Below, one piece after another: positions 1 to 38,687 of a DNA stretch of 38,687 bases; the first letter of the stretch is position 1; the number at the start of each line of letters is the position of its first letter. The notes beneath the pieces are model-generated. The model saw only the letters and a program-made list of their open reading frames with translations. It made no database searches and had not been told where the DNA came from. The stretch is from contig JAHHOT010000048.1 of assembly GCA_018677555.1 (NCBI GenBank), forward strand, positions 1 through 38,687, given 5' to 3'. The stretch comes from Gammaproteobacteria bacterium. GTDB taxonomy: Bacteria; Pseudomonadota; Gammaproteobacteria; Steroidobacterales; Woeseiaceae. The position numbers were made by a program, and so were the translations under genes.

Positions 1-515
1 CGCAGCCTGAGCGCCTCGATGCGACCGGCATCGTCCAGCGGTTGCAGATGAAACACCGGTAACTTCGACATGCGGCTGCCGAGATCGACCAGCCGGATTC
101 CGGCCTCACGCGGCGGCGACGTCGCGGACACCACAAGTGCGCCCCCGTTGTCTGCAAGCTGATTGGCAAGTTCGAACAGCGCCAGCTCCCAGGCATTATC
201 CCCGGCGACAGAATGCAGGTCGTCAAGGCACACGATGTTACGTATGCCCTGGCCCTCGAGCACGTCCGGCCCGGCTGCATTGAGTTCGTGCAGCGGCAGG
301 TATTGCGCGCCGTCCGCCGCTCTTGCGCACAGGGCCTGCAGAAGATGAGACTTCCCGGTACCCGTGGCGCCCCATATCCAGCAGCCATGTTCGAGGCGCT
401 CGAGAATGCGATCGCGCAGGAACGCGACGACCGCCGCGTTGCCGCCGGCGTAGAAACTGCCGAACACCGCGTGGTCGGCCAGTTTCAGATTAAGCGCGAG
501 TTGGCTCACTGTCAT
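1..515 (-). CDS. hda: DnaA regulatory inactivator Hda (partial, C-terminus off the left edge)
   Basis: This is a DnaA-like AAA+ protein without a DNA-binding domain at its start; about 171 codons are inside the window. The ATG at 515 opens with MTVSQLALNLKLADHAVF. The sequence then shows a Walker A motif GATGTGKSH (about residues 52-60) and a Walker B-like IVCLDDLHS. In this family Hda binds the DNA-loaded sliding clamp and stimulates ATP hydrolysis by DnaA, which limits re-initiation of replication. It starts nine bases after the PerM-like gene, on the same strand, so it is probably the last gene of the DUF2066 operon. The reading frame stays open to the window edge, so the end is missing here, not degenerate. 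A short DnaA paralogue of another kind cannot be excluded without the C-terminus, but this operon position is typical of hda. Confidence 0.88.
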   Translation of the reverse strand, partial: MTVSQLALNLKLADHAVFGSFYAGGNAAVVAFLRDRILERLEHGCWIWGATGTGKSHLLQALCARAADGAQYLPLHELNAAGPDVLEGQGIRNIVCLDDLHSVAGDNAWELALFELANQLADNGGALVVSATSPPREAGIRLVDLGSRMSKLPVFHLQPLDDAGRIEALRL

Positions 516-524
516 GGACCGGGC

Positions 525-1595
525 CTACAGTTCGTCGTTGACAACATCTTCGGCAATTTGCGGATGTTCCGCGAGGTAGCGCGCGTACGCAAAGCGCACC
601 AGCACGGACAGCACGGCCGCGGCCGGCAGTGCGAGCAATATGCCAAAGAAACCGAAGAGCTGGCCGCCGGCAGCAATTGCGAAAATAACAATGACCGGAT
701 GCAGGCCGATGCGGTCGCCGACCAGCTTGGGTGTCAATACGGAGCCCTCGACCATCTGCGCAATCGTAAACGTCGCCACCACACCGACCAGCGGCCACAA
801 CGGGTCCGGTTGCGCCAGCACGGTCAGTGACGCGAGGCCCATGCCGAATACGAAACCCAGGTACGGTACGAAACTGACCAGACCGGCGACGATACCGATT
901 GCGAAAGCGTATTGCAGCCCGACCAGGCTCAGCCCGGTCACATAAAGAATGCTCAGGCCGATCATGACGAGGATCTGCCCCCGCAAAAACGCACCGAGCA
1001 CTTCATCGGTCTCCCGCGCAAGGGTGAATACCGTTTCGCGTTGACCGGTGGGTACGAGCGAGCCCAGGTGCGAAATGATCCAGTCCCAGTCACGCAACAA
1101 ATAGAACGTCAGAATCGGAACCAGAAACAGGCTGATGACCGCCGCGACGACCGCACTGCCGGAGCGCGTCAGGGACATGAAGATGGCGCTGCCCCAACTG
1201 CTTGCCATGTCACGGTAGCGGTCGATAAATGCCGCCAGGCCGACCTCTTCGCCGGCGGAGACACCGAGAAACCCGGATACCCGCGGCAGCCAAACGTTTT
1301 CGATTGCAGCAACGAAACCCGGCAGCGCCGCAAGCAGCGAGGACACCTGCGTCCGGATCAATGGCACGACCAGCAAAACGAGCAGCGCAACAGTCAGGAA
1401 TGTCAACAGGAACACGACTACGACGGCGAGCGTGCGCGGCATCTTCCATTTTTGCAGTCGGTCTGCGAGCGGGTCGCCAATGTATGCAAGCAACGCTGCG
1501 GCAATGAACGGCGTAAGAATCGGTGCGAGCACGAACAGCAGCCACAGCACCAGTGCACTTGCGATGAGCCAGTTGATCCGCGCGTTCTTTATCAT
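525..1595 (-). CDS. AI-2E family transporter / PerM-like permease
   Basis: This 356-residue polytopic membrane protein has the hydrophobic pattern of the AI-2E (DUF20, PerM) family: an N-terminal helix pair (about 8-40), a helix near 60-85, a polar stretch around 90-150, and a run of helices from about 150 to 340 with the glycine-rich stretch around VPYLGFVFGMGLASL. Members are inner-membrane exporters or permeases of varied substrate, and the substrate cannot be read from the sequence. The start ATG at 1595 overlaps the stop of the CDP-alcohol phosphatidyltransferase gene by four bases, and hda follows nine bases after the stop. This permease-hda arrangement is common in gammaproteobacteria. 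No broken or missing segment is visible. Confidence 0.85.
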   Translation of the reverse strand: MIKNARINWLIASALVLWLLFVLAPILTPFIAAALLAYIGDPLADRLQKWKMPRTLAVVVVFLLTFLTVALLVLLVVPLIRTQVSSLLAALPGFVAAIENVWLPRVSGFLGVSAGEEVGLAAFIDRYRDMASSWGSAIFMSLTRSGSAVVAAVISLFLVPILTFYLLRDWDWIISHLGSLVPTGQRETVFTLARETDEVLGAFLRGQILVMIGLSILYVTGLSLVGLQYAFAIGIVAGLVSFVPYLGFVFGMGLASLTVLAQPDPLWPLVGVVATFTIAQMVEGSVLTPKLVGDRIGLHPVIVIFAIAAGGQLFGFFGILLALPAAAVLSVLVRFAYARYLAEHPQIAEDVVNDEL

Positions 1596-2152
1596 CTTTT
1601 CGCTGCCTTGCTCGCAGCCCTGGCGCGTTTCGACCAGGACCAGACATAATCGATGCCGCTAATCACGACCGTAACGTAGACCGCCGCGCCAAGCACCAGG
1701 ATAGTGATCTGCGGCGGCCAGCTCCAGGCAGCACGCACGAGGCTGAATAGCACGAACAGCAACTCGAGCCCGGTATTGAATTTGCTGATGCGCGTGGGTT
1801 CACCCGGCACCGGGCCAACCAGAAAATTGTACGCGGTAGCACCACCGATGATAACAATGTCACGTGCGATGACCAGCACGCCCAGCCACAATGGCGCCAA
1901 CCCGACATAGACGAGGCTGATAAAAGCGCAGGCTACCAGCAGCTTGTCCGCCAGCGGATCGATGAGAGCGCCGAACCGCGTTCGCCAGCCGAACTTCTTC
2001 GCCAGGAATCCGTCAACGCCGTCGGAAAAACCGGCCACGAAAAAAAGCAACAGCGCATACGCATAATCGCCCCGGATGATGAGCCAGACGACCGGTCCGA
2101 CGAGCACTATCCGCAGCAGCGTTATTGCATTTGGCAGCCAATTAAGTGACAT
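1592..2152 (-). CDS. CDP-alcohol phosphatidyltransferase family protein (PgsA-like)
   Basis: This 186-residue integral membrane enzyme carries the CDP-alcohol phosphotransferase signature around residues 45-70: D-G-V-D-G-F-L-A-K, then G-x3-D-x3-D in FGALIDPLADK. All four aspartates of the motif are present; the usual AR is AK. Such enzymes transfer a phosphatidyl group from CDP-diacylglycerol to an alcohol. The best known relative is phosphatidylglycerophosphate synthase, the committed step to phosphatidylglycerol and cardiolipin. The length matches PgsA (about 180-190 residues). I withhold the symbol because the hda-linked copy is often a second paralogue of uncertain alcohol substrate. It lies 11 bases after the DUF2066 gene and overlaps the permease gene, so it is inside a four-gene operon. 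Confidence 0.82.
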   Translation of the reverse strand: MSLNWLPNAITLLRIVLVGPVVWLIIRGDYAYALLLFFVAGFSDGVDGFLAKKFGWRTRFGALIDPLADKLLVACAFISLVYVGLAPLWLGVLVIARDIVIIGGATAYNFLVGPVPGEPTRISKFNTGLELLFVLFSLVRAAWSWPPQITILVLGAAVYVTVVISGIDYVWSWSKRARAASKAAKR

Positions 2153-2163
2153 AGCGCCAGCAG

Positions 2164-3273
2164 TCAGGGGCGATAAACGAATTCCAGGTCGCTATTTGCC
2201 AGCGGTATTGTCCGCTGCAGCGGGTCGATCGCCATCCGGTCCCGCTCGAGCACCCCGGTGAGTTCGAGCGCCTTGCCCAGCCGCTCAACGCCGCCATACG
2301 CCTTGACACGGTAATCAACCGCGGACCCGGCCACGGAGTGGACGACGAATTCCTCGACCAGGCTCAGCTCTTCGAGCGCGCGTTGCACGGCGCCATACGC
2401 GGAAACTGACTCTATGCCCGCAACGCGCAAGCTGATCGTTTCCAGTCGTGCGTCAGGTGAGAACGCAAACTGCTGTGCCATCGAGTCCGCCAGCAGGTTC
2501 ACGACCTCCTCGGGCTCGCCGGACCAGGACAGTACCTCGTCGCCAAAATAATAGGACCAGCGGTTTCGCCCGAGACCCACCGTTCGAACGCGACCTACCA
2601 GCACCGACGCCACGTCGTAGCGGGACGACGCGTCCAGCAACCGGTCGTCGAAACCGGCCCAGATATCGCTAAAGCTGATGTTGGTGAGGTCCTCAGCGTC
2701 CAGGAGCGGGAACAGCACCGGGACGCCGCGCTGCGCTGCAACCTCGAGGACACGTTCGCGCAGCAGCCGGTTGCGGTCGATCGAACGGGCCGACGCGCGT
2801 CGCTGACTGTCGTCCTGTGCCGCGATTATCTCCCGATCGCCCTGGCCCCAGTCGACAGCCAGCCATACCAGCGTGACGGGCCGATCCGGCCCCCAGGTGG
2901 CGTGCCCGGAGCGACGCAACAGGTTTTCTATCGCCGGTCCGTCGAACGTGATCGCCAGCGTATTGTCGGGGCCCGGACGATAGCGCAACACGTAGCGCGA
3001 CGGGTTGGAGAAAATGTCGGCCAGCTCCTCGGATTCGGCAGCGTAAGCCGACCCCGTCATGCGCACCAGGATTCGTGACATTGCCGTTTCGTAGGCGTTG
3101 TCCCGCGACGAACTATCCGTCGGATCGAGCTGAACTTCGACCGTGTAGAGGTCGTCGAGATCGAATGCGGATATTGACGGCGCCGCCAGCAGGGCAGCGA
3201 AACAAAGCGCCAGTTTGATCGCGCGAGAGCGCACCGCCCTTTGCCAGGGCTTCGCCGGAAATGTGAATTGCAT
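2164..3273 (-). CDS. DUF2066 domain-containing periplasmic protein
   Basis: This 369-residue protein has a basic N-terminus and a hydrophobic core ending in APSISA (about residues 19-36), which reads as a cleavable signal peptide, so it is probably periplasmic or envelope-associated. The rest is soluble, with no catalytic motif that I recognise. DUF2066 proteins of unknown function are regularly found between purM and hda in gammaproteobacteria, exactly as here. It is the first gene of the minus-strand operon that ends in hda, and it is divergent from purM with about 105 bases between the start codons. The start ATG at 3273 is the only one that leaves an intact signal peptide, with AGGTAA a short distance upstream. 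Function is unknown. Confidence 0.78.
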
Positions 3274-3329
3274 GCGGTGTTACCTGTGCGGGAAACAGCT
3301 GCCGGTTTCCCGAGTGAGTCGTTGTCTTT

Positions 3330-3335
3330 ATTATA
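3330..3335 (-). promoter_or_regulatory. Candidate -10 box for the DUF2066-hda operon
   Basis: The minus strand reads TATAAT at 3335-3330, about 57 bases before the ATG of the DUF2066 gene. No good -35 hexamer sits 16-18 bases upstream. The same AT-rich island reads TATTAT at 3329-3334 on the plus strand and may serve purM, so the two divergent promoters may overlap. This is consensus matching only. Confidence 0.35.
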
Positions 3336-3378
3336 TCCTCCTTGCGGCATTTGCCACCCATCCAATAAGCCCCGGCCG

Positions 3379-4395
3379 ATGAATTCAAAACCCCTCACTT
3401 ATAAGGACGCCGGTGTCGATATCGACGCGGGAAACGCGCTCGTCGAAAGGATCAAACCGCTGGTGGCCGCCACCCGGCGACCGGAGGTCATCGCCGGCCT
3501 TGGCGGCTTCGGCGGGTTATTCGCGCTCGCGCCGGACCGCTACCGTGAACCGGTCCTGGTGTCCGGAACCGATGGCGTCGGCACCAAGCTCAAGCTCGCC
3601 CAGTGGCTGGGCAAGCACGACACGATCGGCATCGACCTGGTCGCCATGTGCGTAAACGATGTCCTGGTGCAGGGTGCTGAACCCTTGTTTTTCCTCGATT
3701 ATTTCGCCTGCGGAACGCTCGATGTGGATATCGCGACGGCGGTCGTCGCGGGCATCGCGGATGGCTGCCAGCAATCGGGTGCGGCCCTGATCGGCGGCGA
3801 AACGGCTGAAATGCCGGATATGTACGCGGTCGGCGACTACGATCTGGCGGGGTTCTGCGTCGCGGCGGTGGAGCGGGACGAACTCATCGATGGCAGCACG
3901 ATCAGCGAAGGCGATGCGATCGTAGCGCTTGCCTCCAGCGGACCGCATTCGAACGGCTATTCGCTGATCCGGCGCGTGCTGGAACGAACGGAAAATCCGC
4001 TGATCGATGGCCGGCCAGCCGCAGAACGGCTGTTGGAACCGACACGCATTTACGTGAAGCCACTGTTACGGGCCATGCAGTCGGTCCGCTTGAAAGGGTT
4101 GGCGCACATCACCGGCGGCGGACTCACGGAGAATATCCCGCGAACCCTGCCACGAGGTCTTGGCGCAGAAATCGATACGGCCACGTGGGGCATGCCGCCG
4201 GTCTTCGAGTGGCTCGCCAGCAACGGTAATATCGCTGTCGATGAAATGCGGCGCACGTTCAATTGCGGCATTGGCATGGTGGTCGTGGTGGCCAACGGTG
4301 ACGCCAACGGCCTGGTGGCGGACCTCGACGCGCAGGGCGAGCATGCCTGGATTCTCGGCCGCATATGCGCGGGCGAAGGGGTGCACTACGTTTGA
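3379..4395 (+). CDS. purM: Phosphoribosylformylglycinamidine cyclo-ligase (AIR synthetase)
   Basis: This enzyme catalyses the fifth step of purine synthesis, the ATP-dependent closure of formylglycinamidine ribonucleotide to aminoimidazole ribonucleotide in the cytoplasm. The 338-residue protein begins [19 protein letters not shown] and shows family motifs in order: GLGGFGGLF (about 35), [13 protein letters not shown] (about 55-70), [12 protein letters not shown] (about 140-150) and [13 protein letters not shown] (about 238-250). An earlier in-frame ATG at 3241 would add 46 residues unlike the family and would read back through the divergent DUF2066 gene, so the ATG at 3379 is preferred. The purN reading frame overlaps the last bases of purM, giving the usual purMN operon. 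Confidence 0.97.
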
Positions 4396-5048
4396 GTGAC
4401 GAACGCTCGCGCCTGTCTGTCGCGGTCCTGGTCTCCGGCAGTGGCAGTAACCTGCAGGCCCTGATCGACGCCGCGGCCGATAGTCGATTGGCGGCGTCGG
4501 TTGACGTCGTACTGAGTAACAACCCCGGCGCCTACGGGCTGCTTCGCGCACAGGACGCCGGCATCCCGACCATCGTGCTCGATCATCGCGATTTCGCAAC
4601 CCGCGGTGCCTACGATGCCGCGCTGGCGGACGCCTTGCGCGAGTACTCGCCCGACCTGGTCGCACTTGCCGGGTTCATGCGTATTCTCGGCCCGCAGTTC
4701 GTCGATGCGTTTAGCGGGCGCATTCTGAATATCCATCCGTCACTGCTGCCTCGCTATCCCGGGCTGAATACGCATCAGCGGGCGCTCGATGCCGGTGACC
4801 CGGTGCATGGCTGCACCGTGCACTATGTAACGGCAACCCTGGACGGCGGACCGGCGATCATGCAGGGCCAGGTCGAGGTGCTCGACGGCGACACGGCGAA
4901 GCAACTGGCGCAGCGTGTGCTGGCCGTCGAACACCGAATTTATGCAGCAGCCATTGCGCTCATCGCCGCGGGCCGCCTCCGCTATCGCGACAACAAGGCG
5001 TGGCTGGACGACGAGATGCTGGAGACACCCCTCCGCTACCCGGACTGA
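4392..5048 (+). CDS. purN: Phosphoribosylglycinamide formyltransferase
   Basis: This enzyme transfers the formyl group of 10-formyltetrahydrofolate to glycinamide ribonucleotide, the third step of purine synthesis. The product (218 residues from the chosen start) has the phosphate-binding loop [16 protein letters not shown] near the N-terminus, the catalytic stretch [20 protein letters not shown] containing the conserved Asn and His, and DGGPAIMQ with the conserved Asp. I chose TTG at 4392, which overlaps the purM stop and has GAAGGGG 11-17 bases upstream. An in-frame ATG at 4365, inside purM, would add nine residues without an evident ribosome-binding site. It converges on dcd with one base between the stops. 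Confidence 0.95.
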
Positions 5049-5049
5049 C

Positions 5050-5616
5050 TCAGGTGCGCGGCAGGGTCACGCCCAGCTGACCCTGGTACTTGCCACCGCG
5101 GTCGCGGTAGGACGTTTCGCACTGCTCGTCAGATTCGAAAAACAGCATCTGCGCCACGCCTTCGTTGGCATAGATTTTCGCCGGCAACGGCGTCGTGTTC
5201 GAGAATTCCAGCGTGACGTGCCCTTCCCACTCAGGCTCCAGCGGCGTCACATTGACAATGATGCCGCAGCGCGCGTAGGTCGATTTTCCAAGGCACACCG
5301 TCAGCACATTGCGCGGAATGCGAAAGTACTCGACCGTGCGTGCGAGGGCGAAGGAGTTTGGCGGAATCACGCAAACGTCACCGGTCTTGTCGACAAAACT
5401 CGTCTCGTCGAAGGACTTCGGATCGACGATGGCCGATTCAATATTGGTAAAAACCTTGAATTCGTCGCTGCAGCGCACGTCGTAGCCGTAACTGGAGGTG
5501 CCATACGAAATGATCCTGTGGCCGTCCGTACTCCGTACCTGGCCGGGTTCGAACGGCTCGATCATGTTCGCCTCGAGCGCCATGCGACGAATCCATTTGT
5601 CGGCTTTGATGCTCAT
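5050..5616 (-). CDS. dcd: dCTP deaminase
   Basis: This enzyme deaminates dCTP to dUTP, the main source of dUMP for thymidylate synthesis in proteobacteria. The 188-residue product has the expected length and the family motifs: the N-terminal [50 protein letters not shown] with the catalytic glutamate, and [15 protein letters not shown]. The ATG at 5616 shares a base with the apbC stop codon, so the two genes are translationally coupled. A bifunctional deaminase/diphosphatase is unlikely given the E. coli-like ending and overall layout. Confidence 0.96.
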
Positions 5617-6710
5617 CAGGTTTCCTCGACGACGATGTTCGGGAAGCGGCGGCTGTAGTCCTTGCCCTGCATCGCCAGCTGCGCGGCCATGCGCCGGGCC
5701 GCGCTGGCGTAGGCACGCGCGGCCGCCGAATCCGGATCGGCCACGACTGTCGGTGTGCCGCTGTCCGTCTGCTGGCGGATGTTCGCGTCCAGCGGCAGCC
5801 GGCCAAGCAGCTGAACGTCGAAGTCCGCTGCCATGCGATCACCGCCACCGCTGCCGAAAATCGCCTCCTCGTGGCCGCATTTCGAGCAAATGTGCGTGCT
5901 CATGTTCTCGACGATGCCGAGAACCGGTACCGAAACCTTGCGGAACATCTGCAGACCCTTGCGCGCGTCGAGCAACGCGAGATCCTGCGGCGTGGTCACG
6001 ATCACGGCCCCGCTGACCGGCACCTGCTGTGACAAGGTCAGCTGGATGTCGCCGGTGCCGGGTGGCATGTCGACAATCAGGTAATCGAGCTTGTCCCAGC
6101 GCGTCTGCTGCAATAGCTGATTGAGCGCCTGCGTCACCATCGGGCCACGCCACACCATCGGCTGGTCCGCATCGATGAGAAAACCGATCGACATGACCTG
6201 TATACCGTGCGCCTCGAGCGGATTCATGCTCTGCCCGTCGTCGCTGGTCGGGCGCTTGCCGCTCAGACCGAGCATCAGCGGCTGGCTGGGCCCATAGATG
6301 TCCGCATCCAGCACGCCGACGCGAGCGCCGTCACGTGCCAGCGCCAGCGCCAGGTTGGTCGCCGTGGTTGACTTGCCAACGCCACCTTTACCCGAAGCGA
6401 CGGCAATGATATTGCTGACGTTGTCGAGCGGTTTCAACGTCCGCTGCACGCCATGCGCGGTCAATTTGTAACTGATCGAAACCGTAACGTTCGCGCCGGG
6501 GTGCATCGTGTTCACCGCGTTGCGAATGGCCGCGCAATACTCGTCTTCGACGGTCGCCGCAGGAAAGCCGAGTTGTATCGATACGGCTACGCTGGTGTCC
6601 TGAATCGAAATATCCACGATTCGTCCAACTTCCTGCAATGGCCCCGGTATTTCGGGTAATACCAATGCCTTAAGAGCGTCTTTCAGGTCAGAATTTGTTG
6701 ACAATGTCAC
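5616..6710 (-). CDS. apbC: Iron-sulfur cluster carrier protein, Mrp/NBP35 family
   Basis: This 364-residue P-loop ATPase belongs to the Mrp/ApbC group that carries and delivers Fe-S clusters. Residues about 10-80 form the MIP18/DUF59-type N-terminal domain. The deviant Walker A is [16 protein letters not shown] (about 107-122), followed by [10 protein letters not shown], a Walker B region ending in VDMPPGTGD, and the CxxC pair in [14 protein letters not shown] that ligates the bridging cluster at the dimer interface. The first codon is GTG at 6710; no in-frame ATG gives a complete N-terminal domain. In many gammaproteobacteria apbC is next to metG; here the HEAT-kinase/pilT block lies between them. 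Confidence 0.93.
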
Positions 6711-7081
6711 ACTTCACGTCGGGGGATTAGGTTAAATTTACAAAAGACGCCGTGTGGGCGTCCGGGTGGGTATTGTAGCCTGACCCGATGCCAAATAACG
6801 CCCCGTGTGATTCACGGGACCGTTTCGGCTGGGTCCGGTTCACAGTCTGCCCAGGTATCGATGTGGCATAATGCCGCATCGGGTTTTGTACGGATGCGAC
6901 TGCGGAGATTGTCAGCGTTTGCTGCGGATTCCGGCGGTCGACCTGAGCGCAAGCGAACACCGGAATTGATTGTATATTCCAGTAAGCCACAACGTAACGA
7001 TCATGCAGGGACGCCGGTTGCGCGCTGTTCCAGCGTATCGCTGTACGTGAATTCCGTCGCGCATGACGTGGGTACCGGCTG
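6711..7081. other. 371-nt divergent spacer between apbC and the HEAT-kinase gene
   Basis: No gene is supported here; short frames on both strands lack family resemblance. It should contain promoters for both flanking genes. Candidate -10 boxes are TACAAT on the minus strand at 6777-6772 (towards apbC), and CATAAT at 6867-6872 and TATATT at 6973-6978 on the plus strand (towards the kinase). None has a good -35 at proper spacing. A perfect six-base stem CCCGTG/CACGGG with a five-base loop lies at 6802-6818, without a T-run. An in-frame TGA at 7064-7066 fixes the upstream limit of the kinase reading frame. Confidence 0.5.
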
Positions 7082-9472
7082 ATGGTCCTCCTCGGTGGCT
7101 TTCGTGCGGACCAGATTATCGGCGATCTCATCAGCGAGACGGATCCGGATTCCGCAAGCGCGAGAAAACTCACCGAACGCCTGAAAGGCATCGGCCCGAA
7201 GGCCATCCCCAAAGTCATCGATGCGCTGGCGATGAGCGACAAAAAGCACACGATGGCGTTCGTCGACATACTTGCCAGCAATGTCAGCGACAAGACCCTG
7301 CATTACTACAAGGAAGGGCTGGCGGACGGCGGCGATCGGGTGGTCATGGGCACCGCCTGGGCCTTGTCCAGCAGCACTAACTACAACCCGAACCTGCTAC
7401 TGGAATTTTTCGACGATCCCGAGGTCTCGAAACCGGCCCTGATCGAAGTTCTCAAGGTCCACAAGGACGACCTCAGCGTGCATGACCTGTTGCAGCGCGC
7501 CTACGAGATGGAGCCGAAGGAAAAGGCCGCATTGTTCACGATCATCGAGGATACGGTGACATCCGACATGATCCCGGACCTGATTGCCCGCATGGGAGGC
7601 AAAGATCCGGCCATCAAGATCCACCTGATGAACCTGTTGTCGAAGTTCGACAAGGCCGACATCAATCACGCACTCGAAATGCAGCTCGGTGACGGCAACA
7701 AACTGGTGCGGAGCGCAGCGCTTTCGGCACTCGCCACGCGCGGCGGCCACATTAACGTTGCCAGGGTCGCCAAACTGCTGCAGGACCCGGATCTCGACGT
7801 GCAGAACAAGGCCGTGGACGTGCTGATCAAGGCCAATCACCCGGATACGATCAAATACCTGGTGGCGGCACTGAAAGACGAATCGGAGTATTCGCGCCGC
7901 GCTGCCGTCGAAGTGCTCAACGAGATCGGCAACGCTGACTCCGTCAAGGACCTGCTTGATGCGATCAAGGACGATGACTGGTGGGTGCGTGCCCGTGCCG
8001 GCGACGCGCTGGCTGAAATTGGCGGTCCGCGCGTGGTGGACTCCGTGCTGACGCTGATCACGGACGAGGACGAGGATATTCGGCGAACCGCGATCGAGAT
8101 TCTCAATGCCACCAAGGACGACCGCGCGGTCGACTCGCTGCTGAAGGCGACGGACGACACTGACTGGTGGGTTCGCGAGCGCGCGGTTGACGCGCTGTCA
8201 CAGATCGGCAATCGCCGCGCGGTCCCCAAGCTGCTGGATCTGCTCGGCAAGGATTCCAGAACGGACACCTGCGTCGTGCGCGCGCTCGGCAAACTGGGTG
8301 ATCACAAGATAATCAGCCAGATCGTGCCTATGCTGAATCGCGGCGATCGCGCAACGCAGATCGAGGCTATTCGGGCCATTTCTCATCTCACGAACGAGAG
8401 CCAGGCCGAGAGAGTACGCACCGTCCTGACCAAGATCAAAAAGACCGACGACGCGACGATCGTGAACAATGCCGACAAGGCAATAAAAGAGATCGACGCC
8501 AAGTTCTCGGCAACCGTGCTGGCCGAAAACGAGCGTGCCGAAAAGATGAAGGAGCATACGCGCACGCTGCTCATCGAAAACGAGGATATCGACGAGCTCA
8601 TCGCTACGCAGGAACCCGAGCCGTCGGCAGTGCTCGACATTTCCAAGCTTGAGCCCGGCGAAGTCATCGATAATCGCTACAAGTACATCGAAAAAATCGG
8701 CAAGGGCGCATTCGGCACCGTGCTTCTGATGCAGGACCAGGTGGTCGACGAACAGCTCATCCTGAAATTCCTGAACCCGAACGTCTCCTCGGACGAAGAG
8801 ATGATGAAGCGCTTCGTTCACGAGCTTCGTTATTCGCGCATGATCACGCATCGCAACGTTATTCGAATCTATGACTTCCTGCACCTGCAGGGCTGCTATG
8901 CGATATCGATGGAATATTTCCCGTCGCACACGCTGTCGGGTGAAATTCCCGACAATAATCCGATGGCTTTCGACAAGGCGTTGAAGTTTTCACAGGATAT
9001 GGCAACCGGCATGTCGGTTGCGCACCAGGCCGGCGTCATTCACCGCGACCTCAAACCCGCGAACATCCTGGTGAACGACGAAGGGCTTCTGAAGATCGTG
9101 GACTTCGGCGTGGCCGCGGCCGCGAGCAGTGGCGATACGCAGCTGACCAAGACCGGCTACGTTATCGGCTCACCGAAATACATGGCGCCCGAGCAAATCC
9201 TGGGCAAGAAAGTCGATGCAACGGCCGATATCTACAGCATCGGCGTCATCATGTACGAGATGGTTACCGGAATACCCCCGTACAGCCGTGGCGATCACAT
9301 GTCGGTGATGTACCAGCACGTGCAGGGCAAAGCGAAAAAATGCCAGGAAATTAACCCCAGCGTGCCCCCCGGCCTCGCTCAGGTCATCGGCAAAGCCATG
9401 TCCGTGGACAAATCCAAGCGCTACCGGACGATGGACGAGCTGTACGACGCGCTCTCGGACGTCCAGCTGTAA
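7082..9472 (+). CDS. HEAT-repeat Ser/Thr protein kinase (soluble, two-part)
   Basis: This 796-residue fusion has a HEAT-repeat solenoid of about 31-residue units across roughly residues 60-450. Two near-identical helices with DWWVR occur at 299 and 361, exactly two units apart. A charged linker follows, then a eukaryotic-type kinase domain at about 533-790. The kinase looks catalytically complete: glycine loop GKGAFGTV (from 540), Lys562 in ILKF, HRDLKPAN (654), DFG (674-676) and APE (702-704). There is no transmembrane or PASTA segment, so it is cytoplasmic. The only ATG that keeps the conserved N-terminal region is 7082; a stop at 7064 excludes an earlier one. The HEAT part probably docks partner proteins. 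Two PilT-like genes follow on the same strand 106 bases later, suggesting a role with type IV pilus retraction (inference). Confidence 0.9.
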   Translation: MVLLGGFRADQIIGDLISETDPDSASARKLTERLKGIGPKAIPKVIDALAMSDKKHTMAFVDILASNVSDKTLHYYKEGLADGGDRVVMGTAWALSSSTNYNPNLLLEFFDDPEVSKPALIEVLKVHKDDLSVHDLLQRAYEMEPKEKAALFTIIEDTVTSDMIPDLIARMGGKDPAIKIHLMNLLSKFDKADINHALEMQLGDGNKLVRSAALSALATRGGHINVARVAKLLQDPDLDVQNKAVDVLIKANHPDTIKYLVAALKDESEYSRRAAVEVLNEIGNADSVKDLLDAIKDDDWWVRARAGDALAEIGGPRVVDSVLTLITDEDEDIRRTAIEILNATKDDRAVDSLLKATDDTDWWVRERAVDALSQIGNRRAVPKLLDLLGKDSRTDTCVVRALGKLGDHKIISQIVPMLNRGDRATQIEAIRAISHLTNESQAERVRTVLTKIKKTDDATIVNNADKAIKEIDAKFSATVLAENERAEKMKEHTRTLLIENEDIDELIATQEPEPSAVLDISKLEPGEVIDNRYKYIEKIGKGAFGTVLLMQDQVVDEQLILKFLNPNVSSDEEMMKRFVHELRYSRMITHRNVIRIYDFLHLQGCYAISMEYFPSHTLSGEIPDNNPMAFDKALKFSQDMATGMSVAHQAGVIHRDLKPANILVNDEGLLKIVDFGVAAAASSGDTQLTKTGYVIGSPKYMAPEQILGKKVDATADIYSIGVIMYEMVTGIPPYSRGDHMSVMYQHVQGKAKKCQEINPSVPPGLAQVIGKAMSVDKSKRYRTMDELYDALSDVQL

Positions 9473-9578
9473 AAATTCCGCACCGGCACCGCAAAATGTG
9501 CGGTAGCGCACTGGCAAGGCCCGGTCTTTCCGCCTAGGATACGCGCAAAGTCATGATTTTCCGGAGAATCCCTACTTT

Positions 9579-10664
9579 ATGCCGCGTATCGACTCATTCC
9601 TGAAGCTGGGCCTCGCCCAGGGCTGTTCGGACGTCCACCTGGCCGTCGGCGTGCCGCCCATGCTACGCATGAACGGGGATCTGATGCCGATCAAGTTTCG
9701 CCACCTGTCCGGCGAGGAACTCGAGAGCTACGTCATGGAGATCCTCAGCGATTCGCAGAAAGAGTATTTCGGTACCGGCAAGGACCTGGACTTCTCCTAC
9801 GTCGGCGAGGACGGCGGCCGCTTCCGCGTGAATCTGTTTCGCAAGGATACCGGCGTTGGCGCCGTGTTCAGGCATATTCCCAACGAGGTGCCGACCCTCG
9901 AGAAACTCAATGTGCCGAAAGTCATTCGTGACTTTTGCGACTATCACCAGGGCATGGTCCTGGTCACCGGCTCGACCGGAACCGGCAAGTCCACGACCCT
10001 TGCGGCAATGATCGATCACCTGAACAAGTCGCGCAACCTGAACATTATCAGCCTCGAGGACCCGATCGAATTCGTGCATCCGAGCAAGAACAGCCAGGTC
10101 ATCCAGAGAGAACTCGGCACTCACTTGAGGTCGTTCGCCGACGGAGTCCGCTCCGCTATGCGCGAAGATCCGGACGTTATTCTCGTCGGCGAATTGCGCG
10201 ATGCCGAGACTATATCCATGGCCATGACAGCGGCCGAGACAGGCCACCTGGTCTTGGGCACGCTGCACACCACGGGCGCGGTAAAGACGATCGATCGCAT
10301 CATTGACGCTTTGCCGGGCGAGTTGCGCGAGCAAACAAAGGCGTTCCTGTCACAAAGCCTGAAAGCCGTGGTCACCCAGGTCCTCTGCAAGACGCCTGAC
10401 GGGCGCGGCCGCCGTGCGGCAATGGAGATCCTGGTCAACAACCGCGCGATCTCCAAGCTCATCATGACCGACCAGACGCACCAGATCCCGGCACAGCTGC
10501 AAACCGGCCGCGACCTGGGCATGCAATTGATGGACATGGCCTTGCTACAGGGAATCGAGAACGGTGAGATCGACCCGGATGACGCGTTCCGATTCGCGAC
10601 AGACAAGCAGAAATTCCAGCGCTTTGTAACCGACACCAGCATTTTGCCGACTCTGGGTGGTTAG
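9579..10664 (+). CDS. PilT-family twitching motility ATPase (first of a tandem pair)
   Basis: This 361-residue secretion-type hexameric ATPase matches PilT/PilU over its full length: an N-terminal PAS-like part with SDVHLAVGVPP, Walker A GSTGTGKST (131-139), the acidic box SLEDPIEFVH, Walker B DPDVILVGELRD, a His box with GTLHTTGA, and the C-terminal GMQLMDMALLQG. The canonical PilT ending with AIRNLIRE reads AISKLIMTDQ here, so it is not clear whether it is PilT or PilU, and I give no symbol. Such ATPases disassemble type IV pili at the inner membrane. GGAGAA at 9561-9566 is a plausible but distant ribosome-binding site. A hairpin (ACCGCA/TGCGGT, 9488-9504) lies between the kinase gene and this one. 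Confidence 0.9.
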   Translation: MPRIDSFLKLGLAQGCSDVHLAVGVPPMLRMNGDLMPIKFRHLSGEELESYVMEILSDSQKEYFGTGKDLDFSYVGEDGGRFRVNLFRKDTGVGAVFRHIPNEVPTLEKLNVPKVIRDFCDYHQGMVLVTGSTGTGKSTTLAAMIDHLNKSRNLNIISLEDPIEFVHPSKNSQVIQRELGTHLRSFADGVRSAMREDPDVILVGELRDAETISMAMTAAETGHLVLGTLHTTGAVKTIDRIIDALPGELREQTKAFLSQSLKAVVTQVLCKTPDGRGRRAAMEILVNNRAISKLIMTDQTHQIPAQLQTGRDLGMQLMDMALLQGIENGEIDPDDAFRFATDKQKFQRFVTDTSILPTLGG

Positions 10665-10671
10665 AGGCTCC

Positions 10672-11736
10672 GTGGAAAACAAAATCGACCACTACCTGAA
10701 TGACGCACTGTCGAAAGACAGCTCCGATCTCCATTTTATTTCCGGCGATCCGCCCCGGGTGCGGGTTCACGGCTCGCTGCGGCTACTGAGTGAGCAGCGC
10801 CTGACCATCGAGAATGTGAAGGAATGCCTGTACGAGATCATGAGCGGAACGACGCAACGCGACTTCGAGCGCGATGATGCCGTCGACTTTGCTTACGAAA
10901 TCCCCGGTGTCTCGCGTTTCCGGGTCAACGTGATGCGTCACCTGAATGGCGTAGGCGCCGTCTTCAGGGCGATTCCGTCGAAGGCGCTCACGCTGGAAGA
11001 CCTGCAGATGCCGAAGTCCATCATCAATCTGTGCCGGCACACACAAGGCATGATACTCGTCACCGGCAAGACAGGCTCCGGAAAATCGACCACACTCGCG
11101 GCGATGATCGACGAGATCAACAGCAACCTGAAGGGCCACATACTTACCATTGAGGACCCGATTGAGTTCGTCCATGAGCGCAAGGGGTGCCTGATCAGTC
11201 AGCGCGAAGTCGGTGTGCACAGTGACAGCTTCGCTGATGCGCTGCATTCCGCATTACGCGAAGATCCCGATGTCATCCTGGTGGGCGAAATGCGTGATCT
11301 GGAGACGATCGGCATCGCCGTGACGGCCGCGGAAATGGGCATCCTGGTAATGGGTACGCTCCATACGAACGGCGCGGGACAAACCGTCGATCGCATCGTG
11401 AATACGTTCCCGGCGGACAAGCAAGGGCATATTCGCACAATGCTTTCGACCTCGCTGCGCGGTGTGGTTTCCCAGCAGCTGCTGCCAACCAAAGGCCGCC
11501 CGGGCCGCATTGCTGCACTCGAGGTCCTGATCAACACCCCCGCCGTGGCGAACCTCATTCGCCAGGGCAAGCTCGACCAGCTGGAAACTGCCATGCAGGC
11601 TGGCGGTGCGACCGGCATGCAGACGATGGACTCCGCCCTGATGGACCTGGTCGAGCGTGCAATGATAAGCGGCCGGGATGCGTATCAGCAGGCGAACAAC
11701 AAGCAGAAGTTCCAGGACATCCGCAACGACACCTAG
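10672..11736 (+). CDS. PilT/PilU-family ATPase (second of a tandem pair)
   Basis: The 354-residue product is a second full-length retraction-type ATPase. It has SSDLHFISGDPP near the N-terminus, Walker A GKTGSGKST (132-140), TIEDPIEFVHE, Walker B DPDVILVGEMRD, GTLHTNGA and GMQTMDSALMDL. Its C-terminal LIRQGK is closer to the canonical PilT LIREGK than that of its neighbour. I chose GTG at 10672, preceded by AGAGG at 10663-10667, because it gives VENKIDHYLNDAL, which aligns with PilU-like starts. An in-frame GTG at 10657, overlapping the first gene, would add five residues. The two paralogues probably form a coupled pair like PilT-PilU, but which is the main motor cannot be decided by reading. 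Confidence 0.88.
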   Translation: MENKIDHYLNDALSKDSSDLHFISGDPPRVRVHGSLRLLSEQRLTIENVKECLYEIMSGTTQRDFERDDAVDFAYEIPGVSRFRVNVMRHLNGVGAVFRAIPSKALTLEDLQMPKSIINLCRHTQGMILVTGKTGSGKSTTLAAMIDEINSNLKGHILTIEDPIEFVHERKGCLISQREVGVHSDSFADALHSALREDPDVILVGEMRDLETIGIAVTAAEMGILVMGTLHTNGAGQTVDRIVNTFPADKQGHIRTMLSTSLRGVVSQQLLPTKGRPGRIAALEVLINTPAVANLIRQGKLDQLETAMQAGGATGMQTMDSALMDLVERAMISGRDAYQQANNKQKFQDIRNDT

Positions 11737-11813
11737 CTGCAACGGGCCCATGCCGATTCCCGGCAAGCGTGGCATAATCGCGCGTTCGACTGCTCACCTT
11801 CGATGCCAGGCCG

Positions 11814-13805
11814 ATGTCCCAGCGCAAAATACTGATGTCCAGTGCACTGCCCTACGCCAACGGGTCGCTACACCTCGGGCATATGGTCGAGTATCTCTAT
11901 TCTGACATCTGGTCCCGATTTCAGAAGTTGCGTGGCCATCAATGCACTTTCGTCTGCGCGGCCGACGCTCACGGGACGCCCATCATGATCCGGGCGCGAG
12001 AAGAGGGTATATCGCCGGAAGCCCTGGTCGAGCGGATATCGGCGGAGCAACTGGCGGACCTCGAGGCATTCGGCGTCGCTTTCGACAACTTTCATTCCAC
12101 GCATTCGGAGGAGAACCGCCTCCTTATCGAGCGCCAGTATCATGCCCTGCGCGAGGCCGGCCACATCTACACCAAGACGATCGAACAGGCTTACGACGAA
12201 GCAGAGAGCATGTTTCTGCCGGACCGCTTCGTGCGCGGCACCTGCCCGACCTGCAAAAGCGAAGATCAGTACGGCGACGCCTGCGAAGTGTGCGGCACGA
12301 CCTATACGCCGAATGACCTGATAGACCCGGTATCCGTGCTCTCCGGTTCGAAGCCGGTGTGGAAAGATTCGGAGCACTATTTCTTCCGCCTGAGCGCGTT
12401 CGAGGAGCAACTCAGGGCGTGGATGGCCGACGCCGAACTGCACCAGAACATAACCAGCAAGCTCGAGGAGTGGTTCGAGGCCGGCCTGCAGGACTGGGAC
12501 ATTTCGCGTGATGCGCCCTACTTCGGTTTCCTGATTCCGGGCACCGAAGACAAATATTTTTACGTCTGGCTGGACGCACCGATGGGCTATGTCGCCAGCT
12601 TCATGAATCTGTGCCAGCGACGCGATGATCTCGAATTCGACGAGTACTGGGATCCCGGGCACGACACCGAGGTCTACCACTTCATTGGCAAGGATATCGT
12701 GTACTTCCACACGCTGTTCTGGCCCGCGGTGCTGCAAGGCGCCGGATTTCGCCTGCCGAACAGCGTATTCGCGCATGGATTCCTGACGGTCAATGGCAAG
12801 AAAATGTCGAAGTCGCGCGGCACGTTTATCAGCGCCCGTACCTACCTGGATAATTTGAACCCGAATTTTCTGCGCTACTACTACGCCGCCAAGCTCGGTC
12901 CGGGCATGGATGACATCGACCTGAATCTCGACGACTTCATAGCGCGGGTCAACTCGGACCTGGTCGGCAAGCTGGTCAATATTGCCAGTCGCTGTGCCGG
13001 GTTCATCAGCAAGCAGTTCCACGGTGCGCTTGCGGCCGAGCTCGACGACCCCCCCTTGTTCGACGAGTTCGCCGCGGCCTCGGCCACCGTGGCGGCTCAC
13101 TACGAAGCCCGCGAATACTCAAAGGCCATGCGCGCCGTCATGGCACTTGCCGACAAGGCAAACCGCTACATCGAGGACAAGAAGCCCTGGGTTCTCGCGA
13201 AGGACCCCGGTAATTCTGACCAGGTGCAAAACGTTTGCACACAGGGCCTCAACCTGTTCAGAACCCTGATGATTTACCTCGAGCCGGTCGTTCCCCTGCT
13301 GGCGGCGGGGGCCAGAGAATTGTTCGACGAGGGCAAATGGTCCTGGTCGGATGCCGGGCACCCGCTGCTCGGTGCTACGATCAACAAGTACGAACCGCTG
13401 ATTACGCGGGTCGACGCCAAACAGGTGCAGCACATGGTAAAGCAGTCACGGGAACCGGTTGAGAGCGTTAACGAGGCTCACGAGATCACCATCGACGAAT
13501 TCATGAAAGTCGATCTGAGGGTCGCGAAAATCACCGCCGCGGAGCCGGTCGAGGGGGCCGACAAATTGCTGCGGATTACGCTGGACCTCGGTGACGGTCA
13601 GAGGACGGTATTTGCCGGCATCAAGGCGGCGTACGACAGCGACACGCTGATCGGCCGGCACGTCGTCGCGGTCGCCAATCTGAAGCCGCGAAAGATGCGC
13701 TTCGGCACATCGGAAGGGATGATTCTCGCGGCCGGACCCGGTGAGCAGAATATATTCCTCCTGTCCGTTGACGATGGCGCCGAACCAGGCATGCGCGTGA
13801 AATAA
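11814..13805 (+). CDS. metG: Methionyl-tRNA synthetase
   Basis: This class I synthetase charges tRNA-Met and initiator tRNA. The 663-residue protein has the HLGH form of the HIGH signature (20-23), a zinc knuckle with Cys144, Cys147, Cys157 and Cys160, and KMSKS at 330-334. It ends in a tRNA-binding (EMAP/Trbp111-like) domain from about 555, containing [19 protein letters not shown], the dimerising version found in E. coli-type MetG. The length is normal. A CATAAT -10-like box at 11773-11778 lies 35 bases before the start, but no -35 is evident. The rsxA start follows 54 bases after the stop. Confidence 0.97.
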
Positions 13806-13829
13806 TCACACAGTCGGCAATCCGCGTTC

Positions 13830-13835
13830 TACAAT
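13830..13835 (+). promoter_or_regulatory. Candidate -10 box for the rsx operon
   Basis: TACAAT stands 24 bases before the rsxA start, in the 54-base metG-rsxA gap, with a weak CACACA-like -35 17 bases upstream. Read-through from metG is equally possible. Confidence 0.25.
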
Positions 13836-13859
13836 AGGCCACTCTATCGGTGAGAGCGC

Positions 13860-14441
13860 ATGGCAGACCTGATCCTCATATTGATTAGCACGGTCCTCGT
13901 CAACAACTTCGTACTGGTCCGGTTTCTTGGCCTGTGTCCGTTCATGGGCGTGTCGCGAAACCTGGAGGCCGCGTTCGGCATGTCGCTTGCGACCGCTTTC
14001 GTGCTGACGCTTTCGTCATCGGTCAGTTACCTGATACATCAATACCTGTTGTTGCCACTGGATCTCGCCTACCTGAGAACGATCAGTTTCATCCTCGTGA
14101 TTGCTGCCTGTGTTCAACTGACCGAGATCATGGTGCGACGGCAGAGCCCGCTGCTGCACCAGGTGCTGGGCATATACATACCGCTCATTGCGACCAACTG
14201 CGCCGTGCTGGGCGTTGCGCTGCTCAACATCCAGCAAGCGGAAAACTTTGTCGAGTCGCTTTTCTACGGGCTGGGTGCCTCCATGGGATTCGCGCTGGTG
14301 CTGGTCCTATTCGCCGGGATTCGCGGTCGGCTGGATGCCGCAGACGTGCCGTTGCCGTTCCGCGGGACCGCGATTGCGTTCGTCGCTGCCGGAATCATGT
14401 CGCTGGCGTTCCTGGGCTTCTCTGGCATGGCACGCCTCTGA
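13860..14441 (+). CDS. rsxA: Electron transport complex subunit RsxA/RnfA
   Basis: This 193-residue, six-helix inner-membrane subunit shows the family start [20 protein letters not shown], the [10 protein letters not shown] motif, and the [16 protein letters not shown] motif, each with a conserved cysteine of the type that holds the membrane Fe-S cluster between RsxA and RsxE. It belongs to the Rnf/Rsx complex that moves electrons between NADH and ferredoxin-like carriers, coupled to ion transport, and in E. coli keeps SoxR reduced. It is the first of six consecutive genes rsxABCDGE in the standard order. GGTGAGAG lies just before the ATG. Confidence 0.96.
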
Positions 14442-14469
14442 AAAGCGACAGGGCGAGTATACGAAGCGC

Positions 14470-14970
14470 ATGGGGTCTGCTGTAATCACTGCCGTACTGA
14501 CGATCAGCGTCATCGCGCTCGCCGCGGGACTGGTTCTGGCGTTCGTATCGCGACGGCTGCCCGCGGCGACGGACGCCGCGGTTGACCGTGTCAACGAACT
14601 ACTGCCGCAAACGCAGTGCGCCCAGTGCGGCTTTCCCGGCTGCCGGCCGTATGCGGAGGCGATCGTCAATGACGGAGCCGACATTAACCTGTGCCCGCCG
14701 GGCGGAGACGCCACCGTGCAGCGCCTGGCCAGGCTGCTTGGTCGCGAGGCGCAGCCCGTTGCTGTCGCAAGCGGCTCTCCGGCGGCGCTCGCGAAAATCG
14801 ACGAATCGCTGTGCATAGGCTGTACACATTGCCGCGAGGTTTGCCCCGTGGACGCGATCGTCGGTGCGCAGCAGTTGATGCATACCGTAATCGCCAGCGA
14901 ATGCACAGGGTGCGAGCTGTGCGTTGAGCGCTGTCCCGTTGACTGCATTTTCATGAGTGAAGCCGCATGA
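14470..14970 (+). CDS. rsxB: Electron transport complex ferredoxin-like subunit RsxB/RnfB
   Basis: The 166-residue protein begins with a membrane helix (about residues 4-26). A 4Fe-4S cluster motif with Cys50, Cys53 and Cys58 plus the cysteine of NLCPPGG follows, then two ferredoxin motifs CIGCTHCREVCP and CTGCELCVERCP. RsxB is the electron entry or exit subunit on the cytoplasmic face. The reading frame extends far upstream inside rsxA, but the ATG at 14470 gives the family N-terminus. It lies 28 bases after the rsxA stop, with only a weak GCGAG ribosome-binding site. Its stop overlaps the rsxC start by four bases (ATGA). Confidence 0.95.
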   Translation: MGSAVITAVLTISVIALAAGLVLAFVSRRLPAATDAAVDRVNELLPQTQCAQCGFPGCRPYAEAIVNDGADINLCPPGGDATVQRLARLLGREAQPVAVASGSPAALAKIDESLCIGCTHCREVCPVDAIVGAQQLMHTVIASECTGCELCVERCPVDCIFMSEAA

Positions 14971-16511
14971 CGGCAGCCACGTTTGATCTCGGCCAGTTGC
15001 ACGGCGGCTTGCGCCTGCCGGACAACAAGCAAAGCTCGACAGCAATGGCGGTGCAGACGGTGCCGGTTCCGGCGCAGCTCGTCATACCGATCACGCAACA
15101 TGCAGGCGACCCCGCACATCCCATCGTCGGCATCGGCGAGCGGGTTTTGAAAGGACAACTGATAGCGGAGTCGGATGGCTATATCAGCGCGCCGGTACAC
15201 GCGTCGTCGTCCGGCAAGATTGTCGCGATCGAACCGTGGCCCGTCTCACGACGCCTGGGTGACAAGGCGCCATGCGTTATCATCGAGTGCGACGGCGAAG
15301 ATCGTGCCATCGAGCTCTCTGAACCCTTGCAACCCTACGACGCAATGCCGCCGGAAGTGCTGTTCCAGAGAATCCTGCATGGCGGAATCGTGGGGCTGGG
15401 CGGTGCGGTATTCCCGACGGCGCAAAAACTGATGCATGCCGCATCTACGCCACTGGAACTCCTGATCCTGAACGGCGTTGAATGCGAACCCTATATCAGT
15501 TGTGACGATATGCTCATGCGCGAATACGCAGACGAGATGCTCAAAGGCGCACAGATTCTGATGCACGCACTCGGGGTGGATCGCTGCTTCATTGCGGTCG
15601 AGAGCGACAAGCCCGACGCCATCAGCAAGATCAGCGAAGCAGGCCTGAACCTCCATGACGACCGGATCGTGCTCAAGCAGATCCCAACGATTTACCCGTC
15701 CGGGGCAGAGGACCAGCTCGTTCAGCTGGTCTCGAACAGGGAAGTACCGAGCGAAGGCCTGCCTACCGACGTCGGTTGCGTCGTGCAAAACGTCGGCACC
15801 GCCGCCGCGGTGGCGCGCTGGATCGATCAGGGCGAACCACTGATCTCGCGAATTACGACGGTGACCGGCGACGGGGTGATGGCGCCGATGAATGTCAATG
15901 CGAGAATTGGCACGACGGTTGGCGACATCGTCAACTTCGTTGGCGGGTACTCCGAAAATGCGCGCCACCTTATTATCGGTGGCCCGATGACCGGCAAATC
16001 GGTCTCGACCGATGACGTGCCGCTGGTCAAGGCAACGAATTGCATCCTGGTGCTGTCCAACGCGGAGCCAAAGGGGGAGACGAAACCCTGCATCCGATGC
16101 GGCGAGTGTGCGGCTGTTTGCCCGATTCAACTGTTGCCGCAACAGCTTTACTGGTACACCTGCGCCGACGATGAGCGGCAGTTGCGGAACTATGGCCTGA
16201 CCGATTGCATTGAGTGCGGCTGCTGCGATCTCGTTTGTCCCAGCCACATTCCGCTGACGGCAGATTTTCGCATGGCCAAGGCACGCATGCGTGAAATGGA
16301 AGATGAGCGCGCACGCGCTGAGCGGGCCCGACAGCGCTTCGAGGCACGCAACGAGCGCCTCGACAAGGAGCTGCAGGAACGTGCCGCGGAGCTTGCCGAA
16401 CAGAAGCGCTCGGTTCTGGAAGCCGGGTCGAAAGCGATCCAGGACATTCTTGCGCGCACTGGCGCATTCGAAAAACGCGATGACGACAATAAAAAGGACG
16501 ACAAGGGCTAG
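14967..16511 (+). CDS. rsxC: Electron transport complex subunit RsxC/RnfC
   Basis: The 514-residue soluble subunit docks NADH and FMN at the cytoplasmic side of the Rnf complex. Visible features are the N-terminal RnfC domain, a glycine-rich dinucleotide region with GGIVGLGGAVFPTAQKL (about 137-153), the SLBB-type part, and two ferredoxin motifs, CIRCGECAAVCP (about 375) and CIECGCCDLVCP (about 414). The C-terminus is a charged coiled coil (about 435-490) ending in a Lys/Asp-rich tail. It lacks the long Ala/Lys-rich repeat extension of E. coli RsxC (about 740 residues). That difference is common outside the enterics and does not indicate truncation. Confidence 0.95.
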   Translation: MTAATFDLGQLHGGLRLPDNKQSSTAMAVQTVPVPAQLVIPITQHAGDPAHPIVGIGERVLKGQLIAESDGYISAPVHASSSGKIVAIEPWPVSRRLGDKAPCVIIECDGEDRAIELSEPLQPYDAMPPEVLFQRILHGGIVGLGGAVFPTAQKLMHAASTPLELLILNGVECEPYISCDDMLMREYADEMLKGAQILMHALGVDRCFIAVESDKPDAISKISEAGLNLHDDRIVLKQIPTIYPSGAEDQLVQLVSNREVPSEGLPTDVGCVVQNVGTAAAVARWIDQGEPLISRITTVTGDGVMAPMNVNARIGTTVGDIVNFVGGYSENARHLIIGGPMTGKSVSTDDVPLVKATNCILVLSNAEPKGETKPCIRCGECAAVCPIQLLPQQLYWYTCADDERQLRNYGLTDCIECGCCDLVCPSHIPLTADFRMAKARMREMEDERARAERARQRFEARNERLDKELQERAAELAEQKRSVLEAGSKAIQDILARTGAFEKRDDDNKKDDKG

Positions 16512-16513
16512 CC

Positions 16514-17569
16514 ATGGAATTCCAGCGGCTTGATGCTCCGTACGTTGCACCGCGCGACAGCGTTCCGGTGCTGATGCGCAAGGTCCTGTATGCGCTCGTT
16601 CCGGCCGTCATGGCACACGTCTGGTTCTTCGGCCCGGGCCTCGTTCTGAACATCCTTGTTGCCGCGCTCTTTTGCGCAGGCGGTGAGGCATTGATGATGC
16701 AGCTGCGTGGCCGCAAAGCACTGCCTGCCCTCTCCGACTACAGTGCGCTGATTACGGCGGTTCTCATCGCCTTCGCGCTTCCGCCGTTGACGCCCTGGTG
16801 GGTTACGGCAACCGCGTCGCTGTTTGGAATCGTGGTCGCCAAGCATCTGTTCGGCGGCATCGGCTTCAACGTTTTCAACCCGGCCATGGCGGGCTACGTC
16901 GCCGTTCTGGTCGCGTTCCCGGTGCACCTCAATTTCTGGATCCCGCCGAGTATGGGCGATCTCGATTATCAGGCCCTGAATATTTTTCAGTCGATGACGT
17001 TCACGCTGACCGGGACTTTGCCGGACGGCATGACCTTCGACGCCATCAGCCGTGCGACGCCGCTGGATACCGTCAAGTCGGGGCTGAATACGATGCATAC
17101 GTTTCAGGAGATTCACGCCAACCCGATGATGGGCGACTTCGGTGGCGTCGGCTGGGAATGGGTATCGAACTTCGTTGCCATCGGCGGCTTCTGGCTGCTG
17201 TCGCAGAAAGTCATTCGCTGGCATATCCCGGTCGGCGTGCTGGCCGGCATGTTGATCCCGGCCGGCATCATGTCTTTTCTCCAGGCGGGGGTGCATCCGA
17301 GCCCCGGCTTCTACCTGTTCAGCGGCGGCGTGATGCTGGGCGCATTTTTCGTGGCCACGGACCCGGTCACGGCCGCAACGAGCACAAAAGGCCGTCTGGT
17401 CTACGGGTTGGGGATCGGACTGTTTATTTACTGCATTCGTCGCTGGGGCAGCTACGCGGACGGTGTCGCGTTTTCGATATTGCTGATGAATATGGCGGTG
17501 CCCGCAATCGACTACCTGACCAAGCCGCGAATCGTCGGCCATCTGAAACACGAGCGGGAGACCGCGTGA
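16514..17569 (+). CDS. rsxD: Electron transport complex subunit RsxD/RnfD
   Basis: The 351-residue polytopic inner-membrane protein has the NqrB/RnfD pattern, with helices from about 20 to 345 and the motif GGIGFNVFNPAMAGYVAVL. The covalent FMN site is expected at Thr182, in the stretch ISRATPLDTVKSG. In this family the flavin is linked by a phosphoester to that threonine by the ApbE transferase; no apbE is in the window. The start ATG follows the rsxC stop by two bases, and its stop overlaps the rsxG start, so it is firmly within the operon. Confidence 0.95.
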   Translation: MEFQRLDAPYVAPRDSVPVLMRKVLYALVPAVMAHVWFFGPGLVLNILVAALFCAGGEALMMQLRGRKALPALSDYSALITAVLIAFALPPLTPWWVTATASLFGIVVAKHLFGGIGFNVFNPAMAGYVAVLVAFPVHLNFWIPPSMGDLDYQALNIFQSMTFTLTGTLPDGMTFDAISRATPLDTVKSGLNTMHTFQEIHANPMMGDFGGVGWEWVSNFVAIGGFWLLSQKVIRWHIPVGVLAGMLIPAGIMSFLQAGVHPSPGFYLFSGGVMLGAFFVATDPVTAATSTKGRLVYGLGIGLFIYCIRRWGSYADGVAFSILLMNMAVPAIDYLTKPRIVGHLKHERETA

Positions 17570-18234
17570 CGGAGCTCGCAAGCCAACCTGATACTGCGCC
17601 GTCCGTATGGCAAAGCGCGGTGACGCTGATGACCGTTGCAGCGATCTGCACGGCTCTCGTCGCCATGACCTACTACGGCACGCGCCAGCAAATCGCCGAC
17701 AACGAGCAGGCGTGGCTCGAGCAGAGCCTCAAACCGGCCATTTCGGGCGTGCCCTACGAGGGAGACCTGACCAGCGATCCGCTGGTCATCAGTGCCCCCA
17801 ACGAACTGCCGGGCGCCGGCGACGCCGTTGTCTACCGGGTACAGTCGGGCGGCAATGTCGTCGCCGCCCTGTTTGTCGTCACGGCAACCGACGGCTTTGT
17901 TGGCCCGATTCGATTGCTCATCGGCTTGCAGGACGACGGCACGCTGACGGGAGTTCGCATACTGGAGCACAAAGAGACGCCAGGTATCGGCGACCTGGTC
18001 GACCAGAGTCGCAGCGACTGGGTGGAGCAGTTCGTCGAACGGTCGCTCGGTTCTCCGCCCGTCGAGCTGTGGGCGATCCAGCGGGATGGCGGCGAGTTCG
18101 ACCAGGTGACCGGCGCATCGATTACGCCACGCGCAATCGTCAAGGCAATTCGCGAGACGCTGGTCTATTTCGAGGCCCATCGAGAAAGCATCCTGACACT
18201 GCCATCGACCGGCGAAGCGGTAACGCCCGAATGA
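17566..18234 (+). CDS. rsxG: Electron transport complex subunit RsxG/RnfG (FMN-binding)
   Basis: The 222-residue protein has one N-terminal membrane helix (about 17-38) and a periplasmic FMN-binding domain. The flavinylation motif reads DQVTGASIT, so the residue in the FMN position is Ser185 where the textbook motif S/T-G-A-T has threonine. I chose GTG at 17566, which overlaps the rsxD stop and gives the proper short cytoplasmic start VTELASQPDTAPS. The frame is open far upstream inside rsxD, but that part has no meaning. Its stop overlaps the start of rsxE by four bases. Confidence 0.94.
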   Translation: MTELASQPDTAPSVWQSAVTLMTVAAICTALVAMTYYGTRQQIADNEQAWLEQSLKPAISGVPYEGDLTSDPLVISAPNELPGAGDAVVYRVQSGGNVVAALFVVTATDGFVGPIRLLIGLQDDGTLTGVRILEHKETPGIGDLVDQSRSDWVEQFVERSLGSPPVELWAIQRDGGEFDQVTGASITPRAIVKAIRETLVYFEAHRESILTLPSTGEAVTPE

Positions 18235-18893
18235 GCGACGTGACTCCGATCTCCAGTCGATTTCGCCGTGGTCTGTGGGACGACAACCCCGGGCTGGTGC
18301 AGTTGCTGGGCTTATGCCCCTTGCTCGCCGTCACCTCGAATTTTATCAACGGGCTCGGACTCGGGCTCGCCACGCTTGCTGTCATGGCCTTATCGAACCT
18401 GCTGGTCTCGGCGACGCGCCGCTGGATCGCGAGCGAGATTCGCATTCCGATGTATGTCGTTATCATCGCATCGCTCGTCACCTGCATCGAGTTGGTATTC
18501 AAAGCGTGGTTTCCCGCACTCGACCGAACGCTCGGAATATTCATTCCATTGATCGTCACCAACTGTGCAATTCTTGCCCGCGCCGAGGTCTATGCGTCGC
18601 GCAACGGAATCCTGGACAGTGTCATAGACGGGGTCGTTATGGGCAGCGGTTTCGCCGCCTTGCTTTGCTGCATAGGGTTCTTTCGCGAACTCATTGGCAG
18701 AGGCACGATGTTCGCGCGCATGGACATGCTCTTCGGAGGTGAGCCGATGCCGGGTATACAACTGGCAGACAACGGCCTGTTGCTCCTGTTGTTGCCACCC
18801 GGCGCATTCCTGAGCCTCGCGATCGCCGTAGCATCGAAAAAAGCAATTGACCGGCGACGCCAGAAATCGGCGAGCTTTCGCCTGTCGATCTAG
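18231..18893 (+). CDS. rsxE: Electron transport complex subunit RsxE/RnfE
   Basis: The 220-residue membrane subunit is the paralogue and pseudo-symmetry partner of RsxA. It contains the matching cysteine motifs LLGLCPLLAVTS (about 26-37) and IPLIVTNCAILAR (about 104-116), and the conserved FFRELIGRGT. Together with RsxA it forms the membrane core with the buried Fe-S cluster. ATG at 18231 overlaps the rsxG stop. The C-terminus is basic and cytoplasmic. It is the last rsx gene; nth follows after 15 bases and is probably cotranscribed, as in E. coli. Confidence 0.95.
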   Translation: MSDVTPISSRFRRGLWDDNPGLVQLLGLCPLLAVTSNFINGLGLGLATLAVMALSNLLVSATRRWIASEIRIPMYVVIIASLVTCIELVFKAWFPALDRTLGIFIPLIVTNCAILARAEVYASRNGILDSVIDGVVMGSGFAALLCCIGFFRELIGRGTMFARMDMLFGGEPMPGIQLADNGLLLLLLPPGAFLSLAIAVASKKAIDRRRQKSASFRLSI

Positions 18894-18908
18894 CGAGGCG
18901 CAATACCG

Positions 18909-19574
18909 GTGAATCGTGAAAAAGGGACAGAGATTTATTCGCGACTGCGGGATGCCAATCCTGAGCCGGACACCGAGCTTAAGTATGCCAACCCCTTCGA
19001 ACTCCTGATTGCAGTCATTCTTTCAGCGCAGGCAACCGACGTCAGTGTCAACAAGGCGACCGCAAAGCTGTATCCCGTGGCGAATACACCGAAAGGCATT
19101 CTGGAGCTCGGCACGCGTCGATTGAAGGGCTTTATCAAGACGATCGGCCTGTACAACAGCAAGGCGGAGAACATCATCAAGACCTGTCGTATTCTTGCCG
19201 ACGAGCACGATGGACAGGTTCCGCGCACCCGCGAGGAGCTTGAAAAACTTCCTGGTGTCGGACGCAAGACGGCCAACGTCGTGCTGAATACGGCGTTCGG
19301 CGAACCGACGATTGCCGTCGATACACACATCTTCCGTGTCGCCAATCGTACCGGGCTGGCGAGGGGCAAAACGCCGCTCGAGGTGGAGCTGCGGCTGACG
19401 CGGCTGACGCCCGAAGAGTTTCGCAAGGACGCGCATCACTGGCTGATTCTGCACGGGCGGTATGTCTGCAAAGCGCGCAAGCCGGAATGCCCGCGCTGCC
19501 CGATTGCCGACTTGTGCGAATTTCGGCGCAAGACCAGGGCGGAGGATTTTCCGGCGCTGCAGGCAGCGCAATGA
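18909..19574 (+). CDS. nth: Endonuclease III (DNA glycosylase/AP lyase)
   Basis: This base-excision repair enzyme removes oxidised pyrimidines and cuts at abasic sites. The 221-residue protein keeps E. coli numbering at its key positions: the helix-hairpin-helix LPGVGRKTA with the catalytic Lys120, Asp138 in AVDTHIFRV, and the 4Fe-4S loop beginning at Cys187 with spacing C-x6-C-x2-C-x5-C. The first codon is GTG at 18909, with GAGG about 11 bases upstream. Linkage of nth to the rsx operon is conserved in gammaproteobacteria. The stop overlaps the start of the DUF1841 gene. Confidence 0.97.
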   Translation: MNREKGTEIYSRLRDANPEPDTELKYANPFELLIAVILSAQATDVSVNKATAKLYPVANTPKGILELGTRRLKGFIKTIGLYNSKAENIIKTCRILADEHDGQVPRTREELEKLPGVGRKTANVVLNTAFGEPTIAVDTHIFRVANRTGLARGKTPLEVELRLTRLTPEEFRKDAHHWLILHGRYVCKARKPECPRCPIADLCEFRRKTRAEDFPALQAAQ

Positions 19575-19987
19575 TTTTCGGTCAGGATCGCAACGAACTG
19601 CGGCAGATGTATGTCGACGCGTGGCGCAAATCGCGTAACGGAGAGTTGTTGTCGCCCCTTGAAGATCAGATCGCGGCCGTCGTGGCTGAGCACCCGGAAT
19701 ATCATGGCATTCTGTCCGGCCCCGAGGCAGCGGATGTGCGGTCCGACACGACCAACCCGTTTCTCCATATGGGGCTGCACATGGCGCTCAGGGAGCAGTT
19801 GGCGACCGACCGGCCGCCAGGAATTGCCGCAGTGTTTCGCCGCTTTGCGGCGCAATCGGGCAATGCGCACGAGGCGGAGCATCGCTTTATCGATTGTCTG
19901 GCGGAAACGCTGTGGGAGGCGCAAAATCAAGGCGTCGCCCCGGACGAGAACAGGTACATGGAGCGAATTCGCAGGCTAAGTCCCTGA
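19571..19987 (+). CDS. DUF1841 family protein
   Basis: This 138-residue soluble protein has no signal peptide or membrane helix. It starts MIFGQDRNELRQMYVDAWRK, has the conserved histidine-rich stretch NPFLHMGLHMALREQL (about 59-74), and HEAEHRFIDCLAETLWEAQ near the end. These are the hallmarks of DUF1841, a family of unknown function often found beside nth in beta- and gammaproteobacteria. The spaced His and Glu residues could bind a metal, but that is only a guess. ATG at 19571 overlaps the nth stop; an upstream extension of the frame into nth is not used. Confidence 0.83.
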   Translation: MIFGQDRNELRQMYVDAWRKSRNGELLSPLEDQIAAVVAEHPEYHGILSGPEAADVRSDTTNPFLHMGLHMALREQLATDRPPGIAAVFRRFAAQSGNAHEAEHRFIDCLAETLWEAQNQGVAPDENRYMERIRRLSP

Positions 19988-20001
19988 AGATATTCGTGCT
20001 T

Positions 20002-20010
20002 TGTAATAAT
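20002..20010 (+). promoter_or_regulatory. Candidate extended -10 promoter for the MNIO cassette
   Basis: The sequence TGTAATAAT fits the extended -10 form TGn-TATAAT with one mismatch. It lies about 90 bases before the DUF692 start, in the only gap between the nth-DUF1841 genes and the cassette. No good -35 is seen, as is common for extended -10 promoters. No clear metal-regulator operator could be recognised in the leader. Confidence 0.4.
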
Positions 20011-20101
20011 CCGGCGAGCCGCTAGGTCTAATTGAGCGTCCCGCAGGGCGAGACAGTAAACGACGGCAAGCCTTTCGGCATCATCAATCGAGCGAGGTTA
20101 A

Positions 20102-20971
20102 ATGGCAGACCTTCTGCAACATTATCCGGTGAGCGGCGCCGGGCTGGGCCTGCGGCGCGGCATCATCGACAAATTGATGGCCAACCCGCCGACCGACGTG
20201 GACTTCATGGAGGTGGCGCCGGAGAACTGGATCAACCTCGGTGGAAAACTGGGCAAGAAGTTCCGGTTTTTCACCGAGCGTTATCCGTTCCTGATACACG
20301 GTCTGTCACTCAGCCTCGGCGCGCCCTCCCCACTTGACGAAAATCTTCTGCGCAGTATCAAGTCGTTCATGGATGAGCACGATATCCGTTTCTATTCCGA
20401 ACACCTGAGTGCCTGCGGTGACGACGGGCATCTGTACGATCTCATGCCGATTCCGTTCACTGAAGAGGCCGTAACATACGTTGCGGCGCGCATACGCAGG
20501 GCCCAGGACATACTGGAGCGGCGCATGGCGGTCGAAAACGTCTCGTACTATGCGCCGGCGGATACGTCGATGAGCGAGATTGACTTCACCACCGCCGTGC
20601 TGGAAGAAGCGGACTGCGATCTACTGCTGGACATCAACAACATTGTTGTCAACAGCATCAATCATCGCTACGACGCGCGTGAATTCATGCTGGCGATGCC
20701 CGCGGATCGAGTACGCTATTTCCACCTCGCTGGTCACTACGTCGAAGACGAGGACCTGCGCGTCGATACGCACGGGGACGCGGTGGGAGAGCCCGCCTGG
20801 GAACTGCTGGCCGACGCTTACGCCCATTTCGGCCCTGTGCCGACTTTGCTCGAGCGTGATTTCAACATGCCCCCGATGAACGAACTTCTCGACGAGGTTC
20901 GCCGCATTCGCGGCATGCAGGAAGCCGCAGGCCTGCCCGCACGCGAACGGTGCGAGGCCGGCAATGGCTGA
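20102..20971 (+). CDS. MNIO (DUF692) family RiPP peptide maturase, HvfB/BufB-like
   Basis: This 289-residue TIM-barrel protein belongs to the multinuclear non-heme iron oxidase family, whose members convert cysteines of precursor peptides into copper-binding heterocycles. Candidate iron ligands appear in the usual order: EVAPENW (37-43), His66 in [13 protein letters not shown] (about 100), [40 protein letters not shown], and PTLLERDFN. The ATG at 20102 has GCGAGG four bases upstream; a TTG-initiated frame from 20032 is a shadow. The stop overlaps the DUF2063 gene by eight bases, so translation is coupled. The usual first gene, a small secreted cysteine-containing precursor (HvfA or DUF2282 type), does not fit in the 114-base gap upstream. 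Confidence 0.88.
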
Positions 20972-21734
20972 CACGATGGATTTTCAGCGCAAGCAATTCG
21001 CCTTTGCCGCACATATTCGGGATCCGCAGCACAATCCGGCGCCGGACGGTATCGAAGACCGGCGCATGGCAATTTATCGCGACCTGTTTTTCAACAACCT
21101 GCTGAAGCTGATAAGCAACACGTTTCCGGTCTTGCGCAAACTGCACAGCCCCGAGCGCTGGCGTGCCCTTGTGCGTGAATTCATGGTGCGGCATCGCGCC
21201 TCAACGCCTTATTTCCTGGAGATTCCACAGGAATTTCTCGCGTTCCTGGAACACGAACATGCAGCGGACGCCGCGGACTTTCCCTTCCTGGCGGAGCTGG
21301 CGCATTACGAATGGGTTGAGCTGGCGCTGTCCGTTTCGGACAAGGAGAACGACCTGTCGGCGGTCGATCCGGACGGTGATTTGCTCGATGGCACGCCGGT
21401 GAAGTCCATGCTCGCGTGGGCATTTACCTATCGCTTTCCGGTGCACCGTATTGCACCGGACTATTTGCCCGACCGACCGGGTGATACGCCGACGAGCCTC
21501 GTGGTCTACCGGCGCAGCGATGACGAAGTGTCGTTCATGGAACTGAACCCGGTATCGGCGGCCCTGCTGGGCCTGATTGAGAACAATGTTGCTGCCAAAG
21601 GCGGCCGCGAGCTTCTTTACGAGCTTGCAGAATCGATGAACTACCCGGACAAGGATGCTTTTGTCGGGCACGGCGCCACCGCGCTCGAAGAACTCAGAAA
21701 CGCGGAAGTACTGATCGGAACGCAGAGGCCCTGA
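20964..21734 (+). CDS. DUF2063 family RiPP maturation partner, HvfC/BufC-like
   Basis: This 256-residue soluble protein has the DUF2063 N-terminal helical domain (about 6-95), with the family stretch [18 protein letters not shown] followed by [10 protein letters not shown] second globular half (about 115-250) contains [13 protein letters not shown]. Partners of this type bind the precursor leader and form a complex with the MNIO enzyme. It overlaps the MNIO gene by eight bases, the usual coupling for such pairs. The C-terminal part resembles the peptide-recognition domain of the family, but the pairing with a leader cannot be checked because no precursor is seen nearby. Confidence 0.85.
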
Positions 21735-21759
21735 CGCCTCCCTGACTGGAGTTATTGAT

Positions 21760-22350
21760 ATGCAATTCCTGATGAAGCTGCAGGACTGGATGGATGCAAC
21801 GCGCAAACTTGATTTTCTCGGGCCGCTGGCACTGAGACTCTATCTCGTTCCCGTGTTCTGGACCTCCGGGATGAACAAGCTCGGCGGCATGGAAAACGTT
21901 ATCAACTGGTTCGGTAACCCGGACTGGGGCCTGGGATTACCTGCGCCGTGGCTCATGGCGTGGCTGGCCACGCTCAGTGAGGTCCTCGGAGCCGTGGCGC
22001 TCATGGCCGGCCTTGGAACTCGCTGGTTCTGTGTGCCGCTAATGGTGACGATGCTGGTCGCTGCGTTCGCGGTGCACTGGAAGAACGGCTGGCAGGCTGT
22101 CGCCGATCCCATGAGTCCGTTTGCCAACGACAACGTGGAGGGCGCAGTGCAGCGTCTCGACAAGGCCAAGGACTTGCTGCGTGAGCACGGCAATTACGAT
22201 TGGCTGACAGAAACCGGCAATTTTATTGTCTCGAACAATGGTATGGAATGGTCGATTACCTATTTCGTCATGTTGCTCGCTTTATTCTTTACAGGTGCCG
22301 GCAAGCTGAGCCTTGACCATTTGCTGGCGGCAAAATTTCGGAATAACTAA
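21760..22350 (+). CDS. DoxX-like membrane protein, HvfX-like
   Basis: This 196-residue inner-membrane protein of the DoxX superfamily has helices near residues 24-40, 62-85, 88-105 and 165-185. A polar insertion of about 50 residues (about 108-158) separates the third and fourth helices. The sequence LRLYLVPVFWTSGMNKLGG at the first helix is typical of DoxX proteins. In MNIO operons a DoxX protein is the common fourth gene and is named there as a copper-binding RiPP maturation factor (HvfX). The start ATG, with TGGAG upstream, is 25 bases after the DUF2063 stop, so the three genes form one unit. Its exact role in the pathway is not established by the sequence. Confidence 0.82.
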   Translation: MQFLMKLQDWMDATRKLDFLGPLALRLYLVPVFWTSGMNKLGGMENVINWFGNPDWGLGLPAPWLMAWLATLSEVLGAVALMAGLGTRWFCVPLMVTMLVAAFAVHWKNGWQAVADPMSPFANDNVEGAVQRLDKAKDLLREHGNYDWLTETGNFIVSNNGMEWSITYFVMLLALFFTGAGKLSLDHLLAAKFRNN

Positions 22351-22355
22351 ACCAA

Positions 22356-22378
22356 CGGGCGGCCGTTGCGGCGGCCCG
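22356..22378 (+). terminator. Weak terminator-like hairpin after the DoxX gene
   Basis: CGGGC (22356-22360) can pair with GCCCG (22374-22378), with an inner CCG/CGG stem, and is followed by GTTAAATCTT. The stem is imperfect and the T-run is poor, so it may only attenuate reading into the next gene. Confidence 0.3.
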
Positions 22379-22415
22379 GTTAAATCTTCAGGTTCGCACA
22401 TTGGGGAAATGAACC

Positions 22416-23930
22416 ATGCAAGAGTCCTTTGACATCGCGCTTGGCATCGTCGAAACGCTCGCCGCCATCTTTGTTTTCTTTCTTGGTCTCGGTTTGCTGG
22501 CGATTATCGTCATGTACATCGTCGACAAGACACAGAAGACACACGCGATTCGCCGCAATTTTCCGGTCATCGGCCGGTTTCGTTACCTGTTCGAAAACCT
22601 CGGAGAGTATTTCCGGCAATACTTTTTCGCCGCCGACCGGGAGGAGCTGCCATTCAACCGCGCGCAGCGCAGCTGGGTCTATCGTGCAGCGAAAGGCGTA
22701 GACAACACCGTCGCATTCGGTTCGACGAGAGATCTGCGCCCGGTTGGCACGCCGATTTTCGTGAATTGCCCGTACCCGGTTCTCGACGAGGACAGCGCAC
22801 CGACATCGGCGCTGGAGATCGGTCCGTATGCCCGCGAGCCATATATCACGCATTCCATCTTCAACGTCAGCGCCATGAGTTACGGCGCCATTTCGAAGCC
22901 GGCGGTGCTTGCCCTGTCGAAAGGCTCGAAGATGGCGGGCAACTGGATGAATACGGGCGAAGGCGGATTGTCACCCTATCACCTCGAGGGCGGTGCCGAC
23001 ATCGTGTTTCAGATCGGCACGGCAAAATACGGCGTGCGCAACAAGGACGGCGGGATAAACGATGACAAGCTGCGTGAAGTTGCTGCCCACGATCAGGTCA
23101 AGATGATCGAGCTGAAGCTCAGCCAGGGCGCCAAGCCCGGCAAAGGCGGCATTCTTCCCGGTGAAAAAGTGACCGAGGAGATTGCGCAAATTCGTGGCAT
23201 CCCCGCTGGCGAAGACTCCATAAGTCCGAACCGTCATCCGGAGATTGACTCCGCCGCCGACTTGCTCGACATGATCAATCACATTCGCGACGTCACCGGC
23301 CTGCCGGTCGGCTTCAAGTCTGTGATTGGCGCCTACGGCTGGCTCGACGAACTCTTCGAACTGGTCAATGAACGCGGCATCGAAAGTGCACCCGATTTCA
23401 TCACCGTCGACAGCGGCGACGGCGGCACCGGCGCGGCGCCGATGAGCCTGATCGATTGCGTCGGTCTGCCGATTCGCGAGAGCCTGCCGCTGGTCGTCGA
23501 CATGATCAATCGCCATAGCCTCAAGGGACGCATCCGGGTGATTGCGAGCGGTAAGCTGGTTACGCCGTCCGAAGCTGCAATTGCCCTGTGCCTCGGGGCG
23601 GACTTCGTTAACTCCGCTCGCGGTTTCATGTTCGCGCTCGGTTGCATCCAGGCCCTGCAGTGCAACAAGAACACCTGCCCGACGGGAATCACGACGCACG
23701 ACAAGAAACTGCAGGGCGGCCTGGTCGTCACCGACAAGGCTGAGCGCGTGCGGCGATACTCGGAGAGCATGCACAAGGAAATCGGCGTCATTGCCCATTC
23801 CTGCGGCGTACGCGAACCACGACAGTTGCGCCGCTATCACTGCCGCGTGGTGCAGAACGACGGGCGGTCGGTGCCGCTGGACGAATTGTTCCCCGACGCA
23901 TTGCCGACCCGCACCGCCGACGCCGCCTGA
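22416..23930 (+). CDS. FMN-binding glutamate synthase family protein (membrane-anchored)
   Basis: The 504-residue protein has one N-terminal membrane helix (about 8-36) and then a domain like the FMN/Fe-S synthase half of the large glutamate synthase subunit. It includes NVSAMSYGAIS, GEGGLSPYHLEGGADIVFQIGTAKYG, KLSQGAKPGKGGILPG and DSGDGGTGAAP. The 3Fe-4S cysteines are Cys410, Cys416 and Cys421. It lacks the glutaminase domain and the C-terminal beta-helix of GltB, so it is not a complete glutamate synthase. Relatives are stand-alone flavoproteins of uncertain substrate. It lies 65 bases after the DoxX gene on the same strand, so cotranscription with the MNIO cassette is possible but not shown. 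Confidence 0.85.
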   Translation: MQESFDIALGIVETLAAIFVFFLGLGLLAIIVMYIVDKTQKTHAIRRNFPVIGRFRYLFENLGEYFRQYFFAADREELPFNRAQRSWVYRAAKGVDNTVAFGSTRDLRPVGTPIFVNCPYPVLDEDSAPTSALEIGPYAREPYITHSIFNVSAMSYGAISKPAVLALSKGSKMAGNWMNTGEGGLSPYHLEGGADIVFQIGTAKYGVRNKDGGINDDKLREVAAHDQVKMIELKLSQGAKPGKGGILPGEKVTEEIAQIRGIPAGEDSISPNRHPEIDSAADLLDMINHIRDVTGLPVGFKSVIGAYGWLDELFELVNERGIESAPDFITVDSGDGGTGAAPMSLIDCVGLPIRESLPLVVDMINRHSLKGRIRVIASGKLVTPSEAAIALCLGADFVNSARGFMFALGCIQALQCNKNTCPTGITTHDKKLQGGLVVTDKAERVRRYSESMHKEIGVIAHSCGVREPRQLRRYHCRVVQNDGRSVPLDELFPDALPTRTADAA

Positions 23931-23964
23931 ACGCCGCGCGGCGCCGGAGCGCGACAAGCCTCCC

Positions 23965-24032
23965 GTAGGAGCGGCGCCCTCGCCGCGACAATCGACCAGC
24001 ACCGCAATCGCGCCGAGGACGCCGCTCCTACG
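23965..24032. repeat. REP-like inverted pair (REPIN-type), GTAGGAGCGGC class
   Basis: The plus strand at 23965-23989 begins with GTAG and forms a hairpin GCGGCG-CCCT-CGCCGC. A second copy lies on the minus strand at 24032-24007, again with GTAGGAGCGGCG, an imperfect stem and the same kind of end. The two are inverted and about 17 bases apart. GTAG-headed palindromes of this kind are REP elements spread by RAYT-type transposases in several gammaproteobacteria. Here they lie between two convergent genes, and the CTA of the second copy (24028-24030) is the stop codon of the Rieske gene. Confidence 0.75.
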
Positions 24033-25170
24033 AGCAGAGCCGGCGCGCGAGGTAGCGCCCGAAGTCCCAGACGTTGCGCTCCAGCGACGATAGCGGACCC
24101 GGTGTCGCGCTCGGCTCGGCGGTGCCGCCATGCACGCGCTCGACCGCCAGCCGGTCCTCACGGTTGACCTGCATCAGTAACTCCAGGTTCTCACGTACGT
24201 GCTGTTCGCCGCCGTCGGGATCGTCGAGAAAATCCTGCGGCACCGATACCGACCAGCGTACCCGCAGCGAGCCGGCGCTCAACGGCAATATTGACAGGTA
24301 CCACAACAGATCTGGCTGCAGCTGCACCGTATGCGACGGAAACAGGTTGATCAACCATGTGCGATGGCGATCCTCCCCCTGCAGCCGTTCGTTATCCGGG
24401 TGCGCTGCGACGGAATGCTCGCTGCCGTCTTCCTGCACGTAGTGATAGCAGAAGTAATCGTTGCCGGGAAAAAAACAGGTGGATTGCTCGAAGCCCCCGT
24501 ACTTGCCGAACGAATCCGCATGCACCCGATGCAAGTGATACACGTCCATGTAATTCTCGACGAGGCACTTCCAGTTCGCGTTCCAGATTTCCGTCTCTGT
24601 ATGAACGGGCACGTAGTCGGAAAATTCGTACTTGCCGACCTGCGCGTCCAACTCTGCCATGTGCGATGCGAACGGCTCCGCGTCGGGGTCGAGGCTGACG
24701 TACACGAAGCCCTGCCATTGCGTGCAGCGCAGTTCGCGTAGCCGCACGTTGTCCACGGAAAATCCCGGGGTGTCGTGCATGAAGGGCGCGCCGGTCAGGC
24801 GCCCGTCGAGGTCGTAGGTCCAGGAGTGGTATGGACACACGAAACGGCGGGCGCGGCCACAATCGTCCACCAGGCGCGAGCCTCGGTGCGGGCATACGTT
24901 CGAGAACGCTTTTACGGACATGTCCTTTTGACGGACGACGAAAACCGGCCTGCCGACGATGTCGACAGCAACATAATCGCCAGCATCGGGGATTTCGCCG
25001 AGACGACCGATGCAGATCCAGTCGCGATAAAAGATCCTCTCGACCTCCATCGCGAAAATGTCGGCATCGTGGTAGATCGCGGGCGGCAGGCTTCGGGCAG
25101 CAGCAAACTCGCGGGCCGCATTGCGGCGCAGTATCTCGACGATCTGTGGCGCGTTCCGGGGCGCGGCCAT
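24028..25170 (-). CDS. Rieske-type aromatic ring-hydroxylating oxygenase, alpha subunit
   Basis: The 380-residue protein has a Rieske 2Fe-2S domain with Cys93-x-His95 and Cys112-x2-His115 (CPHRG and CPYHSW). A catalytic domain follows with the iron-binding stretch ENYMDVYHLHRVH (205-217), which supplies His212 and His217. The family includes terminal oxygenases for aromatics and for quaternary amines such as carnitine and betaine; the ENYMDVYHLHRVH spacing fits both. A reductase and a small beta subunit are not beside it. Its ATG lies one base after the lpdA stop on the same strand, making it the fourth gene of the pyruvate dehydrogenase operon, which is unusual. The stop codon lies within a REP element, so the last residues may have been changed by that insertion. 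Confidence 0.88.
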   Translation of the reverse strand: MAAPRNAPQIVEILRRNAAREFAAARSLPPAIYHDADIFAMEVERIFYRDWICIGRLGEIPDAGDYVAVDIVGRPVFVVRQKDMSVKAFSNVCPHRGSRLVDDCGRARRFVCPYHSWTYDLDGRLTGAPFMHDTPGFSVDNVRLRELRCTQWQGFVYVSLDPDAEPFASHMAELDAQVGKYEFSDYVPVHTETEIWNANWKCLVENYMDVYHLHRVHADSFGKYGGFEQSTCFFPGNDYFCYHYVQEDGSEHSVAAHPDNERLQGEDRHRTWLINLFPSHTVQLQPDLLWYLSILPLSAGSLRVRWSVSVPQDFLDDPDGGEQHVRENLELLMQVNREDRLAVERVHGGTAEPSATPGPLSSLERNVWDFGRYLARRLCS

Positions 25171-25171
25171 G

Positions 25172-26917
25172 CTAACGTTTCTTCGGCATGTACAGATCGG
25201 TCAGCGTACCGTCCTGTGCCTCCGCGGCGAAAGCAATCGTTTCTGACAGAGTCGGGTGCGGGTGGATGGTGAGCGAGATATCGGTGGCGTCGGCACCCAT
25301 CTCGACCGCAAGGCCAATCTCGGCGATCAGGTCCCCGGCATGTGGGCCGACAACCCCGCCGCCCAAAACGCGATCGGTCTTCTTGTCGAACAGGAGCTTG
25401 GTGAAGCCTTCGGTTCGGCCCAGCGACAAGGCGCGTCCGCTTGCGGCCCAGGGTATCCTGGTTTTGTCGACCGCAATGCCTTGCTGCTTTGCCTCCGTCT
25501 CGGTCAGGCCGACCCAGGCGATCTCCGGATCGGTGTAGGCCACTGACGGAATCGTGCGTGCATCGAATGCGGCCTTTTCGCCGGCTGCGACCTCTGCTGC
25601 CACTTTGGCTTCGTGCGTCGCCTTGTGCGCCAGCATGGGACCTCCTGCGAGATCGCCGATGGCGAAAATATGCGGGACGTTGGTCTGCATCATCTTGTTG
25701 ACCGGAATAATGCCGCGATCCGTGAATTCCACGCCGGCCTTGTCCGCGTCGAGCCTGTCGCCGTTCGCGCGCCGGCCGATTGCGACCAGCACCTTGTCGA
25801 AAACGGCAACGTCGCGGCCCTGCTCCGCCTCGAAATGCACCTCGATGCCGGGCACCGTCGGGTGCATGTTGGTCACCTTGGTGCCGAGTCGTATCGACTC
25901 GTAGCGCTGCTCCACGATTTTCTGGAACGGCCGTACGAGGTCGGGGTCGGTGCCGGGCATAAGGGTGTCTGTCAGCTCGACGACGCTGACCTGGGTGCCA
26001 AGCGCACAGTAAACGCAGGCCATCTCCAGCCCGATTATGCCGCCGCCCACCACGAGCATGCGTTTCGGGACAGGATCGAGTTCCAGGGCACCGGTGGAAT
26101 CGACGATTCGAGGATCGTCTGGCGTTCCCGGCAACGCGGCGCTCTGCGACCCGGCCGCGATTATGCATTTCCCGAACTGAATCGTCTCTCCGTTATCCAG
26201 GACCAGGCGGTTCGCCGATTCGAACTTAGCGGTGCCCTGCACGACCTGGACTTTGCGCTGCTTCGCCATCTGTCCGAGACCGCCGGTCAGCCGCCCAACC
26301 ACGTCGTTTTTCCAGCCGCGCAGACGCGCAGCGTCGATCTTCGGTTTACCGAATGCGATGCCATGCTCTGCCATCGCTTTCGCGTCATCGATCACTTTCG
26401 CCGCATGCAGTAGCGCTTTCGAGGGGATGCAGCCCACGTTCAGGCACACGCCGCCGAGCACCGGGTAACGTTCGACCAGGATGACCTCTAACCCGAGATC
26501 CGCGGCGCGAAACGCCGCGGTATAGCCGCCGGGACCGCTACCAATGACGACGAGCTGTGTGCTGTAGGTGGCGTCCGTCGGCTGCGGGGCGGCGGCTGTG
26601 GCGCGCTGCAGAATCGCCGACTGCTCCTGTTCTTCGATGACATCCGTGGAAGTGTGCTGGACGTCGGCGTCACTTTCGCCAACCTCGATAGTCAGGATTG
26701 CGTCGCCTTTTGAGACCTTGTCACCGACGGCCACGACCAGCGAAACGATCGTGCCTGCTGTGGTCGCCGGCACGTCCATCGAGGCCTTGTCCGTCTCCAG
26801 CGTGATCGTCGGGTCCTCGACCTCGAGCCGATCGCCGGGCGCTACGAGGATTTCGATAACCTCGACATCCGAGAAATCGCCGAGATCCGGAACCGTAAGC
26901 TCGATCTGGCGGCCCAC
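25172..26917 (-). CDS. lpdA: Dihydrolipoyl dehydrogenase with N-terminal lipoyl domain (E3)
   Basis: The 581-residue E3 subunit reoxidises dihydrolipoamide of the pyruvate dehydrogenase complex with NAD. Residues 1-80 are a lipoyl domain with the modified Lys44 in ETDKASMDVP. A linker follows, then the FAD site VVIGSGPGGYTAAF, the redox disulfide in GGVCLNVGCIPSK, the NAD site VVGGGIIGLEMA, and the C-terminal His-Glu pair in HPHPTLSE. E3 with its own lipoyl domain is known in some beta- and gammaproteobacteria. The first codon is GTG at 26917, overlapping the aceF stop by one base; no nearby ATG keeps the lipoyl domain. Confidence 0.95.
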   Translation of the reverse strand: MGRQIELTVPDLGDFSDVEVIEILVAPGDRLEVEDPTITLETDKASMDVPATTAGTIVSLVVAVGDKVSKGDAILTIEVGESDADVQHTSTDVIEEQEQSAILQRATAAAPQPTDATYSTQLVVIGSGPGGYTAAFRAADLGLEVILVERYPVLGGVCLNVGCIPSKALLHAAKVIDDAKAMAEHGIAFGKPKIDAARLRGWKNDVVGRLTGGLGQMAKQRKVQVVQGTAKFESANRLVLDNGETIQFGKCIIAAGSQSAALPGTPDDPRIVDSTGALELDPVPKRMLVVGGGIIGLEMACVYCALGTQVSVVELTDTLMPGTDPDLVRPFQKIVEQRYESIRLGTKVTNMHPTVPGIEVHFEAEQGRDVAVFDKVLVAIGRRANGDRLDADKAGVEFTDRGIIPVNKMMQTNVPHIFAIGDLAGGPMLAHKATHEAKVAAEVAAGEKAAFDARTIPSVAYTDPEIAWVGLTETEAKQQGIAVDKTRIPWAASGRALSLGRTEGFTKLLFDKKTDRVLGGGVVGPHAGDLIAEIGLAVEMGADATDISLTIHPHPTLSETIAFAAEAQDGTLTDLYMPKKR

Positions 26918-28587
26918 TACGGAATGGCCTCGAGCAATGCCTCGACGTTGGTCAGCGCACTGCTGAGAAACGTCGTAAATCGGACCGCGTAGGCACCGTC
27001 AATGACACGATGATCGTATGAAAGCGACAGCGGCAGCATCAGGCGCGGTTCGAAGGATTCGCCGTTCCACACAGGCTGCATGGTCGAGCGCGACACGCCG
27101 AGGATGGCCACCTCGGGCGCGTTCACGATTGGCGTAAACGCCGTGCCGCCGATACCGCCCAGGCTGGAGATCGTGAAGCTGGCGCCCTGCAGCTGATCGC
27201 CTTTCAGTTTGCCGTCGCGCGCCGCCTTCGACAGGTCGCCAAGCTGTTGCGCCAGCTCGTAAACGTCCATCTGATCGGCATCGCGAATCACTGGCACCAT
27301 CAGGCCATTTTCGGTATCGGCCGCAAAACCGAGATGACAATACTTCTTCAGGACCAGGCTTTTGCCATCCTGCGACAATGAAGCATTCGCTTTGGGAAAT
27401 TCCTTGAGCGTCGCGATAACGGCTTTCATGACGAACGCAAGTGGCGTAAGGCTGATGCCCCGCTCCTTTGCCGGCCCTTTCAGTTGCTGGCGCCGATTCT
27501 CGAGATCCGTAATATCCGCGAGGTCGTGTTGTGTCACGTGCGGCAGGTTGATCCAGCTCGCCTGCAGCCGCGGACCGGAAATCTTTTGAATGCGCGTCAG
27601 GTCGACGGTTTCGATTTCTCCGAACTTCGCAAAGTCGACCGCTGGTACGGCAGGCAGGGCAGCCGCGGGCGCAGCAGGCGCCGCAACGCCGCCTGAAAGT
27701 ATGGCCTTGACGAATGCCTTGACATCGTCGTGCAACACGCGGTTTTTCGGACCACTACCATTGACCTGCGCAAGATCAACGCCGAGTTCGCGCGCCAGTT
27801 TACGTACCGAGGGGCTCGCATGCGCGCGCGAAAACCCCGCTTCATCTATCGCGGGAAGTGTTGCGGGCGTGGCCGGCGCGACGGCGGGCGCCGCCGCTGC
27901 TGGCGTTTTCACCGGCGCGGGCGAAGCTGCAGGTTCGCGCGCCGGCCCGTCAGCAGCCGCCTTGGGTGTCTTGGGTGTCGCGTCGGCTTTTTTTGCGGGC
28001 GCTGTCTCGCCACCGCCCGGTACCACGCGTGCGACCGGCGAACCGGCCGACACCGAATCGCCCACACTGACCAGGACTTCCTGCACCGTGCCGGCGATCG
28101 GTGCAGGAACATCCATAGTCGCTTTGTCGGTTTCCAGCGTTATCAGCGGGTCCTCGACGCCAACCGAGTCTCCGTCGCTGATGTGCACTTCGATGACGTC
28201 GACATCGCTGAAGTCGCCGAGATCGGGAACCGTAATGGTCTCGGGTTCGCTCGCGGCCGGTTCCTCGCGGACCGCGGTTTCGCTCGACTCGACTTCCTCG
28301 ATTGTCGGCAACTCCGTCGCGGCCGGCGAGGCAACCGCATCACCGTCATTGACGGTCATGCTGCCGATAACGTCGCCGGTCGACACGGTATCACCAACTG
28401 CCACCGTGATGGATTCGATGACCCCGTTTTCAGGCGACGGCACGTCCATTGTTGCCTTGTCGGTTTCCAGGGTGATCAGTCCATCTTCCTTCGCGACGGT
28501 CGCCCCTGCTTGCACCAGCACTTCGATGATCTCGACGTCCGAAAAGTCGCCCAGGTCGGGCACGCGAATTTCCATTTTTGTTGCCAC
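26917..28587 (-). CDS. aceF: Dihydrolipoyllysine acetyltransferase (E2) of pyruvate dehydrogenase
   Basis: The 556-residue E2 core subunit has two lipoyl domains with lysines at 44 and 155, an Ala/Pro-rich linker (about 190-250), and a peripheral-subunit binding domain around ASPSVRKLARELGVDL (about 255-290). The catalytic domain carries the DHRVIDGA signature, with His526 and Asp530. It transfers acetyl groups from lipoyl arms to CoA. The first codon is GTG at 28587; an ATG at 28575 would shorten the protein by four residues, and the choice cannot be decided. The gene lies 18 bases after aceE. Confidence 0.96.
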   Translation of the reverse strand: MATKMEIRVPDLGDFSDVEIIEVLVQAGATVAKEDGLITLETDKATMDVPSPENGVIESITVAVGDTVSTGDVIGSMTVNDGDAVASPAATELPTIEEVESSETAVREEPAASEPETITVPDLGDFSDVDVIEVHISDGDSVGVEDPLITLETDKATMDVPAPIAGTVQEVLVSVGDSVSAGSPVARVVPGGGETAPAKKADATPKTPKAAADGPAREPAASPAPVKTPAAAAPAVAPATPATLPAIDEAGFSRAHASPSVRKLARELGVDLAQVNGSGPKNRVLHDDVKAFVKAILSGGVAAPAAPAAALPAVPAVDFAKFGEIETVDLTRIQKISGPRLQASWINLPHVTQHDLADITDLENRRQQLKGPAKERGISLTPLAFVMKAVIATLKEFPKANASLSQDGKSLVLKKYCHLGFAADTENGLMVPVIRDADQMDVYELAQQLGDLSKAARDGKLKGDQLQGASFTISSLGGIGGTAFTPIVNAPEVAILGVSRSTMQPVWNGESFEPRLMLPLSLSYDHRVIDGAYAVRFTTFLSSALTNVEALLEAIP

Positions 28588-28605
28588 CGTTGCGCCCCGC
28601 CCTGC

Positions 28606-31269
28606 CTACAGCGTCACCGGATCCGGACGATTCGGATCGATTTTGTATTGTTCGATGGCCTCGGCCACTGTCTGCTGGTCGATGAGTCCGTCGTCGGCCA
28701 GCGCTTTGAGTGCGGTAACGGCTATGTACCGCTTGTCGACTTCGAAATGCTGTCGCAGCGCTTTGCGCGCATCGCTGCGTCCGTAGCCGTCGGTGCCGAG
28801 CGAGACGAACTGGCCGGGGATCCAGCGCTGGATCTGATCCGGCACGATCTTCATGTAGTCCGTCGCTGCAACGAACGGCCCATGGCGTTCCGCGAGACAG
28901 GTCTCCAGGTACGACCGCCGCGCTTCCTGTTGCGGGTGCAGCTGATTCCAGCGCTCGATCGCCAGCGCGTCGCGTCGCAGCTCATTGAAGCTGGTCACAG
29001 ACCAGATATCGGCCGGTATGTTGAAGTCCTCGGCCAGCAATGTCGCAGCGCCCTGAACTTCACGCAGAATGGTACCGGATCCCATCAATTGCACGCGGAC
29101 CTTGCCGCGGCCACCTTCCTGCAGCAGGTAGATACCCTTGAGTATGCCCTCCTGGACACCTGGCGGCATCGGCGGGTGCACGTAGTTTTCATTCATGCAG
29201 GTGATGTAAAAGAAAACGTTCTCCTGCTCCTTGATCATCCGCCGCAAACCGTCCTGGATAATGACCGCCAGTTCGTAGGCAAAGGTCGGATCGTAGGAAA
29301 CGCAGTTCGGTACCGTTGACGCCGCTACCAGGCTATGCCCGTCCTGGTGCTGCAGGCCCTCGCCGGCAAGAGTCGTACGCCCGGCGGTGCCGCCGATCAG
29401 GAAGCCTCGGGACTGCAGGTCGCCTCCGGCCCAGATAAAGTCACCAATGCGCTGAAAGCCGAACATCGAGTAGTAGATATAAAAGGGAACCGTCTGGATG
29501 TAGTGGTTGCTGTACGCGGTACCCGCTGCCAGCCACGAGCAGAACGCGCCGGCCTCGTTGATGCCCTCCTCGAGAATCTGGCCCTTTTTGTCTTCGCGAT
29601 AAAACATCAGCTGATCCGCGTCTTCCGGCGTATACAGCTGGCCCTTTGACGAATAAATGCCGACCTGCCGAAACATGCCCTCCATGCCGAAGGTCCGCGC
29701 CTCGTCCGGCACGATCGGCACGATATGCTTGCCGATTTCCTTGTCGCGAATGAGCGAAGTCAGAATGCGCACAAATGCCATCGTCGTCGAGGCCTCACGC
29801 TCGCCGGTGCCTTCGAGCTGGGTCTTGAAAATATCGACGGGAGGGATCTGCAATGGTTTGGGGTCGTGGCGACGCTGCGGCAAATACCCGCCAAGCGCCT
29901 TGCGGCGCTCGTGAAGGTACTCCAGCTCCGGCGAATCGGGCGCCGGCTTGCAATACGGCACGTTTTCGATGTCCTTGTCGGACACCGGGATATTGAATCG
30001 GTCGCGGAATATTTTCAGCGCTTCGACATCGAGCTTCTTCTGTTGATGCGCCGTGTTCTGTCCCTCGCCGGCACCGCCCATACCGAAGCCCTTGACGGTC
30101 TTTGCCAGGATGATCGTGGGTTGACCCTTGTGACTGACCGCGGCGTCGTATGCCGCGTACACCTTGCGCGCATCATGGCCACCGCGGTTCAGGCGCCAGA
30201 TGTCGTCGTCCGACATGTTCGCAACCATGGCCTTGGTTTCGGGGTGCTTGCCGAAGAACTGCTCGCGCACGTAGTCGCCGCCCTTGGATTTGAAGTTCTG
30301 GTATTCGCCGTCGACGCACTCCTCCATCAACTGCCGGAGTTTGCCCGTATGGTCACGCGCCAGGAGCGGATCCCAACGCGAACCCCAGATCACTTTGATG
30401 ACGTTCCAGCCAGCGCCGCCGAAAGCGGCCTCCAGCTCCTGGATGATCTTGCCGTTGCCACGCACCGGCCCGTCGAGGCGTTGCAAATTGCAATTCACGA
30501 CGAACACCAGGTTGTCGAGCCCCTCGCGCACGGGCATCGTGATTGCGCCCATCGACTCCGGCTCATCCATCTCACCGTCGCCCAGGAAGCACCAGATCTT
30601 GCGATCGCTCGGCGTGACCATCTCGCGGTGCTCGAGGTAGCGCATGTAACGCGCCTGGTAAATCGCCATCATCGGCCCGAGACCCATGGAGACGGTCGGG
30701 AACTGCCAGAAATCCGGCATCAGCCACGGGTGCGGGTACGACGAGAGTCCGCCACCGCCAACTTCTTTGCGAAATCGATTCAGTTGCTCTTCGCCAAGGC
30801 GACCTTCGAGGTAGGCGCGCGAGTAAATGCCCGGCGCCGAATGCCCCTGGATAAACACCATGTCACCGCCGTGCTCGTCGGTCGGTGCGCGCCAGAAGTG
30901 ATTGAATCCGACTTCATACATGGTGGCCGATGAGGCGTAGGACGAAATGTGTCCGCCGTATTCAGAGCTCTGCCGATTGGCCTGCACGACCATTGCCATC
31001 GCGTTCCAGCGCAGGTAGGCCTCGAGCCGTCGCTCCACGGCACGGTCACCCGGGTACTCCGGCTGGCGACCGACGGAAATGGTATTCAGGTATGCCGTGT
31101 TCGGACTGTATGGCAGGTAGGCGCCCGAGCGACGCGCAAAGTCGATCATCCGGTTCAGGAGAAAGTGGGCGCGCTCCGGGCCCTGTGTGCCAAGCACCGA
31201 ATCGATCGATTCCAGCCATTCATTGGTTTCTGTCGGGTCAGTATCATCAAATCGGCTGAAATCGCTCAT
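28606..31269 (-). CDS. aceE: Pyruvate dehydrogenase E1 component (homodimeric)
   Basis: The 887-residue thiamine-diphosphate enzyme decarboxylates pyruvate and reductively acetylates E2. It matches the length of E. coli AceE exactly. The thiamine-diphosphate motif GDGEMDEPES (about 230) continues to NLVFVVNCN. Other family marks are the N-terminal DPTETNEWLESIDSV, HISSYASSATMYEVGFNHFW, and GGTAGRTTLAGEGLQHQDGHS in the pyrimidine half. ATG at 31269 begins the operon aceE-aceF-lpdA-Rieske. No repressor gene (pdhR type) or clear operator is visible in the 207-base spacer to the divergent aminopeptidase gene. Confidence 0.97.
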   Translation of the reverse strand: MSDFSRFDDTDPTETNEWLESIDSVLGTQGPERAHFLLNRMIDFARRSGAYLPYSPNTAYLNTISVGRQPEYPGDRAVERRLEAYLRWNAMAMVVQANRQSSEYGGHISSYASSATMYEVGFNHFWRAPTDEHGGDMVFIQGHSAPGIYSRAYLEGRLGEEQLNRFRKEVGGGGLSSYPHPWLMPDFWQFPTVSMGLGPMMAIYQARYMRYLEHREMVTPSDRKIWCFLGDGEMDEPESMGAITMPVREGLDNLVFVVNCNLQRLDGPVRGNGKIIQELEAAFGGAGWNVIKVIWGSRWDPLLARDHTGKLRQLMEECVDGEYQNFKSKGGDYVREQFFGKHPETKAMVANMSDDDIWRLNRGGHDARKVYAAYDAAVSHKGQPTIILAKTVKGFGMGGAGEGQNTAHQQKKLDVEALKIFRDRFNIPVSDKDIENVPYCKPAPDSPELEYLHERRKALGGYLPQRRHDPKPLQIPPVDIFKTQLEGTGEREASTTMAFVRILTSLIRDKEIGKHIVPIVPDEARTFGMEGMFRQVGIYSSKGQLYTPEDADQLMFYREDKKGQILEEGINEAGAFCSWLAAGTAYSNHYIQTVPFYIYYSMFGFQRIGDFIWAGGDLQSRGFLIGGTAGRTTLAGEGLQHQDGHSLVAASTVPNCVSYDPTFAYELAVIIQDGLRRMIKEQENVFFYITCMNENYVHPPMPPGVQEGILKGIYLLQEGGRGKVRVQLMGSGTILREVQGAATLLAEDFNIPADIWSVTSFNELRRDALAIERWNQLHPQQEARRSYLETCLAERHGPFVAATDYMKIVPDQIQRWIPGQFVSLGTDGYGRSDARKALRQHFEVDKRYIAVTALKALADDGLIDQQTVAEAIEQYKIDPNRPDPVTL

Positions 31270-31399
31270 AAACCGTCCATGCAGAACTCAGGCCAGGTAT
31301 TACCCTGACACGTTGACTCTCGGCGCTCGACATTACCCCCGTGAATTCGGGCCACTAACCCGGATTCCTGCTAGGATCACCGCACTATCGCGCCGGCTT

Positions 31400-31432
31400 C
31401 CGGACTAACATTGGTCCGGCATTCGTTTTTGT
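31400..31432 (+). terminator. Terminator-like hairpin in the aminopeptidase leader
   Basis: CCGGAC (31400-31405) pairs with GTCCGG (31414-31419) around an eight-base loop, and CATTCGTTTTTGTT follows, the layout of an intrinsic terminator on the plus strand. No plus-strand gene lies upstream, so it would end transcripts started in the divergent spacer or act as an attenuator. Confidence 0.5.
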
Positions 31433-31456
31433 TACGTCACCTGGCCTGAATATAGG
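31429..31456 (+). promoter_or_regulatory. Candidate promoter for the M17 aminopeptidase gene
   Basis: TTGTTA (31429-31434, four of six bases of the -35 consensus) is followed after 16 bases by TATAGG (31451-31456, four of six of the -10). The start codon lies 20 bases further on, with AAGG at 31462-31465. The -35 overlaps the T-run of the hairpin described beside it. Confidence 0.35.
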
Positions 31457-31476
31457 TCATAAAGGTCAGCAGTAAT

Positions 31477-33000
31477 ATGGGTCCCACACTGTCGCTGAAA
31501 GACTACCCGGGCACATTGAAAGTTACGCAAAGCGTTGGTACCCCGGGACGCTCGATCCTGGACAGCGCCGATCAGTTACTGCTGATACTTCCGGACAAAA
31601 TTCCGGCAACGGCGTGGCAAAGGATACCGCAGGGCAAGCGTCTTAGGGAACTCATGAGGCGCCGCGTAAAAGGCAGTGTGCCGGCAGTCTCCAGCCGGCT
31701 GGCGAACAAACGACAGACTGCAGTGCACGTCGGAACCACCAGTGCGTCAGCGACGGCATTCGAAATCCTGACCTTCGCTCGCAAACTCGTCGCCGCTGCG
31801 CTGCGCGAAAAAGCGGGGGCAGTCAGCATCTGGGTGACCGGATTCGGCGACCAGGACCAGGCCAGACTCATCCGTGCCTGCGTTGCGGCAGCGCTGGCCG
31901 CGGCCTTCCAGATGCCCGAATTCAAGTCGAAAACGTCGCCCGCACGCATCCGCAGCGTCCGCGTGGTCGGCAGCAAGGAACGACTCGATCTCGAGCGGGT
32001 GATCGCGGAGGCCGACGGCAACAACCTTGCACGCTGGCTGACCGCGCAGCCAGCGAACAAGCTGGATGCCGTCAGCTATGCCGCCATACTCAAGGAGCTG
32101 TCAAAGTCCAACGGCTGGCAAATGAAACAATATTCGGTCGCGCAGTTGCGCAAGATGGGGGCCGGTGCATTTCTTGCCGTTGCACAGGGCAACGCCGATG
32201 ACAGCGCAACCATTGTGCGGCTCGGATACCGCCCTGGAAGCAAGTCCGCCGAACCGGCATTGAGCCTGGTGGGCAAGGGCATCATCTTCGATACCGGTGG
32301 CACAAACCTCAAACCGTTCACATCGATGCTGAGCATGCACATTGACATGGGCGGCAGTGCTGTCGCGGTCGGCTCGTTGCTGGCATTGACACGACTCGGT
32401 GCCGAATTTCCGGCCGATTGCTGGCTTGCGATTACCGAAAACCGGACTGGCCCCACGGCGTACAAGTCGCAAGACGTGGTGCAAGCCGCAAACGGCAAGA
32501 CCATTCAGACGATTCACACGGATGCCGAGGGCCGCATGGCGCTGGCGGATACGCTGGTGTTCGCGTCGCGTGACAAACCGAAGTTCCTGATCGACTTCGC
32601 CACCTTGACCGGCACCTGCGTTAACGCCGTCACGACGCGCTTTAGCGGCGTATTCACCAATCGAACGGAATTGCACCCGATTCTCCGCAAGACCGGCGAG
32701 CAGTGCGGCGAACGCGTCTGGCCCTTTCCCATTGGCAAGGAATACCTGGAAGACCTGAAGAGCCAAACGGCGGATTACATGCAATGCTCGCCGAACAGTG
32801 CCGGCGATCACATCCTGGCAGCCAGCTTTCTCAACGAATTCGTCGAAAAAGACGTTCCCTGGGTCCACATGGACCTCGCTGCCTGTACGCACAAAGGCGG
32901 GCTTGCACAGGTGCCCAGCGAAATTACCGGCTTTGGCGTTCGTTACACGCTGCAGTTGCTGCTGGACCAGAATATTCTGGACCATGAGTTCCACAACTGA
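31477..33000 (+). CDS. M17 leucyl aminopeptidase family protein
   Basis: This 507-residue cytoplasmic metallo-aminopeptidase releases N-terminal residues from peptides. The two-metal site of the M17 family is complete: Lys267 and Asp272 in [10 protein letters not shown], Asp290 in HIDMGGSA, and Asp349, Glu351 and the catalytic Arg353 in [11 protein letters not shown]. The segment after the metal loop reads TGGTNLKP, where the well-studied PepA has SGGISIKP, so it belongs to a divergent branch, and I do not assign pepA. The gene is divergent from aceE. RNase T follows 32 bases after the stop and may be cotranscribed. Confidence 0.92.
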
Positions 33001-33032
33001 CGTTGGCCGCGCAACTACCAGGAACCAGAGCA

Positions 33033-33662
33033 TTGACTGACCCATTTTCCATGGCGGATCGCTTTCGCGGATTTCTTCCGGTGGTTGTCGACGTCGAAAC
33101 GGGCGGGTTCAATTGCAAGACTGACGCGTTGCTGGAAATCGCCGCGGTGTTGGTCGATGCTGACGATCATGGCGTATTGAGCCGCGGCGACACGATCCGC
33201 TATCACATAAAGCCGTTTGCCGGCGCAAACATGGAGCCCGCATCGCTTGCCGTCAACGGTATCGACCCGGATCATCCACTGCGGCCGGCCATTGACGAAA
33301 AGGACGGCCTGCAGAAAGTATTCGCGGAGGTGCGGCGCGCCGTGCGCGCCAACCATTGCACTCGAGCCATACTGGTCGGACACAACGCTGCTTTCGACCT
33401 GGGCTTCATCAACGAAGCGGTGGCGCGCTCCACGATAAAGCGCAATCCGTTTCACCCCTTCAGCTGTTTCGATACGGTCACGTTGTCCGGCGTAGCCTAC
33501 GGTCAGACCGTGCTCGCGCGCGCTGCTGTAGCTGCGGGCATAGTATGGGACGAAAGCTCTGCCCACTCCGCAGCCTACGATGCAGAGGTCACCGCCGATA
33601 TCTTCTGCGACATCGTCAACCGGTTCCAGCCACTCTTTGAACGGCTACGGGCAGGACAATAA
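33033..33662 (+). CDS. rnt: Ribonuclease T (DEDDh 3'-exonuclease)
   Basis: This enzyme trims the 3' ends of tRNAs (including CCA turnover) and other stable RNAs. The DEDDh residues are all present: DVETGGFN (Asp and Glu), HNAAFDLGF (second Asp), and HSAAYDAE (His and Asp). The family start [18 protein letters not shown] is clear. I chose TTG at 33033, with AGGA nine bases upstream; ATG at 33051 (MADRFRGF) is a good alternative, and TTG at 33003 is less likely. The product is 209 residues, close to the usual length. It converges with the GGDEF/EAL gene with three bases between the stops. Confidence 0.93.
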
Positions 33663-33665
33663 GGG

Positions 33666-35885
33666 TCAGGCCTTGCGCGCAACGCGGCGGCGGCGTGTAT
33701 TGATCAGGATTGGCATCGTCTTGCGACCTGGCCTGGCGCTGGGACGGCCGACGTAATAACCCTGCGCATAGTCCACGCCGAGCTCGCCGAGCAAGGTCAT
33801 CGCGTCGCGTGTTTGCACGTACTCCGCGATGGTCTGCAAGCCAGCCGATTTCGCGATTTCGCTGATCAATTGCACGGTTTTCTGATCGACCGGATCACGC
33901 ACGATGTTCGAGATGAACGAACCGTCAATCTTGATGAAATCCACCGCCAACTGTTTCAGCACACCGAAAGAGCTGTAACCGGTGCCGAAGTCGTCGAGTG
34001 CAAACTCGCAGCCCATGTCACGAAGGTCAGCAATTTCTTTCTCGACATGGCTGAGATGCCGTATGGCAAGACTCTCCGTAATCTCGAAGATGATGCACTC
34101 GGCGGGCACACCGTGTTTCGTCAATTGCGATTTCGCGAATGCCGCGAGGCTGTCGCTTTCGAAGGCGTTCGCCGATAGATTCAGCGAGAAACGCAGGTCC
34201 GGATCTTCCTGGCGATATTCCGCAAGCGCCGCGATTGCGTTGCTGATCAGCCAGATATCGATTTCCGCCATGAGGCCGAAGCGTTCTGCGGCTGGCAGAA
34301 ACGCGTCGGGCATGTGCTCCTTGCCATTTGGCTCACGCAACCTCAACAACACCTCATGATGAGTCGTCTCGCCCGATCGAATGTTGACGATCGGCTGATA
34401 GCGCAGCTCGAAAGACTGATTGTCGAGTGCTTCTCTCAATTTGCCGATCCAGCCAATGTCGGCAACCATTTGTTCGGACTCGTGCGCCGAAACCTTGTAG
34501 AAACGCAGCTGGTTGCGCCCGCAGGCTTTGGCCTCGCGGCAGGCGATATCCGCGTGGGCCAGGAGGTCCTCCTGGCTCGTGCTGCTCGAGCGAATCATGG
34601 CAATGCCGATACTGCAATGTATGTGCAGAACGCGGCCGTCTTCCACGTGTGCGAACTGGCGCATGTCCTCGAGGATCATCTCGGCGGCGAGCCGCGCCTG
34701 CTGGCGTGACACGTTGCGAACCAGCACCGCGAATTCGTCGCCGCCAAAGCGGGCAACGACGGCGTCCTTGGGCACCGAATCCCGCAGGCGATCGGCCACG
34801 TTGACAATAAGCCGGTCGCCGGCCGGATGGCCACATGTATCGTTAACGTATTTGAATTGGTCGAGATCGATGAACAAGAGGGCGCTGCTTTGATGGCTGG
34901 TGCCCGTTTCGTCGATCGCGTGCTGCAACTCATCGACGAAGCGGCGTCGGTTGAAAAGACCGGTCAACGCGTCGTGATTCGCCAGTTTCAGAAGCTTGGC
35001 ATCGCGCTCACCCAGCGCTGTTGCGGTGGTCTCGAGGGCGACGACAATGTCGGCTATTTCCTTGTGATCCGCGGGTTTGAACTGCACAGCAAGGTTACCT
35101 TTCGCCAACTCGGAGATAGGCTCCTGCAGATCGGAAATTACGGTAAGAGCACGGCGAAGTATCAGGCGGCCACCGATAGCGGAAATCGATAACAGCATCA
35201 ACAGGATGAACGTTGCAATCTTTATGTTGCGCAACAAGGTGGAATGAAACTCCGAGAAGTCCAGTTCCAGCCCGACGTAGCCGATCAGGCTCATCGCTCC
35301 GGCTTCCTCGGCCTCCTCGAGGTCGAAATCGAAAAGGCCGTCACTGAAAATCGATTCGGTCCAGATCGGTGCGTAGATGTCGAACGCGCGAACGTTCATC
35401 AGACTGCTTTCGATGATATAGGGCTGATCTGCGCCAACGAGACGAGCCGCCTCGGCGAGCTTGTCGGAGGGCAGGCCGAGCTTCGGCCGGCTGGTGTCGC
35501 CGGGGGAGTTGGCGATGGAAAATAATTCTTCGCCGTTCAATTCGTAGTAGGTTACGCGTTTTATCTCGGGGTATTTTTCGATGTATCCCTCGAGACGCAG
35601 GGAGACCTGGTCATCGAAGGTCAGGTACAGCGGCGCGCCGAGCTCATGCAGCTCTTCGGTCCATTGCAGTGCCCAGCGGCTGTAGTTGTTTTGCAGTATC
35701 CACTGCCCGCCCCAATAGAGACTTGCGATGGCCAGGATTCCGATCGAGCTCGTGATGATGAGTTGCAGCGTCAGGATTTCGTGAATCAGCAGGCGGTTTC
35801 GCTGTCGATTGAACAGGTGTTTTGGCCGCAACGCCGCAAGCCGTCGATTCAGCTGTTCCCAGAAATGCCGAACTTGCGGGTTCAT
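33666..35885 (-). CDS. Membrane GGDEF/EAL protein (cyclic-di-GMP cyclase/phosphodiesterase)
   Basis: The 739-residue sensor has a membrane helix at about 36-60, a periplasmic domain (about 61-220), a second helix (about 221-243), HAMP (about 243-297), GGDEF (about 300-465) and EAL (about 490-720). The cyclase signature RFGGDEF is intact (381-385). No RxxD inhibitory site stands before it, so product inhibition is not expected. In the EAL domain the motif is E511-V-L, and the other catalytic stretches are present (NLSANAF, EITES, DDFGTGYSS, KIDGSF, IAEYV, QGYYVGRP), so phosphodiesterase activity is plausible. It begins one base after the stop of the upstream lipoprotein gene, which suggests the lipoprotein supplies the periplasmic signal. 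Confidence 0.93.
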   Translation of the reverse strand: MNPQVRHFWEQLNRRLAALRPKHLFNRQRNRLLIHEILTLQLIITSSIGILAIASLYWGGQWILQNNYSRWALQWTEELHELGAPLYLTFDDQVSLRLEGYIEKYPEIKRVTYYELNGEELFSIANSPGDTSRPKLGLPSDKLAEAARLVGADQPYIIESSLMNVRAFDIYAPIWTESIFSDGLFDFDLEEAEEAGAMSLIGYVGLELDFSEFHSTLLRNIKIATFILLMLLSISAIGGRLILRRALTVISDLQEPISELAKGNLAVQFKPADHKEIADIVVALETTATALGERDAKLLKLANHDALTGLFNRRRFVDELQHAIDETGTSHQSSALLFIDLDQFKYVNDTCGHPAGDRLIVNVADRLRDSVPKDAVVARFGGDEFAVLVRNVSRQQARLAAEMILEDMRQFAHVEDGRVLHIHCSIGIAMIRSSSTSQEDLLAHADIACREAKACGRNQLRFYKVSAHESEQMVADIGWIGKLREALDNQSFELRYQPIVNIRSGETTHHEVLLRLREPNGKEHMPDAFLPAAERFGLMAEIDIWLISNAIAALAEYRQEDPDLRFSLNLSANAFESDSLAAFAKSQLTKHGVPAECIIFEITESLAIRHLSHVEKEIADLRDMGCEFALDDFGTGYSSFGVLKQLAVDFIKIDGSFISNIVRDPVDQKTVQLISEIAKSAGLQTIAEYVQTRDAMTLLGELGVDYAQGYYVGRPSARPGRKTMPILINTRRRRVARKA

Positions 35886-35886
35886 C

Positions 35887-36942
35887 TCAGCGGCTCGCCG
35901 CCCGATCGACGGACGCGAGCTTCAGGCGGCGCATGACTGCCTCATTGGTCGTGACAGACATGTCCGTGAGAGGCGAAATTGCCGGCACCGCGTCGCTTCC
36001 ATGCTCGTCGATCTTGTTGAGAACATCGACAATCACCGCCGCGATATTGGCCTCGATCGCGGACGCACTGAATACGGCGCCAAGTTTGAGCAAGGAGTCG
36101 TTGAATACGGTGACCTGGACGCCGTGCTTCGCGGCATCACGCAGCATTTGGCGCAGAACGGGCACGCTCAGAATGCGATTGTCGGGAAACAACCAGTAGC
36201 CGTCGACCGAAGGGGCCAGGCGGCTGAACAGATAAAGCGTCTCCCGATCGGATGTTGCGACGTCGAAACGGAATTCGACATCGTTGCTGGACGCCGCCTC
36301 CTGCGCTTCTGCGATCAGGGTGTCGTGACCGGTACCGATGATCGCTCCTACCGATGCAAGATCCGGGTCGATCTGCTTCCAGTGCCGCAGCTGCATGGCG
36401 AGAGGGGGGATCACCGCCACGCCGCGGATCTCGTCGCCGACCAGTTCGTGGTCTGTTGCATTGAATACCTGGCTGAATACCACCGGAACGGTCGAGCGCG
36501 CCTTCGCGATCTTGGCCGCCCGCAGCCCGATCGCGACGACGATATCCGTTGCATTCGCCTCGACCGACGCAAATATCTCTTCCGGCGTGAGACTCTTGTC
36601 AGTCAGATCGAATACGGCAACGTCCTCGAGCTGGCGCTCCAGTGCAACCGCGACGTTTTCGTACGCCGGCTTGCGGTCTGTCAGCAGTACCGCCACGTGC
36701 AGTGGCTCTTTGACCGGCTCAACCGGCGCCGGTGCCGGTTTGGGCTTTGGTTTCGGTTTCGGTTTCGGCGGCGGTGCCGGAGCAGGCGGCGGCTCGGGTT
36801 CGGGCTCTGCCTCGACCACGACGACCTCCGGTGGTTGTGGCGGCTCCGCGGGATTCAACAGTGCACAGCCTGAAGCTGTGAGCAGCAGCAGCGAAACGAT
36901 CAGGCGTTGTGTCAATGTGCGCAGGCCAGTGAACTGGTCCAT
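35887..36942 (-). CDS. Substrate-binding-like lipoprotein (ABC_sub_bind type) with Pro/Lys tether
   Basis: The 351-residue product starts with a signal peptide and lipobox LLTASGC; the residue after the cysteine is Ala, which favours the outer membrane. A Pro/Glu and then Pro/Lys tract with repeated PK units spans about 40 residues. A two-lobed periplasmic binding fold follows, with LHVAVLLTDRKPAYENVA and VVAIGLRAAKIAK resembling PF04392 proteins. No permease or ATPase gene is adjacent, so transport is unlikely. ATG at 36942 is chosen because AAAGGA lies nine bases upstream and it gives a compact signal peptide; in-frame ATGs at 36960 and 36969 are alternatives. It is coupled to the GGDEF/EAL gene. 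Confidence 0.8.
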   Translation of the reverse strand: MDQFTGLRTLTQRLIVSLLLLTASGCALLNPAEPPQPPEVVVVEAEPEPEPPPAPAPPPKPKPKPKPKPAPAPVEPVKEPLHVAVLLTDRKPAYENVAVALERQLEDVAVFDLTDKSLTPEEIFASVEANATDIVVAIGLRAAKIAKARSTVPVVFSQVFNATDHELVGDEIRGVAVIPPLAMQLRHWKQIDPDLASVGAIIGTGHDTLIAEAQEAASSNDVEFRFDVATSDRETLYLFSRLAPSVDGYWLFPDNRILSVPVLRQMLRDAAKHGVQVTVFNDSLLKLGAVFSASAIEANIAAVIVDVLNKIDEHGSDAVPAISPLTDMSVTTNEAVMRRLKLASVDRAASR

Positions 36943-37235
36943 GTGGAGACATCCTTTCATCCGGTGCATTCGGACAACGCGACCGCGCCCAGCGAGTCCG
37001 CGGCTTGCGCCGCTTGCGTAGCGCTACAGAATAGCGAAACCCGCATGCACCGCCACGAACCACTTCTCAGTTAGCAAAAACAAAGGATTGCGGCGCTTTT
37101 CACGCCGCCGGAGGACATGCGCTGAAGAAAATTCATCGCGCCAGCCGCTCGCGGACTGGCGTCGGGATGCCGATGACAGCGACCGGGAGCGCTGCGGCCA
37201 CCGGCGAAAACCGGATTATTGTAAAGTGGGCGCGA
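36943..37235. other. 293-nt spacer between grxD and the lipoprotein gene
   Basis: No gene is supported. It holds a minus-strand terminator for grxD (37073-37108), a strong stem-loop at 37139-37161 (CGCCAG-CCGC, two-base loop, GCGG, one bulged A, CTGGCG), and presumably the promoter of the lipoprotein-GGDEF/EAL pair. Confidence 0.5.
37073..37108 (-). terminator. Intrinsic terminator after grxD
   Basis: Read on the minus strand, GCGGCG (37108-37103), a seven-base loop, and CGCCGC (37095-37090) form a perfect GC stem, followed by AATCCTTTGTTTTTGC. This is a typical Rho-independent terminator about 130 bases after the grxD stop and before the lipoprotein gene. Confidence 0.65.
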
Positions 37236-37556
37236 TCAGGCGGGGTGTTCAACCGGCGCAAGCAACTCCTGCAACTCACCCGAATGGTACATCTCGACCA
37301 CGATATCGCAGCCGCCGACCAGTTCTCCGTTGACGTATAGCTGCGGGAACGTGGGCCAGTTCGAATACGCCTTCAGCCCCTCGCGGACCTCGGGATCTTC
37401 AAAAATGTTGACGTAGGCAAACGGTTTCCCAACCGCCTTCAGCGCGGCGACCGTCTGGCCGGAAAAACCGCACTGCGGGAAGTCCGGAGTTCCCTTCATG
37501 TACAACAACACCGAATGCTCGTCGAGTTGCTGCCGGATTCTGTCGTTTACATCCAT
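37236..37556 (-). CDS. grxD: Monothiol glutaredoxin, CGFS type
   Basis: This 106-residue single-domain thioredoxin-fold protein has Lys21 in YMKGTPDFP, the monothiol active site CGFS, the cis-proline loop WPTFPQLYVNGELVGGCDIV, and the usual length of Grx4. CGFS glutaredoxins hold a 2Fe-2S cluster bridged between two monomers and glutathione, and act in Fe-S cluster transfer and iron sensing in the cytoplasm. The gene stands 65 bases after the BON-domain lipoprotein gene on the same strand and is followed by a clear terminator. Confidence 0.95.
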   Translation of the reverse strand: MDVNDRIRQQLDEHSVLLYMKGTPDFPQCGFSGQTVAALKAVGKPFAYVNIFEDPEVREGLKAYSNWPTFPQLYVNGELVGGCDIVVEMYHSGELQELLAPVEHPA

Positions 37557-37621
37557 TATTGCTACTACTCCTGCAAAATTATCGATATCTCCTGAATGCG
37601 CCCGCCCGGCGCGAATTCAAG

Positions 37622-37993
37622 CTAGCGCGCCCGGGTATTGACGCGAATCTGGTTGTCGATTCCGGTTACGCCGTCGACGCCGCGCGCCAGGGCAACCGCC
37701 TTGTCCCTGGCCTCGAAGCTATCGACCGTTCCACTTAGCCGGACTTTTCCGGACGACGAGCTGACAGCGATACTGAAGCTGCCGACATCATCATCCGCCG
37801 CCAAGGCCGAGCTGACTGCGCGTGACACCGCCCTGTCGGTCGTCACAGCAGCCGCTTTGCGCTCATCAACCGCTCGCGGTCGCTCGCTGCTGCTCTGCCC
37901 GTCGCCCAGCAGTATTGCACTGCATCCTGCAGTTATTGCCATTGCCGCGCCCGCCAGGGCCACTCTGCCGACGCTCATCCAAAAACCTGTCAT
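37622..37993 (-). CDS. BON-domain lipoprotein
   Basis: The 123-residue protein has a signal peptide ending in the lipobox ITAGC with Ser next to the cysteine, so it is probably an outer-membrane lipoprotein. One BON domain covers about 50-120, with GKVRLSGTVDSFEARDKAVALARGVDGVTGIDNQI. BON proteins bind phospholipids or stabilise the envelope, and several are induced by osmotic or envelope stress. It lies four bases after the DUF1289 gene, so the two are probably cotranscribed. Confidence 0.85.
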   Translation of the reverse strand: MTGFWMSVGRVALAGAAMAITAGCSAILLGDGQSSSERPRAVDERKAAAVTTDRAVSRAVSSALAADDDVGSFSIAVSSSSGKVRLSGTVDSFEARDKAVALARGVDGVTGIDNQIRVNTRAR

Positions 37994-37997
37994 TGTT

Positions 37998-38210
37998 CTA
38001 TTGTACTCGACCAGGACCCTGGCGCAGGCGTCGTCGTGCCGGCAAATCGTTCACCACCGCCCACTGCTCGGCGGCGCTCAGGCGGGACCAGTCGATAACC
38101 TCCTGCAAGGACCGCAGGCAACCCTGGCACACATCATTCTCATCGAGGCTGCAGATATCGATGCAGGGTGAAACGGGAAAGCCCGGTCGGGGATCGGTCG
38201 GATTCGTCAC
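37998..38210 (-). CDS. DUF1289 domain-containing protein
   Basis: This short cysteine-rich protein has four cysteines in CIDICSLDENDVCQGCLRS, the pattern of DUF1289, which suggests a small metal or Fe-S site; the function is unknown. With GTG at 38210 it is 70 residues long and starts VTNPTDPRPGFPVSPC, typical of the family. A longer frame starting with TTG at 38270 adds 20 residues without family resemblance. No strong ribosome-binding site is seen for either start. It is the first gene of the group running to grxD. Confidence 0.8.
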   Translation of the reverse strand: MTNPTDPRPGFPVSPCIDICSLDENDVCQGCLRSLQEVIDWSRLSAAEQWAVVNDLPARRRLRQGPGRVQ

Positions 38211-38370
38211 GTGGTACAGGTCGTTGCGCGGTGAGCTGCGGACAATATCCTTATTCCACAAGAGATTCAAATACTTACCGCAATGCCTCAGCGCGTCGTC
38301 AGCATCGCGGGACGCGACCCTTGCGCCACTGCAACAGCCTCAAAACCCTGATTTTCCACCCGTCAGCACC

Positions 38371-38376
38371 TATAAT
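38371..38376 (+). promoter_or_regulatory. Candidate -10 box for the PuuD-like gene
   Basis: A perfect TATAAT lies about 86 bases before the start of the PuuD-like gene, with a weak CTGATT -35 (38348-38353) at 17-base spacing. It sits in the divergent spacer after the DUF1289 start. Confidence 0.5.
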
Positions 38377-38461
38377 AGGCGCCCGCCGCCGGTCAACGAT
38401 GCGCGGCCCCGGAAACGATTTCCGGACGATAACAACCAAAAATATTCCAGGGAGAATTCGC

Positions 38462-38687
38462 ATGAATCCATTGAAGTCAGTCGTTGGCACGATCGTGAGC
38501 GGCTTTGTCCTCGCAATCCTTATCGTTGTTGCGACGCGAGGTTCGCACATTTTCCTGGGCATGTCGGTCAATGCAGTGATCATCTGGGCGCACGTGCTGG
38601 CCGGAATTACCTGGATCGGGTTGCTCTATTATTTCAATTTCGTGCAGGTGCCGGCGCTTGCCGAAGCGGTCGCGGACGACGGTGGTC
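38462..38687 (+). CDS. PuuD-like (urate oxidase N-terminal domain) membrane protein, partial
   Basis: About 75 codons are inside the window; the gene runs off the right edge. The first helix (about 9-25) and the motif WAHVLAGITWIGLLYYFNFVQ (about 42-62) match the membrane domain of the PuuD/Urate_ox_N family. Some full-length members fuse this domain to cytochrome c and are called urate hydroxylases; others are membrane-only proteins of unknown function. The part that would decide this is outside the window. AGGGAGA at 38449-38455 is a good ribosome-binding site for the ATG. Confidence 0.75.
   Translation, partial: MNPLKSVVGTIVSGFVLAILIVVATRGSHIFLGMSVNAVIIWAHVLAGITWIGLLYYFNFVQVPALAEAVADDGG

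Follow-up and report, generated by a model that had tools for sequence, protein, structure and literature searches.

The three-gene locus and its kinase

In the window, the whole stretch of 38,687 nucleotides of DNA that was analysed, three adjacent open reading frames lie on the plus strand. The first (7082..9472, 796 amino acids) encodes a HEAT-repeat Ser/Thr protein kinase, as identified from the reading frame, Pfam and its orthologs, and it is followed by the genes of two PilT-family ATPases, here called mod1 (9579..10664, plus strand, 361 amino acids) and mod2 (10657..11736, plus strand, 359 amino acids). The kinase reading frame matched the Pfam families HEAT_2 (E 9.7e-60) and Pkinase (5.8e-50), and both ATPases matched T2SSE. 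The coordinates, Pfam and NCBIfam agree on the arrangement given in the preliminary description of this DNA, a kinase followed by two PilT-type genes. The mod1 and mod2 genes overlap by 8 bases, and 106 bases separate the kinase stop codon from the start of mod1.

The three genes had been described as an insertion between apbC (5616-6710, minus strand) and metG (11814-13805, plus strand), and this was borne out by the Pfam matches of both flanking genes. Beyond these are two genes that, from their protein sequences, we take to be dcd, on the minus strand on the apbC side, and an rsxA-type gene, on the plus strand on the metG side. No further pilus gene was found among the window proteins scanned, as had also been stated, and the remaining T2SSE-family matches of the source genome lie on contigs other than C57, which holds the window (assembly 82% complete, 4.24 Mb). 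A promoter and terminator scan gave no signal exceeding that of shuffled sequences. The closest named relatives are Woeseia and Woeseiaceae MAGs. Elsewhere in the window, a gene for a dihydrolipoyl dehydrogenase that carries a lipoyl domain of its own at the N-terminus (25172-26917, minus strand) stands in a row of pyruvate dehydrogenase genes.

The kinase domain (residues 526-796; 8657..9469, plus strand) was examined in an alignment of 34 kinases, in which the distant kinases were restricted to those longer than 700 amino acids and the one from locus L183 was left out. The catalytic Lys, alpha-C Glu, HRD Asp, Asn and DFG Asp of Hanks-type kinases (K562, E581, D656, N661 and D674), together with T689 of the activation loop, were invariant in all 34 sequences, the window included, and the enzyme indeed carries all the catalytic motifs that had been attributed to it. 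By fold and sequence its best natural relatives among solved structures are PknB/Stk1-type kinases, with which it shares the kinase domain, but an N-terminal HEAT solenoid takes the place of the PASTA part, which in PASTA kinases is extracellular. Membership of the PASTA kinases was rejected: the score against the Stk1-PASTA model NF033483 was 270.5, compared with a cut-off of 450, and only the kinase part matched.

The large HEAT solenoid of the preliminary description was likewise found, both in the Pfam match and in an AlphaFold2 model built from an alignment of 22 rows. In the model, approximately 15 HEAT repeats (about 30 helices) occupy residues 1-475 (7082..8506, plus strand), followed by a linker and by the kinase domain, which was modelled with low confidence; in the HEAT part, 10-residue blocks over residues 11-470 mostly had pLDDT values of 80-94. 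The most conserved HEAT stretch, residues 226-385 (7757..8236, plus strand), is even better conserved than the kinase domain (mean majority fraction 0.706 and 0.652, respectively, over the 34 sequences). It contains invariant RR, N and DxDWW motifs, in which residues such as R272, R273, N280, W300, W301, R334, R335, N342, W362 and W363 were identical in all the other 33 full-length orthologs. When artificial alphaRep proteins were aligned with this region, the letters opposite W300-W301 and W362-W363 differed from protein to protein; presumably these variable letters are the alphaRep binding positions. On these grounds we propose that residues 226-385 form a conserved docking face.

Linkage and joint inheritance of the three genes

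Conserved linkage in relatives, whose complete lack had been named in advance as an argument against a connection between the kinase and the ATPases, was found across families with differing flanks, and it was accompanied by joint losses. Among the named loci of Woeseiaceae type (the best 80 of 329), the kinase was followed by mod1 in 76 loci and by mod2 in 71 loci of the 80; every miss fell at a contig end, and the order kinase-mod1-mod2 was seen in every complete copy. The whole block dcd-apbC-module-metG-rsxA is syntenic throughout the Woeseiales-type genomes, and adjacency there proves little on its own; it would also be expected if the three genes were chance neighbours with no functional link.

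More distant genomes were therefore the informative ones with regard to changed flanks. In a class-wide sample of 369 genomes, 51 contained a kinase match at a threshold of E 1e-60, and 40 regions around such matches were fetched. The order kinase-mod1-mod2 was present in 35 of these 40 gammaproteobacterial loci, and the dcd/apbC/metG flank could be recognised in just one, which came from the same order as the window. The exceptions were a contig end (L168), a divergent kinase (L183), a masked stretch (L185) and two loci of one family (L162 and L165) in which the kinase lies away from the ATPase pair. In the genomes G221 and G422 the kinase does not adjoin the pair, and mod1 is present elsewhere in the genome. 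In the 29 distant loci where it could be measured, the distance from the kinase stop codon to the mod1 start had a median of 4 bases, and the two genes often overlapped. A search of 398 genomes of the phylum at E 1e-80 returned the source genome alone; the share of other classes in that sample is not shown, which leaves the outer limit of the distribution uncertain.

Joint inheritance was followed with a mod1 profile built from 26 mod1 proteins and run over the same 369 genomes of the class. Forty-five genomes scored at least 619.6 bits, and no other passed E 1e-140. All 45 fall among the 51 kinase genomes (Fisher p ~1e-51, a value that ignores relatedness). Of the six kinase genomes without a profile-passing mod1, three belong to one family, f169 (G212, G322 and G417), and have a kinase of like architecture with 26-31% identity; in the one f169 locus that was read (L183, from G212), no PilT gene follows the kinase. 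Some of the conserved residues of the HEAT face are present in the f169 kinase and others are not, and this protein may be a module kinase after loss of the pair or an older relative. Its occurrence without mod1 speaks against a common function of the three genes, as does the separated arrangement in G221 and G422. Part of the kinase gene of G341 (locus L185) is masked, and no conclusion was drawn from the kinase domain that this genome seems to lack. G356 is not counted among the 45 but has a partial mod1 on contig C160 (442.5 bits, model positions 125-359), and with it at least a portion of the pair, and G368 is a fragmented assembly with a partial kinase only.

The profile was also run separately on 28 selected genomes, where the six selected carriers scored 613-667 bits. 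Seven relatives that contain no kinase (G033, G055, G182, G242, G280, G298 and G393; completeness 85% for G033 and 75% for G393) reached at most 410 bits; since this is the level of canonical PilT, kinase and mod1 are absent together while ordinary PilT stays. Small genomes of the genus g5 (8 of 8), together with G041, G047, G048 and G164, lacked the kinase, mod1 and any PilT-type match at E 1e-60. PilT was present in 50 of the 51 kinase genomes and in 259 of the 318 others (p 0.0016, from lists compared by eye), a weak test, PilT being common.

The changed flanks, the co-occurrence in 45 of 45 genomes and the joint absence in relatives led us to reject chance adjacency, to which we attach a negligible probability. 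That the set is kept or lost as a unit in many gammaproteobacteria suggests that the kinase switches a dedicated second motor pair.

The ATPase pair within the PilT family

The preliminary description had called mod1 and mod2 two full-length retraction ATPases. Their length and family score uphold this in part: both exceed the cut-off of the NCBIfam PilT/PilU family TIGR01420 (418.0 and 444.3 bits; cut-off 319.1). The phylogeny and the motifs do not allow them to be equated with ordinary retraction motors. In a midpoint-rooted tree of 188 PilT-family proteins, whose members came from the window together with eight named and the fetched loci, a mod1 clade of 48 and a mod2 clade of 46 formed a joint clade of 94 with a support of 1.0. 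Three members of this clade were labelled "other": G221 accounts for two of them with its unlinked pair, and in the third (L176) the start of the reading frame was called too early. Beside the module clade, and nearest to it, stands the canonical PilT clade of 34 proteins, and the remaining 60 proteins form a PilU-type group (44 PilU, 14 of a third paralog and two more). The source genome also carries a canonical pilT-pilU pair on another contig (C44, locus L241), the pilT of which falls into the PilT clade. The third PilT-family paralog (14 proteins, from L216, L217, L218 and 11 other loci) adjoins canonical pilT-pilU where all three can be seen.

The Walker A Lys, the Walker B Glu and the acidic residues of the Asp box were kept in 48 of 48 mod1 and 46 of 46 mod2 proteins. 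The His box retained both histidines in all 48 mod1 proteins, whereas in mod2 the first was replaced in every case (44 Ile, 2 Val; Ile in the window) and the second was present in 46 of 46; elsewhere the first histidine was found in 34/34 PilT, 44/44 PilU and 14/14 proteins of the third clade. The first Arg of the AIRNLIRE motif, a PilT signature residue present in all 34 canonical PilT proteins, was missing from all 48 mod1 and all 46 mod2 proteins. The module ATPases resemble canonical PilT and PilU in belonging to TIGR01420, in their Walker A, Walker B and Asp boxes and in being encoded as a tandem pair; they differ in their own clade, the missing Arg, the His-box change of mod2 and their position directly after a kinase gene. 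A plain pair of PilT and PilU orthologs was ruled out by the separate clade and these motif differences.

The meaning of these changes can be gauged from published work on PilT. Mutations in AIRNLIRE abolish PilT function in vivo and leave the hexamer intact (PMC6153414), and the His-box histidines are required for function (PMC6762196). The missing Arg of both clades, the missing mod2 histidine and the finding of no linked gene for a pilus machine would agree with a pair that does not power type IVa retraction at all and instead serves another machine (type II secretion or another pilus) or acts as a non-motor regulator of canonical PilT. We regard this as improbable, in view of the closeness of the pair to canonical PilT (mean identity of 46% for mod1 and 50% for mod2) and of PilU, which has no AIRNLIRE either and nevertheless acts in Vibrio cholerae as a retraction ATPase that depends on PilT (PMC6762196).

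The secretin genes of the carriers also argue against it: all 45 module genomes gave a match to a PilQ-family secretin, which exceeded the cut-off in 42 of them. In addition, 42 of 45 had a PilT match of canonical strength (E 1e-147 or better, read by eye); the three others (G143, G244 and G330) are all in many contigs. The module thus accompanies type IVa pilus genes, and it supplements PilT and does not replace it. Twitching genes are reported in all Woeseiaceae MAGs of one study (PMC12175321). Judged from their sequences, mod1 and mod2 most likely constitute an accessory, PilT-dependent motor, in which mod2 is perhaps catalytically altered. By description, a similar case is Neisseria PilT2, an accessory third retraction paralog beside PilT and PilU; the main text of the paper on it (PMC10790696) never uses the word "kinase", whereas the module pair sits after a kinase gene.

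Phospho-signalling and a possible control of the motor pair

The explanation that we favour, and consider moderately probable, is that the locus provides type IVa pili with an accessory motor pair under phospho-control, and that the kinase docks by its HEAT face. The three genes would work as one module: the inner face of the solenoid, which is conserved, would let the kinase recognise a partner, and the kinase would phosphorylate mod1 and mod2, or a regulator acting on them, which would turn the accessory pair on or off. The speed, force or timing of type IVa pilus retraction could thereby be tuned apart from ordinary PilT/PilU. Conserved Thr and Ser residues specific to each clade, T351 in the C-terminal tail of mod1 and S181 and T265 in mod2 (Glu in canonical PilT at the last position), are only candidate phosphosites, picked from the alignments as leads. 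In a more specific form, which we put forward tentatively and consider rather unlikely, mod1 would be the catalytic and mod2 the altered part of a hetero-motor that is clamped by the HEAT face and phosphorylated, which would bring a second retraction gear into or out of action on the canonical PilT machine.

The reason why many bacteria hold several PilT paralogs is unsettled, and a co-inherited kinase offers one concrete answer, that certain paralogs work as gears of their own, controlled by Ser/Thr phosphorylation. It also provides handles, as partner, docking face and phosphosites can each be named, the latter two as candidates. If the hetero-motor form is true, a eukaryote-like Ser/Thr kinase would directly gate a pilus motor, as a phospho-clutch widespread enough to occur in 45 of the 369 class genomes sampled. 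No description of the kinase with a PilT pair was found in the open-access literature on PilT with HEAT repeat/kinase, FHA/kinase or retraction/phosphorylation. In the consulted passages of a review on how PilB is controlled, phosphorylation is mentioned in its histidine-kinase/response-regulator form, and "threonine" does not appear there (PMC11656802).

Additionally, the surroundings of the module were scanned for genes of FHA and PP2C types within the fetched stretch (measured from the kinase start, at most ~6.8 kb on the upstream and 9 kb on the downstream side). Among the 40 distant loci, which are related to one another so that the counts are not independent, an FHA gene was near the module in 22 (in 6 of these 22 an FHA-cyclase protein); PP2C phosphatase genes were seen in 10 loci and FHA-GAF-HD proteins in 6. 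An example of the last is encoded upstream of a distant module on the opposite strand (L154:3447-5468, approximate coordinates); such a protein may link phospho-signalling to cyclic-di-GMP breakdown. Directly upstream of the kinase, 31 of the 40 distant loci have a conserved protein of ~157 amino acids (e.g. L155:5728-6201, about), for which Pfam gives DUF6812 alone, below the cut-off. It was not seen in the Woeseiales-type loci, nor in 20 near genomes in a search run without a positive control. In 83 Woeseiales-type loci the queried FHA and PP2C types were absent from the vicinity of the module, which counts against the phospho-controlled motor pair; the frequency of such neighbours in the distant loci, compared with 8 FHA genes in the whole source genome, counts for it.

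The neighbours seen in the distant loci could point to a reverse or parallel flow of information, in which the motor pair signals the load on the pilus or contact with a surface, which the kinase then relays to other targets (FHA proteins, adenylate cyclase, HD-GYP proteins), the motors themselves not being phosphorylated. A relative of the FHA-cyclase (35% identity) is indeed encoded on another contig of the source genome, C62. We consider such a relay unlikely, as FHA-type genes are missing near the module in those 83 loci and it is the ATPases that are regularly inherited together with the kinase; control of the motor pair by the kinase is the reading we retain.

Type VI secretion is under threonine-phosphorylation control by PpkA/PppA/Fha, that is, a kinase, a PP2C phosphatase and an FHA protein. 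The distant module loci resemble this logic; the machine is a different one, and neither a PP2C nor an FHA gene stands beside the module in the window. The source genome has 8 FHA genes in its 4.24 Mb. On its contig C18 (L249), another Ser/Thr kinase, a PP2C and an FHA protein are encoded in a row, and this FHA protein and PP2C are relatives of the module neighbours in distant lineages.
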